Origin: Vulcanimicrobiota bacterium
GTDB lineage: Bacteria; Vulcanimicrobiota; Xenobia; Xenobiales; JADMJV01
Length of the DNA: 64,000 bases
NCBI GenBank assembly: GCA_019637395.1
Contig: JAHBVR010000017.1
Location: 62,001-126,000 of the forward strand
Direction: 5' to 3'
Shown here: piece by piece, positions 1 to 64,000 of the stretch
Layout of the letters: each line of letters opens with the position of its first letter
Position numbering within the stretch: the stretch's first letter is position 1
Translations under genes and position numbers: made by a program
Notes under the pieces: generated by a model
Seen by the model: the letters and a program-made list of their open reading frames with translations, nothing else
What the model was told of the DNA's origin: nothing
The model's database searches: none

Positions 1-531
1 GTCCTTGACGAGTACGGTCCAGTAGTGGTGTGCGCTTTCGTGGCGGAAGTGGCCGAGCAGCGTGCGGTAGGGCTCATTCATATCGACGCGCATTTTTTCC
101 CGGGTGGGATCATCGGCTTCGCCGGCGTTGATAGTGATCAGTCCGTTGGAATAGCCGGTCAACACCGGCTGGGCCCCGGGCACCAGGAAATCGAACTGCA
201 GGTCGTCGAGCGGCAGTTGCAATTCAATCAGGCTGAAAACCAGGCGCTTCTTGGCCATTTCCAGGCGCCACCAGCGCTGCAGGTTGCCGGCCAGGCTCAG
301 GTCGGGAATGGTGCGGTTGAGGCGGCAAGCCCGGCAGTAATCGCCTACCTGGCGGGTCAGCCAGTTGCACACGTTGTGCTCGGTGTAGTTGCGGCACTTG
401 GACAGTCCCTCTTGGGGTAAGGCCAGCATTCCCCTCTCTGGGAAGTAGCCCAGTTCCTTCTGACAGTTCAGGCACTGGACGTTCTCGAAGAAGACGGTGT
501 GGCGGCAGTGGGAGCAAGCGAAGATTTTCAT
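1..531 (-). CDS. Zinc-ribbon putative zinc metallopeptidase (C-terminus beyond window)
   Basis: The reading frame opens with an ATG at 531 and runs off the left edge, so only the first 177 residues are visible. The N-terminus has Cys pairs typical of a zinc ribbon (C6/C9, C20/C23, then C66/C69). Residues 164-168 read HESAH, an HExxH metalloprotease signature. A zinc-ribbon head followed by HExxH matches the putative zinc-binding metallopeptidase family (zinc-ribbon plus peptidase Mx type), usually around 350 residues and cytosolic. The substrate is unknown. It is divergent from the kinase gene at 647, separated by 115 bases in which I see no clear regulatory element. Confidence 0.8.
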   Translation of the reverse strand, partial: MKIFACSHCRHTVFFENVQCLNCQKELGYFPERGMLALPQEGLSKCRNYTEHNVCNWLTRQVGDYCRACRLNRTIPDLSLAGNLQRWWRLEMAKKRLVFSLIELQLPLDDLQFDFLVPGAQPVLTGYSNGLITINAGEADDPTREKMRVDMNEPYRTLLGHFRHESAHHYWTVLVKD

Positions 532-646
532 CCTGGCGGAAGCCTACGAGGTTCGGCTCGCGCTGTCTCGGTACCGGCGTCCTTCAGGAAGTCTTAAGGA
601 AAGTACCAGCTTAGCGTTCAGTTGGCCTGTTTAGGCTGATTGGCAG

Positions 647-2032
647 ATGGTCATCGATGCGGAAACCTGTCGTCTGAGCGAGGTCATGACCCGCCGCTAT
701 CGTCTGGTCTCCCTGCTGGGGCAGGGAGGAATGGGGCGGGTCTTCCTGTGCGAAGGCGAGGAAGGCCGGGTGGCCGTCAAGGTCACCGAGGCGCATAAGC
801 AATTTCGCCATGAGGCCGGCATTCTCAAGGGCTTGAGCCATCGGCATCTGGTCGGGGTGCGCGATTATCTCGAAGAAGATGGCTTCGGCTACCTGGTGAT
901 GGACTATGTGCCGGGGGAGACACTGGCTCAGCGGGTGGCCCGCCAGGGTCCGGTCGAGGTGGCCAAAGTGCTGGACTGGGCCTTGCAGCTCTGCGAAGTG
1001 CTGGACTTCCTGCATGGCCAGAATCCCAAGATTTTGTTTCGCGACCTCAAGCCTTCCAATGTCATGGTAGACTCTCGGGACCAATTGAAGCTGATTGACT
1101 TTGGTATCGCCCGGGTGCAGGTGACGGGCGTGCTGACAGCCACCTTTTTGCAAGGCATCGGCTCGGCCGGCTACGCTCCGCTGGAACAGTACCAGGGAGC
1201 CGGCAGCACCGACGAGCGCTCCGACATCTACGCTCTGGGCGCCACCCTTTATCATTTGCTGACCGGGCGTACTCCGCCCAGCCCCATCGACCTGGTGGCC
1301 GAGGACAGCCAGCTACCTTCGGTGCGCTATCTCAATCCTCAGGTTCCTACCTGGCTGGATTTGGTCATCAAAAAGATGCTGGCCACCCGCAAGGAAAATC
1401 GTTTCCAGTCCGCTTCCGAAGCCGCTATGGCGCTGCGCCAGATGTTGACGGTCGAGGAAGATCTGCCGACCGAAGTCTTGGCGCCGGTGCGGCGCCGCGA
1501 AGAAAATGTGCTCTATGCGCTCACCGGTGTATTGACCACGGCGGCGGTGGGGTTGATGGGTTGGCTGTTCGTAACCAGTCAGGCCACCTCCGAGCCGCTG
1601 CCACCTTCCTCCCCGCCGGTGATCCTCGCCGCCGCTTCGGCTACCGTCGTGGAAAAGCCCGAGCCGCTGCCGGCCAGCTTGCCGGTAGCGCCGTCCCAGA
1701 AAAAAACCGTCAAGCCGATCCTTCACAAAAAAACCGTGGTGACCCCGAAGGTCACCCCGCCACCGCTGCTCCCGGAAATTGCTTATCCTACGCGGGTGCC
1801 GGTGGTGGCCAAGAAAGAAACGGCGGTGGCCGAGGCTCCAGCCGCGCCGCCCCTGACGGTGGCCGAGCCGCCAGTGCCTGAGGAAGTGGTTCCCGAGGTC
1901 AAGCCGAGTCCTACCGAGACGCCGCCTCCCATCTATTCGATTTCGCTGCCCCCTCAGCATGGCCCGGAGCCGGGGGGACCGAGGATGGGTGGTGGGCCCG
2001 GTGGTTTTGGCGGTGGTATGGGCCGCCGGTGA
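647..2032 (+). CDS. Membrane-anchored Ser/Thr protein kinase
   Basis: This is a Hanks-type kinase. The glycine loop GQGGMGRV is at 25-32, the ATP-binding Lys at 45 (VAVKV), the catalytic loop FRDLKPSN around 131-138, DFG at 151-153, and a GSAGYAPLEQY activation segment follows. The usual HRD is FRD here. One hydrophobic segment near residues 290-311 separates the kinase from a Pro-rich tail ending in a Gly/Met-rich stretch. The tail carries no PASTA repeats, so the sensed signal cannot be inferred. Its stop overlaps the GTG of the histidine kinase by 4 bases, so the two are probably made together. Two copies of the WATTGCTTAT motif lie inside the gene (795 and 1778). Confidence 0.92.
   Translation: MVIDAETCRLSEVMTRRYRLVSLLGQGGMGRVFLCEGEEGRVAVKVTEAHKQFRHEAGILKGLSHRHLVGVRDYLEEDGFGYLVMDYVPGETLAQRVARQGPVEVAKVLDWALQLCEVLDFLHGQNPKILFRDLKPSNVMVDSRDQLKLIDFGIARVQVTGVLTATFLQGIGSAGYAPLEQYQGAGSTDERSDIYALGATLYHLLTGRTPPSPIDLVAEDSQLPSVRYLNPQVPTWLDLVIKKMLATRKENRFQSASEAAMALRQMLTVEEDLPTEVLAPVRRREENVLYALTGVLTTAAVGLMGWLFVTSQATSEPLPPSSPPVILAAASATVVEKPEPLPASLPVAPSQKKTVKPILHKKTVVTPKVTPPPLLPEIAYPTRVPVVAKKETAVAEAPAAPPLTVAEPPVPEEVVPEVKPSPTETPPPIYSISLPPQHGPEPGGPRMGGGPGGFGGGMGRR
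795..803 (-). repeat. WATTGCTTAT motif copy in the Ser/Thr kinase gene
   Basis: Reverse orientation, read in the host gene as His-Lys-Gln. Confidence 0.85.
1778..1786 (+). repeat. WATTGCTTAT motif copy in the Ser/Thr kinase gene
   Basis: In the Pro-rich tail, read as ATT GCT TAT (Ile-Ala-Tyr). Confidence 0.85.
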
Positions 2033-3543
2033 TCATCACCTCTCGTTTGCGCGAAGTCGATACCCTGGAATTGCGCAAGAAATACCCTTCCACCCGCCGT
2101 TTGCTGACGCTCTGGAACGTAGTGCTGATCGGCGCCCTGCTGGTCGGTCTGACCCTGGGGCTTTATTTTCAGATTCAAAAAGACCTGGAACGGCGCACCT
2201 ACGGGCAACTGCGCTTTCAGTTGCTGGAGCATTGGGAGCCGGCACCCCCCAGGCGCGAGCCCCCGCCGCGTAACTCGGGAGCGGACCCGCAACTGCGCTC
2301 TTCGCTGCATCTGGTCATGCCGGCGGGGCGGCAGCAGAAGTGGTCCGAGCTGGCTTCGGCTTTCATCCTGGTGCGCTACTATCAGGCGGATTTAAAGAAA
2401 GTCGTCGAGTTGGGGGGGCCGCGCGAGCGCCCCGAGGAGCATCTGGACGAGATTCGCAGGGTGCTGAACGGCCCTCGCGACCAGGCCTATTATATTGCTT
2501 ATAATAGCTTTGAGCACTGGTTGATGTGGGCCCAGCGGGTGCGCGACCAGAACGGCCGGGTGGTGGGCGTGCTGGAAGTGGGCATGGGCAGCAAGCCGGC
2601 GGACGATATGCTCAGCGACGTGGCTTCTTCCATGAGTATTTTTGGAACGCTGGCCTTGCTGGTGGGAGTCTTGCTGGCGGCCGCGCTGGCCCGTTATGTA
2701 TGCACTCCTCTGGAAAGCATCGTCAAGAAGATGCAGCGGGTTCGCTCAGGGGATTTTTCGGCTCGGGCGGAGCGCCGGGGGCCTTTCGAGATGCAGTCGA
2801 TCGCCGTCAATTTTAACCGCATGGTAGCCGAATTGAGCCAGGTCTTCGAGAGCCAGCGGCGCTTTGTAGCCGATGCCTCGCACGAGCTGAAGACGCCCCT
2901 GACTTCCATTCAGACCATGGTCGAGTTGCTGCGCGATTACCAGCAGATTCCGGCCGAGCGGCGCGAGCGCGCCTTTCACGTGATCGAAAGGGAATTGGGA
3001 AGGGTCAATACGCTGGTTCACGACATGCTGACGCTTTACCGGTTGGATGAATCCAATCGCCAGGCGGAACTCGTCGACATCGGTCAAATGCTCGAGGAGC
3101 TGGCCTCGGCCTACAAGCCGCTGCACGATAACCTGGATATGGAGTGGGAGGCGATCACCGCCGAACTGGTCGATCCGGCCGGCTGCGAACGGGCGGTGCG
3201 CAATCTACTCGATAACGCCCTGGCCCACACCAGCGCTCCGGGCCGGGTTTTTTTGAAGGTAGGTTGGCAGGATGGGGGTCTGCTGATCGAAGTGCGCGAC
3301 CAGGGCACGGGCATTCCGGCCGAGGACCTGCCCCGGGTGACGCGGCGTTTCTATCGGTCGGATCTGTCGCGTTCCCGGCGTAGCGGCGGCAGCGGGCTGG
3401 GTCTTTCCATCGTGCAGAGCTGGGTGGAGAGCAATGATGGCCGTCTGGAGCTAGAAAGCGAGCTTGGGAAGGGGACGCTGGCCCGTCTCTGGCTGCCGCA
3501 GCTCCTCCGTGTAGAAGGGGGGAAGACCGGCCAGCTCGAGTAG
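2029..3543 (+). CDS. Sensor histidine kinase (HAMP, HisKA, HATPase_c)
   Basis: The start is a GTG overlapping the upstream stop (GTGA). A membrane segment near residues 27-47 and another near 203-225 flank a roughly 155-residue external domain. A HAMP linker follows, then the dimerisation/phosphoacceptor helix with SHELKTPLTS (His285), and an ATPase domain with the N box NLLDNALAH and the G boxes DQGTGIP and GGSGLGLSIV. It should autophosphorylate and pass phosphate to a response regulator, but no regulator is adjacent. The neighbour is instead the Ser/Thr kinase, so cross-talk is plausible but only inferred. Its last 93 bases overlap the convergent gene on the minus strand. Confidence 0.93.
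   Translation: MIITSRLREVDTLELRKKYPSTRRLLTLWNVVLIGALLVGLTLGLYFQIQKDLERRTYGQLRFQLLEHWEPAPPRREPPPRNSGADPQLRSSLHLVMPAGRQQKWSELASAFILVRYYQADLKKVVELGGPRERPEEHLDEIRRVLNGPRDQAYYIAYNSFEHWLMWAQRVRDQNGRVVGVLEVGMGSKPADDMLSDVASSMSIFGTLALLVGVLLAAALARYVCTPLESIVKKMQRVRSGDFSARAERRGPFEMQSIAVNFNRMVAELSQVFESQRRFVADASHELKTPLTSIQTMVELLRDYQQIPAERRERAFHVIERELGRVNTLVHDMLTLYRLDESNRQAELVDIGQMLEELASAYKPLHDNLDMEWEAITAELVDPAGCERAVRNLLDNALAHTSAPGRVFLKVGWQDGGLLIEVRDQGTGIPAEDLPRVTRRFYRSDLSRSRRSGGSGLGLSIVQSWVESNDGRLELESELGKGTLARLWLPQLLRVEGGKTGQLE
2494..2502 (+). repeat. WATTGCTTAT motif copy in the histidine kinase gene
   Basis: Read as ATT GCT TAT (Ile-Ala-Tyr) in the external domain. Confidence 0.85.
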
Positions 3544-4920
3544 CGCGCCCGCTTCCAGGCTCTCTTCGTATTTGTCGCCGTTGGGTGTTTCCAGGTAGCC
3601 CTGGCAGACGTGGGTTCCGAAAGCCGGACCGGGTTTCCCGTGGGCGCCGCTTTGCGGATCGGCCAGAGCCAGCCGGTAGTGGGTCTGGGACTGGCCGTCG
3701 CCGCCCAAATCCGTCCAACGAACTTCTCCCCGGGCGGTGATTTCCAGGTTGCTCGCCTCTGCAGGGATCTTGACGGGCTCCAGCTGGTCGCCGGCGTAAC
3801 CCATGATCAGGCCACCCTGGCTGGTCAGTCCCTTTTCCGTCCAGCTGAGACGGCCGTTGCGGGTCCATTCGCCGTTGCTGAGCACGAAGCAGGCCGGCCC
3901 GTCCAGAGCCAGATCGGTGGGATTGTGCGTTTCCATCAAGGTTCCCGGGCCGGTTCGCCGTTGCAGGCGGCCGCTGTGCAGATAGCCGAGCACGTCCCAA
4001 CTGCGGTAACCGGGCGTGAGCGCGTGAGTCAGATTGTCGAGAGCCGCCTGGCGCAGTCGGGAGTCCCCTTTCAAGGCGTTCAGCAGTTCCTGTTGGACCG
4101 GGCTGGCCGGTCCCCTGGAGCTGAAGGCCTTCCAGTGGCTGGCCACCCACTGCAGGGTCGAGCCTTCCTGCATAAAATCGACGTTAGATAGTTCCAGGCT
4201 GCCCGGGCAGATGGCTCCCAGCGCTCCCTGGCCGGGCAAACCGCTGACGGCCCGCCCGCTCTGAGCACTGGCGAGCCAGATGTTATGGGTCGGTCCGTTC
4301 TGATCTTGGAGGCCGGCGAAGTTGGGAAATTGAAAGAGCACCACCTGAAAGAGCGGGGTGCTGGCGGTGACTTGCTGGCCGGTGACGGGATCGACCAGAG
4401 TGGCCTCGCCGTAAAGCTTGCCCAGCTCGTCGAAATGAAAGCCCGTGTAGCGTCCGCCGTAGAGGTTGGTGTTGGGATCCAGATCGAGCCGGATGGAACC
4501 GGCTTCGCCGATGATGTTGCCCTTGGTGTCCACCGGCATGCCCAGCAGCGACCAGCCGTCGTTATTGCGCAAAATGCCTTCCTGGAAGCTGAAGCGCCCA
4601 TCCCGTGTATAAGCAATTTTCCCTTCGCTGTGCAGGCCGAAGCAGCCCACTCCGTTGACGGCCAGGTTGGTGGGGGTTTGAGTTTTGAAGATTTCGCCCT
4701 GGGTCCAAACGAGGTCGTTGGGCCCGCCCCACTGGCTGCGGCTTTTAAATCCAGGCGTGAACTGGTTCTTGAAGTTGAGCTGAGCCCGGGTTCCGGAGCG
4801 GCTGTAGGTTTCGCGAATCTCCAGCAGTTGCTGGCGCAGAGGCGGCGTAGCGGGTTGGAACAGGGAGGAGAGGAGGCCGAGGCCCAGCAGGCCGGCCAGC
4901 AGATAGCGGGATTGCTTCAT
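3451..4920 (-). CDS. Secreted protein with two flagellar hook/rod (FlgE/FlgG-like) modules
   Basis: The protein has 489 residues and a clear signal peptide (MKQSRYLLAGLLGLGLLSS). Two related halves follow. The first contains PTNLAVNGVGCF and AYTRDGRFSF (about residues 80-110); the second repeats the pattern as PTDLALDGPACF and WTRNGRLSW (about 330-360). In FlgG/FlgE/FlgF proteins the equivalent reads NPLDLAINGDGFF...YTRDGSF. True flagellar rod proteins have no Sec signal peptide and go through the type III apparatus, and no flagellar genes are nearby, so this looks like a rod-like protein put to another use. Its end overlaps the convergent histidine kinase by 93 bases. One WATTGCTTAT motif lies at 4609. 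Confidence 0.75.
   Translation of the reverse strand: MKQSRYLLAGLLGLGLLSSLFQPATPPLRQQLLEIRETYSRSGTRAQLNFKNQFTPGFKSRSQWGGPNDLVWTQGEIFKTQTPTNLAVNGVGCFGLHSEGKIAYTRDGRFSFQEGILRNNDGWSLLGMPVDTKGNIIGEAGSIRLDLDPNTNLYGGRYTGFHFDELGKLYGEATLVDPVTGQQVTASTPLFQVVLFQFPNFAGLQDQNGPTHNIWLASAQSGRAVSGLPGQGALGAICPGSLELSNVDFMQEGSTLQWVASHWKAFSSRGPASPVQQELLNALKGDSRLRQAALDNLTHALTPGYRSWDVLGYLHSGRLQRRTGPGTLMETHNPTDLALDGPACFVLSNGEWTRNGRLSWTEKGLTSQGGLIMGYAGDQLEPVKIPAEASNLEITARGEVRWTDLGGDGQSQTHYRLALADPQSGAHGKPGPAFGTHVCQGYLETPNGDKYEESLEAGALLELAGLPPFYTEELRQPETGQRPLPKLAF
4609..4617 (-). repeat. WATTGCTTAT motif copy in the rod-like gene
   Basis: In the sense of the minus-strand gene it reads ATT GCT TAT (Ile-Ala-Tyr). Confidence 0.85.
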
Positions 4921-4986
4921 GGCTCCATTTTAGTCGCGCCAGGTTACCGAGCGAAACGACTTTTGTTACGTTCGTTGACCGATCTG

Positions 4987-7978
<2,992 letters not shown>

Positions 7979-7986
<8 letters not shown>

Positions 7987-9472
7987 CCATGCCCTCCCGG
8001 AACCAGAGCTGGCGGCGTTGATCGTGGAAGGCCCAGTGGATTTCCCCCTGGGGACTGAGCAGATAGTAGTAGTCGCGCTCGATCTCGCGATTCCACCAGC
8101 CGCCCGAGATTTTATAGGGGCCATCCAGCTGTAGCTCGGGCTTGGGAGCGGCCAGGGGCTGCGGAACGGCGTAAAATCGCCGTAACAGGATATTGCTTAT
8201 CTTTTGGGGGGAGGGGCGGCCCTGGAGTTTTTCCAGCGGTTCCCAACGGAAGGAGGCGGCCGGGAGGTGGCCTTCTTGCAGGCAGGCGCGCACCACCGAG
8301 CCCGGCCCGAGTTCGGCGCGCACGCGGTCGAGGGCGCGGTTGGCGGCCTGGATTTCGCGGCGTGAGGTTTCATCGAAAAGTTCGAGCTGCTCGGGGGGGC
8401 TTTCGGCTTCTTCCAGCTGCAGCTCCAGATCGGTCACGCCCTGGTGCAGGGGCGTCGATTCCAGGCGCAGGTTGAGCAGGTCGAGCAGGCGTTTCTGATC
8501 GAGGCAGGGTTCGGATAAGCCCAGGGAATGCCGGGTGGTGTCGCCGTTTTGCAGCTGAAAGGCGAAGTGGAGGCGCTGCACGGCCCGCCGCCGGCGCGAG
8601 AGCTGGAGCAGCAGCCCGTGCAGCAGCTTTTCGCAGAGGAGCAGGAGGCGGGTGCGGTCGGTTTCGGCGTAGTCCAGCCCCAGAGTGGCTTCCCAGACGA
8701 CCGGTTCGGCCAGGTTTTGCAGTGGATCCCAGTGGTCTTTTTTGGCTCTTCGATGCAGCTCGTAGGCCTCGCGGCCAAAACGCTCGAGCAAACTTTCCGA
8801 GGTGAGCTTGAGAAAATCTCCCAGCCGGGTCACGCCCAGCATGGAGAGGGAGTTGCTCAGATGGATGGGCACTCCCAGGCGCCACAAGGCCACTTCCCGG
8901 GCCAGCTCGTCTTCTTGTTGCGGGCTTTCCAGCAAGGGCACGGGTTGCTCGTGGCGGGCCGCGGCCAGACTGCCGAAGTGGGAAAAGCCGATGGCGCACC
9001 GGGCTGCATAGCCGCTTTCCGCCAGGGCCTGGAGGACTTGCTCGCGCCATCGAAGCCAGCAGGGGTAGAGTTGCTCGAGTCCGTTCAGAGCGACATAGAA
9101 AACGCCGCTATTGTGCGAACAGGCTTCGACCTGCGGTGAGAAGGCCCTCAGTTTCTCCGCCATCTCCCGGATGATCTGCTCCTTTAAGGCGGTCGATAGC
9201 GAGCGCGCTCGCAGGTAGGGGATTTGCGACAAGGCTTCCCCAAATCGCATGCCGCGCCGCAGGCCGAGCTCCAGGGCCCGGCCGTTCACTTCCTGGAGCA
9301 GGGCGGTGGGGCGTTCGTCTTTGACCAGCGCCATGGGCTGCCGGGCCCAGTCCGGTTGCTGGACCACCATCCACTGAAAGAGGAACTCGGGGATGTCGAT
9401 GCAGGCCATCCGGCGGATCGGCTGCTTGCCAGGTTTTGTGACCGGGTCCGTGGCGTTTGTCTTTGAGGACAT
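7979..9472 (-). CDS. imuB: ImuB-like Y-family polymerase homologue
   Basis: The core begins MACIDIPEFLFQW and continues through Y-family palm/finger-like sequence, a helix-hairpin-helix-like stretch (LSNSLSMLGVTRLGDFL) and a long C-terminal region, as in ImuB. These proteins are usually catalytically inactive and link the beta clamp, ImuA and DnaE2. The N-terminus after ATG 9472 adds about 21 residues; ATG 9409 is the alternative and sits exactly at the conserved start. A GGGGAG ribosome site precedes 9472. The gene overlaps imuA by more than 300 bases, which is unusual. Motif copy at 8192. Confidence 0.85.
8192..8200 (+). repeat. WATTGCTTAT motif copy in imuB
   Basis: Oriented against the gene, with the extended TCTTTTG end; the gene reads Ile-Ser-Asn. 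Confidence 0.85.
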
Positions 9473-9953
9473 CGAGATACACTCCCCACCGGGCGTTTTC
9501 CACCTGGGCGCGTAGCGCCACCAGCGAGCCCAGAGATTTTGCCTGAGGTTTTTTACGGGTGAGCGCCACCAGGGCGCAGCCATGGCGCCGGGTGAGGGCG
9601 GCCATGCGCGATTGCAAAGCCATATTGAGAACGGCCGGCCCGCTCCAGGCGGCCAGATCCAGGATGACTAGAGAGAAGGCGCCGCTGTGCAGCAGCTTGA
9701 CGGCCGAGCTGGCGGCCTGTGGCGGCTTTTCGGCGAAGATCACGGCCAGATGAGCCAGATCGACGCCGGCGCGAGCCAGGTCGGGGGGGAAGGGCGGGGC
9801 CTTGGGATTGCCCACCCAGGCCACCCACTCGCCGGCGCGCTGGCATTCCAGCAGCAACTGCAGAGCGGCGCTGAGGTGGCCGCCGCACTGGCTGGAGAGC
9901 TCGACCAGCCGTCCCTTGATATCCAACACTCGTCTACTTAAGCATATGTTCAC
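9108..9953 (-). CDS. imuA: ImuA/SulA-like RecA-fold protein of the mutasome
   Basis: The first 170 or so residues look like ImuA: a glycine-containing P-loop-like region near residues 20-35, strands such as LAVIF and FSLVILDLA, and a terminal RWGVYLDVLKDKRHGPG, where RecA-like proteins have their last strand. After that the frame continues for about 110 residues of Pro/Gly/His-rich sequence that is probably only the shadow of imuB. Either the natural stop was lost or a frameshift lies near 9430-9440. The frame opens with GTG at 9953; a GTG at 9929 is an alternative. As first gene of the operon it should carry the SOS promoter. Confidence 0.7.
   Translation of the reverse strand: MNICLSRRVLDIKGRLVELSSQCGGHLSAALQLLLECQRAGEWVAWVGNPKAPPFPPDLARAGVDLAHLAVIFAEKPPQAASSAVKLLHSGAFSLVILDLAAWSGPAVLNMALQSRMAALTRRHGCALVALTRKKPQAKSLGSLVALRAQVENARWGVYLDVLKDKRHGPGHKTWQAADPPDGLHRHPRVPLSVDGGPATGLGPAAHGAGQRRTPHRPAPGSERPGPGARPAARHAIWGSLVANPLPASALAIDRLKGADHPGDGGETEGLLTAGRSLFAQ
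9940..9951. promoter_or_regulatory. Possible LexA-type operator at the imuA start
   Basis: The sequence AAGCATATGTTC is a near-palindrome. Read on the minus strand it is GAAC-ATAT-GCTT, one perfect half-site of the GAAC-N4-GTTC LexA box and one imperfect half. It covers the GTG at 9953-9951 and would lie just upstream if translation starts at 9929. imuA-imuB-dnaE2 operons are commonly LexA-controlled, which is the main reason for proposing it. The sequence match alone is weak. Confidence 0.3.
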
Positions 9954-10053
9954 TTGCCTGAGTCAAGCCCATGTTTTGTCAGGGTTTGGGGAGGCCTTAC
10001 AGAATATGTTGTTAAGTTATCTGGACAGACCAAAATATGCGAGGAGGAGCTCT

Positions 10054-10818
10054 ATGGCTCTCAGGAGTGGCAATCCGGCGCTCAAGCCGACAACTTTTAC
10101 CAACTACTCGACCACAGTAATGGATTCGTCCGGCGGCGAAACCATGTCGCTGGCTGGTGTGACCAATAAAACCGGTCTGCTGCTGTTATTTTTGACGGGC
10201 GGCGCGGGCATTACCTGGAAGCTGGTGGCGCTGAAGTCGGCGATGCTGATGCCACTCTTTTTCGGCGGCTTGATCGCCAACTTCGTGCTCTCGTTGATCA
10301 TCATCTTCAAACGGGATACGGCTCCCTATCTGGCGATTCCTTATTCCTTCTGCGAGGGACTGACGCTGGGCGGTATTTCGGCTCTCTTCGAGATGAAGTA
10401 CCCGGGGATCGTGATGCAGGCGGTGGGGGCCACTTTCGGTACCCTGTTTTGTCTGCTGGCTGCTTACCGTTCGGGCATGATCAAGCCCACCGAAAACTTC
10501 AAGCTGGGCCTGGTGGCCGCCACCGGCGGCATCTGCATGCTCTACTTGATGACCATGGTGCTGCGCCTCTTCGGGTTGGATATGCCTTTCGTGCACGACA
10601 CCGGAATGGTGGGCATCGGCTTCAGCCTGGTGGTGGTGGTGATCGCCGCCTTGAACCTGGTGCTGGACTTTGATTTCATCGAGAGCGGTGTGGAAGCACG
10701 CGCGCCCAAGAGCCTGGAGTGGTACGCCGCCTTCGGCTTGATGGTCACCTTGATCTGGCTCTACCTGGAAATCCTGAATTTGCTGGCCAAACTGCAGGGC
10801 GGTTCCCGCCGCGACTAA
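10054..10818 (+). CDS. Bax inhibitor-1/YccA-like integral membrane protein
   Basis: ATG 10054 has a strong ribosome site (GAGGAGG, 10041-10047); the frame extends further upstream but without coding character. The 254-residue product has about seven hydrophobic segments, with loops such as YLAIPYSFCEGLTLGGIS that fit the Bax inhibitor-1 (YccA/YbhL) superfamily of multi-pass proteins linked to ion leak or membrane-protease control. The stop codon is immediately part of a WATTGCTTAT motif (10818), and an intrinsic terminator follows. Confidence 0.88.
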   Translation: MALRSGNPALKPTTFTNYSTTVMDSSGGETMSLAGVTNKTGLLLLFLTGGAGITWKLVALKSAMLMPLFFGGLIANFVLSLIIIFKRDTAPYLAIPYSFCEGLTLGGISALFEMKYPGIVMQAVGATFGTLFCLLAAYRSGMIKPTENFKLGLVAATGGICMLYLMTMVLRLFGLDMPFVHDTGMVGIGFSLVVVVIAALNLVLDFDFIESGVEARAPKSLEWYAAFGLMVTLIWLYLEILNLLAKLQGGSRRD

Positions 10819-10826
10819 TTGCTTAT
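10818..10826 (+). repeat. WATTGCTTAT motif copy at a stop codon
   Basis: The motif begins with the last A of the TAA stop of the Bax-inhibitor-like gene. Confidence 0.85.
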
Positions 10827-10833
10827 GTTGGGG

Positions 10834-10859
10834 AAAAGGGCGCTACGGCGCCCTTTTTT
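10834..10859 (+). terminator. Rho-independent terminator after the Bax-inhibitor gene
   Basis: A hairpin with stem GGGCGC/GCGCCC and loop TACG, extended by A:T pairs, is followed by a run of six T. It closes the 10054-10818 transcription unit. Confidence 0.9.
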
Positions 10860-10924
10860 CGTTTCGGGAATTTTTGAGTCTCTTGATCTAAGGTGCGTAC
10901 ACATACAGAGAAGAGGGTCCGATC

Positions 10925-11419
10925 ATGCACATCCAAAGCAATTCTCCCCAAATTCCTCAGCGTCTTGAGGTGCGCGTCCAGAACCAGGACCCGCAACTTC
11001 CGCAAGAACCCAAAGATCAAGTTTCCAAGCCCGAGGCCGAGCCCGAGTCGTTCGGACATAAGGCTTTCCGCGTCCTCAGCAGAACAGCCATCGGCGCCGG
11101 CGTCGGCTACGTGGGCGGTCTGGTTTCTCAACAGCCTGGCACCATGGGCACGCTGGGCACGGTTTACATGGGCGTGCACGGCCTGGGAGAAGGCGCCGCC
11201 ACCGGCTGGCACGTGGGCAAGCGCGTCGGCCTGGCTTTTGCTTCGGGCAACGGCAACGAGGTGGCCCGGGGCGGACTGGCCCTGGGCGCGACTTTCGGCG
11301 GCCCGTTCCTGGGCGCTATCGGCGGAACGGCCGCGGGTATCGCCGCCGCCGCCGGGGGTCCTCTGGTGGGCGCCGCGGTTTTTGGCGGCATGACGCTGGC
11401 TAAAGAACTCGCGCGGTAA
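10925..11419 (+). CDS. Orphan protein with MxIQS leader and glycine-zipper hydrophobic region
   Basis: The 164-residue protein starts MHIQSNSPQIPQ, has a Gln/Pro-rich linker and a PKDQVSKPE box near residues 29-37, then a long Gly/Ala-rich region from about residue 55 (AIGAGVGYVGGLV, GAIGGTAAGIAAAAGG) that resembles a glycine zipper able to enter or stack on membranes. There is no Sec signal peptide. The N-terminal layout is shared with genes at 13124, 39761, 42573, 44045, 52858, 57823 and 61465. Function unknown. Its stop codon TAA runs directly into the motif copy at 11419, and the next gene begins there. Confidence 0.75.
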   Translation: MHIQSNSPQIPQRLEVRVQNQDPQLPQEPKDQVSKPEAEPESFGHKAFRVLSRTAIGAGVGYVGGLVSQQPGTMGTLGTVYMGVHGLGEGAATGWHVGKRVGLAFASGNGNEVARGGLALGATFGGPFLGAIGGTAAGIAAAAGGPLVGAAVFGGMTLAKELAR

Positions 11420-11427
11420 TTGCTTAT
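11419..11427 (+). repeat. WATTGCTTAT motif copy joining a stop codon and a TTG start
   Basis: Its first A is the last base of one gene's TAA and its TTG is the start codon of yjjG. Confidence 0.85.
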
Positions 11428-12121
11428 CTTTTACGAGTGGATCCTGTTTGACGCCGACGAGACGTTGTTTCACTTCGACGCCTGTGCCGGTCTGCAGCGG
11501 ATGCTGAAGGCTTACGCGGTGGAGTGGGAAGAGGTCCACTTCGAGGAGTATCAGGTGGTCAATCGGCCGCTCTGGGTGGATTATCAGGAGGGGCGCATTA
11601 GCGCCGCCCAGGTGCAGGAACGGCGTTTTGCCAATTGGGCCGAGCGTTTGCAGGTGAGTTCTTTGACTTTGAACAGCGCTTTTCTGTCGGCTATGGCCGA
11701 CATCTGCCGGCCCTTGGAGGGGGCGGTAAGCCTGCTGGAGTCGTTGCGCGGGCGAGCTCGTATGGGCATCATCACCAACGGCTTTGGGGAGTTGCAGCAG
11801 ATTCGCCTGGAGCGCACCGGTTTGAAGGAGCATTTTGAACTGGTGGTGGTTTCCGAGGTGGTGGGCGTGGCCAAGCCGCACCCCGAGATTTTTCGCCATG
11901 CCCTGGAGTTGATGGGCAATCCGGCGCCGGACCGGGTTTTGATGGTGGGGGACAATCCCGAGACGGATATTTTGGGGGGCATGCAGGCCGGTCTGGACAC
12001 TTGCTGGATCAACTGGCACGGGCGCACCGCGCCGCCGGGGATGGCAGCCGACTATGAAGTGCGCTCTTTGGCGGAACTCGAGGAGATTTTGTCGCTAAAG
12101 TCGGGATGCGCTGGCCGGTAG
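11420..12121 (+). CDS. yjjG: YjjG-like HAD-family nucleotidase
   Basis: The sequence EWILFDADETLFHFDACAGL closely follows E. coli YjjG (pyrimidine 5'-nucleotidase; house-cleaning of non-canonical nucleotides). HAD motif I is DADET, motif II is the TNG in GIITNGFGELQ, and motif III/IV is VAKPHPEIF...MVGDNPETDI. The only start upstream of motif I is TTG 11420, which lies inside a WATTGCTTAT motif and abuts the previous stop codon; no clear ribosome site precedes it. The last 27 bases overlap the convergent DsbA-like gene. Confidence 0.9.
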   Translation: MLIFYEWILFDADETLFHFDACAGLQRMLKAYAVEWEEVHFEEYQVVNRPLWVDYQEGRISAAQVQERRFANWAERLQVSSLTLNSAFLSAMADICRPLEGAVSLLESLRGRARMGIITNGFGELQQIRLERTGLKEHFELVVVSEVVGVAKPHPEIFRHALELMGNPAPDRVLMVGDNPETDILGGMQAGLDTCWINWHGRTAPPGMAADYEVRSLAELEEILSLKSGCAGR

Positions 12122-12682
12122 ACTTTCCCACTTTTGCATGAGCTGCGGGTCGACCGGATCTCGGCCTTCCAGGAACGGCTTGACGTGAGGAAAGGAGTCG
12201 AAGCCCCAGAAGACCTCGCCTTGAACGACCAGGCTGGGTACGCCGAAGACGCCCAGTTTTAGCGCGCGTTCGGTGTTCTCCCGCAGGCTCTGTTTGGCTT
12301 CGCCGGCGTGAGCCAGGGTGTCGGCGTCGCATAAGCCGGCCAGGCTTTCCGGAGTGTCGATGGCCTGGCCGTCGCGCCAGCACTGGCGGATGATGGGCAG
12401 GATCAGCTCAGGCCGCAGAGTGGCCACGCGCAGCGGCAGTAGCGGGTTGAAGGGGTGGGCCGGCGGCGGCTGGATGCTCAGGCCGTGTTGGTGGGCCACG
12501 CGCGAGATATGCTTGAAGGTGTAGAGCCGCTTGTCAGGGATTTCGGCCGGGCCTTTCTGGCCGTTGTGATTGAGCAGAGCGGCCAGCAGGATAGGCGTGA
12601 TGGTGGCCTCCCGATCGAGTTCGCCGATTTTCTCGGCGGCCAGGTAGGCGTAGGGGGAGATGAAGTCAAGAAAGAGTTCCAT
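12095..12682 (-). CDS. DsbA-family 2-hydroxychromene-2-carboxylate isomerase-like protein
   Basis: From ATG 12682 the product is MELFLDFISPYAYLA..., the typical start of the HCCA-isomerase/DsbA-like group (kappa-class GST fold). In place of CxxC it has SPYA, as in the isomerases that use glutathione rather than a disulfide. The cis-Pro loop appears as GVFGVPSLVV. The real substrate cannot be told. A TTG at 12703 would lengthen it by 7 residues but would run into the RNA gene upstream. Confidence 0.88.
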   Translation of the reverse strand: MELFLDFISPYAYLAAEKIGELDREATITPILLAALLNHNGQKGPAEIPDKRLYTFKHISRVAHQHGLSIQPPPAHPFNPLLPLRVATLRPELILPIIRQCWRDGQAIDTPESLAGLCDADTLAHAGEAKQSLRENTERALKLGVFGVPSLVVQGEVFWGFDSFPHVKPFLEGRDPVDPQLMQKWESLPASASRL

Positions 12683-12689
12683 CGCGAGA

Positions 12690-12838
12690 GCTTCTTCACG
12701 CAAGTCGATTTGGCTTTTGATACTGGATCGAGTGCTCTGCCTGACTGAGCTACCACCTTGCGGTGGGCGGGATTTGAACCCGCGACTTCCCGGTTAACTG
12801 GAGTATGTATGCCAAGATCTGTTGGGGCGCGAGGAAAC
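12690..12838 (-). ncRNA. Permuted tRNA-mimic RNA, copy B (YrlA-like Y RNA candidate)
   Basis: Read on the minus strand, a lower helix (TCGCGC at 12832-12827 with GCGTGA at 12701-12696) and a second helix (TTGGC at 12815-12811 with GCCAA at 12714-12710) carry a tRNA-like domain in permuted order. The T arm GCGGG-TTCAAAT-CCCGC (12783-12767) comes first. A short acceptor stem CCACC/GGTGG closed by a GCAA tetraloop follows (12766-12753), then TA and a D arm GCTC/GAGC with GG in its loop. The CTCG/CGGG anticodon-like stem and a 5-nt variable loop fit too. T8, A14, G15-C48, G18G19 and TTC are all present. This fits the bacterial Y RNA tRNA-mimic class. Ends are approximate. Confidence 0.7.
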
Positions 12839-12844
12839 GCTCGG

Positions 12845-12990
12845 TGTCTTTCGCGTAAGTCGATGCGGCTTGTTTTAGGTGCTCTACCAGACTGAGCTAC
12901 AGTCTTGCGACTGGCGGGATTTGAACCCGCGACCACCCGCCCCCTAAGCGTATGTAAGCCGTACCAGTCGGGACGCGACCGACTCGCAGA
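12845..12990 (-). ncRNA. Permuted tRNA-mimic RNA, copy A (YrlA-like Y RNA candidate)
   Basis: Same architecture as copy B. Lower helix: TCGCGT (12978-12973) with ACGCGA (12856-12851). Next helix: CGGCTT (12961-12956) with AAGCCG (12871-12866). Then TTAGG/CCTAA (12947-12943 with 12879-12875). T arm: GCGGG-TTCAAAT-CCCGC (12930-12914). Acceptor stem: CAGTC-GCAA-GACTG (12913-12900). D arm: GCTC-AGTCTGGTA-GAGC. Base pairs change together between the copies (for example TCGCGT/ACGCGA versus TCGCGC/GCGTGA), while ATCGACTT in the internal loop is kept in both. The acceptor stem has no free 3' end, so it cannot be an ordinary tRNA. No Ro60 (TROVE) gene is in the window. Confidence 0.72.
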
Positions 12991-13076
12991 GTGAGCCAGA
13001 GAACCAGAAAATTGTCAAGCCCTCAGAGATGTGAACAAAAGCTGCGCGTCCAGACGTCGTATTTATGCGGTGTTTA

Positions 13077-13085
13077 ATTGCTTAT
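13077..13085 (+). repeat. WATTGCTTAT motif copy, intergenic
   Basis: This copy lies 39 bases upstream of the ATG at 13124, between the tRNA-mimic RNAs and the YiiX-like gene. It is followed by TT rather than CT. Confidence 0.8.
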
Positions 13086-13123
13086 TTCAGACTTTTTTCC
13101 CTTTCGGAGGCTAGAGTTGGGGT

Positions 13124-14203
13124 ATGAAAATCCAAGCTGCTCCTCAACCCACTGCTCCGGTTCTGCGCAAGTTGCCCTCGGGAAAGCCCGAGCTGCCGCG
13201 GCCGGATGAATATCAATTGAATACGTCGGAGCGCACTTACAGCAAGAACTACGATAATGAGACCTACCGGCGCACCTATGCTTGCGCGGGGGCGGCTATC
13301 GGCGGTTTCCTCTCGCATTTTGCCGCTTTGGGCGCGGGCGCGTTCGGCGGCGTAACCTTGGGCGGCGCGGTGGGCGCGGCGCTGGGCGGCGGATTGGGGG
13401 CCACTTTAGGTTCGGTCATCGGCGGCCTCGGTGGGGCGGTGGCGGGAGCCAAAATTCAGGGCACCACTCTTTGGGGCCGGGCGCTGCTTTCCAAGGCCGG
13501 CGCGGCTGTGGGCAATCTGGCCGGACGCCTGGCCGGCATCGTGGGCATTCCGTTGCGCAGCGACCTGGTCGAGACGGCCAGCCGATTCCACATTAAGACT
13601 CTAAACGCCCACGGCGCCGAAATGGACTACACCGGCCACGCCTGCATCCAGAAAGACGCTGCCCAGGCCTTCATGGCCAAGCTGCAGCCCGGCGACGTCA
13701 TCCTCACCGGCGACGAGCGCAGCACTCCCTTTATGACGGTGACGCAACTGGTCAGCGGACGCTCCGATTTCACCCATGCCATTCTTTACCAGGGTGGTGG
13801 CAAGACCATCGAAGCCAAAATGGAGGACGGGGTGCGCGAAGGTGAGCTGGAGTCGGTGTTGCTGGGCAAGCAACACGCGGTGGCGATTCGTCCCGACTAC
13901 GCGGAGGGCCAGGTTTCCAAGGTCCTGGAAGCCGGCCGCGAGCTGCTGGGTAAGAACTACGACTTCAAGTTCAAGCAGGGCAACGATACCTACTACTGCT
14001 CGGAGGCCGTCAACACGGCCGTTAAAAAGGGCGCTCCTCAGATCGGTTTCCGCGAGCGCCATTTCTTGGGACGCGAAATCGTCATCCCCAACGATATGCT
14101 TTATAATCAGAATAGCCGCGTGGCCGCCGAGGCCGGCATCGGCCGCAGCTATCTGGATTGCCTGATGGGCAAGTACATCGAGTCTGAAAATGATTTGATG
14201 TAA
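13124..14203 (+). CDS. YiiX-like (permuted papain fold) hydrolase with MxIQ leader and glycine-zipper region
   Basis: The 359-residue protein has three parts: an MKIQAAPQPTAP leader with Pro-rich linker, a Gly/Ala hydrophobic region near residues 53-125, and a C-terminal domain with LQPGDVIL, SDFTHAILY and YYCSEAVN. These are the hallmarks of the YiiX/YebB permuted NlpC/P60-like family, with His in FTHA and Cys in YCSE as likely catalytic residues. Such enzymes cut amide or ester bonds in peptides or lipids. The hydrophobic middle could insert in a membrane or a pore. The neighbour at 10925 has the same kind of leader and zipper without the enzyme domain. Confidence 0.8.
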   Translation: MKIQAAPQPTAPVLRKLPSGKPELPRPDEYQLNTSERTYSKNYDNETYRRTYACAGAAIGGFLSHFAALGAGAFGGVTLGGAVGAALGGGLGATLGSVIGGLGGAVAGAKIQGTTLWGRALLSKAGAAVGNLAGRLAGIVGIPLRSDLVETASRFHIKTLNAHGAEMDYTGHACIQKDAAQAFMAKLQPGDVILTGDERSTPFMTVTQLVSGRSDFTHAILYQGGGKTIEAKMEDGVREGELESVLLGKQHAVAIRPDYAEGQVSKVLEAGRELLGKNYDFKFKQGNDTYYCSEAVNTAVKKGAPQIGFRERHFLGREIVIPNDMLYNQNSRVAAEAGIGRSYLDCLMGKYIESENDLM

Positions 14204-14256
14204 AGAATTTTTCTTCAAAAGGAACTCGGTGACCCGGGTCGGAATAGAAGAATGCT

Positions 14257-14715
14257 ATGCATTTTTTGCCCCTGCTGCTGATTCCTGTTTTTCTGTGGAT
14301 TGCGCTCAAGGCCAGGCGCTATGGTCTGTTCGCCGAGGTGCCCGTCGACCCGGAAGCTCGGATCACTTACTGGGCCAGCCAGGCGCTGGCTCAGTTGAAG
14401 GTGGAGCTGGCGGTGGCCCGCGAGTTGCGCCTGGAAGAGCAGCAGCTCCGCTATCGCAAGGGCAAGACCGAGGGGCGCATTTTTAGCGCCCAGGGTCATC
14501 TGTATAAGCAGGAAGGCGCGGCCGCGCGCGAGAGCCTGGGCGAGATCGGCCCGGACGGGGGGGTGACCTTCCTGTCCGAACCCGGCCTGCTGCACGTCAG
14601 CATCCTGGCCAAAGACGGTGAATTGAGCCGGTACCTGGAAGTGAGCCTGCCGGTGGCCGGGGGAGGAAGGGGTGGGGGACAGCAGAAGTCCGCTCCGCTG
14701 GAGGCCCCCCTTTGA
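14257..14715 (+). CDS. Single-pass membrane protein of unknown function
   Basis: The first 17 residues are a membrane anchor (MHFLPLLLIPVFLWIAL), followed by a 130-residue mainly polar domain. I recognise no family. The stop TGA overlaps the TTG start of tolC, so it is the first gene of the efflux operon and may be an accessory of that pump; this is inferred from position only. Confidence 0.65.
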   Translation: MHFLPLLLIPVFLWIALKARRYGLFAEVPVDPEARITYWASQALAQLKVELAVARELRLEEQQLRYRKGKTEGRIFSAQGHLYKQEGAAARESLGEIGPDGGVTFLSEPGLLHVSILAKDGELSRYLEVSLPVAGGGRGGGQQKSAPLEAPL

Positions 14716-16040
14716 AGAAATTACAAGTTGCAGCCGGGCTGATTCTCTCAACCACTCTGGCTTTCGCCGATCCCGCGCCCGTCCTGACGCTCAACCAGGC
14801 TCTGCAAATGGCCTCCGGGCGCAACCTGCAGGTGCTGGCCAGCGGCAAAGAAGTGGAGCGCCAGAATTCCATCTGGGACGCCAACGCGGCCACCCGTTTG
14901 CCGAAAATCGCCATGGAGGCTCGCCACACCCGGCTGCTCACGCCCATCAGCTTCAATGTCGACCCGGGCACGCTGGGCAATTTCCCCGGCATCGGACCGA
15001 TTCCGGCCCAGCCGGTGTCCATCAGCAACGTGGGCGGATCGCAAAACAGCATTCAATTGACGGTGACGCAACCGTTGACCCAGCTGCACAAGATCACCCT
15101 GGGACTGGAAGCGCAAGAGCAAGCCATCGAGGACGCCACCCAAAAAAATCGCGGAGATTCCATCCACGTGGCCGTCCAGGTGCAGGACGCCTACCTGAGT
15201 CTGGTGGATACCCAGAATGCCCTGGTGGCCGCCAGGGATTCCCTGGAATTCACCCAGGAGATGGAACGCGTCACCCAGGAATACTTGAAAGAGAAGACGG
15301 TGTTAAAGGCCGACCTTCTCGACGTGCAAACTTCGCGGGCCGAGCAGGAGGCCCAACTGGCCACGCTGCAGCGCACCTACCAGACCCAAAAAGAACAGCT
15401 CAATTATTTGTTGGCCCGGGATTTGAACACCGATTTCACGGTGCAGATGCCCACCATCTCCCGGGAGGTCAGCCAGACCATCACCGAGTTGGAGGCACAG
15501 GCGCAAGCACAGCGGCCCGACCTGGCCCAGGCTCGGGCTCGTTTGAAGCAGGCTTTGATCAATACGGAGATCGCCCGGGCCGCCTACATCCCCGATGTGG
15601 GCGTGCAGTTCGGCTATTTGCACAACGGCAACAGCGGCCTGTTGCCAGGGACCTATCTGACGGTGGCGCTGGTGGCCACCTGGGATATTTTTGACTGGGG
15701 CGGGCGCGAGGCCAACGTGCGGGCCAGGGCCCAGCAGGCCGAGGAAATCAGTCTGCAGACCGAGGATGCCAGGCAACGGGCGGCCCTGGAGGTGGCTCAG
15801 AAGTTTCGCGCCGTGGAAAATCTGCGTGCTCTGGAAGCGGCCAAGAAGCTGCAGGTGGAGGCGGCCGAGGAACACCACCGCGTGGCCCTGGCCCAATATC
15901 AGGTCAAAGCCACGCTGGCTTCGGAAGTTTTGAATACCCAGGCCAAGCTTTCTTCGGCGCGGCGGGATTATCAAAAGTGGCAGATCGACCTGGCCCAGAG
16001 CGTGGCCGAACTTTATCAGGCGGTAGGACAAGCACCATGA
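14712..16040 (+). CDS. TolC-family outer membrane efflux protein
   Basis: A TTG start gives MKKLQVAAGLILSTTLAFA, a signal peptide, then a 420-residue protein with two repeated halves rich in long helices (LNQALQMASGRNLQV, ARLKQALINTEIARAAY) as in TolC/OprM proteins. It forms the outer-membrane exit duct for the adaptor and RND pump encoded next; all three genes overlap by 1 to 4 bases. Confidence 0.93.
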   Translation: MKKLQVAAGLILSTTLAFADPAPVLTLNQALQMASGRNLQVLASGKEVERQNSIWDANAATRLPKIAMEARHTRLLTPISFNVDPGTLGNFPGIGPIPAQPVSISNVGGSQNSIQLTVTQPLTQLHKITLGLEAQEQAIEDATQKNRGDSIHVAVQVQDAYLSLVDTQNALVAARDSLEFTQEMERVTQEYLKEKTVLKADLLDVQTSRAEQEAQLATLQRTYQTQKEQLNYLLARDLNTDFTVQMPTISREVSQTITELEAQAQAQRPDLAQARARLKQALINTEIARAAYIPDVGVQFGYLHNGNSGLLPGTYLTVALVATWDIFDWGGREANVRARAQQAEEISLQTEDARQRAALEVAQKFRAVENLRALEAAKKLQVEAAEEHHRVALAQYQVKATLASEVLNTQAKLSSARRDYQKWQIDLAQSVAELYQAVGQAP

Positions 16041-17488
16041 AACTTGCGCACGGGATTTTACTGGGTTTCCTCCTGGGGGGGTGCGCGGGCGCGCCGAGTA
16101 CTCCCGGCGGGACGTCGGCTCCGGCGGCGGCTCCGCTGGTGGTGACCCAAATGGTGAAGACGACCACTCGCCAGGGAGGCGAGCGTTTTTCGGCCACGGT
16201 GGAGCCGGATACCCGGGTCAACCTTACTTTCAACTCGGGTGGTTATGTCACGGCCATCCGCCAGTTGCCGGGTAAGGGCGGCGTGCACATCCTGGGCGCC
16301 GGCGACCGCGTCAAGAAAGGTGAGATTCTGGCCGAGCTGCGCAATCTGGAATATCGGGCCAAAGTGAACGAAGCCGAATCTTCGCTGGGGCAGTCTCTGG
16401 CCGGTGAGAGCGACGCTCAGGCCAGCGTGGAACTGGCCCGGGCCCAGACTCGCCAGTCGCGGGCGCTGGTCGAGCAGGCTTTGCAGGCCGAAGTTCAGGC
16501 GGGGGCCCAGGTGCGCGAGGCCGAGGCGGCCCTTGGCGCCAGCCAGGCTCAGCTTTTTGAAGCTCAGGCTCAGTTGAGCAAGTCTCAGGCTGACTGGGAA
16601 CGGGCCCAAAACTTGATGCAGGCCAGCAGCTTGACGCAGCCTGATTTTGACTCGGCCAAACTGGCCTGGGCCACCGCTCAGGGCAAGCTCAAAGAGGCCG
16701 AGCAACAGGTGCGCGGCAACAACGCCAAATTGACCGAGGCCAAAGCCAACGTGGTGGCCGCGCGGGCCCGGGTGGACCAGACCCAAGGCCAGGTGGACGC
16801 CAGCCTGGCCCAGGAAAATCGTGCTCAGGCGGGCGTGGATTCGGCTCGGGCGCGCACGCTGGGGTCTCGTTCCAATGTGGAGCAGGCCACCGTGGCTCTA
16901 GGCGATATCTACTTGAAAGCCCCCATGAATGGGGTGATTTTGACCCGTTCCGTGGAAGTGGGAGCGCAGGTGGGACCGGGCACGGTGGGATTTGCCATGG
17001 CCGACACCCACCACGTGCTGGTCACTTTCGGCGTGCCCGACATTCTGGTGCGCGACCTCAAGCTGGGCCAGCGGTTGGACATTAAGTGCGAGGCTCTGCC
17101 GGGCCGGGCTTTTGAAGGCACCATCCGTACCATCGCTCCCGAAGCCGACGCCGACAGTCGGGTCTACAAAGTGGAAGTGCGCGTGGACAACTCCAAAGAT
17201 GTGCTCAAGGTCGGCATGATTGCCTCGCTCGACCTGGTCAATAAAGAAGATTCGCCGCGCTCCATCATCGCCGTTCCGCTGGGTGCCTTGATGCCCAACA
17301 AGGAGCAGGAGGACGCCTATCAGGTCTTCGTGATCAAAGGTGACAAGGCCAGGCTCCGCGATGTTACGGTGGGCCGGGCTTCGGGCGACCAGATGGAGAT
17401 TACCTCGGGCCTGGAAGAGGGCGAGCAGATCGTGGTGGAAGGCGGCAATCGAGTCAACGACGGCCAGACCGTCAAGGTCAAGTCCTGA
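16037..17488 (+). CDS. RND efflux periplasmic adaptor lipoprotein
   Basis: ATG 16037 overlaps the tolC stop. The signal peptide ends in a lipobox (LLGGC), so the mature protein is lipid-anchored. A lipoyl/barrel-sandwich half (GDRVKKGEILAELRNLEY) is followed by an unusually long Ala/Gln-rich coiled-coil hairpin of about 170 residues, the second lipoyl half (YLKAPMNGVILTRSVEVG) and beta-barrel plus membrane-proximal domains. It bridges pump and TolC duct. The substrate is not inferable. Confidence 0.93.
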   Translation: MKLAHGILLGFLLGGCAGAPSTPGGTSAPAAAPLVVTQMVKTTTRQGGERFSATVEPDTRVNLTFNSGGYVTAIRQLPGKGGVHILGAGDRVKKGEILAELRNLEYRAKVNEAESSLGQSLAGESDAQASVELARAQTRQSRALVEQALQAEVQAGAQVREAEAALGASQAQLFEAQAQLSKSQADWERAQNLMQASSLTQPDFDSAKLAWATAQGKLKEAEQQVRGNNAKLTEAKANVVAARARVDQTQGQVDASLAQENRAQAGVDSARARTLGSRSNVEQATVALGDIYLKAPMNGVILTRSVEVGAQVGPGTVGFAMADTHHVLVTFGVPDILVRDLKLGQRLDIKCEALPGRAFEGTIRTIAPEADADSRVYKVEVRVDNSKDVLKVGMIASLDLVNKEDSPRSIIAVPLGALMPNKEQEDAYQVFVIKGDKARLRDVTVGRASGDQMEITSGLEEGEQIVVEGGNRVNDGQTVKVKS

Positions 17489-20400
17489 TGTCGCACGGCA
17501 AGTCAGACCAGCAATACATCGATACCGTCCATAATCTTTCGCGCTTCTGCCTGGAGTTTCGCTCCATTTGCTGGCTGGGCCTGATCATGAGCATGCTCTG
17601 GGGCTGGTACGGTTATCACAAAATGCCCCAGCGCAAAGATCCCGACGTGCCGGTGCGCAAAGCCAAGATCATGACGCCCTGGCCGGGCAACAGCGCCCAG
17701 AAAGTCGAGCAACTGGTCAGCCGCAAAATCGAAGAAACGCTGGCTCAAAACAACCTGCTGGCCAAGGTGGAGTCGACCTCCACTCCCGGTCTCTCGGAAA
17801 TTACCATCGAAATCGATGAGAATCGCGGCGACGACCCGGTCAAGGTCTGGACCGACATCAAGATCAAACTGGACAAGATCACGGACCTGCCCGAAGGAGC
17901 CGGTCCCATCAACTTCAACACCGATTTCGGCGATACGCTGGCGCTGATGTTGACGGTGGCCAGTCCGCAGTATTCCAAAGAGGAAGTGGCTCGCATCGGC
18001 AAGCCCATCCAGGGCGAGCTGGCGGCCGCCCGGGCCAGCTATCAAAAGCCCGGGCAAAAGCGGGCCACGCTGCTCTACCTCTTTGCCAAGCAACAGAGTC
18101 TGTTTCTGGTGCGTCAGGCTTTCGATCGCCTGTTTTCCATGGGGGAAGCCCAGGAGGTCTTCCACGATGCGCACATCATCGAGGGAGAAGACTACATCGC
18201 CATCGATTTCGCTACCGACAGGGACGACAAGGGCATCATGTCCTTCGTCCAGCTGTTCGTGGAGGAGAACATCAAGGTGGCCGAGATTCACCCGGACGCC
18301 TGGCAGCCGGTGGTGGTGCGCGATCCGGCGGGAACCATCGAGGCGCTGCAGTCGGTGGCCGGAGACAAGTATTCTTACCGCGACCTGGACAACTACACGG
18401 AAGCCATCGAGGAACGCCTGCGGGCGGTGCCCTCGGCCACCAAGGTGGATCGAGTGGGCGTGCTGGCTGAGCGCATTTTTCTGGCCTACAGTCAGGAACG
18501 CCTGGCTTCCTACGGCATGAGCGTGGCCGGTCTGGCCAATATTCTTAAGGCGCGCAACATCAGCGGCGCCTCCGGCACGCAGGAGACGAACCAGGGCACG
18601 GAAGTGCGCATCAACACAGCCGGCGAGTTCACTTCGGAGAAGCAGATCGGCGATGTGGTGGTCACGCAGAGCAACGGCAATCCCGTCTACCTGCGCGACC
18701 TGGTCAACGTCATCCGAGCCTACGATTCGCCCCCGCGTTTCCTGACCTTTTTGACCTCCAAGGACAAAAACGGAAAATGGATTCGCTCGCGCGCCAATAT
18801 CGTCACGGTTCAGATGAAACCTGGCTTAAATATCAATCATTTTGGCACAGAGGTCGACGCCGCTCTGGCGGACGTTAAAAAGGATATCCCCGACGACCTG
18901 ATCATCGTGAAAACCTCCGACCAGCCTCAGCAGGTGCGCGAGTCGGTCGGCCTTTTCAACAAGTGTCTGGAAGAAGCCGTGGTGCTGGTGGTGGTGGTCT
19001 CCTGGATCGGTTTTTGGGAATGGCGTTCGGCGCTGTTGATGGCGCTGGCCATTCCCATCACGCTGGCCATGACCTTCGCCTTCATGTTCATGCTCCACCT
19101 GGACATCCAGCAGGTCTCGGTGGCTTCGCTGATCATCGCGCTGGGGCTGCTGGTGGATGATCCGGTGGTGGCCGGCGACGCCATCAAACATTCGCTGGCC
19201 GCCGGGCACGATCGCAAGACGGCGGCCTGGCTGGGCCCGACCAGGCTGGCCACGGCCATTCTTTACGCCACCATCACCAACATCGTGGCCTATCTGCCGC
19301 TTATGTTGATCGAGGGCGACACCGGGCGCTTCCTGTATAGCTTGCCGCTGGTGATCGCCTGCTCGCTGGTGGCCTCGCGCATTTCCTCGATGACGTTCAT
19401 TCCGCTGCTGGGCTACTACATCTTGCGTCCGGTGGCCGAACCGGGCCCGGAGGTGCTGCGCACCCGGGCTCCCTACAAGTGGTACTACAATCTGGCCGGC
19501 TGGTGCGTGGATCACCGCTGGAAGGTGCTGCTGACCTCGTTCTTGATTCTGGCCGCCGGCCTGGTGATGGCCAGGCAGTTGAAGACGCAGTTTTTCCCCA
19601 AAGACCTGCAGTACATGTTCTTCTCCAACAACTATCTGCCCTCGGATAAGACGCTGCGGGCCACCGACGAGAAGACCAAAGAGATCGAAAAGGTCATGTT
19701 GGAGAACATTCCCAACGACAAGTTAAGTTTCTTGACCACTTTCGATGGCGGCGGCGCGCCGCGCTTCTGGTCCACGCTGGACCCGGAGTCGCCCAAACTG
19801 AACTTCTCCATGGTGGTGGTGACGGTCAATGACAAGCACATCACCCCCAGCCTGGTGGGTCCGGTCGACCGCGGTCTGACCGAGAACGTGGCCGGAGTGC
19901 TGGCCGACGTGCGCCAGCTAGAGTCAGGCAAACCGGTGGGCACGCCCGTTTCGGTTACCCTGTATGGCCGTGAAGACGACATGCTGGGCCTGCAAAAGGC
20001 GGCTCAGAAGGTCAAGGAACTTTTGCTTACGGTGCCGGGCTCGGCGCGCATTCGCGACAGTTGGGGTGAGTCGCTCATGACTCTGGACGTCCAGATCGAT
20101 GCCGACCGGGCCAATCTGGCCGGGCTCACCAATTCCGACGTGGCTCAATCGATGGCGGCCGCCCTCAACGGCCAGACGCTGACCAACCTGCGCGAGGGCC
20201 ATCGTTTGATTCCCATCACGGCCCGCATGCGCATGGACGAGCGCACTCAGATTCAGAATTTGAAGAACCTCTACGTCTATTCGCAGGACGGCAAAAAGAA
20301 AGTGCGCCTGGACCAGGTGGCCACCGTGAAAATGGTGATGCAGCCTCAGACCATCGGGCGCGAAAACTACCACCGCGCTATCGACGTGGGCTGCTTCACC

Positions 20401-21174
20401 ACCGAAGGCGTGCTGGCGTCCGAGGTCTTCAAAGAATTCGAACCCAAGATGAAGGAGCTGACGGCCGAGTTCGCCGCCCAGGGAATCACCTGGGAAGTGG
20501 GCGGCGAGGCCAAGGAACAGCGCTCCGGCTTCGTCAACCTGGCGGTGGTGCTGTTGATTTCGGTGACCATGATTTACATCGCGCTGCTCTCGCAGTTCAA
20601 GAACGTGGTCAAGCCGCTGGTGGTCTTCGCCGCCATTCCTTACGGCATGGTCGGGGCCATCGGAGGTCTCTGGTTGATGAAGGCGCCTTTCGGGTTCATG
20701 GCTTTCCTGGGCTGCGCTTCGCTGGTGGGCGTGATCGTATCACACGTGATCGTGCTCTTTGACTACATCGAAGAGATGCACGCTCACGGCGAAGATATGC
20801 GCGATTCCCTGCTGCATGCGGGAATCGCGCGTTTGCGCCCGGTGTTTATTACCGTGGGTGCGACCGTGATCGCCCTGTTCCCGCTGGCCAAAAGCGGCGG
20901 TCCGCTGTGGGAGCCGCTCTGCTATACTCAAATCGGCGGTCTGATGGTGGCCACCATGGTGACGCTGGTCCTGGTGCCGGTGATTTATACCATCTGTGTG
21001 CGCGACCTCAAAGTGCTACACTGGGAGACAGCGGCGCCCGAGGCGTTGCCGGCCGCGCCCGAGCCGGTAGCGGCGGTGGCTCCCCCCGAGGAGCCGGTGG
21101 CGGCCCTCGAAGCGCCCGCGAAGGAGGAGAAGGATGAAGAAAATAGCCATGGCCCTGCTGCTGGCGGGGTGTAG
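17488..21174 (+). CDS. RND efflux pump inner-membrane permease
   Basis: The 1228-residue product is longer than AcrB (1049). It has the usual twelve membrane segments and two large periplasmic loops. The proton-relay pair D557-D558 is in GLLVDDPVV. The long N-terminal part and a 50-residue Pro/Ala/Glu-rich cytosolic tail explain most of the excess length. The periplasmic loop sequences do not let me separate metal, drug or lipid substrates. The 3' end overlaps the start of the thioredoxin-like lipoprotein gene by 41 bases, which ties that gene to the pump operon. Confidence 0.93.
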   Translation: MSHGKSDQQYIDTVHNLSRFCLEFRSICWLGLIMSMLWGWYGYHKMPQRKDPDVPVRKAKIMTPWPGNSAQKVEQLVSRKIEETLAQNNLLAKVESTSTPGLSEITIEIDENRGDDPVKVWTDIKIKLDKITDLPEGAGPINFNTDFGDTLALMLTVASPQYSKEEVARIGKPIQGELAAARASYQKPGQKRATLLYLFAKQQSLFLVRQAFDRLFSMGEAQEVFHDAHIIEGEDYIAIDFATDRDDKGIMSFVQLFVEENIKVAEIHPDAWQPVVVRDPAGTIEALQSVAGDKYSYRDLDNYTEAIEERLRAVPSATKVDRVGVLAERIFLAYSQERLASYGMSVAGLANILKARNISGASGTQETNQGTEVRINTAGEFTSEKQIGDVVVTQSNGNPVYLRDLVNVIRAYDSPPRFLTFLTSKDKNGKWIRSRANIVTVQMKPGLNINHFGTEVDAALADVKKDIPDDLIIVKTSDQPQQVRESVGLFNKCLEEAVVLVVVVSWIGFWEWRSALLMALAIPITLAMTFAFMFMLHLDIQQVSVASLIIALGLLVDDPVVAGDAIKHSLAAGHDRKTAAWLGPTRLATAILYATITNIVAYLPLMLIEGDTGRFLYSLPLVIACSLVASRISSMTFIPLLGYYILRPVAEPGPEVLRTRAPYKWYYNLAGWCVDHRWKVLLTSFLILAAGLVMARQLKTQFFPKDLQYMFFSNNYLPSDKTLRATDEKTKEIEKVMLENIPNDKLSFLTTFDGGGAPRFWSTLDPESPKLNFSMVVVTVNDKHITPSLVGPVDRGLTENVAGVLADVRQLESGKPVGTPVSVTLYGREDDMLGLQKAAQKVKELLLTVPGSARIRDSWGESLMTLDVQIDADRANLAGLTNSDVAQSMAAALNGQTLTNLREGHRLIPITARMRMDERTQIQNLKNLYVYSQDGKKKVRLDQVATVKMVMQPQTIGRENYHRAIDVGCFTTEGVLASEVFKEFEPKMKELTAEFAAQGITWEVGGEAKEQRSGFVNLAVVLLISVTMIYIALLSQFKNVVKPLVVFAAIPYGMVGAIGGLWLMKAPFGFMAFLGCASLVGVIVSHVIVLFDYIEEMHAHGEDMRDSLLHAGIARLRPVFITVGATVIALFPLAKSGGPLWEPLCYTQIGGLMVATMVTLVLVPVIYTICVRDLKVLHWETAAPEALPAAPEPVAAVAPPEEPVAALEAPAKEEKDEENSHGPAAGGV

Positions 21175-21517
21175 TCAGACTGGTCCTACGGTTAAACTGG
21201 ATCACAACTCGCGCACGCTGGGGCTGAAGACCTCGCCGGTGCGGGTGGTGCACTACAGCGCCACCTGGTGAGGCGCCTGCCGCACTATGGCGGCCGATTG
21301 GGCTCAGTTCGAGTCCACCTACCAGAAGAAAGCGGAGATCGTCTACATCAACGTGGACCAGCGTTCGTCTCCCGAGTTTACCAAGTATGCGCGCTTCGCG
21401 CCCCGGGGGATTCCCTACACGCTCTGGCTGGATCGCCAGGATAAGCCGCTGGCCGATCAGACCGGGCCGATGTCGGCGGCCGAGATGGGCCAGACCACCG
21501 AGAAATTCCTCAAATGA
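21134..21517 (+). CDS. Thioredoxin-like lipoprotein, probable selenoprotein (TGA at residue 46)
   Basis: ATG 21134 has an excellent ribosome site (AAGGAGG, 21121-21127). The start MKKIAMALLLAGC is a lipoprotein signal with Cys13 as lipid site. In frame, HYSATW is followed by TGA (21269-21271) and then GACRTM; downstream the thioredoxin cis-Pro loop reads RGIPYTLWLD, and the frame closes at 21517. In thioredoxins the motif is W-C-G-P-C-R, so the TGA sits exactly at the first catalytic Cys. The simplest reading is selenocysteine in a U-x-x-C centre. A nonsense mutation or sequencing error (TGC or TGT to TGA) is the alternative. The predicted length is 127 residues. Confidence 0.75.
21279..21294 (+). 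promoter_or_regulatory. Possible SECIS-like hairpin just after the TGA codon
   Basis: GCCGC (21279-21283) can pair with GCGGC (21290-21294) around a six-base loop, starting 7 bases after the TGA. Bacterial SECIS hairpins lie at about this distance inside the coding sequence. The stem is short and the apical loop lacks an obvious GU, so this is only a candidate. Confidence 0.35.
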
Positions 21518-22718
21518 TGTCCAGCCTTTCCAAGGCTTCTTCGCGACCTTCCGAGTCCTGGCGGGTGAGGCGGTAGCGACCCGGCGGGAGGAGCAGCACG
21601 GCGGCGGGCGTGCCGGCCTGGACCAGCAGCCGATCGAGGGCGATGGGGTTGACCGTTTCGTCCTCTTGGTAGGCCTGCAGCAGGGCGGTGCCCTTTTGGG
21701 GCAGCCACTCGGGCTTGACCGGAACATCCTGGCGGTAGCCGTTGAGGCGCATCCACTGGGGTCGCCCGTTCACTTCGCGACTGGGCGGATGGGCCACCTG
21801 AAGATCCACCTGGCCCTCATAGGGGCCGTAGACGGGATGCTTTTGCTGGTCGTCTTCCAGAATGATAGGCTTTTCCAGGTTGGCTCGCAGGGCTTTGTAG
21901 GCCGGATATTCATTGTCGGGATGGGAGTGCTCGACCAGCGTGGTCTGGTCGATGGTGAGCGGGTCCAGGCCGGATTTCCTGGCCAGGCGCGCGGCCATCC
22001 ATTCCAGCCGGCCGCTCTCGGTGGCATGGCTATACCCCACGTAGATAAGCAATTTTTGGCCGGGGTGCCTTTTTAACACCCGGTCCATGAGGTGATTGGC
22101 TTGAGCCTCTTCGCGGCTGTTGATCGACTCGTCCACGCTCTGGTTGGGCGGGCTCTCCTCCTGTTCGTAATTGATGGGCCGGTAGCCGAGTTGGAAACTC
22201 CGGCGCACGAAGTCGGCGAAGAAGGGATCGATGAGATAATAGCCGGCGCGCCGATTGGGATAGCCGTATTCATGGATGGCGAAGATGTCGCCGGAGAACG
22301 TCTCGGCGGCCAGCAACGGGAACTTCAGACGCTCGGCCACCAGTTGGGCGAAGGCGCGCGACTGCGAGGAGTAGTGGGCTTCATTGAGGATCACGATCTG
22401 GTGTTTTTGAGCTTCTTCGGCGATGACGTCCAGAGCGTCGCGCTGGCGCAGGCCGGTCAGGTCGGCGGCCGGTCTGTGGGAGTTGGGCTGAACCGGGTCG
22501 TTGTAGAGAATGGCCTCCCGGTAGGCTCCCACGAAGGGGGCGAACTGGCTGACTTCCGAACGCAGATCGGGGAACTTGCGCACCCCCTCGAGCAGCAGGT
22601 TCCAGGCCTTGAGGTAGTGCCCGGCCGAGCGCTCGCGGTAGGCGGCCTGGCTGATCTCGGCCCGGCTCTGAGCCAGGGCGGGGAGGGTGAGCAGCAAGAG
22701 GGCGGCTAGGTTGCGCAT
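21510..22718 (-). CDS. Secreted ChaN/EreA-like protein
   Basis: ATG 22718 gives MRNLAALLLLTLPALAQ, a signal peptide, and a 402-residue product. The block IVILNEAHYSSQSRAFAQLV, then LLAAETF and a late YVGYSHATE, resembles the erythromycin-esterase/ChaN/TraB-like superfamily, where Glu and His residues on these strands form the active or metal-binding site. The actual function is unclear. The start overlaps the end of the small HAD gene by 13 bases, and the 3' end overlaps the thioredoxin-like gene by 8. Motif copy at 22045 codes LLIY. Confidence 0.65.
   Translation of the reverse strand: MRNLAALLLLTLPALAQSRAEISQAAYRERSAGHYLKAWNLLLEGVRKFPDLRSEVSQFAPFVGAYREAILYNDPVQPNSHRPAADLTGLRQRDALDVIAEEAQKHQIVILNEAHYSSQSRAFAQLVAERLKFPLLAAETFSGDIFAIHEYGYPNRRAGYYLIDPFFADFVRRSFQLGYRPINYEQEESPPNQSVDESINSREEAQANHLMDRVLKRHPGQKLLIYVGYSHATESGRLEWMAARLARKSGLDPLTIDQTTLVEHSHPDNEYPAYKALRANLEKPIILEDDQQKHPVYGPYEGQVDLQVAHPPSREVNGRPQWMRLNGYRQDVPVKPEWLPQKGTALLQAYQEDETVNPIALDRLLVQAGTPAAVLLLPPGRYRLTRQDSEGREEALERLDII
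22045..22053 (-). repeat. WATTGCTTAT motif copy in the ChaN/EreA-like gene
   Basis: Read as Leu-Leu-Ile-Tyr in the gene. Confidence 0.85.
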
Positions 22719-22975
22719 CGTTGCAAGAGCTCCTCTCCCGGAGTAGAGCGGCATTCGTTGGGGTGCGGTTTGGGAAGATAAGCAATAAAGCACTCGGCCA
22801 GTCCGGCTTCGGTGGCCACTCGGCGGGCGTAGTCGGCGCCGCCGGAACTCCAGCAATAGAGGGTGGCGCCGGCTTGTTGGAGCTGGCGGACGTAGTCCTG
22901 AGTAGCACTCATGGCGATCTGCTTGGAGCCGAAGCTGCGCACCAGGGTGTCGTCCACGTCGACATAGATAATCAT
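22706..22975 (-). CDS. Small HAD-superfamily phosphatase-like protein
   Basis: The 89-residue protein starts MIIYVDVDDTLVRSFGS, a HAD motif I (DxDxT), and has a motif II-like CWSSGG. It is much shorter than most HAD enzymes (no cap, no full motif IV), like the minimal polynucleotide-phosphatase-like members. It lies between two membrane or secreted genes in one operon. The motif copy at 22778 encodes IAY here. Confidence 0.7.
   Translation of the reverse strand: MIIYVDVDDTLVRSFGSKQIAMSATQDYVRQLQQAGATLYCWSSGGADYARRVATEAGLAECFIAYLPKPHPNECRSTPGEELLQRCAT
22778..22786 (-). repeat. WATTGCTTAT motif copy in the small HAD gene
   Basis: Read as ATT GCT TAT (Ile-Ala-Tyr) and extended by CTTCC. Confidence 0.85.
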
Positions 22976-22985
22976 GGGCGCTTTT

Positions 22986-23255
22986 TCAACGCGGGTTGGG
23001 CATGATCCCCGTGTAGAGCACGTTGAGCCAGGCGCCGGCCGCGTCGCACAGGCAGATGCCGCCGACCATGCCGGCCAGGATACTGGGGTGGGTGTCGGTC
23101 AGCAAGCCGATGGCCAGGATGAGGCTGGGAATGAGGGCCAGAGTGCGGGCGATAGGGCGCGTCTGGTCGGGTGTGCCGAAAGCCATCAGGCGCGTCAGCC
23201 CCCAGTTGAGGATGAAGGCGCAGCCCAGGAAGACCAGCAGCAGCAAAGTGCGCAT
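22986..23255 (-). CDS. Small multi-pass membrane protein
   Basis: ATG 23255 gives an 89-residue protein with three hydrophobic stretches (LLLLVFLGCAFILNWG, LALIPSLILAIGLLT, AGMVGGICLCDAAGA). No family recognised. It is first in the short operon 23255-21510. Confidence 0.6.
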   Translation of the reverse strand: MRTLLLLVFLGCAFILNWGLTRLMAFGTPDQTRPIARTLALIPSLILAIGLLTDTHPSILAGMVGGICLCDAAGAWLNVLYTGIMPNPR

Positions 23256-23321
23256 AGAGGAGATTTGGCCGCTCCATGGCCGGCTCCTGCATAAAAGTTC
23301 CTTAAGATCCGCCCCTTTAAA

Positions 23322-23356
23322 AAAGATAAGCAATTACCAGATAATTGCTTATCTTT
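23322..23356 (-). terminator. Palindromic terminator made of two inverted WATTGCTTAT motifs
   Basis: A perfect 15-bp inverted repeat (23322-23336 with 23342-23356) has a CCAGA loop. Each arm holds one motif copy with its extended TCTTT end. Read on the minus strand the hairpin is followed by a run of T, so it works as an intrinsic terminator after the hydrolase gene, whose stop codon lies inside it (23349-23351). Confidence 0.88.
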
Positions 23357-24272
23357 GGATCAGGGCGGCGATCAAGGCTGCGGATTGCTCGGCATACAGG
23401 GTTCCGTCGGGCAGGTGCTGCTTGGCCGAAAAGTAGTCGCCGGAGCCGATATGGGTAATGGGCCCGCAGGCTTGCCAGCTCATTTTGCCGGAGCGGCGGG
23501 CCTGGTTCCAGGGGGAGAAGAAGGCGGCCCGCCAGCGGCCGGGGTAGAGCAGCCAGCCCAGGCTCGGCATGAGATGGTCGCGGGTGCCTTTGAAGTCATA
23601 GAGGTGATCGACGGCGCGAATGCCGGGGTCGTCGGTGTAGACGCCGCCCAGGCTGATGACGTAGAGGGGACATTCCAGGATTTTCTTGAGGTGGGGGGCG
23701 AGGCCGACGGCGATCTGGGCACCTCCGCTGTAGGCGACCAGGTAGACGGCTTGCTTTTGGAAGCCTTTTTGACGCAGCCGTTGGGCCACGGCCCGGGCCA
23801 CTCCGCTGTTGTAAGCCGGCCCGTAGCGGCGGTCCGAGGAGACCAGGGTCTGGCCGATGTTGTGCATGATAATGAGCAAATCGAAGACGTTGTTGGGAAT
23901 CTTCAGGCGCCATTTCTGCAGCCAGACCCAGAGAGCCCGCAGCAGCCGGTCGCCGTCCAGCGGGTTGTTGGTGGCCGAGTAAGGGAAGACATCGTCGACG
24001 ACTTGCAGGCCGGGGACGCGTTCCTGGAGCCGTTGCAGAAAGCCCCGTTCGCGGCGGGAGAGGAAGTCGCCGGAGAAGCCGGCCACGCCCGTCAGGTAGA
24101 CAGCGAAGGGTCCCTGGCTGGGAGCTTCGGGCGCAATCAAGGGTTCGGGTGGCGGTTTCTTCCAGCCGGCCCACCAGCGCAGAGCTTCGAAGGGGGAGCT
24201 GAGGGCCACCAGCAGCGAGAGCAACCAGAAAAAGCACCAGAGCAGCCAGAGGCGCTCACCGATCCAGCTCAC
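23349..24272 (-). CDS. Membrane-anchored alpha/beta-hydrolase-like protein
   Basis: The GTG at 24272 overlaps the TGA of the upstream gene (GTGA). An N-terminal membrane segment (LWLLWCFFWLLSLLVAL) is followed by FAVYLTGVAGFSGD and, later, LVAYSGGAQIAVGL, which resembles the nucleophile elbow G-x-S-x-G as YSGGA. A late conserved His sits in the C-terminus (CGPITHIGSGDYF). This is a plausible serine hydrolase facing outward; the substrate is unknown. It pairs with the polytopic gene upstream. Confidence 0.65.
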   Translation of the reverse strand: MSWIGERLWLLWCFFWLLSLLVALSSPFEALRWWAGWKKPPPEPLIAPEAPSQGPFAVYLTGVAGFSGDFLSRRERGFLQRLQERVPGLQVVDDVFPYSATNNPLDGDRLLRALWVWLQKWRLKIPNNVFDLLIIMHNIGQTLVSSDRRYGPAYNSGVARAVAQRLRQKGFQKQAVYLVAYSGGAQIAVGLAPHLKKILECPLYVISLGGVYTDDPGIRAVDHLYDFKGTRDHLMPSLGWLLYPGRWRAAFFSPWNQARRSGKMSWQACGPITHIGSGDYFSAKQHLPDGTLYAEQSAALIAALIQR

Positions 24273-24763
24273 GCCTGCCCCATGAGGCGGCGCCAGGGCC
24301 CACGGGCCCAGCCCAGGTGGGTGAGGTTGAAGTGCAGAGCCCAACCGGGCAGGGCGCAGACAATAGCCATCGGCAGACTGCAGCCGGTGGTCCAGCCGAC
24401 GGCCACCACCAGGTCGAAGAACACCCAGGCGCGGATCAGGTGGAAGAGATAGGCTCCGAAGTGGGGGAGGAAGACCAGCACTCCGGCCAGTTGCGGAAGG
24501 TGGGCATAGGCCACCAGGTAGAGGCAGCGCGCCAGGCCGAGCTGGAGCCCGAAGAGCCAGGCCAGCAAGAAAAGGCCGAGAGCCCAGGTGAGCGCCGAGG
24601 CCACGAAAAGCAGCGCTCCGCCGCTGAGACAGAGCAGGAAGCGCCGTGGGGAGACTTGGTTGAGCAGCAGCACGGCGCTCTGGCCGAGCAGGTCGGAAAG
24701 GCCGGCGGCTGCCAGGATACCCAGGGCCACTAAGGGCTCCCAAAAGATAAGCAATAAACTCAC
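24269..24763 (-). CDS. Polytopic membrane protein (YIP1-like)
   Basis: The 164-residue protein has about five hydrophobic segments and few charges. ATG 24763 opens MSLLLIFWEPL, and the LLLI is encoded by a motif copy at 24747. The layout is reminiscent of Yip1/YIPF-domain proteins, but I see no decisive signature. It is translationally coupled to the hydrolase. Confidence 0.6.
   Translation of the reverse strand: MSLLLIFWEPLVALGILAAAGLSDLLGQSAVLLLNQVSPRRFLLCLSGGALLFVASALTWALGLFLLAWLFGLQLGLARCLYLVAYAHLPQLAGVLVFLPHFGAYLFHLIRAWVFFDLVVAVGWTTGCSLPMAIVCALPGWALHFNLTHLGWARGPWRRLMGQA
24747..24755 (-). repeat. WATTGCTTAT motif copy in the membrane-protein gene
   Basis: Reverse orientation, close to the 5' end of the gene at 24763, followed by the extended TCTTTTG. 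Confidence 0.85.
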
Positions 24764-24849
24764 CGTGGTGTTTTCCAGCCGATGCTGAGCGAACCTGGTT
24801 CCGGTTCACCTCCGGAAGGCCGGGGACTTTCAGAAATCTTTGGGCGGTT

Positions 24850-24858
24850 ATTGCTTAT
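24850..24858 (+). repeat. WATTGCTTAT motif copy upstream of the acetyltransferase
   Basis: It ends 9 bases before ATG 24868 and is extended as TATCTTGGGG. It overlaps the place where a ribosome site would be. Confidence 0.85.
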
Positions 24859-24867
24859 CTTGGGGAT

Positions 24868-25410
24868 ATGCAGATTTCATTCAAACCCGCCCGCCTTCAG
24901 GACGCCCCGGCTCTGGCCAAGCTGGACAAGGATTCCTTTGGGGCCGAGGCCTGGCCGTTGGACTCGTTCCAGTCGGCCTTGCAGAATCCGCGCCAGGAAG
25001 CGGAGCTGGCCGTGGCCGATGGCAAGACGCTGGGTTATGTGTTGATGAACTACCAGCGCGAGGCGCCCGGCACCGCCTGTGTGGACAGCCTGGCGGTGTC
25101 GCCGGACGCGCGCGGTCAGAAGCTGGGCGAGCAGTTGTTGCTGCGCGGCCTGGAGACGGCCGCCCATAAGGGCTTCCAAGAAGTCCAGTTGGAAGTGGAA
25201 AAGGGCAATTTGCCCGCCGAGAAGCTTTACGAGAAATATGGGTTCGTGCCCACCGCCGTGCTCAGCGGCTACTACCACGGCAAAGACGGCACCCAGATGA
25301 AACTCAAGGACCTGCAGGGCGCCGGTTCGAGCTTGCTGGCTCAGCGCCGCCAGGAACTGGCCGAGAAGCTGGGCGGTATCCCTGGCCACACCTTCACCAC
25401 CCAGGGATAA
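24868..25410 (+). CDS. GNAT-family N-acetyltransferase (RimI-like)
   Basis: The 180-residue product has the acetyl-CoA loop VSPDARGQKLGEQLL (A motif) and a later QLEVEKGNLPAEKLYEKYGF (B motif), very close to RimI, which acetylates the ribosomal protein S18 N-terminus. RimI is about 150 residues; the extra 30 C-terminal residues are charged. RimI-like enzymes also act on other substrates, so the exact target is open. The stop TAA is the first part of a 32-base palindrome. Confidence 0.88.
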   Translation: MQISFKPARLQDAPALAKLDKDSFGAEAWPLDSFQSALQNPRQEAELAVADGKTLGYVLMNYQREAPGTACVDSLAVSPDARGQKLGEQLLLRGLETAAHKGFQEVQLEVEKGNLPAEKLYEKYGFVPTAVLSGYYHGKDGTQMKLKDLQGAGSSLLAQRRQELAEKLGGIPGHTFTTQG

Positions 25411-25446
25411 ATATAAGCAATAACGTTATTGCTTATATTTTTTGGA
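25409..25446 (+). terminator. Palindromic terminator made of two inverted WATTGCTTAT motifs
   Basis: Bases 25409-25440 are a perfect 32-base palindrome centred on ACGT, holding one motif copy in each arm (25413-25421 and 25428-25436). It is followed by further T residues. It directly follows the acetyltransferase stop codon, so it can end that transcript. Confidence 0.88.
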
Positions 25447-25479
25447 GGGGCGGGGCGCCGGGGTCGAACTATAAGTTCT

Positions 25480-26361
25480 ATGGACGATTCTGAACGGCGC
25501 GTGGTCGAAGCTCGCATGAAGTTGCGCGAGCGTTGGCGGGAAAAGACGCTGGCCACGCGGGCCCTCACCGATCCGGCTCCGCGCGGCACGGGACCGGCCA
25601 ATCGGCACGGCATGCCCCAGTTACCCCCCGGACAAAAACGCACCACCAAATGGCCGGTTCTGGACCTCGGCCGCCAGCCTCAGATCGATCTCAAGGAGTG
25701 GGGTTTGATTCTGGACGGAGCCTGCGAGGCGCCCGTCAAGCTGGACTGGGAGGCTTTTCAGGCTCTGCCGCAAGTGGAGGATGAGAGCGACTTTCACTGC
25801 GTGACGGGTTGGTCCAAGTTGGATATGAGGTGGCTGGGAGTGCGCTTTGCCGATCTGGCCGAGCTGGCCCAGGTGAGCGAGCGGGCCACCCACGTGGTCT
25901 GTCATGGATATGATGGTTACACCACCAATTTACCTCTGGAGGAAGCGCTCAAGAGTGACGTGCTGCTGGCCTACAGCGCCGATGGAGAGCCGCTTTCCAA
26001 AGAACACGGCGGTCCGGTTCGCATGATTACGCCGCAACTCTATGCCTGGAAGGGAACCAAGTGGATTTGCCGCCTGGAGTTCCGGGAGGGCGACAAGCTC
26101 GGATTCTGGGAACAGAACGGTTACTCCAACACGGCTCATCCCTGGCAGGAGGACCGCTACTCGGGAACCCCCAGCGCGCCGCCACAAAGCTCAGCTCTCA
26201 ACGCGGTTTTTCAGTGGACGGCGGGAGTGCTGGGCATCAGTTGCGCGCTCATCCTGGGGGTTCAGTTCGCCGGGCACCCGGAGTGGGTGAAGCCGATTCA
26301 GTGGGTGTCCTATGTGGCGGCTTTCGGGGCGATTCCCTACGCTCGGGCTAAGCTCGCGTAA
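25480..26361 (+). CDS. Sulfite-oxidase-type molybdopterin-dependent oxidoreductase
   Basis: ATG 25480 gives 293 residues. The molybdopterin Cys ligand is in DFHCVTGWS, and the later GGPVRMITPQLYAWKG and WICRLEF blocks are classic for the sulfite oxidase/MsrP-like family. There is no Tat or Sec signal, so the enzyme is probably cytosolic or attached by the two hydrophobic C-terminal stretches (about 240-262 and 270-290). No haem partner is adjacent. The upstream palindrome separates it from the acetyltransferase. The 3' end overlaps the next convergent gene by 14 bases. Confidence 0.88.
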   Translation: MDDSERRVVEARMKLRERWREKTLATRALTDPAPRGTGPANRHGMPQLPPGQKRTTKWPVLDLGRQPQIDLKEWGLILDGACEAPVKLDWEAFQALPQVEDESDFHCVTGWSKLDMRWLGVRFADLAELAQVSERATHVVCHGYDGYTTNLPLEEALKSDVLLAYSADGEPLSKEHGGPVRMITPQLYAWKGTKWICRLEFREGDKLGFWEQNGYSNTAHPWQEDRYSGTPSAPPQSSALNAVFQWTAGVLGISCALILGVQFAGHPEWVKPIQWVSYVAAFGAIPYARAKLA

Positions 26362-26707
26362 ACCAGGTGCGGCCGGTTTTGCGGTCGCAGTGCAGCACCA
26401 GTTTTTCCAGCGAAGCCAGGTTGAAGCCTCGCCATTCGAGCGGCTCCCAGTCGGGTTGGGCCCAGACCACTTTGAGATCCCAGGACGTGACGATGGTGAG
26501 TGGCAAGAAGTGGATGGGAACGCTCTTTTTGTCCTTCAAAGGAGCGGCCAGCACGTTGGTGTCCCACCAGCGATAGCTGCTGGGGGAGATGTAAACCTCT
26601 TTCAAGGTGTAGCCGGTGGCGTTGACCAGGGTGAAGTCGTAGGGAGAAAGCGACTTCTTGGCGGCGGCCGGTAGGGCCAGCAGCAGGAGCAAAAGCAGGG
26701 AGCGCAT
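26348..26707 (-). CDS. Small secreted protein, unknown function
   Basis: ATG 26707 gives MRSLLLLLLLALPAAA, a signal peptide, and a 100-residue mature part rich in Trp/Tyr (SPSSYRWWDTN, VWAQPDWEPLEW). No family recognised. It is convergent with the oxidoreductase gene. Confidence 0.6.
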   Translation of the reverse strand: MRSLLLLLLLALPAAAKKSLSPYDFTLVNATGYTLKEVYISPSSYRWWDTNVLAAPLKDKKSVPIHFLPLTIVTSWDLKVVWAQPDWEPLEWRGFNLASLEKLVLHCDRKTGRTWFTRA

Positions 26708-26831
26708 TCTTTTTACTTTGGGCCAACTGGCAGAGTTCCTTGAGATTGGCCTGCCGGTGCAGAAGTCCGGGATTGGCGCCCCTGCCCACAAGGAGCCGTG
26801 TCTTTGACCTGAACACGTGCAGGAGTTCCGT

Positions 26832-27566
26832 ATGTCCATCCCAAAAATGCCGACTGTACCTATTGGTACAGATTTAGGAGTGAACTGGGATATGGCATTG
26901 CCGAAGCGAAAAGTCCATTTGATCGTCGAAGAAATGGGAGAGGAGACGCTGGTTTACTGCACGCTGGTTAAGAAGGCGTTTTGTCTGAACCCCGTCTGCG
27001 CCAAGGTTTTCGCGCTTTGCGATGGGACGCATAGCCCGGCTGAAATCGCCTCGGAGCTGGCTCTGGAAGAGAATACGGTCATCAATAGTCTGGCTGTCCT
27101 GGGGGAACACGTTCTGCTAGAGCCTCTAGAAGCCGTAAAGCGCCGGCAGATTCTCAAAGGGGGGGCGGTGTTGATACCGGCTGTGTTGGCAGTGTCCGCT
27201 CCCGAGCCCAGTACGGCCGCCTCTGTGCCAGGTGGCTGCATTACCAATATTCAGTGTGGCGCCAAACCCGGCTTCGTGAATAGTTGTCAGCCCTGCGACT
27301 TCGACAACGGGGCTGTGCCCGATTGTGCTCCATGGCCCAATTCTTATTGCATGAGCGCCTGGAGAGTCCGGGAGGATGCAGCCGGTAATCCGTTTCCGCT
27401 GGATACTTGCGTCAACGATAGCCAGGCCACGGGATTCGTCAATCAATGTGACTTCGTCAATCCGAGCAACATCTGGGCCCTGGACTGCAATGCCGCTCGT
27501 GCCGCCGTCATTGCCGCCGGCAAACCGTTTGCCGTGTATCGTTGCTGCAATTGCCCCGGACGGTGA
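26832..27566 (+). CDS. PqqD-domain protein with internal Tat-like signal and Cys-rich tail
   Basis: A CAGGAG site precedes ATG 26832; a GTG at 26817 is also possible. Residues 20-100 form a PqqD-like fold (ALCDGTHSPAEIASEL and EENTVINSLAVLGEHVLL), the peptide-binding element used in RiPP maturation. Next comes RRQILKGGAVLIPAVLAVSA, which matches a twin-arginine signal (RRxFLK-type) but sits in the middle of the protein. The last 110 residues hold 12 Cys. The GTG of the HprK-like gene overlaps the stop. A maturation or export role for the Cys-rich tail is inference only. Confidence 0.7.
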   Translation: MSIPKMPTVPIGTDLGVNWDMALPKRKVHLIVEEMGEETLVYCTLVKKAFCLNPVCAKVFALCDGTHSPAEIASELALEENTVINSLAVLGEHVLLEPLEAVKRRQILKGGAVLIPAVLAVSAPEPSTAASVPGGCITNIQCGAKPGFVNSCQPCDFDNGAVPDCAPWPNSYCMSAWRVREDAAGNPFPLDTCVNDSQATGFVNQCDFVNPSNIWALDCNAARAAVIAAGKPFAVYRCCNCPGR

Positions 27567-28306
27567 GCGAGAGCCGCAGTTGGCGGGGCTGGGGCGTACA
27601 GATTCAGGTCGATGGTCCCGCGGCTTTGCTGGAGGGGCTTGCTTACCAGGTTCCGCCCTGCGGGGTCTTTTGTCATCCCGTCGACTCACCTACCGTGCGC
27701 TTCGAATGGGATGCTCTCCGTCACTTCTGGGTTCGCTATCCGGATGAAGAATGTGTTCTCGACTTGGAGAGCGCCCTGGCTTTGGAAGTGGCTACACATT
27801 CGCCTCAGTGCTTGTTCGTTCATGCGGGCACCGTGCGTTATCGGGGAAGAGCCCTGGTGATTCCCGGAGTCAGCCGGGCCGGCAAATCCACTTTGGTGGA
27901 GGCGCTGGTGCGCCGGGGAACGACCTACTATTCCGATGAGTATGCGGTGTTTCATCCCGATGGCCGGGTGTTGCCTTACCCGAGGAAGCTCTCGCTGCGG
28001 GCCACGCCGGAGCGTCCTCAGGGTTTGTCCAGGCAGCCGGAAAGTCTGGGCTGGGAACCTCAGATGGGGCCGATTCCGCTGGGCTGGATACTGGATTGCC
28101 GCTACACCGGGCGCCACGACCTGCAGTCCATCAGCCCCGGAGAAAGCCTGCTATCGTTGTTCGCTAACGCGGTGGCGGCCCGGAGTCGAGCCAAGGCGCT
28201 CTTTCACAGTCTCTCCAAGGCCCTGGACGGGGTGTCCGCGTTGCGCGGCGTGAGGGCTGAGGCGGATGACGCGGCTGCCTGGATCATGGACTGGCTGAAG
28301 GCTTGA
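27563..28306 (+). CDS. HPr-kinase-like (HprK-related) P-loop kinase
   Basis: The GTG at 27563 overlaps the previous TGA. A Walker A PGVSRAGKSTL at about residues 109-119 lies after an N-terminal half with beta strands, the layout of HprK-related kinases in RiPP, lasso-peptide and PqqD clusters. The family phosphorylates Ser/Thr on partner proteins or peptides. No PTS genes are present, so catabolite control of HPr is unlikely. The obvious partner is the PqqD-domain Cys-rich protein directly upstream. A third gene at 28432 completes the group. Confidence 0.78.
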   Translation: MSESRSWRGWGVQIQVDGPAALLEGLAYQVPPCGVFCHPVDSPTVRFEWDALRHFWVRYPDEECVLDLESALALEVATHSPQCLFVHAGTVRYRGRALVIPGVSRAGKSTLVEALVRRGTTYYSDEYAVFHPDGRVLPYPRKLSLRATPERPQGLSRQPESLGWEPQMGPIPLGWILDCRYTGRHDLQSISPGESLLSLFANAVAARSRAKALFHSLSKALDGVSALRGVRAEADDAAAWIMDWLKA

Positions 28307-28431
28307 AAAATTGTACCTTTTGGTCTAATTTTGGGCGGCCAGCGCTCGGGCCTCGGTATCATTGGATGGAAGTAGGCCCGGGAGAGGATCAAGCACGTCC
28401 GTACCCAAGAGGCCGGCGGAGGAATTTGAGC

Positions 28432-28944
28432 GTGGCGGATTTTGTATCTGTATTGCCCGAAGGCGATGAGTTATTGAGCCATCAGGAGGCCGACGGCTAT
28501 GCCCTGGCGCTGGTTCACGACGCCGAGGAGGAAACCGACGGCACGGCTCTGCTGCGGCAGGATCCCGGCGGCTGGACCTTGTTGTCGCGCGTGGGCGGGA
28601 CCTTCTCGGCCGAGGATTTGCATCGCCTGGGAGTGCCTCCCAAATTGTGGAATCGCCTGCTGATCGAGCCGGTGGGCGAGAGTGAGCGCGAGGAAGCTTT
28701 GAATAGCGGTCCAGGCTGGCCGTTCACCGAGGAGATGGCTCTGGCCGAAGAGGACGTGGCCGGCTTGACCGACTGGGAGCGCATGCTGATGGCCTCGGAA
28801 ATTCTGGCGCGCCGTGGCTGTCCCTTCGACGAGTCCCCGTTGCGCGAGTATTTCCAGATGAAAGCCTGGTACGATCCGGACCCCGACTTCGATGAGTCGG
28901 ATTTGAGCGAGCTGGAGCGCGCCAATCTGGCCTTTCTTCGTTAG
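28432..28944 (+). CDS. YARHG-domain protein
   Basis: GTG 28432 has a GGAGG site (28418-28422). The frame is open upstream, but coding character starts here. The C-terminal 70 residues (ASEILARRGCPFDESPL, REYFQMKAWYDP, ELERANLAF) match the YARHG domain, a short extracellular or membrane-associated module of unknown role. The N-terminal 100 residues are polar and acidic. No signal peptide is apparent. Confidence 0.65.
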   Translation: MADFVSVLPEGDELLSHQEADGYALALVHDAEEETDGTALLRQDPGGWTLLSRVGGTFSAEDLHRLGVPPKLWNRLLIEPVGESEREEALNSGPGWPFTEEMALAEEDVAGLTDWERMLMASEILARRGCPFDESPLREYFQMKAWYDPDPDFDESDLSELERANLAFLR

Positions 28945-28949
28945 GCCGC

Positions 28950-29262
28950 GTCGGATGGCGTAGTCGGTCACGAGCAGGCGGCTTCGAAGGCGGTGAGGGC
29001 TTCGGACCTGGCATACTTCTTGAAGTGGGCTCGATTCAGCGAGCCGCACCTGGTGGTCTTCGCTGTCGGCGATGAGCAGTAGCGGAGCGCGGTAGGGATG
29101 GTTGGCCGGGGCCCGGCCTGTTCCTTGTAGATTTTATGCGCTTCTTCTTCGCTGAGGTTGTTGGCGAAGGCGTAGTCGGCGACCTCCTGGACGCCCAGGC
29201 CTGAGACCGAGTAGGCTCCTCGGCCGTGGATGCTCCGCAGGCCAAGGCTGCAGGAGTTCGCC
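28950..29262 (-). pseudogene. Broken minus-strand coding remnant
   Basis: From about 29262 down to 29130 the minus strand reads a plausible protein piece (GRGAYSVSGLGVQ, EVADYAFANNLSEEEAHKIY). It then continues only in another frame (HPYRAPLLLIADSEDHQVRL), with no start or coherent stop. This is what a gene decayed by a frameshift looks like. The family is not recognised. Confidence 0.35.
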
Positions 29263-29279
29263 GCGGGTCTGCCACAGAA

Positions 29280-29288
29280 ATTGCTTAT
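29280..29288 (+). repeat. WATTGCTTAT motif copy at the rarD start
   Basis: The last AT of the motif is part of the ATG start codon of the RarD-like gene. Confidence 0.85.
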
Positions 29289-30141
29289 GCGCGGCGTCCT
29301 CTATGGAGTGGCCACTTACTTCTCCTGGGGCGTACTGCCGCTGTATTTTCACTTGCTCGACGATCTGCCGCCGCTGGCGATTCTGGCTCACCGGGTGCTC
29401 TGGTGTTTGCTGTTCCTGCTGGCCTGGCTGGCTTTTCAGGGGGAGCTGGCAAACTACAGCCGGCGGGCGGCCGACCCGAAGTTGCTGCGCTGGCTGATCC
29501 CCAGCGGACTGCTGATCGGCACCAACTGGTATCTCTTCGTATTCGCCGTCAGCCAGCACCGGGTCACCGAGGTGGCGCTGGCCTATTACATCAGCCCTTT
29601 GATCAGTGCTCTCTGGGGGTTGCTCTTTTTGCGCGAGCATCTCAGCCAACTGCAGTTGTCGTCCTTGCTACTGGCGGCCCTGGGAGTGGCCTACCTGGCT
29701 CTGAACGCCGGCGGCGTGCCCTGGATGGCCCTGGCCATCGCCGTTTCCTTTGCCACCTACAGTTTCTTGCGCAAGCGAGCGGGCGTCGATTCGATGTTGG
29801 GGTTATGGATCGAAACCTTGGTTCTGTCCGGACCCGCAGCCGTTCTGGCAATCGCCTGCACACCGGCCCAGGCCAATTGGGGATTGCTGGCTCTGAGCGG
29901 CCCGCTGACGGGAATTCCCCTGCTGTGCTTCGGCGTGGCCGCCCGCCACTTACGCCTGGTAACCCTGGGCCTGCTGCAGTACATCTCTCCGACGCTCCAG
30001 TTTTTGGTGGCGGTGGCCGCCTTTGAGGAGCCCTTTGGCAAGGACCACGCGGTGGCTTTCATCTGCATCTGGGGAGCGGTGGCCCTCTATTCGGCCAGCG
30101 CCCTGGGCAGGAAATTCCCCGCTCCCGCCAGCAAGATCTGA
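29287..30141 (+). CDS. rarD: EamA/RarD-family transporter
   Basis: ATG 29287 gives MRGVLYGVATYFSWG, the family start; a longer frame to 29230 has no support. The 284-residue protein has ten hydrophobic segments in two EamA halves, with FWG-type motifs, LAHRVLWCLL and VALAYYISPLISALWG. RarD proteins are proposed drug/metabolite exporters; the substrate is unknown. The ATG overlaps a motif copy (29280-29288). Confidence 0.88.
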   Translation: MRGVLYGVATYFSWGVLPLYFHLLDDLPPLAILAHRVLWCLLFLLAWLAFQGELANYSRRAADPKLLRWLIPSGLLIGTNWYLFVFAVSQHRVTEVALAYYISPLISALWGLLFLREHLSQLQLSSLLLAALGVAYLALNAGGVPWMALAIAVSFATYSFLRKRAGVDSMLGLWIETLVLSGPAAVLAIACTPAQANWGLLALSGPLTGIPLLCFGVAARHLRLVTLGLLQYISPTLQFLVAVAAFEEPFGKDHAVAFICIWGAVALYSASALGRKFPAPASKI

Positions 30142-30143
30142 AT

Positions 30144-31370
30144 ATGATCGAAGAGCTCTACGAGAAGGAATACCGGCGTGTTTTCGCCACCCTGGTGCGC
30201 CTGCTGGGCGATTTTGATCTGGCCGAGGAGGCCGCTCAGGAGGCCTTTACGGTGGCCGTGGAGCGCTGGGCCCAGGACGGAGTTCCTTCCAACCCGCGCG
30301 CCTGGCTGGTTTCCACCGGCCGCTTCAAAGCCATCGACGCCATTCGCCGGCGGGCGCGCTTTGACGCCAACTTGCAGAAGATCGCGGAGCAGCTCGAGCA
30401 GCAGCCGGAGGAAGATTACGAGGTGGTGGATGATCGCTTGCGTCTGATTTTCACCTGCTGCCATCCAGCCATCACGCCCAACGTGCAGATTCCGCTGACC
30501 CTGCGCGAAGTTTGCGGTTTGAAAACCGAGGAGATCGCGGCCGCCTTCTTGACCACCCCGACCACTATGGCGCAGCGCATCGTGCGCGGCAAGGCCAAGA
30601 TTCGCGGCGCCGGCATTCCCTATAAAGTGCCCGAAAGCGAGGATTTACCGGAGCGTTTGGAATCGGTGCTGGCGGTGATTTACCTGGTTTACAACGAGGG
30701 CTACTCGTCGCTCGCGCGCAGCGACCTGTCCCAAGAAGCGATTCGCCTGGCGCGCTTGCTGGCCGAGTTGTTGCCGGATCCGGAGTCTGTCGGCTTGCTG
30801 GCTCTGATGCTGCTTCAGGAATCGCGGCGGCGGGCCCGCACTGATGAGAACGGAGACCTCATTCTGCTGGACGACCAGGACCGCGGTTTATGGGATCAGG
30901 GTTTGATCGCGGAGGGTCTGGCGCTGGTGGACCGAGCTCTGACACCCCCGGAGGTGGGAGCTTATGCGCTGCAGGCGGCGATTTCGGCGCTACACGCCCG
31001 GGCCGCTACTCCCGAGGACACCGATTGGCGGCGTATCGTGGCTCTCTATGATTTGCTGCTGCGCGCCGATCCCTCTCCGATCATCCAGTTGAATCGGGCC
31101 GTGGCGGTGGCTATGCGGGACGGCGCGGCGGCCGGAATTTCCCTGATCGAAGGATTGCTGGAGCCGCTGCGGGACTACCACCTGGCCCATGCGGCCTTAG
31201 CCGATATGCACCGCCGCTTGGGACAGACGGAAGCGGCCCGGACGGCCTATGAGAAGGCGCTGGAGTTGTCGCGCCAGGAGCCGGAACAGAGATTTTTGCG
31301 CAAAAGGCTGGCGGAGTTGTCGAAAACCGCTCCGGCCAGTCGACTGATTGTCGGAGGTGAATCCCGATGA
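30144..31370 (+). CDS. ECF42-type RNA polymerase sigma factor (with C-terminal DUF6596-like region)
   Basis: The 408-residue product has sigma region 2 (LVRLLGDFDLAEEAAQEAF), region 4 (EVCGLKTEEIAAAFLTTPTT) and a long C-terminal extension with helical repeats (RRLGQTEAARTAYEKALELS). This length and the two DGPF proteins behind it identify the ECF42 group, which has no classical anti-sigma factor and is thought to be controlled through its own C-terminal part. The next ATG overlaps its stop by 4 bases. Confidence 0.93.
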   Translation: MIEELYEKEYRRVFATLVRLLGDFDLAEEAAQEAFTVAVERWAQDGVPSNPRAWLVSTGRFKAIDAIRRRARFDANLQKIAEQLEQQPEEDYEVVDDRLRLIFTCCHPAITPNVQIPLTLREVCGLKTEEIAAAFLTTPTTMAQRIVRGKAKIRGAGIPYKVPESEDLPERLESVLAVIYLVYNEGYSSLARSDLSQEAIRLARLLAELLPDPESVGLLALMLLQESRRRARTDENGDLILLDDQDRGLWDQGLIAEGLALVDRALTPPEVGAYALQAAISALHARAATPEDTDWRRIVALYDLLLRADPSPIIQLNRAVAVAMRDGAAAGISLIEGLLEPLRDYHLAHAALADMHRRLGQTEAARTAYEKALELSRQEPEQRFLRKRLAELSKTAPASRLIVGGESR

Positions 31371-31741
31371 AATATTTGCTCCTGGTTTATGCTGAAGAGG
31401 GCTTGCTCTCGCCTGAGGAGATGCAGCATTGCTACGAGGAATCGACCGGCCTGACCCGGGAACTGGACAAAAAAGGCCAGTTCTATAGCGCCTCGCCGTT
31501 GCAGTCGGTGGCTCTGGCCACCAGTGTGCGTGTGCGCGAAGGGCGCCGGCTGGTGACCGACGGTCCCTTCGCGGAAACGCGCGAGCAGTTGGGCGGCTAC
31601 TTTTTGATCGAGGCCGCCGATCTGGACGAGGCTATCGAGATCGCCGGCAAGATTCCCGGAGCCCGCTGGGGCACGGTGGAGATCAGGCCGGTGGTGGAGC
31701 TCTCCGGACGAACCGATAGAAAAGGAGATTTCTTGCGATGA
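31367..31741 (+). CDS. YciI/DGPF-domain protein 1
   Basis: The 124-residue protein has the DGPFAETREQLGGYFLIEA block of the DGPF (YCII-related) family that accompanies ECF42 sigma factors. Its biochemical role is not known. It overlaps the sigma gene (ATGA) and the second DGPF gene (ATGA), so the three form one operon. Confidence 0.93.
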   Translation: MKYLLLVYAEEGLLSPEEMQHCYEESTGLTRELDKKGQFYSASPLQSVALATSVRVREGRRLVTDGPFAETREQLGGYFLIEAADLDEAIEIAGKIPGARWGTVEIRPVVELSGRTDRKGDFLR

Positions 31742-32163
31742 AAGTTATGGTATTTGTAAAGGCCACGGAAGAGTCCGAGGCGGGCGTTCTGCCCAGCGAG
31801 AAAATGCTGGGAGATATGCTGAAATTCAATCAGGAACTGGTCGAGGCCGGCATCATGTTGGCGGGCGATGGACTGCGGCCGAGCAAAGACGGCGTGCGGG
31901 TCCGCTTCAACGGGAGCAAGCGCGAGGTGGTTGACGGCCCCTTTACCGAGACCAAGGAATTGGTGGCCGGTTACTGGATCTGGGAAGTGAAATCGATGCA
32001 AGAAGCTATCGAGTGGGTGAAGCGCTGTCCCGATCCGATGCCCGACTCCGAGGAATCGGAAATCGAAATTCGCCCGTATTATACGCTGGACGATTTCGGC
32101 GGCCAGCTGACCCCGGAAATTCGTGCTCAAGAAGAGGCATTAAGGGCAGCCACCGGGCAATGA
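31738..32163 (+). CDS. YciI/DGPF-domain protein 2
   Basis: The 141-residue protein has VVDGPFTETKELVAGYW, the second DGPF protein of the ECF42 operon. It is clearly a divergent paralogue of the one at 31367. Two DGPF proteins per sigma factor is common for ECF42. Confidence 0.93.
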   Translation: MKVMVFVKATEESEAGVLPSEKMLGDMLKFNQELVEAGIMLAGDGLRPSKDGVRVRFNGSKREVVDGPFTETKELVAGYWIWEVKSMQEAIEWVKRCPDPMPDSEESEIEIRPYYTLDDFGGQLTPEIRAQEEALRAATGQ

Positions 32164-32212
32164 CACGGCAGTGGGGGGGACTGCTCTCTCCCCGGTGAGA
32201 ATGGCATAACGT

Positions 32213-32770
32213 ATGCGTTCCTTTGGTTTGCAGAGCCGAACCTTCCCCGAGCAGTTGGTGCCGTTGCCCGGCTTTCAGGCCTTGGAGCGATTGAGCATAT
32301 TCTTGCAGAAGCTCAAAAACGCCCCCCCACCCGAGCCGGAAGAGTCGCGGCTGCTCAAGGAGCAGTTGTTGGCCCAGGCGGCCATCGTGGAGAGTATACC
32401 GGATATTGCTTATTTAAGCCGGCAGGCGCAGGCGGCCGGACTGCTGTGTGGGGCCTTGGACGGGCTGCGACTGTATGTGGAAGACAAACAGGTGTTGGAC
32501 TTCGTGGCGCCGTTCTCGCGCTGGAAGGAGTCGATAGCCGAACTTACGGAAGTTGCCGACCAGTACTGGCGAGGGCTGGATATCGAGAGTCTGCATCAGC
32601 AATCCGTTTACGCCCGTCAGGAGAATCTCAAGACCGAGTCGGAGAATGTGGCCGTGCTGGCCGACGCAAATCCCACCAGGATGCGCAACCAGCTCAGTGA
32701 GACCTTTCGTATCGCCTACGGCATGGGCTTGCTGGACTCGGCGCTGACCTTCCTGTTTATCAAGCGATGA
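32213..32770 (+). CDS. Protein of unknown function
   Basis: The 185-residue protein is mostly helical, with a DIAYLSRQAQAAG stretch that contains a motif copy (32405). No family recognised. The frame starts at ATG 32213 with no clear ribosome site. The last bases form an imperfect inverted repeat (ATCAAGCG/CGCTTGAT, 32759-32789) shared with the convergent parvulin gene, which may slow or end transcription from both sides. Confidence 0.55.
   Translation: MRSFGLQSRTFPEQLVPLPGFQALERLSIFLQKLKNAPPPEPEESRLLKEQLLAQAAIVESIPDIAYLSRQAQAAGLLCGALDGLRLYVEDKQVLDFVAPFSRWKESIAELTEVADQYWRGLDIESLHQQSVYARQENLKTESENVAVLADANPTRMRNQLSETFRIAYGMGLLDSALTFLFIKR
32405..32413 (+). repeat. WATTGCTTAT motif copy inside the 32213 gene
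   Basis: Here the motif is read as the codons ATT GCT TAT (Ile-Ala-Tyr). Confidence 0.85.
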
Positions 32771-32771
32771 C

Positions 32772-33071
32772 TCAAGCTGTCCGCTTGATGATGTGGTAGC
32801 CGAACCTGGTTTTGACCAGGTCGCTGAGCGCGCCCACTTCGAGGGCGAAGGCGGCGCGGTCGAATTCGGGGACCATTTGGCCGCGTCCGAAGGCACCGAG
32901 GTCACCGCCGTTGGCTTTGGAGGGGCAGTCGGAGTTCTGTTTGGCCAGTTGGGCGAAGTCGCCCCCGTTTTGCAATTCTTGCAGTAATTGCTGAGCCCGG
33001 GCCTGGTCTTTGACCAGGATGTGTGAACACCGGACTTTGCCGGAGCTTTTGGAAGAGAAGAGGCTACCCAT
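32772..33071 (-). CDS. Parvulin-type peptidyl-prolyl isomerase (PpiC-like)
   Basis: ATG 33071 gives 99 residues: VRCSHILVKDQARAQQLL, GGDFAQLAKQNSDCPS, GGDLGAFGRGQMVPEFD and TRFGYHIIKR. These are the parvulin signatures, and the size fits stand-alone cytosolic PpiC. It has no signal peptide. It lies convergently against the 32213 gene. Confidence 0.93.
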   Translation of the reverse strand: MGSLFSSKSSGKVRCSHILVKDQARAQQLLQELQNGGDFAQLAKQNSDCPSKANGGDLGAFGRGQMVPEFDRAAFALEVGALSDLVKTRFGYHIIKRTA

Positions 33072-33117
33072 AGAATTGGGGTTGACCGTTTCCGGCAGAA
33101 ATTCCTGCGCCTCGGGA

Positions 33118-33375
33118 TCAGGACGCCGCGGCGGGTTGAGCCCGGCGGGTGGGGTGAAAGAGCACATAAAGGAAGAGCAGCGCGGCCACGATGCCGCCGG
33201 CGATGGGGAAGCAGGCGCCCAACAGCATCGCACAGCAGGCAATCAAGGGCACGCTTCGGCCCAGAGTGATCATCAGCAGCAGGCTGGAAAAAAGCAAGAA
33301 GGAGCTGATCCCATGGCTCAGATAGGCGATCATCGCAAACGCAGCCACGAAAAAGCTTATTTTGAGCACTGACAT
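33118..33375 (-). CDS. Small membrane protein
   Basis: ATG 33375 gives 85 residues with three hydrophobic segments (ISFFVAAFAMIAYLSHGIS and others). It is upstream of the parvulin gene on the same strand with a 46-base gap. No family recognised. Confidence 0.55.
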   Translation of the reverse strand: MSVLKISFFVAAFAMIAYLSHGISSFLLFSSLLLMITLGRSVPLIACCAMLLGACFPIAGGIVAALLFLYVLFHPTRRAQPAAAS

Positions 33376-33454
33376 AGTGCCATGATAGGCCGGCGCCAGG
33401 GGGGGAACGAGAACCGAGCATAATCGGCGCACGGGATTCGAGTCACAAGGGGCA

Positions 33455-34057
33455 CTACCACTGGCCCAGGTAGGGGGGATTGTTGACCAGGTAAGCGGTT
33501 TCATCCGGGGTATTGGCACGGCCGAGCACCCGGTTGCGCCAGGGGAACCTTCCAAAGCGCTCGATCACGTCGTGATGAACACGGATCCAGTGGGCAAAGA
33601 AGGCCAGCCGCCGGGCAGTGGCGGGGGGAGCCTCGGCCACAAACCGGTCGAAGTTGGCCAGCGCCTGTTGCTGAGTGGACAGTTCTTCGCAATGCTCCAG
33701 CGGAGCATAGAGAAACAGGCGCTGGCAGGCCAGCAGCGGGCGGTCCTGACCCAACTCCAGGGCCTCCCGGCAATGGCGCAGGGCGGCGCCGTCCCCGCGG
33801 TAGGCCCAGCAGCTATGCCGGAAGAGATGGCGCGGCAACTGGTCGAGCAGCAAAATCAGGGCCAAACGGCCGTGGGGAGTTTCCGCCCAATTTTCCAGTT
33901 CGCCGTGCAGAGCTTGTTCGGTGAGCCGATGGAAACGCCGGTAGATTTCCCAGTCATGGGCGGGAGTTGCCCGAAACCACAGGTCTACCCGGTCGGGCTG
34001 GCAGGGAAAACCGTCTTCGAACGAGCTGCCGAACCAGAATTCGAGAAGCTCTTCCAT
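33455..34057 (-). CDS. DUF924-family protein
   Basis: The 200-residue protein starts MEELLEFWFG, followed by LWFRATPAHDWEI, LALILLLDQLPRHLFRH and the late RFPWRNRVLGR. It is clearly of the DUF924 family (uncharacterised, widespread, helical). Its start overlaps the end of the gene upstream (34057). Confidence 0.9.
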   Translation of the reverse strand: MEELLEFWFGSSFEDGFPCQPDRVDLWFRATPAHDWEIYRRFHRLTEQALHGELENWAETPHGRLALILLLDQLPRHLFRHSCWAYRGDGAALRHCREALELGQDRPLLACQRLFLYAPLEHCEELSTQQQALANFDRFVAEAPPATARRLAFFAHWIRVHHDVIERFGRFPWRNRVLGRANTPDETAYLVNNPPYLGQW

Positions 34058-34569
34058 CAGCAGCGTAACTCGTCGACGATACGGTCAAAGGCCGGTCGCA
34101 GCAAAACGGCCTGGGCCAGCGGGGGAGGCAGCAGATGGCCTTGCTGGATTTGTTCCAAACAGTGGAAGTGGACTTCCGCCCGGACGGCTTGCAGAGCCGT
34201 CTCGGGGTTACTTCCCAAAAACATGGCCACGCCTTCGGCCAGGCTCTCCAGCGTGGCCTCGAGGGCCGCGCGGGCCTGGCGATGGTCGGCGTCCTGCTCA
34301 ATGCGCCGTAAGGGATAGAGGCTTTGGATACCTGCAGGCAGGCTCAGCCCCTCCGGCCCGAAGGCCGGCCCCACCCAGCCCAGGCCCAGCAAGCGGGCGC
34401 ACAGGAGCGCCCAGTGACTGACGATCTGGCGGGGATCGCCCAATTGGCGCAGGGCGGCCAGCCTTTCCAGGATGGGCTGGTCGGAAAGCTGCAAGCGGCG
34501 CGGAACGGGCGCCTCCGGGTAGAGGGGGAGTTCGGCGCCGAAACGCCGCCGGTAGGATTCTTGCGGCAC
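34057..34569 (-). CDS. Protein of unknown function, coupled to the DUF924 gene
   Basis: A GTG at 34569 opens a 170-residue, mainly helical protein. No family recognised. The end overlaps the start of the DUF924 gene, so both are in one unit. Confidence 0.6.
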   Translation of the reverse strand: MPQESYRRRFGAELPLYPEAPVPRRLQLSDQPILERLAALRQLGDPRQIVSHWALLCARLLGLGWVGPAFGPEGLSLPAGIQSLYPLRRIEQDADHRQARAALEATLESLAEGVAMFLGSNPETALQAVRAEVHFHCLEQIQQGHLLPPPLAQAVLLRPAFDRIVDELRC

Positions 34570-34598
34570 CGGGCGAGCTTCGCCGCTGAGCCGGACTC

Positions 34599-35135
34599 TT
34601 ACTCCTCCAGATCGTCGCCTGGTTGTCCGGAGGTGAGAAAGGGATGGGCTTCGAGTTCGTCGGCGTCCATCAGCCAGGCGGTGCGCTGCAGCGCTGAGAG
34701 CAACATACTTCGCTCCCAGGCCTCGAGGCCTTTGAGGTTGCGCAGAAAGTTCTCTTGCAGCAGGGGAGGAGCGGTGCCCAGCAGGCTTTTGCCGGCCGAG
34801 GTCAGGCGATAGCGGCGCAGGCGCTTGTCGGCCGAGCTATCCTCGCGTTTCACTAATTTTTTGCTGTGCAGGCGGTCCAGAACGCCGCTTACGGTGGACT
34901 GGCTCAAGCTCAAATGGCGAGCCACGCTGGTGGGCGTGGCCGGGTTGAGGACGGGGATGGCCTTAAGGACCGACAGTTGCGGTGAAGTCAGCCCTACCTT
35001 GGTGATCAGATCCTGTGAGTGCATTTCTATCGCCCGGACAATCCTACGGATCGAGCTGACGATGTGTTCTTCGAGAGAGCCCAGGTCGAGGGGATCCAGC
35101 TCTTTTCCGTTACCATCTACGGATAGTTTCGTCAT
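34599..35135 (-). CDS. MarR-family transcriptional regulator
   Basis: The 178-residue protein has the winged-helix core LTSPQLSVLKAI, TPTSVARHLSLSQSTVSGVL, DRLHSKKLVKREDSSADKR and RYRLTSAGK, the MarR pattern. The N-terminus has about 30 extra residues. Its ATG at 35135 faces the small gene at 35233 and the secreted protein at 35379, the likely targets or its own promoter region. Ligand unknown. Confidence 0.93.
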   Translation of the reverse strand: MTKLSVDGNGKELDPLDLGSLEEHIVSSIRRIVRAIEMHSQDLITKVGLTSPQLSVLKAIPVLNPATPTSVARHLSLSQSTVSGVLDRLHSKKLVKREDSSADKRLRRYRLTSAGKSLLGTAPPLLQENFLRNLKGLEAWERSMLLSALQRTAWLMDADELEAHPFLTSGQPGDDLEE

Positions 35136-35232
35136 ACTTTAGAGGCTACCAATGTCTACTGATTTCTTCCAGGCATGATTGTTGGGGATCGATAGGACAG
35201 GGGTACTGGCCTGTATGACCAAGGAGATTAGG

Positions 35233-35376
35233 ATGTTTGATTGGTTCTCTGGCCGGGCGGCCGCCCAAGAGCTTGAGGCGGCCATGCAGTACCGGAGTTC
35301 CAGGCAGAAGGTATTGACGTCCCCCGCCCGGCCGGGTTCGTCGGCAGTAATCTGGGGAGAGTCGGGAGGTAGTTGA
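35233..35376 (+). CDS. Possible small protein
   Basis: An AAGGAG site (35219-35224) precedes ATG 35233 (MFDWFSGRAAAQELE...), a 47-residue frame that stops 2 bases before the next start. The coding evidence is only the ribosome site and position, so it may be a leader peptide or nothing. Confidence 0.35.
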   Translation: MFDWFSGRAAAQELEAAMQYRSSRQKVLTSPARPGSSAVIWGESGGS

Positions 35377-35378
35377 CT

Positions 35379-36434
35379 ATGCAAAGAATTTTTCCCGCGG
35401 CCGCTCTGGCCGCTACTCTGGCTTTGCCGGTGCTGGCTCAGCCCATTGTCGCCAAGCTGGACGGACGGGTGCTCCAGTTCGATCAGCCGCCGGTGCTGGT
35501 GGGCGGGCGTGTGATGGTGCCGTTGCGGGGCATCTTTGAAAGCCTGGGCGCCAACGTGCGCTTCGAAGCCGCCAGCCAGCGCATCATGGCTTCTCGCGGC
35601 AGCCAGTCGGTAGAATTAACACTCGGGTCTAATCAAGCCATGGTCGATGGCCAGCCGGTTACGCTGGACAGCCCGGCGACCAGCCTGGGCGGACGCACCA
35701 TGGTGCCGCTCCGTTTCGTGTCCGAAGCCCTGGGTACGGAAGTGCGCTGGCAGGAATCGACCCAAACCGTCTTTCTGACCACTACCAGCGCCGGTTCCGA
35801 AGCCGCTCCGCCGCCCCCGGCTCCGCAGCCCAAACAGCCGCCGCGCCTCAACGGCGTAAGCCACAACGCCCGCGCTTCCTTGCGCGGAGGCGATCAACTG
35901 GTGGTCAGCGCCAGTGGCACCCGCAATGGCAAGGCCACCTTTGACATCCTGGGCGTGGTGGAAAACCAGCCCATGAGCGAAGTGCAACCAGGCGAGTACC
36001 GCGGCAACTTCACCGTTCCTAATCGCTTGCGCGTGTCCCAGGGAACGCTGCTGGTCCACCTGAGCAAAAACGGCCAGGTCACGCAGTTGGAAGCCAACCG
36101 GCCGGTGACCTTCAATGCCCAGCAACAACCGGGCGGGGCCGGTGGCCGTCTGGATATCGGAAGTCTCAACCTGCGGCCCGGCCAGCCGGTTCGGGCTGTC
36201 TTCGAGGTGCAAGGCCAGACGCTTCCCGGAGCCAATGTCCAGATCACCGGACGCAGCCCGCGCTTTCCCGGAACTCTGCAGGCCGGTGGAAGCGCCGACG
36301 GCAAAGGGCGTTTCCAGATTCAGATGAACGCTACCGCCGTGCCCGATAACTCGCCCCTGCAGTTGAGCATCGTGGCCAGTGATCGCTCCGGCCGCCAGGG
36401 AACGCCGCGCCAGATTCAGGTATTCCGCCGCTAA
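35379..36434 (+). CDS. Secreted protein with copper-amine-oxidase N-terminal-type (stalk) domain
   Basis: ATG 35379 has a GGGAGGT site and opens a signal peptide (MQRIFPAAALAATLALPVLA). The next 120 residues contain two copies of the VMVPLRGIFESLGANVRFE / TMVPLRFVSEALGTEVRWQ pattern, the PF07833-type module that forms stalk or surface-binding parts in secreted proteins. The C-terminal 200 residues hold beta-rich repeats with no match I recognise. Expected outside the cytoplasmic membrane; probably surface-associated. Confidence 0.85.
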   Translation: MQRIFPAAALAATLALPVLAQPIVAKLDGRVLQFDQPPVLVGGRVMVPLRGIFESLGANVRFEAASQRIMASRGSQSVELTLGSNQAMVDGQPVTLDSPATSLGGRTMVPLRFVSEALGTEVRWQESTQTVFLTTTSAGSEAAPPPPAPQPKQPPRLNGVSHNARASLRGGDQLVVSASGTRNGKATFDILGVVENQPMSEVQPGEYRGNFTVPNRLRVSQGTLLVHLSKNGQVTQLEANRPVTFNAQQQPGGAGGRLDIGSLNLRPGQPVRAVFEVQGQTLPGANVQITGRSPRFPGTLQAGGSADGKGRFQIQMNATAVPDNSPLQLSIVASDRSGRQGTPRQIQVFRR

Positions 36435-36453
36435 ACGTGGGGAATAGGGGGGA

Positions 36454-36873
36454 ATGAAGAAGTTATTCTTGGGTCTGATGGTCACCTGTGGCGCTTGGGC
36501 CAGGCCGGACTCCTTGATTCCCCCTGATCCTGGCTATACCAACGGGTTCGCCCGGAGCAATCCGGGCTATCGCCAACGGGCCGCCGAGAGCTACGAAAAA
36601 ACCTACTTCCCGGTGGCCCTGGCTCAGTTGCGCCGAGCCACCGGACTTCCCGAAGATGACCTGCACCGGGTGCTGCAGGGCTTCGTCTATCGCTGGCTGG
36701 ACCGTTACGTGGAGTTGGAAGGCCATATGCCCGCCGACGATCTGGCCGAAGTGGTGGGCTGGCTGGATGGGGAGATGCGCGAGCGCCTCCATCCCAAGCC
36801 GACCGGCAGCTACGAGCGCTGGAAAGCCTCACCCGAGAACTCGCTGGCCTTTCTCTTTCGGGTCCATCAATGA
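36454..36873 (+). CDS. Secreted protein, unknown function
   Basis: The 139-residue protein starts MKKLFLGLMVTCGAWA, a signal peptide, and continues with a polar helical part. No family seen. Its stop overlaps the next ATG (ATGA). Confidence 0.6.
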   Translation: MKKLFLGLMVTCGAWARPDSLIPPDPGYTNGFARSNPGYRQRAAESYEKTYFPVALAQLRRATGLPEDDLHRVLQGFVYRWLDRYVELEGHMPADDLAEVVGWLDGEMRERLHPKPTGSYERWKASPENSLAFLFRVHQ

Positions 36874-37358
36874 GCGTGACGCTGGTGGTGGCCGGGGCGG
36901 CCGCCCTGGCCGGGGGGCTGGCCCTGGCCTGGCGCAGGCGCCGCCGGCGGCCTCGATTGCGCCAGATACGCCGACCGCGTCGGTTGGATCTGGCCGAGCT
37001 AAAAGCACTCGGGCAAAAGCGCGTGGAGAGCATGCGTTGCTGTCGCATGGAGGTTCTAGAACGAGAACAAAAGGGCGACTGGCTGCGCCTGTTGGTGCGT
37101 GTGGAACCGCCCACCCCCCGGGCGCGCTGGTGGCCCTGGGCCATCTCGCTGGAGTGCCCCCGGCAACTGGCCGCGCGCGATGCGGCCGAGCAGGGCGCGG
37201 CCCTGCAGGGGGCTTTGCCTCGCCGGGTGGAGGGCCATGAGCTGGATGCCTGGCTGTGTGGCGCCCATTCCATCTGGGTGATGGTGCAGCCGCCCCCTGA
37301 TTGCCGGCGCCTGGAGCTCGGCTACTATGGCGCCCCCGCCTGTTTCCTGGATTTATGA
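36870..37358 (+). CDS. Membrane-anchored protein, unknown function
   Basis: The 162-residue protein has an N-terminal Ala/Gly/Leu membrane segment (VTLVVAGAAALAGGLALAW) followed immediately by many Arg, then a cytosolic domain. It is coupled to the secreted protein upstream. No family recognised. Confidence 0.6.
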   Translation: MSVTLVVAGAAALAGGLALAWRRRRRRPRLRQIRRPRRLDLAELKALGQKRVESMRCCRMEVLEREQKGDWLRLLVRVEPPTPRARWWPWAISLECPRQLAARDAAEQGAALQGALPRRVEGHELDAWLCGAHSIWVMVQPPPDCRRLELGYYGAPACFLDL

Positions 37359-37394
37359 AATCTTCAGTTTTGCTCCGGGTTTGTCTTCAGATTT

Positions 37395-37403
37395 ATTGCT
37401 TAT
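37395..37403 (+). repeat. WATTGCTTAT motif copy upstream of the dioxygenase gene; last copy in the window
   Basis: It ends 10 bases before ATG 37414, continues as TCTTAGGAAG, and so overlaps the ribosome site. No exact copy was found from here to 64,000. Confidence 0.85.
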
Positions 37404-37413
37404 CTTAGGAAGT

Positions 37414-38154
37414 ATGGACGACCATGATCGGGGATTGGCCTATGATCTCGAGAGTTTAAGCCGGCGCAAGTTGCTGGGCTTGCTGGCGGGGGTAACGCTG
37501 GTGGGTCTTTCCACGCGGCTGGGTGCGGGGCCGCCGGCTCCTCGGCGCCTGGCCCTGCCGGGCGCCATTCCTGAAGAAACGGCCGGGCCGTTTCCGGCCG
37601 ATGGTTCTAATCGTTTCAACGTGCTGGGCGAGTCCGGCCTGGTGCGTTCCGATATGCGCGCCAGCTTTGGTTCTCTGCACGGCCGGGCCGAAGGCGAACC
37701 GGTGACGGTCGAGCTGCAACTGGTCGATCGCCTGGAGCACCAACCCCTGCCAGGGTACGCGGTTTATTTATGGCACTGCGACCGCGGCGGCAAATATTCG
37801 CTCTACGAGGTGGCCGAGCAGAACTATCTGCGCGCAGTGCAGGTGGCCGATGCTCGGGGAGTGGTGCGCTTTCAAACGATTTTTCCGGGCTGTTACGCGG
37901 GGCGCTGGCCGCATATGCATTTTGAGGTCTTTCGCGAACTGGCCGCCGCGCGCTGGCAAAATGCTCTCAGCACCAGTCAACTGGCTCTGCCGGCCGAGGC
38001 TTGCCGCTCCATCTACGCCCAGGCCCGGTATGCGGGCAGTCGGGCTCATTTCGAGAGCCTGAGTCTGGACCAGGATGTGGTCTTCGCCGATGGCCACGAC
38101 CGGCAACTGGCCCGGCTGGAAGGCGGTCGGATTTTCTTGCAGGTGCCGGTCTAG
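37414..38154 (+). CDS. Intradiol-ring-cleavage dioxygenase-like protein with Tat-type signal
   Basis: ATG 37414 is preceded by AGGA. The N-terminus has SRRKLLGLLAG, a twin-arginine motif before a hydrophobic stretch. The core contains PEETAGPFP, YAVYLWHCDRGGKYS and FPGCYAGRWPHMHFEV, the last block carrying the Tyr and two His that bind iron in protocatechuate/catechol dioxygenases. A Tat-exported intradiol dioxygenase would act on catechols outside the cytoplasm; substrate not inferable. Confidence 0.85.
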   Translation: MDDHDRGLAYDLESLSRRKLLGLLAGVTLVGLSTRLGAGPPAPRRLALPGAIPEETAGPFPADGSNRFNVLGESGLVRSDMRASFGSLHGRAEGEPVTVELQLVDRLEHQPLPGYAVYLWHCDRGGKYSLYEVAEQNYLRAVQVADARGVVRFQTIFPGCYAGRWPHMHFEVFRELAAARWQNALSTSQLALPAEACRSIYAQARYAGSRAHFESLSLDQDVVFADGHDRQLARLEGGRIFLQVPV

Positions 38155-38159
38155 AGCAC

Positions 38160-39278
38160 TTAGCGAGTCAGTTCTCGCTGGGCCGCCTCGGCCAGAGCTT
38201 CGAGGCTTTTGCCATAGCCGGTCTCCGCCTGCTTGAGAAGGGCCTCCAGAATTTGCTCGTATTTCTTGGGTTTGCCGATGGCGGTCAGAGTCTGGCCTAC
38301 TTTTTCCACCTGTTGCTCGGCATCCCACTGGGACGTCCGTGTGCTGGAGGCGAGCCGGCCCAGTTTGAATTGCAGTTTGGTGACATCGCCTCCGCCCTGC
38401 AGGCGGGCCAGGCGCTTACCGCCGGTTTCTTTGACCAGCAGGTCGATGGCGTCAGCGGTCTTGAGCTTTTGGCTACGAATCAACTCGGTGACGGCGGCCA
38501 CGAATTGGGGCGAGCGCGGGTAGAAGTGGTCGCTGCGCGCCACATGCAAAAGCCAGCCTTTGACCAGCAGGTTACCGACCTTTCGATCGCTTTCCGCGGC
38601 GGTGGCGTAGAGGGCTTTGAGGTTTTCGTCCAGGGCATTCATGTTGATGGTGCCGGTGCCGCCTTTGCCGTCCTGCCGGGCCAGTTGTAAGTTGACGGGC
38701 ACGCCCCCGCCGCTGAACAAACCGGCGGCCAAAAAGCCTAGCGTAACCAGGAGGAAGACGGGAGTGATGAGCCGCTGTTCAGGCCCATCAAAGGTGGTCT
38801 CGTACACTCGGAAGCCCAGGCTGGCCGGGTAGCCGTGGAAGCGGCTGCGCATGAGAAACCACAGGCAGACCCCGGTGACCAGCGCGGGGAACATCAAAGT
38901 TATGGCCAACGGCTCGTCTTCGCCACCCATCCAGATGGCCAGCGGGGCCAGGATGAGAGCGGGTACGAGCGCATTGCCCAGGGCCGACCACAGCGAAGGG
39001 CGCACGACCCTGCGGCATTTTTGGCAGAGATAATAGGTGCCGGAGGTTTGCTGCCAGCTGCGTTTCTCGATGGTGACCAGCAGCCGGTGTTCCTGGCTGA
39101 CGGTGCGCTCCTTGGTGCGCCACTGGATGGTCTGGGGGGCGTGTTCCGAGCCGCTCAGTTGGCTGGAGCAAAAATCGCAATCCTCCGGCATGGGGCGCGA
39201 TTCCCCCAGGCGGATGGCTTGATAGCGCTCGAGTGCTTCGCCTTCTCGGCCATACATCTGCGAGAGTCCGAGTTCCAC
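38160..39278 (-). CDS. Membrane protein with N-terminal zinc-binding Cys pairs
   Basis: The frame opens with a GTG at 39278. CDFCSS and YYLCQKCRR form two CxxC pairs near residues 34 and 85, followed by three hydrophobic segments and a C-terminal helical region. No family recognised. A piece before the GTG in the same frame (FGPDCERC, then TGA) looks like further ribbon sequence, so the real start may have been upstream. Confidence 0.6.
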   Translation of the reverse strand: MELGLSQMYGREGEALERYQAIRLGESRPMPEDCDFCSSQLSGSEHAPQTIQWRTKERTVSQEHRLLVTIEKRSWQQTSGTYYLCQKCRRVVRPSLWSALGNALVPALILAPLAIWMGGEDEPLAITLMFPALVTGVCLWFLMRSRFHGYPASLGFRVYETTFDGPEQRLITPVFLLVTLGFLAAGLFSGGGVPVNLQLARQDGKGGTGTINMNALDENLKALYATAAESDRKVGNLLVKGWLLHVARSDHFYPRSPQFVAAVTELIRSQKLKTADAIDLLVKETGGKRLARLQGGGDVTKLQFKLGRLASSTRTSQWDAEQQVEKVGQTLTAIGKPKKYEQILEALLKQAETGYGKSLEALAEAAQRELTR

Positions 39279-39393
39279 TCAGCAGCGTTCGCAATCGGGG
39301 CCAAAGGCCCTGCCCTATAGGAATTGAATACTTATCACTGGTGAAGCTTATCCCTGCCGGGACCGGCCTTGCCGCGTTTAAGCTATAAGAGCT

Positions 39394-39708
39394 ATGAATT
39401 ACGCTAAAATCGAGGTGGCCCGTCAGCGCCGAACGGTGGACGTGGTCCTGACCGGAGAATTCGACCTGAACACCGCCAGCATGCTGGTGCGCGACATCGA
39501 GCAACGGTTGGAGGAAGGTGCCCGCGTCTTCCGCATTGATCTGCGCAATGTCAGCTTTCTCGATAGCGCCGGGGTGAAGGCGCTGCTCTGCTGCCTGCGC
39601 AGCGTGCGCGTGCGCGGCGGAAGGTTGTTGCTGACGCGCCCCTCTTCCCCGGTGCGCAAGGTTTTCGCCGCGCTGGGTTTCGAGTGTTTCTTGCTACCGG
39701 CCGCCTGA
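39394..39708 (+). CDS. STAS-domain anti-sigma-factor antagonist
   Basis: The 104-residue protein carries the STAS fold with FRIDLRNVSFLDSAGVKALL; the Ser before AG is the usual phosphorylation site. In such systems the unphosphorylated form binds an anti-sigma kinase. No RsbW-type partner lies nearby. Confidence 0.9.
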   Translation: MNYAKIEVARQRRTVDVVLTGEFDLNTASMLVRDIEQRLEEGARVFRIDLRNVSFLDSAGVKALLCCLRSVRVRGGRLLLTRPSSPVRKVFAALGFECFLLPAA

Positions 39709-39714
39709 AACGAA

Positions 39715-39742
39715 AAAGGCCTCCCGGGGGCGGGAGGCCTTT
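39715..39742. terminator. Bidirectional intrinsic terminator
   Basis: An 11-bp perfect stem (AAAGGCCTCCC/GGGAGGCCTTT) with a short G-rich loop sits between the convergent STAS gene and the 40636 gene, with A/T runs on both sides. Confidence 0.88.
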
Positions 39743-39760
39743 GAGAAGTGCCGGAGTTGC

Positions 39761-40636
39761 TTAGAATATGGCTTCTTTGAGACCGTCGTTGGCTTTTTTG
39801 ATGGCTTCGCCGGTGTTGCCGACCGATTCGAGAATGCCCTTCTGGTAGGAGTCCTTGGCACCCATGCCGAGGCCGTAGAGGGCGCCGGCGGCCGGAGCCA
39901 GACAGGCGGCCAGGCCAACAGCCACAGGTACCAGGGGGGTTCCCACGATTTTGAAGGGAACCGGAATATCGCTCTTCCACAGTTCGGCTTCGGCGCGAAC
40001 GGCGCCGGGAATCGCGTAGACGGCGGCCAGTCCGGTGGCGGCCACGCCTCCGATGGCACCGTTGACGGCTCCACCGACCAGGCCCTTGGCGGCGCCGGCC
40101 AGCGGAATGTCGTAGGGGGTCTCGCCTTCGGGCAGGTTGGAAGTCTGCTCTTCTTTGAGCCACTTGACGGCGCTGCCGGCGACCTCGCCGTGATACTTCT
40201 TGATGTCGCTGGCACCCTCGCTGACGGCTTCGCCGATACCTTTTTCAGCGCCGCGCACGAACCCGGTGCAGAGACCGTAGAGAGCGCCGGCTACCGGGCT
40301 GAGCGCTACCGCGGCCACGGCCGCGAAGGGCAGCAGGACGGCGGTCATCACTTTCAGGTTGGTGCCGATTTTGGGGGTCTTGGCCAGGGCCTTGGCGGCC
40401 TCGATGGTGACTTTGGGAGCATTCCAGAGCGAGCTGCCGGCGGCGCCCACGCCGCAAACCACGGCTCCAGCCAGCGAACTGGGAACGGCGCGGAGGGCCT
40501 TCCACACGTTGCTGGTATCATCTCCCCCCTTCTTGAAGCCGTCTTCCGGCTGCTCGGGCTGATTGTTCTGGGGGGCGGGCTGCTGGTTGTGGGCAGCGAT
40601 AAACTTGGGGGCTTGCGGTTGGGACTGGATGACCAT
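39761..40636 (-). CDS. Orphan protein with MxIQS leader and hydrophobic region
   Basis: ATG 40636 gives 291 residues: MVIQSQPQAPKFIAA, a Gln/Pro/Asn-rich linker, an acidic PEDGFKKGGDD box, then Gly/Ala-rich segments (GAVVCGVGAAGSSLW, GALYGLCTGFVRGAEKG) that look like two glycine-zipper pairs. No enzyme motif. It belongs with the other leader-bearing genes of the window. Confidence 0.7.
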   Translation of the reverse strand: MVIQSQPQAPKFIAAHNQQPAPQNNQPEQPEDGFKKGGDDTSNVWKALRAVPSSLAGAVVCGVGAAGSSLWNAPKVTIEAAKALAKTPKIGTNLKVMTAVLLPFAAVAAVALSPVAGALYGLCTGFVRGAEKGIGEAVSEGASDIKKYHGEVAGSAVKWLKEEQTSNLPEGETPYDIPLAGAAKGLVGGAVNGAIGGVAATGLAAVYAIPGAVRAEAELWKSDIPVPFKIVGTPLVPVAVGLAACLAPAAGALYGLGMGAKDSYQKGILESVGNTGEAIKKANDGLKEAIF

Positions 40637-40745
40637 GTCGTGTCGTTCTCCTCTATGTATCTTCTGTCGGCAGCATATCCAGCCGGCCTGATAAAATCCT
40701 GAACGGGGAGGGATGGTTGGCGGCTGACAGAACCCCGCCCCCAAG

Positions 40746-41000
40746 ATGGCAAATCACCGTGGCGCATACTTTCTCAATCGGGTTCTCAAGATATTTGAAG
40801 GACACGGACTCTTGCAGGGCCCCGAGGCCCGGAAAGCCGTGCTGGAAGTGGTGAGCTACGCCTGTGAAGAGCAGGACTGCAATAGCAGCGCCGTCCTCGA
40901 AGAAATCGGGGCGCGCCTGGGAATCTGCCACGCCTGTGCTCAGGCCGCTTCGCCGCTGAGCCGCGGCGGGCTGTGCATGGCCTGTTTGGAGAAAATGTAG
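40746..41000 (+). CDS. Small protein with two CxxC pairs
   Basis: The 84-residue protein has CHAC and CMAC near the C-terminus, probably a zinc site. It lies upstream of the CarD-like gene on the same strand. No family recognised. Confidence 0.6.
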   Translation: MANHRGAYFLNRVLKIFEGHGLLQGPEARKAVLEVVSYACEEQDCNSSAVLEEIGARLGICHACAQAASPLSRGGLCMACLEKM

Positions 41001-41096
41001 GTCCCCGCGCCGTGCCGGTCGAAGGCCTGAAAAAACTGCCGACAAATCTTGCTTTCTCGTTGAGGGTGCCGGGCTTTGGCGAAAAGAGGTGCCCTG

Positions 41097-41582
41097 ATGG
41101 TCTATGAGACTGGAACCGTTGTTTATGAGCCTTTCCTGGGATGTTGCACGGTGGTGGCCTCCACCCAGGAAACGATTTTGGGCGTGGAGCAAATGTTTTA
41201 CCAGTTGCAGCCCGCCCAGGGCAGCGCCGTGGTCAAGGTTCCCGCCCGCCAGATGGCGGCGCGGGGCATCCGCCCCTTGATGACCATCGACCAGATGGAG
41301 CTGGTGTTGCAGCGAGAAAGCGAAGTTCCCGCTCCCGCGCAGGAGACTTATGCTCAGCGCTTGCGGCGCTGGACCGAGCAGCTCCGCTCCGGCCAACACC
41401 AGGGCGCTCTAGGAATGCTGCGCGAGTTCCATTCCCTGCTTTCGGGCGGCGCCCGTCTCAGCCCCAAGGAGAGCGAGATGCACGAGACCGTGCAGCGCAC
41501 CACCCTTCAGGAAATCGCGGCGGTGATGCAGATCAGCCCGGGCAAGGCCAGCGCCAGATTGAACGAGGCTTTGAAAAAATGA
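41097..41582 (+). CDS. CarD/CdnL-family transcription regulator
   Basis: ATG 41097 is preferred over a TTG at 41076. The N-terminal RID domain is clear (TGTVVYEPFLGCCTVVAS, QMFYQLQPAQGSAVVKVPAR), which binds the RNA polymerase beta subunit; the C-terminal half is helical with RLRRWTEQLRSG and GKASARLNEALKK. CarD proteins steady open complexes at many promoters. The product has 161 residues, normal for the family. Confidence 0.9.
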   Translation: MVYETGTVVYEPFLGCCTVVASTQETILGVEQMFYQLQPAQGSAVVKVPARQMAARGIRPLMTIDQMELVLQRESEVPAPAQETYAQRLRRWTEQLRSGQHQGALGMLREFHSLLSGGARLSPKESEMHETVQRTTLQEIAAVMQISPGKASARLNEALKK

Positions 41583-41694
41583 TCCCGGGCTGATGGCTGG
41601 AAAGTTTGGGTCATTTGTGATATGGTCCCATTCTCGTCGCTAACGTCTTACCTAAGTGCTAAAGCCTCGAAGAACAATAAGAACCGGAGGCTTT

Positions 41695-42066
41695 ATGGCC
41701 TACACAGACATGACCTTGACTTGCACTGACTGCAATCAATCCTTTACTTTCACTTCGGGTGAGCAGGAATTCCACGCGCAGAAGGGCTTCTCCAACCGCC
41801 CCAGCCGCTGTCCTTCTTGCCGCGCGGCTCGCAAAGCCAGCGGCGGTGGCGGCGGCCGCTCGGGGGGGGGCGGCTTTGGCGGTGGATTCGGTGGCGGTGG
41901 CGGCAGCCGTCAGATGCACCCGGCCACTTGCGCCCAGTGTGGTAAGGAAACCGAAGTGCCTTTCGTACCCAGCGGTAACCGTCCCGTCTATTGCCGTGAC
42001 TGCTTCTCCAGCCAGAGTGGCGGCAGTCGCGGTGGCGGCGGTGGCGGCCGCGGTGGCCGGCGCTAA
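41695..42066 (+). CDS. Small protein with two zinc ribbons and Gly-rich linkers
   Basis: ATG 41695 has a GGAGG site. The first ribbon has CTDC...CPSC, the second CAQC...CRDC, separated by Gly-rich linkers (GGGFGGGFGGGGG). Two-ribbon small proteins of this style are widespread in uncultured phyla; the function is probably nucleic-acid binding but unproven. Confidence 0.85.
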   Translation: MAYTDMTLTCTDCNQSFTFTSGEQEFHAQKGFSNRPSRCPSCRAARKASGGGGGRSGGGGFGGGFGGGGGSRQMHPATCAQCGKETEVPFVPSGNRPVYCRDCFSSQSGGSRGGGGGGRGGRR

Positions 42067-42077
42067 GCTGTTTCGCT

Positions 42078-42107
42078 AAAAAAGGCCCGGTTCGCCGGGC
42101 TTTTTTT
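42078..42107 (+). terminator. Rho-independent terminator
   Basis: The stem GCCCGG/CCGGGC with loop TTCG is flanked by A6 on the left and T7 on the right. It ends the zinc-ribbon transcript. Confidence 0.88.
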
Positions 42108-42480
42108 ATTGGATCTGCTCGCCCTCCAGAGTATCGTCCTCGATTTGCTGTTGCTCGACGGTGGTTTCGTCGACCTCTTCGAGGGCAGGGAATTCAGCTT
42201 CCGGGGTCGGGACGGGCGTCACCGCGCCCGGGATCGGGGGAGGTTGACGGCGTAGCTCCCGGAGGCTGAGGGAACTGGCGCCGGAAAGCGGTGCTGCAGG
42301 CGCGCCAGAGGATCAGGTATTCTCTGGGCGGCAGGCCGACGGTGCGGCTGAAGTTCTGGCCGCCCTCGGCCGCCTCGGCGAGAGCGAAGACGTCGGCCAG
42401 GTCATCGCCAGCCTGCTGTCCCCGAAAATGGGCCGGGTTACCGGCCAGATTCTCGAAGCCTCCGGTGGGTTCCGGCTGTA
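42106..42480 (-). pseudogene. Decayed minus-strand gene between two terminators
   Basis: The minus strand shows coding-like sequence in two frames: FENLAGNPAHFRGQQAGDD, ADVFALAEAAEGGQ and FSRTVGLPPREYLILWRAC in one, then LRELRRQPPPIPGAVTPVPT and VDETTVEQQQIEDDTLEGE to a TAA at 42106-42108 in another. No start codon fits. This is best explained as a gene broken by a frameshift near 42290. The plus strand also has an open frame over part of it, but without a start. Confidence 0.4.
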
Positions 42481-42490
42481 GGCCGAGAGC

Positions 42491-42524
42491 AAAAAAAAGA
42501 CCCGTAGCCTGGTGGGGCTACGGG
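42491..42524 (-). terminator. Rho-independent terminator of the clostripain-like gene
   Basis: On the minus strand CCCGTAGCC pairs with GGCTACGGG, followed by a long T run (A run at 42491-42498 on the plus strand). It lies about 50 bases after the stop at 42573. Confidence 0.88.
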
Positions 42525-42572
42525 CTTGACTCTCTCTTCTAACTCGGACCCGGGCGGGCCAGGTCCAAACTT

Positions 42573-43955
42573 TTAGCGGACTTTGCGCAGCATTTCGTCC
42601 CAGCGGGTCTCCTGGGCGAATTTGGTGGTGTGATAGGGGTTCATCTTCATCCGCGACTGGTCCTCAGGGGACATATTGGGGATTTGCGAATCGTCGGTCA
42701 GTCCCGGAGCAGCAGCTTGCCGGCGGTATTCGATATTGAGGCCGGTGGCCTTGGGATACTTCTGGCTGTGCTGCTCGGCGATGACGGCCTCGCCCAGAGC
42801 GGCTTTGACCTGGGCCGCGGCTTCGCCGATTTCGCCGCCGAATTTGTCACCGGCCAGTTGGACCAGGTGGCCCGCGTCGGCGAAGTCATAGAACTTCTGG
42901 GCTTGCTGCGCCACCGGAGCGAACTCCTGAGGGGTGATGTTGCTGTCGAGGACTTTGCCCGCGAAGTTGTCGAGAGCGGCCGAAACGGAGTCCATTTTGG
43001 TCAGGTCGATGGCGGACATCGTGCCCAGGTCGCGCTGGTGACCTTCGGCCATAGAAACCACGGCTTTGGCCATATCGGCGGGGGTCAGGGGATCGCGAGC
43101 ACGCAGGGCGGCAGCCGCGTAGTCCAGCACCTTGCCGCTGAGGATACGGCTGTTGGTGTTGCTCTGCTTGCCGAGGACGTCGTCATACTGCCAGCCGGCT
43201 CCGCCTTCCACTTCTTCAGAAGCGACCAGGTAGTTGGCGTAATCTTTGAGCTGATGGGCGATTTCGGTGGAAGCCATCAAGCACTCGTCAAAGCCGATGA
43301 CGTCGATTTTGCGTCCGGTCTGCTCTTGAGCACTTTTGAGAGCGTCCTCGAGGTCGGTGGCGTTCATCCAGCTGTCGGTGGATTCGGCGTGGTGAGCGCC
43401 TTTCCAGCCGGCTCCGTGGTCGGAGCAGACCAGGAAGAAATTCTTGGAGGGGAATTCTTTCATCGCCCAGGCGATGGAGTTGGCCAGGTTCTCGGACTTG
43501 GCCATGTCGTGGGTGCGGCCGAGGTCTTGCAGAACCGGCGACTTCAAGCCGGGGGTGGAATCGGCTTCGAGCTTCATGCGGACCACGTTGCCGCCTTTGG
43601 GCTGGTGGGAGGTTTCGGCCAGCACGTTCATCTCGTTGGTGCTGCCGACGCGCTCGGCTTCGTCGAGGTCGGACTGCATGTAGCGGTAAAGATTGTTGTC
43701 GGAAACCGAGTAGACGAGAACGGTCCAATCCTTCAGTTCGGGCTGGGGAGGAGCCGGCGGCTGCTGCGGGGGAGCCGGCTGCGACGGCGGCTGTTGAGCC
43801 GGGGGCTGCTGTGAGGCCGGCGGCTGCTGAGTGGGCGGCTGCGGCTGCGGCTGGCTGGGCTGGAAGCTGTCACCGGAGATGCCGGTGGACTCGGCTCTGG
43901 GGGCCGGAGCGGAGGCGCGGCGAAGATTGGGGGTGTGTGTGCTTTGAATGATCAC
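42573..43955 (-). CDS. Clostripain-family (C11) cysteine peptidase with MxIQS leader
   Basis: The product has 460 residues. MIIQSTHTPNLRRASAPAP opens a 75-residue Pro/Gln-rich linker, then the caspase-like fold begins (WTVLVYSVSDNNLY). The catalytic His is in LVCSDHGAGW and the Cys in IGFDECLMASTE. C11 peptidases cut after Arg or Lys and usually need autoprocessing. There is no Sec signal; the leader is the one shared with unrelated genes in the window. A terminator follows the gene. Confidence 0.88.
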   Translation of the reverse strand: MIIQSTHTPNLRRASAPAPRAESTGISGDSFQPSQPQPQPPTQQPPASQQPPAQQPPSQPAPPQQPPAPPQPELKDWTVLVYSVSDNNLYRYMQSDLDEAERVGSTNEMNVLAETSHQPKGGNVVRMKLEADSTPGLKSPVLQDLGRTHDMAKSENLANSIAWAMKEFPSKNFFLVCSDHGAGWKGAHHAESTDSWMNATDLEDALKSAQEQTGRKIDVIGFDECLMASTEIAHQLKDYANYLVASEEVEGGAGWQYDDVLGKQSNTNSRILSGKVLDYAAAALRARDPLTPADMAKAVVSMAEGHQRDLGTMSAIDLTKMDSVSAALDNFAGKVLDSNITPQEFAPVAQQAQKFYDFADAGHLVQLAGDKFGGEIGEAAAQVKAALGEAVIAEQHSQKYPKATGLNIEYRRQAAAPGLTDDSQIPNMSPEDQSRMKMNPYHTTKFAQETRWDEMLRKVR

Positions 43956-44044
43956 GGTTCTGACCTCATTCTTTTATTTAAGTATTCTGCAATTAATGTA
44001 TTAGGTCGGAGGGGCGGGGTTGTTAGATAGATGTAAACGGACTG

Positions 44045-44503
44045 TCAAGCAGCCTTACTTGCCAGGTAGGCTCCCACAGAGGCGCCCACCAGACCGCCTA
44101 CGATGGGCCCGGCGCCGGGAACCAGCAGTCCGATGGGATAGGCCAGCCCGCCGGCCGCGCCGGCCACGCTGGCCAGTAAGAAGCCGCCGGCGGCGATGGT
44201 GCCGCAGGTGGAGGCGATATCATTAAGGGGGTCGCCGTTCAGGCTTTGCTGCAGGCCGTCGCGTAGGGTAGGGCCAACGGCTACCAGAGTGGCGGCGGCG
44301 GCTCCCAGTCCGGCTACCGAAGCCAGGCCCGCAGCCCCTTGAGCTCCGGCCAGCGCGCCCAGCAGGGCGCCGCTGACTCCGCCGGCCACGGTAGTGAGTT
44401 CGAGTTTGTCGTGGCTGGGAGTTGGCTCAGGTGGCGGCGGCGGGGGAGTGGGACGATTCAGGGGACGAGTTGTCGGCATTTGTTGAAAGGCGTTGATTTT
44501 CAT
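44045..44503 (-). CDS. Glycine-zipper protein with MKIN leader
   Basis: The 152-residue protein starts MKINAFQQMPTTRPLNRPTP, a Pro-rich linker, then HDKLELTTVAGG (box related to DQVxLS) and Gly/Ala hydrophobic stretches (GALLGALAGAQGAAGLASVA, GGLVGASVGAYLASKAA). It adjoins the clostripain-like gene on the same strand. Function unknown; a membrane-active role is possible. Confidence 0.7.
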   Translation of the reverse strand: MKINAFQQMPTTRPLNRPTPPPPPPEPTPSHDKLELTTVAGGVSGALLGALAGAQGAAGLASVAGLGAAAATLVAVGPTLRDGLQQSLNGDPLNDIASTCGTIAAGGFLLASVAGAAGGLAYPIGLLVPGAGPIVGGLVGASVGAYLASKAA

Positions 44504-44698
44504 AGAGGGCTCCTGTGTAGATTGTTTAGGTATTTCTCAATTGAGAAAATACATGGAGTCCTTGGAAAGGTTGTTGCCGGAATGTGAACCCGCGTAGCCT
44601 TCAGAGATTTTCTTAGGAGAAGACGGCCACCTGCCGGCGGGGAGCAAGTTAACGCGCCGGCAGCAAATTCTCGGCCCGCTGGCGGTTAGACTGGTGGG

Positions 44699-45955
44699 GT
44701 GAGAATCGCCGGCACCCCATCGCAACAGGAGCGCTTTCAGCGCGTGGACCGCAATTGCGACGGGCAACTGCAGCCCGAAGAGATGCGTGACTATTTGATC
44801 GCTTCTGGCGATTTGCGCCAGGGGGTGGATGAGGCGCGGTTGCTTCGCGAATTTGCCGCTTCTTTTGAACCGAGCCGGGCTTCGGGCTACACCACTTATG
44901 AGCAGGCGGCGGCCCGGCTGGATCAACTGGCCAAGAAATACCCGCAGCTGGCCCAGCGCGTGAGCCTGGGTAAAAGTGTGGAAGGGCGCGAGATCTGGGC
45001 TCTGCGCATCGGCAAGCAGCCCGAGAGCAAGGCGCCCGGAGCGGTCATCACCGGTTGCCACCACGCGCGCGAGTGGATGACCGTCGAGGTTCCCCTGGAT
45101 CTGGCCGCCAAAATGCTCGATGGCTACGCTCATGACAAGGAAATGAAAAGACGGGTGGATTCGCTGGAAACGTGGATCGTGCCGATCGTCAATCCAGATG
45201 GCTACGAATACAGCCGCACCGAGGACTCGTGGTGGCGCAAGAACCGGCGCGTCAATGAAGAGACCGGCTGTCCCAAGCCGAAGCCGCCTTCCGGTGACTT
45301 CGAGTGGCCCACTCCGGTGGGCGTCGACCTGAACCGCAACTATTACGATGCCGCCCGGCCCGAGATGTACCGGCAACCTGGGGACACGCCCTGTTCCTAT
45401 CAGGATGACCCCTCGCACACCAGCGACGGCCCCCGCACGGATACCTACCGCGGTCCGCGCGGGGCCTCCGAGCCGGAGACGCAGGCCATGCAGCAACTGG
45501 TCTTGGGGCGGGCCAATATCCAGGGCGTGGTGGATTATCACAGCTATGGCAAGATGATTCTCATCCCCTGGGGCTATAAAGGTGAGCTACCGGCTAACGT
45601 CGAGACCTATCGTGAGGTAGGCGAGGCCATGAACCAGGCGCTGAGCGGGGACTACCAGGTGCAGCCCAGCATGGAGCTTTACCCCACCACCGGCACCTCC
45701 AGCGACGTCTTTCACGCCAACGGCAAACTGGCCATCACCATGGAGATCGGCACCAGCTTTCAGCCGCCCGCTTCGGAGATTCCGGCCACGGTGGAAAAAC
45801 TGACCCGGGCTAACCTGGCCTTTCTGGATCACCTGGCGAGGGGCCGGGTTCCTTTCAAGGCGGTCAGCAGAGCGGGCAGAGTGAGCAGCGAGGTCAGCAG
45901 ATTGGCGCCCACTCCGGCGGCCATGACAAAGCCGAAGCTGGAGACTCCCACATGA
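44699..45955 (+). CDS. M14-family zinc carboxypeptidase with N-terminal EF-hand
   Basis: A GTG start gives 418 residues. Near the N-terminus DRNCDGQLQPEE fits a calcium-binding EF-hand loop. The carboxypeptidase core has the zinc ligands in CHHAREWM (HxxE) and DYHSYG (His), substrate residues in DLNRNY, and the catalytic Glu in TMEIGTSF. No signal peptide is seen, unlike most secreted M14 enzymes, and no classical DQVxLS leader either. The last 127 bases overlap the convergent exporter gene. Confidence 0.88.
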   Translation: MRIAGTPSQQERFQRVDRNCDGQLQPEEMRDYLIASGDLRQGVDEARLLREFAASFEPSRASGYTTYEQAAARLDQLAKKYPQLAQRVSLGKSVEGREIWALRIGKQPESKAPGAVITGCHHAREWMTVEVPLDLAAKMLDGYAHDKEMKRRVDSLETWIVPIVNPDGYEYSRTEDSWWRKNRRVNEETGCPKPKPPSGDFEWPTPVGVDLNRNYYDAARPEMYRQPGDTPCSYQDDPSHTSDGPRTDTYRGPRGASEPETQAMQQLVLGRANIQGVVDYHSYGKMILIPWGYKGELPANVETYREVGEAMNQALSGDYQVQPSMELYPTTGTSSDVFHANGKLAITMEIGTSFQPPASEIPATVEKLTRANLAFLDHLARGRVPFKAVSRAGRVSSEVSRLAPTPAAMTKPKLETPT

Positions 45956-48576
45956 GAGACCATCAAGAACGAGGAAAAGCCGAGCATGGCGGTCAGTCCC
46001 GAGAGCAGCACGGCGGCTCCGGTGGATCCGCGAAAAAGCGAGGCGGCGCCCTTTTCCTGGCATTCCAGTAAGACGTTGACGCCGAAGATCAGGCCGATTC
46101 CCAGGGTGATGGGCAGAGCCAGGAAGTTGGCCGAATTAAAGCTGACGCCGCACACGCCCATGGCCCCGACCATCCAGAGCACTCCCAGCAGCTTGGGGAA
46201 AATGGCCAGGGTGGCGTTTTTCAGCGAGCGGAAGTGCAGCAGCAAGAGCACGCAAATGACCGACAGGGCCACCCGGCCCGAAGTCGAGTAGGCTTTGCGC
46301 AGCTCCTGAATATTGTAATAAATCATCAGCGGGGAACCGGTAACATAGGTATCCACCCGCATGATTTGGTTGACGAAGAATTCCAGGCGCTCGCGGTCCC
46401 AGGCGTTGCCTTTGGGAAAGATACGCAGGCTGACGCGCCCTCCCGGCGAGACGCTGCGGGCCAGCAGCGGCTCGGGCAGGTAGTTGAGAATGTCGGGCAA
46501 GATCTGCCTTTGCTCGCTCAAGAAGTGCGCCTGGCGCTTCAGATCCTTCTCCAGTTCTTCCGCGTAACCGCGCAGCGCGGCCGAAATCGGTCCGGGCTTG
46601 CCGGGGTCAAGCAAGCTCTCGAAGTGGCGCAGGGCGCGCGAGGTGCGCCGGCGTTCCTGACTGTCGGGCAGGCGCGCCAGCAGCATCTGGATCTGTTTGG
46701 AAGCGCTCGAAAAAGTGCGAGCCAGGCGGCGCATTTCGGCGGCCGACATCTCGGCCGGGGCGGTCGAGGGACCCTGGGCGGTGAGAGGCTGGGCCAGACG
46801 AATGATCTCGCTGACCAGCGGCGCCTTTTCCTGGACGTCGATGGGCTCGAGTTCGGCCACGGTTTCCACGCGCGAGACGCTGGAGAGTCCTTTGAATTTA
46901 GAGGCCAGCAGATTGGCTTCGGAGACATTGGCGGCCGAAGTGACGGCGAACAGACCCGAGTAGCCCATGGTCTGCAGGAAGTTCTCCAGACGCACCACCT
47001 CGGAGCCTTCGGGTTGCAGGCTGAGCACATTGTAGTTGAAGGGCACGCGGGCCACCCAGGTGGCGCTATAGAGGCTGATGAACAGCGACACGGCCAGCAC
47101 CCGGTAGGGGTGGCGGGAGACGGCTCCGCTGAGGTATTGCCAGCCGGGCAGACGCACCGAGGAGCGGGCCCTTTTACCTTCGCACAAGGAGAGCAGAATG
47201 GGCAGCAGGGTGGTGATGGAAGCGAAGCACAGGATCACGCCGGCCCCGGTGATCAGGCCGAGTTCGCTGGCGGCGCGGAAGTTGGCCCAGTGCAGCGACC
47301 AGAAGGCGATGGCCGTGGTCAGGGCGCCGATGAGACAGGTCGGCCCGGTGCGTCCGACGGTCTCCACCCAGATGTTGTCACCGTCCTCCAACTCCAGGAA
47401 CTGGCAGAGCATTTGCACGGCGAAGGTCATGCTGAGACCGGCCACGATGGTGGCGAAATGCACGGTGAGCAGGTTGAGGTTGCCGATGGCCAGGGCGGCG
47501 AAAGCGGCCGACCAGGCCATGCCCACCCCCAGGCTGAGGCCGGCGCAGAGCGGGCGCTGCCAGTTGCCGAAGGCGATGGTGAGCAAGGCGAAGACCGAGA
47601 GCACGGCTACCGTGCCGGAAAGGCGCGAGTCTCGGTAAGATCCGACCATCTCGTCGGTGTTCATGACCACTTCGCCGCACACCATGCATTCCACCGAGGG
47701 AAAGCTACGCATGATTTGGGCCACCCGCTGGCGCAGGCGGGCCACCGTCTGCGCGTCGTGTTCAAAGGAACCACTGCGGTCGCTGGGCTGAACCAGCATG
47801 AGACAGGTGCGGTCACCCTGGATGCGGTTGTAGACCGTATCCTGACCCATCTCCACGTCTTGCTTTTCGCCCCGGTAGCTGGGGAAAGGGCTGCGGTAGG
47901 GGGCCTGGCCGCGGGTTTCGATGCTCCGGCTCATGCCCTCCAGGACATTGGCGAAGAGCGGCAGCATGGGCTCCAGGTCCTGGGGATGGGTGGTGCGGGC
48001 CAGTTTTTCCAGGAATTCGGGCAAGCCTACTGAGGCCGAGCCCAGCCAGGGACCGGCCTGTTTGAGTTGCCGGATCAGTTCCTGGAGGTCGGCGGTGGAA
48101 AGGAAATAGAGCGCATGCTGATTGATCTTGGGCAGGTCGATCTTGAAGAAGACTTCGTCAAAGTAATCTCTTTCGCGGCCGAGCAGAACGCCCAGGGCAT
48201 CAGCGGCCCCACGGACTTCCTCGGGCTCGCCGGTGATCAGCACCAGCAGATCGGAGTTGCCTTGGAAGCTCTGGCGATGCACCTTCCAAGAGCGCTGGAT
48301 GGGGTGATCGGGATCGAGCAACTGGGTGCGGTCGGTGGAGAATTTGAGGCGGGACTGGGCCAGCCAACCGCTGCCGGCCACCGAGAGCAGGGCCAGCAAT
48401 AGCACCAGCCAGCGGTACTTCATGGTCCAGGTCGCCCACCACCGGAAAAAGCGAACGGACATCATCGGCGGCGGCACTTCATCACCGTTTCCTTTACCCG
48501 GCGGGGTGGGTTTCGTAACCCCGAGGGCCGGTTCAGGCAGGTGCTCATTTTTAGCGGAAGGTTTACCTTTCGGCAA
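45829..48576 (-). CDS. MMPL/HpnN-like RND-superfamily exporter
   Basis: A TTG at 48576 has an AGGGAG site; the first 35 residues are polar and the family homology starts at VRFFRWWATWTMKYRW. Twelve membrane segments in two halves flank large periplasmic loops (RLKFSTDRTQLLDPDHPIQ near the start is typical for HpnN and related MMPL exporters). HpnN moves hopanoids to the outer membrane; without hopanoid genes nearby a lipid exporter is the safest call. 915 residues. It overlaps the M14 gene at its end. Confidence 0.85.
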   Translation of the reverse strand: MPKGKPSAKNEHLPEPALGVTKPTPPGKGNGDEVPPPMMSVRFFRWWATWTMKYRWLVLLLALLSVAGSGWLAQSRLKFSTDRTQLLDPDHPIQRSWKVHRQSFQGNSDLLVLITGEPEEVRGAADALGVLLGRERDYFDEVFFKIDLPKINQHALYFLSTADLQELIRQLKQAGPWLGSASVGLPEFLEKLARTTHPQDLEPMLPLFANVLEGMSRSIETRGQAPYRSPFPSYRGEKQDVEMGQDTVYNRIQGDRTCLMLVQPSDRSGSFEHDAQTVARLRQRVAQIMRSFPSVECMVCGEVVMNTDEMVGSYRDSRLSGTVAVLSVFALLTIAFGNWQRPLCAGLSLGVGMAWSAAFAALAIGNLNLLTVHFATIVAGLSMTFAVQMLCQFLELEDGDNIWVETVGRTGPTCLIGALTTAIAFWSLHWANFRAASELGLITGAGVILCFASITTLLPILLSLCEGKRARSSVRLPGWQYLSGAVSRHPYRVLAVSLFISLYSATWVARVPFNYNVLSLQPEGSEVVRLENFLQTMGYSGLFAVTSAANVSEANLLASKFKGLSSVSRVETVAELEPIDVQEKAPLVSEIIRLAQPLTAQGPSTAPAEMSAAEMRRLARTFSSASKQIQMLLARLPDSQERRRTSRALRHFESLLDPGKPGPISAALRGYAEELEKDLKRQAHFLSEQRQILPDILNYLPEPLLARSVSPGGRVSLRIFPKGNAWDRERLEFFVNQIMRVDTYVTGSPLMIYYNIQELRKAYSTSGRVALSVICVLLLLHFRSLKNATLAIFPKLLGVLWMVGAMGVCGVSFNSANFLALPITLGIGLIFGVNVLLECQEKGAASLFRGSTGAAVLLSGLTAMLGFSSFLMVSHVGVSSFGFVMAAGVGANLLTSLLTLPALLTALKGTRPLAR

Positions 48577-48652
48577 TATTTCTCCCTGGAGGGTAAGGAG
48601 CGATTAAGCAAACCGGCCTAATCTGAACCCAACAAGTTCGGAGGTGCGAAAG

Positions 48653-49555
48653 ATGAGTACACTGACAGCGGTAAACGGAACTCAGCAGATTCAGCAGACG
48701 AGCCGTCCGGCAGCGCAAGGTCCCCGGAGCGTGGGCGCTTTCGTGAGTCAGAAAGCCGACAAGACGCTGGGTCCTCAGGTCGGCACCGCCGAGATGCGTC
48801 CGGTAGGCGACGCCAAGCCGGCTCCCGACGCCACCGACAAAAAAGAGATTGCTCAGCGTCAGGCCGAGTTCGTAAAAGGAATGAAAGATGCCGGCATCAA
48901 GGCCAGCAATCCCCCCACGCCGGACCAGCTCAAGCAGTATTTCAAGACCTTTAACAGCGACGACAAACGCGAGAAGGCTCTGGACGAGTACGAAAATTAC
49001 ACCAATGCCTTCCACACCCACACCGCCGAGGTCAAAGGCCAGGAGACCAAGGACATCAAGTACAGCAAGGAAACGACCTATATCTACGAGGGCAAGCTTT
49101 ACGACAGCAAAAAGGGCGCGCTGGACGCCGCCAAAGCCGCCGGCGACAAGAGTCCGACCATCAATGGCGTCAATACCGCCGACGCCAGCAGCTGGAAGGA
49201 CGTGAACGGCAAAGGCGACCACAACGGACGCAAGATTCAGGACTGCGAAGGTTTCGCTTATATGTCGGGTGAGTTGCTGGGAGCCGCCGGTTACAACGTG
49301 CAGCAGAGCAGCAATGCCGACACCAGCAACAACAACGGCCACGCCATGACGGTGCTGACCGATCCCAAGAGCGGCAAGACCTACGTCACCAGTAACAACA
49401 AGGCGTTCAAGGGTGGAAATCAACAAGAGTTGCTGGAGAAAGGCTACGACTACGCCACCGGCGGCAAGCACACGCCGGGCCGGTTCTACGTCTCCGACAC
49501 CCAGGCACACGCCCAGACTCTGGATTACATCGGCAGCGGCGGCACTTTCAACTAG
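48653..49555 (+). CDS. Papain/transglutaminase-like cysteine peptidase with Gln/Pro-type leader
   Basis: ATG 48653 follows GGAGG. The N-terminal 40 residues (MSTLTAVNGTQQIQQTSRP) are Gln-rich without a Sec signal. The C-terminal half has DCEGFAYMSGELL, NGHAMTVLTD and YVTSNN, a Cys-His-Asn/Asp arrangement typical of transglutaminase-like or papain-like peptidases. Between them lies a charged helical region. It fits the leader-bearing group of the window loosely (no DQVxLS box). Confidence 0.65.
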   Translation: MSTLTAVNGTQQIQQTSRPAAQGPRSVGAFVSQKADKTLGPQVGTAEMRPVGDAKPAPDATDKKEIAQRQAEFVKGMKDAGIKASNPPTPDQLKQYFKTFNSDDKREKALDEYENYTNAFHTHTAEVKGQETKDIKYSKETTYIYEGKLYDSKKGALDAAKAAGDKSPTINGVNTADASSWKDVNGKGDHNGRKIQDCEGFAYMSGELLGAAGYNVQQSSNADTSNNNGHAMTVLTDPKSGKTYVTSNNKAFKGGNQQELLEKGYDYATGGKHTPGRFYVSDTQAHAQTLDYIGSGGTFN

Positions 49556-51491
49556 TCAGCAAATCCCAACTCTCGGGGCGCAGCCAGAATCCTCGGCACC
49601 GGGTGCATTCGGCACCCGGCCGATTGGCGCGCAACTGGGCCTGGAGCGGCTCGGCGCAACGCGGACAGCGGCCCTGGGTGGGGGGCGCCCCGTAACGGAA
49701 TTCGGGATGGTTCTTGAGCAGCCATTCCAGCTCGGCGTAGTCCAACCACAGGGTCCGGCACCGCGCGCAGCGATCCAGCACCACGTCCAGCACAACTTTT
49801 TCCATTGCCTGCCGGCAGCCGGGGCATTCCAGTTGCTCCTGGCTCTGGGCCTGGCGGCGACTGGCCAGCACGCACTCCAACAAGGCCAGCAAGGCCTCGG
49901 GAGCCTTCCACTTGCCGCCGGTGAAGCGCACCATGTCCTTCTCGATATAGGCCTTCCAGCCCTCAGGAGGCGCCAACGCGCCCTTGGAGGCGCGCGCATT
50001 CCAGTCCTTAGGGTAAAAACATTGAACCGTGACGCTATTCCAGGCGGCCCGCAGGTGCAGGTGGGTGCCATCCGGGAGCAGGCCCTCCAATACCAGCCAC
50101 TCGGGATCGGCCACCGCGGCCGAGAGACCTAAACGCAGAGTGCTTTCCGGATCAAAGACCGCCAGCAGCGAGACCAGCAGCTGGCGCCACCTCTTGCGGT
50201 CATTCATCCCCTGGCGCAGGTGGACGAGTTGAGAGTCCTGGGGTTCGATAGGGGGAGGAGCGAACATGGCCGCCAGGCAGGCCCAGAAACCCGTCGGCGG
50301 CTTGCTTGTGCGGCTCCGTTGCATCGCCTGCGGGGGCTCGGTGAAGTTCTGTAATAACTCCTGGATCAACTTACCCGGATCGTCGCGCTCCAGCCAGATC
50401 CCCGGGCCGTGGTAAGTCTGCAACAAACGGCGGCACTCCGGGGCCAGGCTGGATTGGGATTGGGACAAATCCTGCAACCAGGGCAGGGCCAGATGGCGGA
50501 GGCCGGGCTTGAGCTCGGCATAGTTACGCACGAATTCCTGGGCCACCTGATTGGCCAGACGGCCCACCTCGGCCACTACCTCGCGCAACTCCAGACTGTC
50601 GACGGGAGCCGTGCGCGACAAATCCAGACGAAAGTCCGGCCAACTCACCACGGCCCGATAGCAAAACGGCGAATCCGCCTGGATGGGAAAGAGCAGCCCG
50701 TCGTGCAGGAAGTTGACCTGGCCGGGGCTCTGGCGGTGCCAACTGTCCAGACTCAAAAGCACGGAGAAGGAACGATCGTGGGAGTGCCGGCGGCAGGTCT
50801 CGCCGGCTATCAGCCGCTCCATCAACGGCGAATGATCATGGCCGCGCCAGAATTGCTGGCCGTGCACAAGGTCGGCGGGCAGACGGTAGCCCACATCCCG
50901 CCGGCGATTCACGCTGATCTTGAGCAGCTTATGCGGAATGCGCTCGCGCAGATAATTGAATTGAGTATCTTCCCAGGGACTGGCTTGCTGGCGCACAATC
51001 AAAAACCGCGCCCGCTCCAGCTTGTCGCCACTCATCCCGGAGAGCCGTGTGGTTCCGGGGCTGACCTGCAGCCGCTGGTCGCAAGACTCGAAAATGATCT
51101 CCTCGGGCCGGGTGGCCAGGGCGGCGGTCAGGGCGAAAGCCAGGTGCCCGATGCGGCCCGGCTGGCTGCTAGCGCGCTCGTCCAGCAACTTTTCCAACTC
51201 CCCCGGCAGAAATTGCTGGCCGTCAAATTCCACGCAAATCTGACTGATGCCGATGGTGACCAACAACTGGCTCGCGCCCCCCATGACGGCCGCCGCTCCC
51301 AGCCAGAGAATGAAGTCTTGCGGCCTCTCTATCTGAAAGCGCCGCATCTTATCGATAGCCCGGCTGGCATCGATAGTAAACGCGCCCGTGGAGTCGAGGC
51401 GGCCGGCATCGCGCATCTCGGAAACGATCGCCTCCAGGGTGCCGCGAACTTCGGCTGCTTCATTTCGGGAAAACACCTGAGCCTGTTCCAC
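49548..51491 (-). CDS. Large protein with C-terminal TFIIB-type zinc ribbons, unknown function
   Basis: A GTG start gives 647 residues. Two ribbons close the protein: CPGCRQAMEKVV...CARCRTLWLDYAELEWL and CPRCAEPLQAQL...CTRCRGFWLRPESWDLL, both of the zf-TFIIB type with the trailing LW/FWL...L pattern. The first 150 residues (LWLGAAAVMGGASQLLVTIG, SGMSGDKLERARFLI) vaguely recall GHKL ATPases, without clear catalytic motifs. Ends overlap the convergent peptidase gene by 8 bases. Confidence 0.65.
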   Translation of the reverse strand: MEQAQVFSRNEAAEVRGTLEAIVSEMRDAGRLDSTGAFTIDASRAIDKMRRFQIERPQDFILWLGAAAVMGGASQLLVTIGISQICVEFDGQQFLPGELEKLLDERASSQPGRIGHLAFALTAALATRPEEIIFESCDQRLQVSPGTTRLSGMSGDKLERARFLIVRQQASPWEDTQFNYLRERIPHKLLKISVNRRRDVGYRLPADLVHGQQFWRGHDHSPLMERLIAGETCRRHSHDRSFSVLLSLDSWHRQSPGQVNFLHDGLLFPIQADSPFCYRAVVSWPDFRLDLSRTAPVDSLELREVVAEVGRLANQVAQEFVRNYAELKPGLRHLALPWLQDLSQSQSSLAPECRRLLQTYHGPGIWLERDDPGKLIQELLQNFTEPPQAMQRSRTSKPPTGFWACLAAMFAPPPIEPQDSQLVHLRQGMNDRKRWRQLLVSLLAVFDPESTLRLGLSAAVADPEWLVLEGLLPDGTHLHLRAAWNSVTVQCFYPKDWNARASKGALAPPEGWKAYIEKDMVRFTGGKWKAPEALLALLECVLASRRQAQSQEQLECPGCRQAMEKVVLDVVLDRCARCRTLWLDYAELEWLLKNHPEFRYGAPPTQGRCPRCAEPLQAQLRANRPGAECTRCRGFWLRPESWDLLTS

Positions 51492-51579
51492 GCTCCTCTC
51501 TCAGGAGCCTACCGGCGAGTGCCTGCCAATATCGCGCCCGCGCGACAGATTTTGTCGCGATCGGAGCCAGGATAGTGGA

Positions 51580-52365
51580 ATGAAGATACACGAAAAGGCG
51601 GCGGCTCTGAAGCGAGCTGAGTTGAGACTGCAGAGCCTGGAAGTCGAAGAACAGAGTTTACGCGAGCAGATTGCTGAGAGTGAGCGGCGGCGGTCACAGG
51701 TCCGGGAGGAGTTGCAGAAGCAGCGCGTTCGTGTTGAGGCCGATGAGCTGGTCCCGCCGGAGGTGGTGGAGCGCTGGCGAGAGCTCGGCGACGGCAAATA
51801 TCGTTCGATGAAAAGGATTCACAAAGAACTACAAGAGATTCGCAGGCAGATGGAAGAAGACGACGTGCTGCATGCCGAGCGGCTCAGTGCCATGAAACAA
51901 TCCATCTCACGGAGCGATCAGTGGCTCGTGCTGGTAGACACGGATCTGACCGTGGCCAAGCTGGCTATTGGAGAGCTTCAAAGAGAGGTGGGCAAACTCC
52001 AGGTTAGCGTGAACAAGCTGGGGGATGGCCTGGGTGGCGTCCAGGGCAATATCGGCGGTTTGACTGCAAGATCATCGGGGCGGCTCCGGCTACGCCGGCC
52101 GTGCGTTCCGCATGGATGGATCGGCTGTGGGCAGGCACATACGAATAATACCGATGTCTGGTGTGGACGGCGGCACCCCCGGTGTGATGGAGGCGAAGAG
52201 CCTGCGCAAGCGCCGCGCTCAACTTCGGCAGGCGGGGGCGGCCGGTCCCCTTCTTCCCGGGGGAGGGAGGCCGCATTCCTCCGTGGGTGGGAGGGATTTC
52301 ACCGCTTGAGCGGGCAAGAACGGGAACATCAGAGTGGCAGGGAGTCTTTGCGTGAGAAGTTTTAG
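51580..52365 (+). CDS. Coiled-coil protein, possibly frameshifted
   Basis: The first 150 residues form an uninterrupted Glu/Arg-rich coiled coil (LKRAELRLQSLEVEEQSLRE...). After about residue 155 the sequence becomes Arg/Gly/Ser-rich without coding character. In the adjacent frame, a short natural-looking ending (FDCKIIGAAPATPAVRSAW, then a stop at about 52150) exists. A one-base indel near 52050 would join the two. I list the uninterrupted frame. Confidence 0.5.
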   Translation: MKIHEKAAALKRAELRLQSLEVEEQSLREQIAESERRRSQVREELQKQRVRVEADELVPPEVVERWRELGDGKYRSMKRIHKELQEIRRQMEEDDVLHAERLSAMKQSISRSDQWLVLVDTDLTVAKLAIGELQREVGKLQVSVNKLGDGLGGVQGNIGGLTARSSGRLRLRRPCVPHGWIGCGQAHTNNTDVWCGRRHPRCDGGEEPAQAPRSTSAGGGGRSPSSRGREAAFLRGWEGFHRLSGQEREHQSGRESLREKF

Positions 52366-52792
52366 CTTGTTTTTGTTGGCGTTCGGTCTGGGTTTTTGGA
52401 CTCATTCGGCGGCGGAGGGGCCGGGGCGGGCAACCGGGATCGGGGGAGTCTTCATTGCTTCGGAGGATCCGGCGGCGTTGAAGTCGTGGTATCAGCGGCA
52501 TCTGGGGATGGCGATGGACGAGCATGGCTATATGTTCGAGTGGAGGACGGTCGATTCGAAGCGGGGGGTAACTCAGTGGTCGGCGATGCGCAAGGGGACG
52601 GAGTATTTTGCGCCTTCCAAGGCGCCGTTTATGATCAATTATCGAGTGGATCATCTGGAGACCCTGGTCGAGCGGTTGAAGGCCGATAAGGTGCAGGTGC
52701 TGGATGCTATCGAGGTGACTCCTTACGGCAATTTCGTGCACGTGTTGGACTGTGACGGAAATAAGGTCGAGCTGTGGGAGCCGCCGCTTTAA
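52352..52792 (+). CDS. Secreted VOC (glyoxalase-like) domain protein
   Basis: GTG 52352 (GGGAG upstream) opens a signal peptide (MRSFSLFLLAFGLGFWTHS), then one VOC domain: IGGVFIASEDPAALKSWYQR, MFEWRT and YGNFVHVLDCDGNKVELWEP, with the typical late E-L-W-E-P. This is a single betaalphabetabetabeta pair unit of 125 residues, so it likely dimerises. Secretion is unusual for this superfamily. Substrate unknown. Confidence 0.8.
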   Translation: MRSFSLFLLAFGLGFWTHSAAEGPGRATGIGGVFIASEDPAALKSWYQRHLGMAMDEHGYMFEWRTVDSKRGVTQWSAMRKGTEYFAPSKAPFMINYRVDHLETLVERLKADKVQVLDAIEVTPYGNFVHVLDCDGNKVELWEPPL

Positions 52793-52857
52793 CACATTGT
52801 TAACCTGATGGCCCCGGGATCGACATTTTTGAGGCTGTCCGGCGCTATCATGCCTGT

Positions 52858-53802
52858 ATGCCGACCATCCACAATCTTCAGGCCCACAATCATCACATTC
52901 GACCGGCGGCGCCGCCCGCTCGCCCCCAACCCGCTCCCCAGAATCGGCCAGAGCCGCGCGACCAGGTGGAGCTTTCGCCCGAGGCTGTACGCTCGTGCTA
53001 CACTCCGCCCAACGAATCCAACGATTTCGTGCGCGACTGCCGCGAAGACCGCACTCCCGAAGTTCGCCAGCGTCAGGAAGCGACCATTCGGGGCGCCTTG
53101 CAGTCCGGGGGCCAACCCTTCGAGCTGCAGAACTCCGCCGGGCAACGGGAATCCTACACGCTGCGCGCCGGCGAGAGCGGCAACTATGAGCTGCGTGGCC
53201 AGGACGGCCACACCCTGAATATTTCGCTGGATGAGCGCATGAGCGAATCCGACCGCGTGCGCGCCCTGGCCTCCATTTCCGATTTTCAATCGCGCATTCC
53301 GGCCCACCAGCGCGACGCCCTGGATTACGTGACCGTGACCAATGATGCTTATCCTACCAGTAATGGAACGCTGGAGGGCTTCGCGCGCCGGTCCTCGATC
53401 ACCATCTACGAGGGTAATCGTTACCTCGACAATGGCGTTCTCGACCACGAGTTCGGCCACGTGCTCGGTCACAAGCTGGTGCTGCAGGAAATGATGGACG
53501 CTTCGACCGTCTCCGGTGACGGTGGGGCCATGTTGGGCGCCGTGCTTTTCTCCAGCAATACTCCGCTCGGTTGGCGCGGAGCGGTGGATCGGGACGGCCG
53601 CGCCCCCAGCCAGTATGCTCGTGACAATGGAGCGGGCGAGGACTTCGCGGAATCCTACGTCGCCTATAGGGAGGCTCAGGAGGAAGGACCCGAAGCGGTG
53701 GAGGCTCTGCGCCGGCAGTATCCCGAGCGCGTGCGCTATCTCGAGGAAGTCATGACCCCACCCCGCACCTTCTTTTCCTCGATATTCGAAGGTCTCTGGT
53801 GA
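52858..53802 (+). CDS. HExxH metallopeptidase-like protein with DQVELS box
   Basis: The 314-residue protein has MPTIHNLQAHNHHIRPAAPP, a Pro-rich linker, and PRDQVELSPEAVRS near residue 35. The C-terminal half has VLDHEFGHVLGHKLV (HExxH) and EDFAESYVAY, where Glu can be the third zinc ligand, as in gluzincin-type peptidases. It has no Sec signal. Together with the clostripain, papain and YiiX-like genes it makes four hydrolases behind similar leaders. Confidence 0.72.
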   Translation: MPTIHNLQAHNHHIRPAAPPARPQPAPQNRPEPRDQVELSPEAVRSCYTPPNESNDFVRDCREDRTPEVRQRQEATIRGALQSGGQPFELQNSAGQRESYTLRAGESGNYELRGQDGHTLNISLDERMSESDRVRALASISDFQSRIPAHQRDALDYVTVTNDAYPTSNGTLEGFARRSSITIYEGNRYLDNGVLDHEFGHVLGHKLVLQEMMDASTVSGDGGAMLGAVLFSSNTPLGWRGAVDRDGRAPSQYARDNGAGEDFAESYVAYREAQEEGPEAVEALRRQYPERVRYLEEVMTPPRTFFSSIFEGLW

Positions 53803-53873
53803 GGGTGATTTATCCCTTTGCTCGGATGGGGTTTGCGGCGGAAAGGTTCTGCTGACGGGACCCGGCGCGGTTC

Positions 53874-54455
53874 TCAGGACGGCGTTGGATATATCGCTCG
53901 GTAACGCAGGTAGGCGACCCGCGAATTGAAGGTGCGGGTCTCGAGCAATTCCAGTTCCAACCGGCAATCCCGGGGGAAGAAAGGGATTCCTCCGCCGAGC
54001 GAGACCGGGTAGACGAGCAGTTGAAATTCATCGACCAGGCCCTGACGGATCGCGTCGCCAGCCAGTCTGGCGCCACCTATCCCCAGGTCTCCACTCACCG
54101 TTTGGCGGAGTTCCGCCAGTTCAGATGGAAGGTCACGGCGCGCCAGACTCATGTTGACCCCCTCGACCGATTCCAGCGTTCGCGAGAAGACCACCTTCGG
54201 CATGGCTTGCCAGACGGACGCAAAGTCGCGTTGGATTTCGCCGGCCTCGGGGTCGAGAGCGGCCGTCTCCCAATAGAGCATCGTTTCGTAGAGGCGACGG
54301 CCCAACAAGTGGCCTCCCAGCGCCCGCGCTTCGTCGTTGTGAAAACGATGCAGCTCCTCGTCGGGCACGCCCCAGTCGAACTTGCCGTCCGGTCCCACGA
54401 TGTAGCCATCGGCGGAAACTCCGCCCATCTTGTAGATCAGTTTGCTCATTCGCAT
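53874..54455 (-). CDS. Dihydrofolate-reductase-like (RibD C-terminal-type) protein
   Basis: The product starts MRMSKLIYKMGGVSADGYIV (ATG 54455; ATG 54449 is possible). SADGYIVGPDG, LLGRRLYETM and GDLGIGGARLAG are typical of the RibD/DHFR-like YwjB-YyaP group. These reductases lack an assigned substrate. 193 residues. Confidence 0.9.
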   Translation of the reverse strand: MRMSKLIYKMGGVSADGYIVGPDGKFDWGVPDEELHRFHNDEARALGGHLLGRRLYETMLYWETAALDPEAGEIQRDFASVWQAMPKVVFSRTLESVEGVNMSLARRDLPSELAELRQTVSGDLGIGGARLAGDAIRQGLVDEFQLLVYPVSLGGGIPFFPRDCRLELELLETRTFNSRVAYLRYRAIYPTPS

Positions 54456-54511
54456 CCGTTCTTGGAGTGATGAGGCTACTCCCCTCGCTCTGCGCACGGC
54501 CTGGCAACAAG

Positions 54512-54727
54512 ATGGCAAACTCCGCCAAGGTTATACAGCCCTTGAAGGAGTGGTTGGAGGCCGCGGAAGCCCGGGGATTTGTTGGACGGCCGCCTGAGAG
54601 CGCGGCCCGTTTCCGTCTGGCTGGCGCCCTGGGCATGGCCAGCGTCACGGCGGCCTTTGGTCAGGCCCTCAAGCGCAGGCGTCAGGGTCCTACCGGGCTG
54701 CGTTGTTGCCGCTGGACGTCAAACTGA
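54512..54727 (+). CDS. Possible small protein
   Basis: ATG 54512 opens a 71-residue frame (MANSAKVIQPLKEWLEAAEA...) with helical character. It overlaps the 3' end of the convergent gene at 54682 and has no good ribosome site. Weak call. Confidence 0.3.
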   Translation: MANSAKVIQPLKEWLEAAEARGFVGRPPESAARFRLAGALGMASVTAAFGQALKRRRQGPTGLRCCRWTSN

Positions 54728-55065
54728 GAGCGCTGCTTGTTGAAGGCTTTGCCTTTCAGATTCAATGGGTCCTCCCAGGGAGCAGCGCTGGTGGCGTTCA
54801 ACGTGTTGGCTTCCTTGGGGGAACTGGTGGCCTTGAGTGGATCGGTCCCTTTAGGAGCCGAGACCGCACCCAGAGGCTCTTTGGGCTTGACCTCCGGAGC
54901 CGCGAACTGCCAGCCGTCTTTCTTCTGATCTTTGACCGCCTGGTCGATCGTCTTGGACTTCTGGAAGGGACGACTGTCCAGGCCCAACGGGTCGGTTTTG
55001 GGCTCCTGGGCGACCGCCAGAGCGCTGAGGCTAAGGAAGCAAATCAGCAGGGTTCTCATATTCAT
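54682..55065 (-). CDS. Secreted protein, unknown function
   Basis: Signal peptide MNMRTLLICFLSLSALAVA, then a 108-residue polar part rich in Lys/Pro/Ala with a repeated DPLxxK pattern (KTDPLGLDS, GTDPLKAT, EDPLNLKG). No family recognised. Confidence 0.55.
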   Translation of the reverse strand: MNMRTLLICFLSLSALAVAQEPKTDPLGLDSRPFQKSKTIDQAVKDQKKDGWQFAAPEVKPKEPLGAVSAPKGTDPLKATSSPKEANTLNATSAAPWEDPLNLKGKAFNKQRSQFDVQRQQRSPVGP

Positions 55066-55147
55066 GGATTCTTCCCAACTTTTCTAGATCCTACGCCTTG
55101 GAGCGCAAGCGGGACGCCACAATCCGGCCAGGCGGTGTGGCTGATCA

Positions 55148-55384
55148 TCAGGCGCCTTTGGGCCTGTGCACCGCCTGCACCTGAAAGTTCAGATCTTGGC
55201 GCAAGGCCCGTCCAAGCTCAATTCCTGGCGGCCCGTATGCCGCGTAGAGCGCTTTGACCAGCTCGGATGCTTCCCGCAAAGATAGCATGAGGGGGTCGTG
55301 AGTGCCACTTTCGGACCGCATTCGAAATCGTTGACCCTGCCATCTCGGCCGGCCGAGACTCAGAGTGGACATTCGCGCCTTCAT
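55148..55384 (-). CDS. Possible small protein
   Basis: The 78-residue frame contains a helical SLREASELVKALYAAYG. It lies just downstream of the secreted gene at 55395-55844 on the same strand. No family recognised. Confidence 0.4.
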   Translation of the reverse strand: MKARMSTLSLGRPRWQGQRFRMRSESGTHDPLMLSLREASELVKALYAAYGPPGIELGRALRQDLNFQVQAVHRPKGA

Positions 55385-55394
55385 CTGTCTGCTG

Positions 55395-55844
55395 TTACCG
55401 AGCCTCCGGCTGGCTGGCTTGGACCCAGGCTCGGAAGTTGACCTGGGTCAGCGTCATCAGGGTGGGGCCCAGGTTGTTGGCCTGGAAGGACGTTCGGCGA
55501 TCGATCTGTTGGGTAGCGGCAAAGTAGGGAGTCGGCACGACCAGTTTGTGTGTCTCCCCTGGTTGCAGAACCGGAACCTCTTCTTCGATCACGATAGGAT
55601 CCCAGATGTGGGGACCATCCGTCTTGGGCCGAGTGCCATAGGGTATACGTGGAGTCATTTCCAGCACCACGGTGCCTTCGGGGGTTGGCTGGCGCGTGTA
55701 GTTCACCACCAGGATCGAGATGCGGATGGGGAAGGGGCCGGTGCTCGGGGTCAAGGCGCTGGCTGTGACCGACCAGGGGGATTCCTTGGCACCGCCGGCC
55801 AGGCTCAGGAATGTTGCAAGGACAAGCCATCCGAAACAACGCAT
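55395..55844 (-). CDS. Secreted beta-rich protein, unknown function
   Basis: ATG 55844 gives MRCFGWLVLATFLSLAGG, a signal peptide. The mature part (ISILVVNYTRQPTPEGTVVL, VPVLQPGETHKLVVP) looks like an immunoglobulin-like or CARDB-type sandwich. It is divergent from, and near its start overlaps, the 55811 gene. Confidence 0.6.
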   Translation of the reverse strand: MRCFGWLVLATFLSLAGGAKESPWSVTASALTPSTGPFPIRISILVVNYTRQPTPEGTVVLEMTPRIPYGTRPKTDGPHIWDPIVIEEEVPVLQPGETHKLVVPTPYFAATQQIDRRTSFQANNLGPTLMTLTQVNFRAWVQASQPEAR

Positions 55845-56653
55845 CAAGTCATGGTTGGGCAATCGCGCCAGAATTCCCGCGAGGGCAGTCGGGCTTCAGG
55901 ACGAAGTCGCTACCGTTGTTCAGGCTGCTCTTTCTCCTTTTCTTGGCGGTCCCGGGATATCCACCGGACCAGACGATTCTGCTGACCGAAGAGTCCAGCG
56001 TAACCTTGCGCTGGCAGCTGCCTGGCCGAAAATTTCGGGTAGAGTTGCTGGATGCGAACGGTCCGCTTCAGAGCCAGATCGTGGATACGCAGAGCTGGGC
56101 GGTTGGCGTGCGTCCGGGTGGGCAGTATACCTGGCGCGTGACCCCCGTGGGAGCCCGCTCCTTCGTGAGTCACTTCTCGGTGGCCGAGGAGTTTGCGTAT
56201 CGGTCGCACGGCCGCACGGGTTCCCCCGGTAAGAACGGCACCAATGGGGGTCAGCTTCGTGTGCGTCTGGCCCAGGACGAGGCCGGGATGAATCTCTGGA
56301 TTTGGGATCGCGAAACCCATCTCCATTTTCTTTGCCTGGATAAGCACAAACGGTTTCTGATTTCGGCTCGAGGTGGCGACGGAGGGAAGGGCCAGGATGG
56401 AATCGAGTTTGAGGAGGCCGAAGCGGCCCGGGGCCAACCCGGCGGTTCGGCCGGGTGGGGCGGGACGGTCGAGGTGACTACGCGAGATGCACCCTGGCGA
56501 CATTACCTGGTGGTCGATGTGGCTCCGGGCGAGCCCGGCGCGGGTGGCCAAGGCGGACGTTACTATCGGCACGGCGTCATTGAGCGCGGTGCCGATGGCC
56601 TGCCGGGTCAGCCGGGCCGGCCCGGCCGAGTGATCACCGTAATCGAACCCTGA
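55811..56653 (+). CDS. Exported protein with collagen-like and Gly-rich stretches
   Basis: ATG 55811 is the outer limit; the hydrophobic signal (LFRLLFLLFLAVPG) suggests a real start near TTG 55916. The middle is beta-rich (VTLRWQLPGRKFRVELLDA). From about residue 135 Gly-x-x repeats appear (GSPGKNGTNGG, GRPGRVIT, ADGLPGQPG), interrupted by non-repetitive pieces, so only short collagen-like segments form. Probably surface-exposed. Confidence 0.55.
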   Translation: MLQGQAIRNNASSHGWAIAPEFPRGQSGFRTKSLPLFRLLFLLFLAVPGYPPDQTILLTEESSVTLRWQLPGRKFRVELLDANGPLQSQIVDTQSWAVGVRPGGQYTWRVTPVGARSFVSHFSVAEEFAYRSHGRTGSPGKNGTNGGQLRVRLAQDEAGMNLWIWDRETHLHFLCLDKHKRFLISARGGDGGKGQDGIEFEEAEAARGQPGGSAGWGGTVEVTTRDAPWRHYLVVDVAPGEPGAGGQGGRYYRHGVIERGADGLPGQPGRPGRVITVIEP

Positions 56654-56661
56654 ATCCGGCT

Positions 56662-57162
56662 TTAGTTCAAAGAGGCGCCTTGCATCGGGCGGGAGGCGGT
56701 GAAGCGGGCCAGATTGCATTCGTTGGAGCCGGGGGTTCCCAGCGTTACCAGGCCCATCTGAGTCTTCTCGAAGTAGATCACGGTGCCCATTCTTCCCTCC
56801 ACCACCAGGCTACCGTGGGCAAATCCAAACTCGGGAATGCGAACCAGGAAGAGATCCATGGCTGTCGTTCCGGGCACCATGCTGGCCACACAGGCACCCA
56901 CCGCCTTCTCCACCGCCTCGCTCCGCCAGGGCCCCCCATGAGAGAGCAGATCGGAGGACTCGGAGAGGTCGAAAAAAGCCGACTGCACTTCAGAAAAATC
57001 CGTGGCGGTGCGTAGCATATCGCTCAACTTTTGAATGTCCTTGGCTATCACCCGGCTTCTTTCCTCAAATCCAAGAAAACGACCTCTGGGAGCGCCGGTC
57101 AAATCGGTCGGCGGCAGGAGCGCGAATCCTTTGGCTCCCCAGCGAACGAAAACCGTGCTCAA
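56662..57162 (-). CDS. Protein of unknown function
   Basis: A TTG start at 57162 gives 166 residues with a helical middle and beta-rich end (GSLVVEGRMGTVIYFEKTQM). No signal peptide, no family recognised. The end lies 9 bases from the convergent collagen-like gene. Confidence 0.5.
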   Translation of the reverse strand: MSTVFVRWGAKGFALLPPTDLTGAPRGRFLGFEERSRVIAKDIQKLSDMLRTATDFSEVQSAFFDLSESSDLLSHGGPWRSEAVEKAVGACVASMVPGTTAMDLFLVRIPEFGFAHGSLVVEGRMGTVIYFEKTQMGLVTLGTPGSNECNLARFTASRPMQGASLN

Positions 57163-57370
57163 GACCGTGCCTCCAGGCGGCCGAACGCCGAGCCTCGCTG
57201 GCTTAACGGTCGAATCCAGGACGCTCTCGAAAGAGAGTGCCGGCCGGGTGGTTGCGAACCTACACGAAGCCAGATTTGACCAAGTTTAGTGTGCTGGCAA
57301 ACGGCCTGGTCCGCGCGGGTCGTTCTAACTGGCGGGTACAATGGCGAGCAATTGGCTGGCAGAGGATCTT

Positions 57371-57685
57371 TCATCTAGAGTTGTGGTCCCCCTGGCTACC
57401 GAAGACAAGGGATAAGGCGACCAGCACGGCGGCCGTCCCAATTCCAATGAGGCAGTACGTCTGGTCATCGATTGCTCCTGCCTGGGCAGAGCTGAGGCAG
57501 GCCACAAACATGCAGTCCAGAATGGCAGAGGCCAGCCAGGCCAGGAGAGGATAGAGAACCCAGTGCCGAAGTCGCAGTTTTTGCCCGCTGCGCATGCGCA
57601 TGAGGGCCCCCAGCGCCAGGCCGATAGGCAAGCCCACAAAGAGCCCGGAGAAGATCAACATGGGGGCGATGAAGACGACGATCAC
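57371..57685 (-). CDS. Small multi-pass membrane protein
   Basis: A GTG start gives 104 residues with three hydrophobic segments (FIAPMLIFSGLFVGLPIGLA and two more). No family recognised. The interval 57163-57370 between this gene and the next holds nothing convincing. Confidence 0.5.
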   Translation of the reverse strand: MIVVFIAPMLIFSGLFVGLPIGLALGALMRMRSGQKLRLRHWVLYPLLAWLASAILDCMFVACLSSAQAGAIDDQTYCLIGIGTAAVLVALSLVFGSQGDHNSR

Positions 57686-57822
57686 CAGGCCCCTTTTCGG
57701 CGAGTCTCTTTAGCGGCCTCCTCTGAATAAGTAACCGGACGGTAACATTCAAGTAACAACGGGAGAGAAACGTTTACACCCGCCGGCGCACCGGGGTCAG
57801 GCAGGCTAACTACACTTGGCTT

Positions 57823-60595
<2,773 letters not shown>

Positions 60596-61468
60596 ATGAA
60601 TCGAGTCTCTCTCAAGCATCTGCGCTATTTTCAGGCTCTGGCCCAGGAGCGGCACTTTGGCCGGGCTGCCGAACTCTGCTCGGTGTCACAACCGGCGCTT
60701 TCCGTGAAGGTTAAAGAGTTCGAGCAAATTGTGGGAGTGCAGTTGGTGGAACGGGACACTCGCCGTGTCCACCTCACTCGCTCGGGAATTGACATGGCCG
60801 CGCGCATTGGACAGATTTTGCAGGCGGTGGCCGAATTGCAAAGCTATGCGCAGTCCACCCATGGCTTGCACGGCATACTGAGAATTGGCGCGGTTCCCAC
60901 CATCGCCCCCTATCTGCTGGCCACCACCATCCGGAACTTGACCCGCTACTATCCGGGGCTGCAGCTACAACCCAAGGAAGCGGTCACTCAGAAGCTGGTC
61001 ACGGACCTGCTGGAAGCCAGGTTGGACGTGGCCCTGCTGGCCTTGCCCGTGTCCGAGCCGGCCCTGACCGAAGTTCCCCTCACCAAAGAGGAATTTGTGC
61101 TGGTGCGCCCCTTTGAGGACGCGGAAAAGCCGGTCCCGGACGCCAAGGCTTTGAGGGAAATGCAGCTTTTACTCTTGGAGGAGGGTCATTGCTTCCGCGA
61201 CCAGGCCCTGTCGTTCTGCGCGGACGGCTCGCAGAGGCCTCGCCATCTGATGGAGGGAAGCTCGCTCTCCACGCTGGTGCAGATGGTCGGAGTGGGGATG
61301 GGAGTGACTCTGATTCCCAAGATGGCGGTGGCCCTGGAAACGCGTTCGGTCAACGTTTCCGTGGCTCGCCTATCGCCCCCTCGACCCACCCGCACCATCG
61401 GGCTGGTGTGGAGAAAGACCCATCCGCTGGCGGGGAAATTCGAGGAGCTGGCCAGGGTTTGTCTTTAG
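60596..61468 (+). CDS. oxyR: OxyR-type LysR regulator (peroxide sensor)
   Basis: 290 residues with a LysR winged helix (LKHLRYFQALAQERHFGRAA) and an effector domain. GHCFRDQALSFC places two Cys at residues 199 and 208, the same numbers and spacing as the redox-active pair of E. coli OxyR. Peroxide oxidation of that disulfide switches target genes, here most likely katG upstream. Confidence 0.95.
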   Translation: MNRVSLKHLRYFQALAQERHFGRAAELCSVSQPALSVKVKEFEQIVGVQLVERDTRRVHLTRSGIDMAARIGQILQAVAELQSYAQSTHGLHGILRIGAVPTIAPYLLATTIRNLTRYYPGLQLQPKEAVTQKLVTDLLEARLDVALLALPVSEPALTEVPLTKEEFVLVRPFEDAEKPVPDAKALREMQLLLLEEGHCFRDQALSFCADGSQRPRHLMEGSSLSTLVQMVGVGMGVTLIPKMAVALETRSVNVSVARLSPPRPTRTIGLVWRKTHPLAGKFEELARVCL

Positions 61469-61863
61469 CCTCTGACTGACCGGGGACCGCCGGGCAGTGG
61501 AATCGGGCTGTTGATGGGCAGGCCGAGGGGAGGAATGGCGCTGCCGGGTGCTGGGGGAGGAGCGTCCATGACCGGAATGCCGTTGGAGCGGCCCGGCTCG
61601 AGAACGGGTCCGGCGGGAGGAGCGTCCATGACCGGAATACCATCGGATCTGCCCGACTGAGGGGGCGCGAAATTACTGGCGAATCCATTCAGTAGTTGGG
61701 AGCTGGGGTCGCCGTTTTTGGAAGATTCGTTACTCAAGTTGACCTGATCTTTAGGCACCGACTGGGTGCTGATCGAAGGTTTGGGTTGAATGTGAATTTC
61801 TTTCTTGCTGGCCGTCTTTTGCGAACTGGCAACCGGCTGGCTGGAGGTGCTCTGAATTTGCAT
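61465..61863 (-). CDS. Small orphan protein with MxIQS leader and PKDQVNLS box
   Basis: ATG 61863 gives 132 residues: MQIQSTSSQPVASSQK, a Ser/Lys linker, PKDQVNLSNES near residue 37, then a Pro-rich tail with two copies of GIPVMDAPP. No enzyme domain. It is the cleanest example of the leader plus box. It overlaps the oxyR end by 4 bases. Confidence 0.65.
   Translation of the reverse strand: MQIQSTSSQPVASSQKTASKKEIHIQPKPSISTQSVPKDQVNLSNESSKNGDPSSQLLNGFASNFAPPQSGRSDGIPVMDAPPAGPVLEPGRSNGIPVMDAPPPAPGSAIPPLGLPINSPIPLPGGPRSVRG
61555..61640. repeat. Two direct repeats with a 60-base period
   Basis: GGAGGAGCGTCCATGACCGG occurs at about 61557 and again 60 bases later. On the minus strand it encodes the repeated GIPVMDAPP of the orphan protein, so it is an in-frame tandem duplication. 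Confidence 0.8.
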
Positions 61864-61978
61864 CGCTGAATTTACTCCTTGATGATTGTTGAATTCATAC
61901 TGCCATGCGATAACGATGCTGACTGAAGCGGAAATGCAAAGGGCCTGTGAACAGAGTAAAAAAACTATTGCCAAAGCA

Positions 61979-62188
61979 TTACCAAACATTGAACCAGCGT
62001 TGGGCCAACCAAGGGGAACCGGTGAAATAGCCGGGTCGGTGGCACCGGAAGCCAACCGAGTCGACGGTCAGGTCGTCGCGAACTTTGGGGATGGAGTGGC
62101 CCAAACGGGCGGCTTCCTGAATTTCCTTGATAGCGCAAGGAGAGTCGGCCAACTTGCTGTTGCAACAAATCGCTCTGTCCACGGACAC
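61979..62188 (-). CDS. Possible small Cys-containing protein
   Basis: A GTG at 62188 opens a 69-residue frame (AICCNSKLADSPCAIKEIQE...) with a natural-looking composition, ending in FTGSPWLAQRWFNVW. No family recognised. It could also be the last part of a decayed gene, as nothing upstream extends the frame well. No other gene is seen between 61864 and 62236. Confidence 0.4.
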   Translation of the reverse strand: MSVDRAICCNSKLADSPCAIKEIQEAARLGHSIPKVRDDLTVDSVGFRCHRPGYFTGSPWLAQRWFNVW

Positions 62189-62236
62189 TCCCCTGCACCG
62201 TTCAGCTTCTACCCGACGACCCGACTCTCTTTGGCA

Positions 62237-62746
62237 TCAGGGGGCCGTCTTGGCGGGATAGAGCACCGTTTTGCTGGTGCCATTGCCGGTGGTGATGGTG
62301 GTGGAGCCGCCCGCGTTGGGATCATATTGAGTGTTGCTGTCGAGGCTGTAGGTTTGCCCGGTTTTTTTGCTGGTAGCCGTGGCCGAGGTGGAACTCTGCC
62401 CGCCTTGCCCGGCCTTCCAGGAACCGCTGCTGTCGAAGCTGCCGCTACTGTTCTGGCCGTTCCAACTGCCCTTGTTCTGATGGAAGCCGCCTTGCCTGGT
62501 GATGACATTGGCTCCCTGGGATTGATAGGTTCCGCCTTTCGCTCCGGTGCCGGTATAAGTGCCGGCGCGGGCCGCGCCTTGACCAGGCACTACCACATGG
62601 CCGCCCGTTCCCCGCAGCTGGCCGCCGTGGCTGCCGCTGAGCGAGCCGTTGTAGACGCGGCCATGGCCGCTGTGGGTGGTGCCGCTGGCCGAGGGGCGGG
62701 CCTGGGCGGCCAGGCTGAGAGCAGCTACTAAAATCAGGTATTTCAT
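62237..62746 (-). CDS. Secreted Gly/Ser/Thr-rich protein
   Basis: ATG 62746 (GGGAG site) opens MKYLILVAALSLAAQA, a signal peptide. The rest is low-complexity Gly, Ser, Thr, Asn and Gln (HGGQLRGTGGHVVVPGQG, SSGSFDSSGSWKAGQGGQ). Probably an extracellular matrix or surface component. No enzyme motif. Confidence 0.65.
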   Translation of the reverse strand: MKYLILVAALSLAAQARPSASGTTHSGHGRVYNGSLSGSHGGQLRGTGGHVVVPGQGAARAGTYTGTGAKGGTYQSQGANVITRQGGFHQNKGSWNGQNSSGSFDSSGSWKAGQGGQSSTSATATSKKTGQTYSLDSNTQYDPNAGGSTTITTGNGTSKTVLYPAKTAP

Positions 62747-62913
62747 CGTTTTCAATCTCCCGTTCGTGTCGATAAAGTGAGCATAGTAGGGCCCTACGGA
62801 GAGACTTTGGTGCTTTGCTCAGGAGCCTTCAAGAAAGTGTGAAGAAACTGTGAAGTTGGATCTTCCCCCTGGATTTTCCAGGTAGTGCGTGCTCAACGGT
62901 GAACCTGACCGGC

Positions 62914-63603
62914 ATGGCTCAAGAGAAGATTCTGGTCATTGAAGATGAGCAAGATATTTCGCAGTTGATAAGAGCCTCGCTGGAACGGGAAAGCTACCAG
63001 GTGCAGGTGGCCGCCAGCGGACAGGCCGGGACCCAGCAATTGGAAGTCTTTCTGCCGGACCTGCTGGTGCTCGACCTGGGTCTGCCTGACACCGACGGCC
63101 TGACCCTCTGCCGCGAAGTGCGCCGCCACAATACCTTGCCGATTCTTATGGTCAGCGCTCGAGGCGACGATATCGACCGCATTATTGGCCTGGAGGTGGG
63201 GGCTGACGACTATCTGGCCAAACCTTTCAATCCCAAAGAATTGGTGGCCCGGGTGCGCGCGCTCCTGCGCCGCTCCGCCCTGGCGGCTACCGCCCAGGCC
63301 GGGGGAGATACCCTGCAAAGTGGAACGCTGCGGGTGCAGGTGCAATCCCGGCGGGCTTTTCTGGCTGGAGAAGAAGTCCATTTGACCCCGATTGAATTCT
63401 CGCTGCTGCGAAACTTCGTCCAGAATCCTGGCCAGGTTCTCTCCCGGCAGGAGCTGCTCAATCGCGTCTGGGGAGCCGATTTTTTCGGCGATGAGCGCAC
63501 GGTGGACGCGCACATCCGCAATTTGCGAGGAAAACTGCGCCAGCAGGAGGAGCATTTCGACCGCATTCAGGCCGTCTGGGGCGTGGGCTATCGCTTCGAT
63601 TAG
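62914..63603 (+). CDS. OmpR-family response regulator
   Basis: ATG 62914 (a GTG at 62899 is possible) gives 229 residues. Receiver: acidic pair in VIEDEQD, phosphoacceptor Asp in LVLDLGLPD, Lys in YLAKPFNP. DNA-binding winged helix: VHLTPIEFSLLRNFVQNPGQ and TVDAHIRNLRGKL with GVGYRF. The cognate kinase follows directly. Confidence 0.95.
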   Translation: MAQEKILVIEDEQDISQLIRASLERESYQVQVAASGQAGTQQLEVFLPDLLVLDLGLPDTDGLTLCREVRRHNTLPILMVSARGDDIDRIIGLEVGADDYLAKPFNPKELVARVRALLRRSALAATAQAGGDTLQSGTLRVQVQSRRAFLAGEEVHLTPIEFSLLRNFVQNPGQVLSRQELLNRVWGADFFGDERTVDAHIRNLRGKLRQQEEHFDRIQAVWGVGYRFD

Positions 63604-63610
63604 GAGACCG

Positions 63611-64000
63611 CTGCCGTTTCGCCGCCAGCTCTTCTGGCAGTTGGCCCGCATCTTCGCCCTGCTCATCGTGCTGGGCATCCCTTTGGTGCTGCTGACCTCC
63701 CCGCCGCCGGTGGTGGATTTTGTCAACCTGTGCCTGCATCGGGACGCTTACCGGGCCGCTCTGGGCCTGCCCCAACTACAGCCCTCCCCTTGCCGCATTT
63801 ATGTGGTGCGGAACGGAAGAGCGGACGGCGTTCCGCGCGGAGACTTCTCGCAATTGCCGATCGGGCAGACCCGGCAGATCCGCAAGTTCCCCCGCCTCTT
63901 CGGTTTGCGCTGGCCGGCCGGACCGGGCCGGGAGATCTGGGTCGAATCGCCGCTGCCGCGTGGCTATTACCAAATGTCGGGGTCCTATCTGGCTCGGCTG
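63611..64000 (+). CDS. Sensor histidine kinase, N-terminal part (cut by window end)
   Basis: The frame carries RRQLFWQLARIFALLIVLGI, a membrane anchor, followed by a presumably periplasmic domain (CRIYVVRNGRADGVPRGDF, WVESPLPRGYYQMSG). The start is unclear: a CTG at 63611 has AGGAG 4 bases upstream and follows the regulator stop, but an ATT overlap at 63599 is also possible. The HisKA and ATPase domains would lie beyond the window. Confidence 0.75.
   Translation, partial: MPFRRQLFWQLARIFALLIVLGIPLVLLTSPPPVVDFVNLCLHRDAYRAALGLPQLQPSPCRIYVVRNGRADGVPRGDFSQLPIGQTRQIRKFPRLFGLRWPAGPGREIWVESPLPRGYYQMSGSYLARL

Follow-up and report, generated by a model that had tools for sequence, protein, structure and literature searches.

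The question raised by this locus is whether a TGA codon lying inside a thioredoxin-like gene, next to genes for an RND efflux pump, is read as selenocysteine (Sec), and whether the product has a role connected with the pump. The window, which is the whole stretch of 64,000 nucleotides analyzed, carries this gene at 21134-21517 on the plus strand, and a first-pass annotation had proposed that it encodes a new selenoprotein, a thioredoxin-like lipoprotein coupled to the pump. The open reading frame translates as MKKIAMALLLAGCSQTG...VVHYSATW-TGA-GACRTMAADWAQFESTY...RGIPYTLW...EKFLK-TGA, and its N-terminus (MKKIAMALLLAGCSQ) includes the lipobox LAGC. The features of the gene are the following, with the evidence in brackets:

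21123-21129, plus strand: probable ribosome-binding site GGAGGAG, 4 nt upstream of the ATG (sequence)
21134-21517, plus strand: predicted selenoprotein gene, thioredoxin-like lipoprotein of 127 amino acids with Sec46 (sequence, PF00085, orthologues, dN/dS)
21134-21172, plus strand: short lipoprotein-type signal MKKIAMALLLAG-C13, lipobox LAGC (sequence; kept in both orthologues)
21269-21271, plus strand: in-frame UGA, putative selenocysteine 46, which opens the UxxC pair (comparative evidence)
21278-21280, plus strand: codon of Cys49, partner of Sec46 (sequence, alignment)
21299-21317, plus strand: candidate bacterial SECIS hairpin UGGGCUC-AGUUC-GAGUCCA, apical loop at 21306-21310 (folding, covariation, PMC13188914 criteria)
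21413-21415, plus strand: cis-Pro codon, Pro94 in GIPYT (invariant in the alignment)

The TGA is codon 46 and occupies, in frame, the position of the first catalytic Cys of the thioredoxin domain (SATW-U-GAC-RTM, with the cis-Pro in IPYTLW), as the first-pass annotation had stated. The remainder of the domain was found intact, with GIPYTLW present and a PF00085 match that spans the TGA (residues 34-120, 40.3 bits against a cut-off of 23.5, E 3e-10, Pfam). An AlphaFold2 model (pLDDT 84), for which three relatives were used with the window protein, has the thioredoxin fold, and its best PDB matches are the classical E. coli thioredoxins. Among the NCBIfam equivalogs for TrxA/TrxC (TIGR01068, NF006898, NF008229) the best score was 37.4 bits, below the cut-off of 96.8. 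The ribosome site noticed earlier was also located, and the lipoprotein signal stood up to comparison: the pattern [LVI]-x-[GAS]-C is present as LAGC in the window gene and in the orthologue from genome G002, and as LAGC after LAVAIL in that from G001. This signal was judged by eye and has a short h-region, with 12 residues before Cys13; the thioredoxin is probably anchored in the membrane by a lipid, a lipidation predicted from sequence only. The stop codon of the gene (21515-21517) is TGA as well, so the same codon would serve for Sec and for termination within one gene; the two orthologues terminate with other stops.

The host genome has what selenocysteine insertion needs. In the assembly that contains the window (7.66 Mb, 97.9% complete), profile searches detected selB (402 bits, cut-off 242), selA (467 bits) and selD (359 bits), the last two above their curated cut-offs, and selD, selA and selB are adjacent on contig C34 (235257-239461, minus strand). 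A tRNA-Sec (selC) is located on contig C2 (62.4 bits, gathering score 47), and it was called by ARAGORN as SeC with anticodon TCA. The complete set selA, selB, selC and selD is therefore present, and because selB and the tRNA-Sec were found, the objection anticipated in the first-pass annotation, a genome lacking selB or selC, does not apply. The selA match in G001 (G001:C21:69523-70815) contains one in-frame TGA, and a short selA fragment in G002:C587 likewise has an in-frame TGA.

Orthologues of the window gene in G001 (82% identical) and G002 (84% identical) keep the TGA at the same column. For the codons downstream of the TGA, dN/dS was 0.14 (G002) and 0.08 (G001), low values which indicate that this part is under purifying selection. 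Including paralogues, 18 thioredoxin-type genes carry TGA at the first-Cys column, distributed over nine of the 18 class genomes (G000-G006, G015 and G017), and their active sites are W-U-G-A-C, W-U-G-S-C, W-U-P-A-C or W-U-G-P-C. In the alignment proposed as a check, column 46 is Cys in other homologues of the same class. The selA gene was found in 14 of the 18 genomes, among them all nine with TGA thioredoxins, and no TGA thioredoxin was found in the four genomes without selA (G007, G008, G009 and G014); the association gives a one-sided Fisher value of about 0.04, computed by hand and for genomes that are related. Neither TAA nor TAG was found inside the thioredoxin matches listed for the class genomes.

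A chance placement of the stop had been considered unlikely, and the placement is indeed far beyond chance, the same column being TGA in the 18 class genes. The combined pattern of TGA, CxxC and hairpin has a single occurrence in the window and none in 100 shuffles. A DNA pattern scan over 84,980 species gave 17 matches, eight of them in-frame thioredoxins, all of this class, and the other nine out of frame or without a thioredoxin; since the pattern fixes one SECIS sequence, the scan is not a general survey of Sec-thioredoxins.

The region downstream of the UGA, for which a SECIS search had been suggested, contains the hairpin 21299-21317. This hairpin agrees with the four published criteria for bacterial SECIS elements, which are loop and stem size, loop G, spacing from the UGA and free energy (PMC13188914): the apical loop has 5 nt (range 3-9) and the upper stem 7 bp (range 4-16), the loop AGUUC has G at the second of its first two positions, followed by U, the distance from the UGA to the apical loop is 34 nt (range 16-37), and the free energy is -9.9 kcal/mol (at most -7.5). 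Of the 13 genes in the first comparison, 12 share its core CTCAGTTYGAG unchanged; in the thirteenth (G002c, L051) the amino acids are changed and the hairpin reads GGCCC-AGGUU-GGGCC. In five more paralogues the stems differ and lie in another register, about 9-10 nt nearer to the UGA: GGUCCUC-AGUUA-GAGGACC in one paralogue, GGCGCCC-AGGUU-GGACGCC, with one C-A mismatch, in two genes, GGCCCCC-AGUUU-GGAGGCC, also with one C-A mismatch, and AGCCCGU-CGUGC-ACGGGCU. The two registers fall in different amino-acid contexts, and the hairpin is therefore not explained by conservation of the protein. When the 15 distinct hairpins were aligned, 94% of the cells paired, whereas shuffles reached 65% and slid controls no more than 49%; compensatory double changes occupied 30 cells versus 8.8 in shuffles. 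The hairpins had been trimmed around the loop manually beforehand, a step that biases these figures somewhat toward the structure. Between G000 (the genome of the window) and G002 there are no codon changes in the first 15 codons after the TGA and 30 in the next 65 (p 0.0003).

A local-hairpin score evaluated by synonymous resampling gave a combined p of about 3e-10 for the 18 Sec genes versus 0.35 for seven Cys homologues, a value that is not a true probability because the genes are related. For single genes, p exceeded 0.1 in four Sec genes, the top-scoring hairpin of G015a and G002c was different from the SECIS hairpin, and the window gene alone gave a modest p of 0.04. With the whole 63 nt after the TGA folded against synonymous resampling, p was 0.11 for the window gene, and Sec and Cys homologues overlapped. 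An Rfam search of the hairpin region gave no relevant match. The hairpin 21299-21317 is supported as a candidate SelB-binding SECIS element, and Sec decoding at codon 46 is strongly supported by the comparative data; the proposal of a Sec-containing thioredoxin-like lipoprotein is thus backed by the Sec machinery, the conservation of the TGA, the Cys of the homologues and the covarying hairpin.

The genes that precede the thioredoxin gene in its operon are the following, all on the plus strand:

14257-14715, plus strand: g14257, at the head of the operon; protein of 152 amino acids whose N-terminal part includes a hydrophobic segment (operon position; no Pfam or NCBIfam match)
14712-16040, plus strand: TolC-type outer-membrane efflux protein (PF02321, 144.9 bits)
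15977-17488, plus strand: RND periplasmic adaptor, start as listed for the open reading frame, a later ATG being likely (TIGR01730, 206.6 bits, above cut-off)
17488-21174, plus strand: RND permease of the thioredoxin operon (PF00873, 480 bits)

No NCBIfam model of an RND subfamily matched the permease at cut-off. The flanking gene 21510-22856, on the minus strand, has no Pfam or NCBIfam match.

These five genes (g14257, TolC-type protein, adaptor, permease and thioredoxin) form a tight operon in the window, where the permease gene shares its last 41 nt with the thioredoxin gene, and G001 has the same gene order, again with overlapping genes. In G002 the thioredoxin gene lies directly downstream of g14257, with the pump genes absent between them; this junction, without a gap, looks genuine, although the contig has only 3.4 kb. 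The g14257-outer membrane protein-adaptor-RND operon of G003 (RND 87%) is followed by a different gene instead of the thioredoxin, and in G006, G015 and G017 the thioredoxin is absent downstream of the RND operons. The adjacency to the pump is thus kept in two of the three species with the gene and in two of the six genomes that encode a full-length pump relative. Regarding the earlier claim of an RND-coupled protein, the gene does adjoin a pump in G000 and G001, but this linkage is not conserved in the other five genomes mentioned, and an obligate pump-thioredoxin unit was rejected on this synteny. The thioredoxin is a frequent, non-obligate member of the operon, and it is adjacency, in two species, that suggests a possible coupling. 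The idea that g14257 is a client of the thioredoxin was dropped because the window version of this protein has no Cys.

The explanation that best joins these data, and which is considered highly probable as a whole, is a Sec-thioredoxin produced by SECIS decoding, lipid-anchored in the envelope, acting in disulfide reduction and recharged by DsbD. The hairpin 21299-21317 would recruit SelB and Sec-tRNA-Sec, so that the UGA at codon 46 would be decoded as selenocysteine. Judging from the short conserved lipobox signal, the protein would be exported by the Sec route and, after cleavage and lipidation at Cys13, would stay outside the cytoplasm as an anchored protein of the cell envelope. The UxxC motif, the cis-Pro and the fold suggest that the Sec46/Cys49 pair would act as thiol-disulfide reductant for oxidized envelope proteins or small molecules. 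Recharging would be carried out by a transmembrane reductase of the DsbD type; such a protein, full-length (713-aa frame), is encoded on contig C1 of the genome, with a Cys-containing N-terminal domain, DsbD_TM and a C-terminal WCINC domain. The thioredoxin may serve the machinery of its operon, that is, the membrane protein g14257 and, in some species, the RND efflux pump.

Other readings of the codon fare poorly. If the UGA were a true stop, as TGA is in the standard code, the gene would yield a lipopeptide of 45 residues, with a further product starting at the in-frame ATG six codons downstream (Met52), or the broken domain would represent a pseudogene or a sequencing error. This is very improbable: translation from Met52 would give a product with neither the active site nor the first strands of the fold, and purifying selection acts on the codons after the TGA. 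The same TGA appears in independent assemblies of other species, on which grounds a pseudogene or sequencing error was rejected. Insertion of Trp, Cys or Arg, by way of a suppressor tRNA or a code change, would also leave the frame open, but it was rejected because TGA terminates this gene too, as well as most of its neighbors (12 of the 21 genes reviewed in the window part, this one included). The complete Sec machinery, the covarying hairpin with bSECIS geometry and the lack of TGA thioredoxins in relatives without selA also oppose this possibility, which has almost nothing left to recommend it.

With Sec accepted at codon 46, the alternatives concern the task of the protein. Selenium raises reactivity toward soft metals and peroxides, and the protein could serve mainly to bind or detoxify metals, metalloids or peroxide in the envelope instead of reducing disulfides in general. 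Metal or metalloid resistance, implicated for most transporter-related selenoproteins (PMC13188914), is consistent with this function and also with the thioredoxin being a functional part of the pump, which would keep thiols of the pump or adaptor reduced, or would reduce an exported compound (metal, metalloid or disulfide). Detoxification is nevertheless unlikely, because no metal-resistance gene was recognized adjacent to the thioredoxin gene and the active site retains the classical W-x-x-x-C and cis-Pro layout of thioredoxins. A functional part of the pump would fit the operon order and the overlapping genes of the window and G001, but the arrangement in G002 and the four genomes whose pumps have no thioredoxin downstream make it rather improbable. 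The Sec-dependent envelope reductant is preferred to both.

As to novelty, selenoproteins of the UxxC thioredoxin type (PF00085) already form an established family (PMC13188914), with Trx selenoproteins described in Geobacter, Anaeromyxobacter, Carboxydothermus and Treponema denticola (PMC1794560) and in Sargasso Sea data (PMC1088965); the kind of protein is therefore not new, which qualifies the original claim, while the lineage, the lipid anchor and the number of paralogues are distinctive. The window protein, as deduced from its sequence, has the features of that family: PF00085, Sec at the first and Cys at the second catalytic position, a SECIS candidate just downstream, Cys homologues and a host with selA, selB, selC and selD. 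It differs in the lipoprotein-type signal, the RND-pump operon and the Eremiobacterota lineage with several class paralogues. SaoT (NF040730), a thioredoxin-like selenoprotein listed for the Sao transporter set (PMC13188914), is also UxxC, its transporter tie being taken from the name and listing of the set. However, Sao is an ABC transporter set, and NF040730 is absent from the NCBIfam matches of the window protein. Thioredoxins of the TlpA/ResA/CcmG kind are membrane-anchored in the envelope and recharged by DsbD/CcdA. They offer a working analogy for the window protein, which differs from them in that its best family and fold matches are classical thioredoxins and Sec would replace the first Cys.

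Other Sec-thioredoxins of the class (L103-L107, L023, L028, L031 and L051), which may represent further unreported selenoprotein families, were also observed; several carry an additional region at the N-terminus, such as FxGxV...ELQALxxALG...MGSIDV. Lipoprotein-like signals are found at the start of two of the class proteins (G005b and G017b), and six have an extra N-terminal extracytoplasmic region (G003b, G004c, G005, G006, G002c and G017). It is a tentative suggestion, on balance doubtful, that the class has built a Sec-based envelope redox system, composed of several lipid-anchored, secreted and domain-fused Sec-thioredoxin families, each with its own SECIS, in two registers, and one of them serving an export operon.

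These data document the probable use of selenocysteine in Eremiobacterota, a little-studied and mostly uncultured phylum; a literature search of incomplete coverage retrieved no paper in which Eremiobacterota are mentioned alongside selenocysteine or selenoprotein. About 18 Sec-thioredoxin genes are added, of a type that routine annotation likely cuts at the UGA. With Sec and Cys homologues side by side and strongly covarying hairpins that occupy two registers, the set is well suited to work on SECIS models and to the question of why envelope thioredoxins gain selenium.

Two further regions of the window were noticed. Tandem matches to YrlA (Y RNA-like, RF02553) were found on the minus strand at 12862-12962 (46.4 bits, E 3.5e-9) and 12727-12791 (37.6 bits, E 1.2e-6), both below the gathering score of 69. 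ARAGORN called no tRNA at either match, and the usual Y RNA partner, a TROVE/Rsr protein (PF05731), was not found in the genome; the matches could be diverged Y-like RNAs, tRNA-mimic RNAs or tRNA remnants. The protein encoded by 26817-27566 has no Pfam match; its N-terminal half resembles PqqD and its tail is rich in Cys. This gene is followed by an HPr-kinase-like ATPase gene (27542-28306) and a small gene, all judged by eye; the region 26817-28306 is possibly a peptide-modification cluster.
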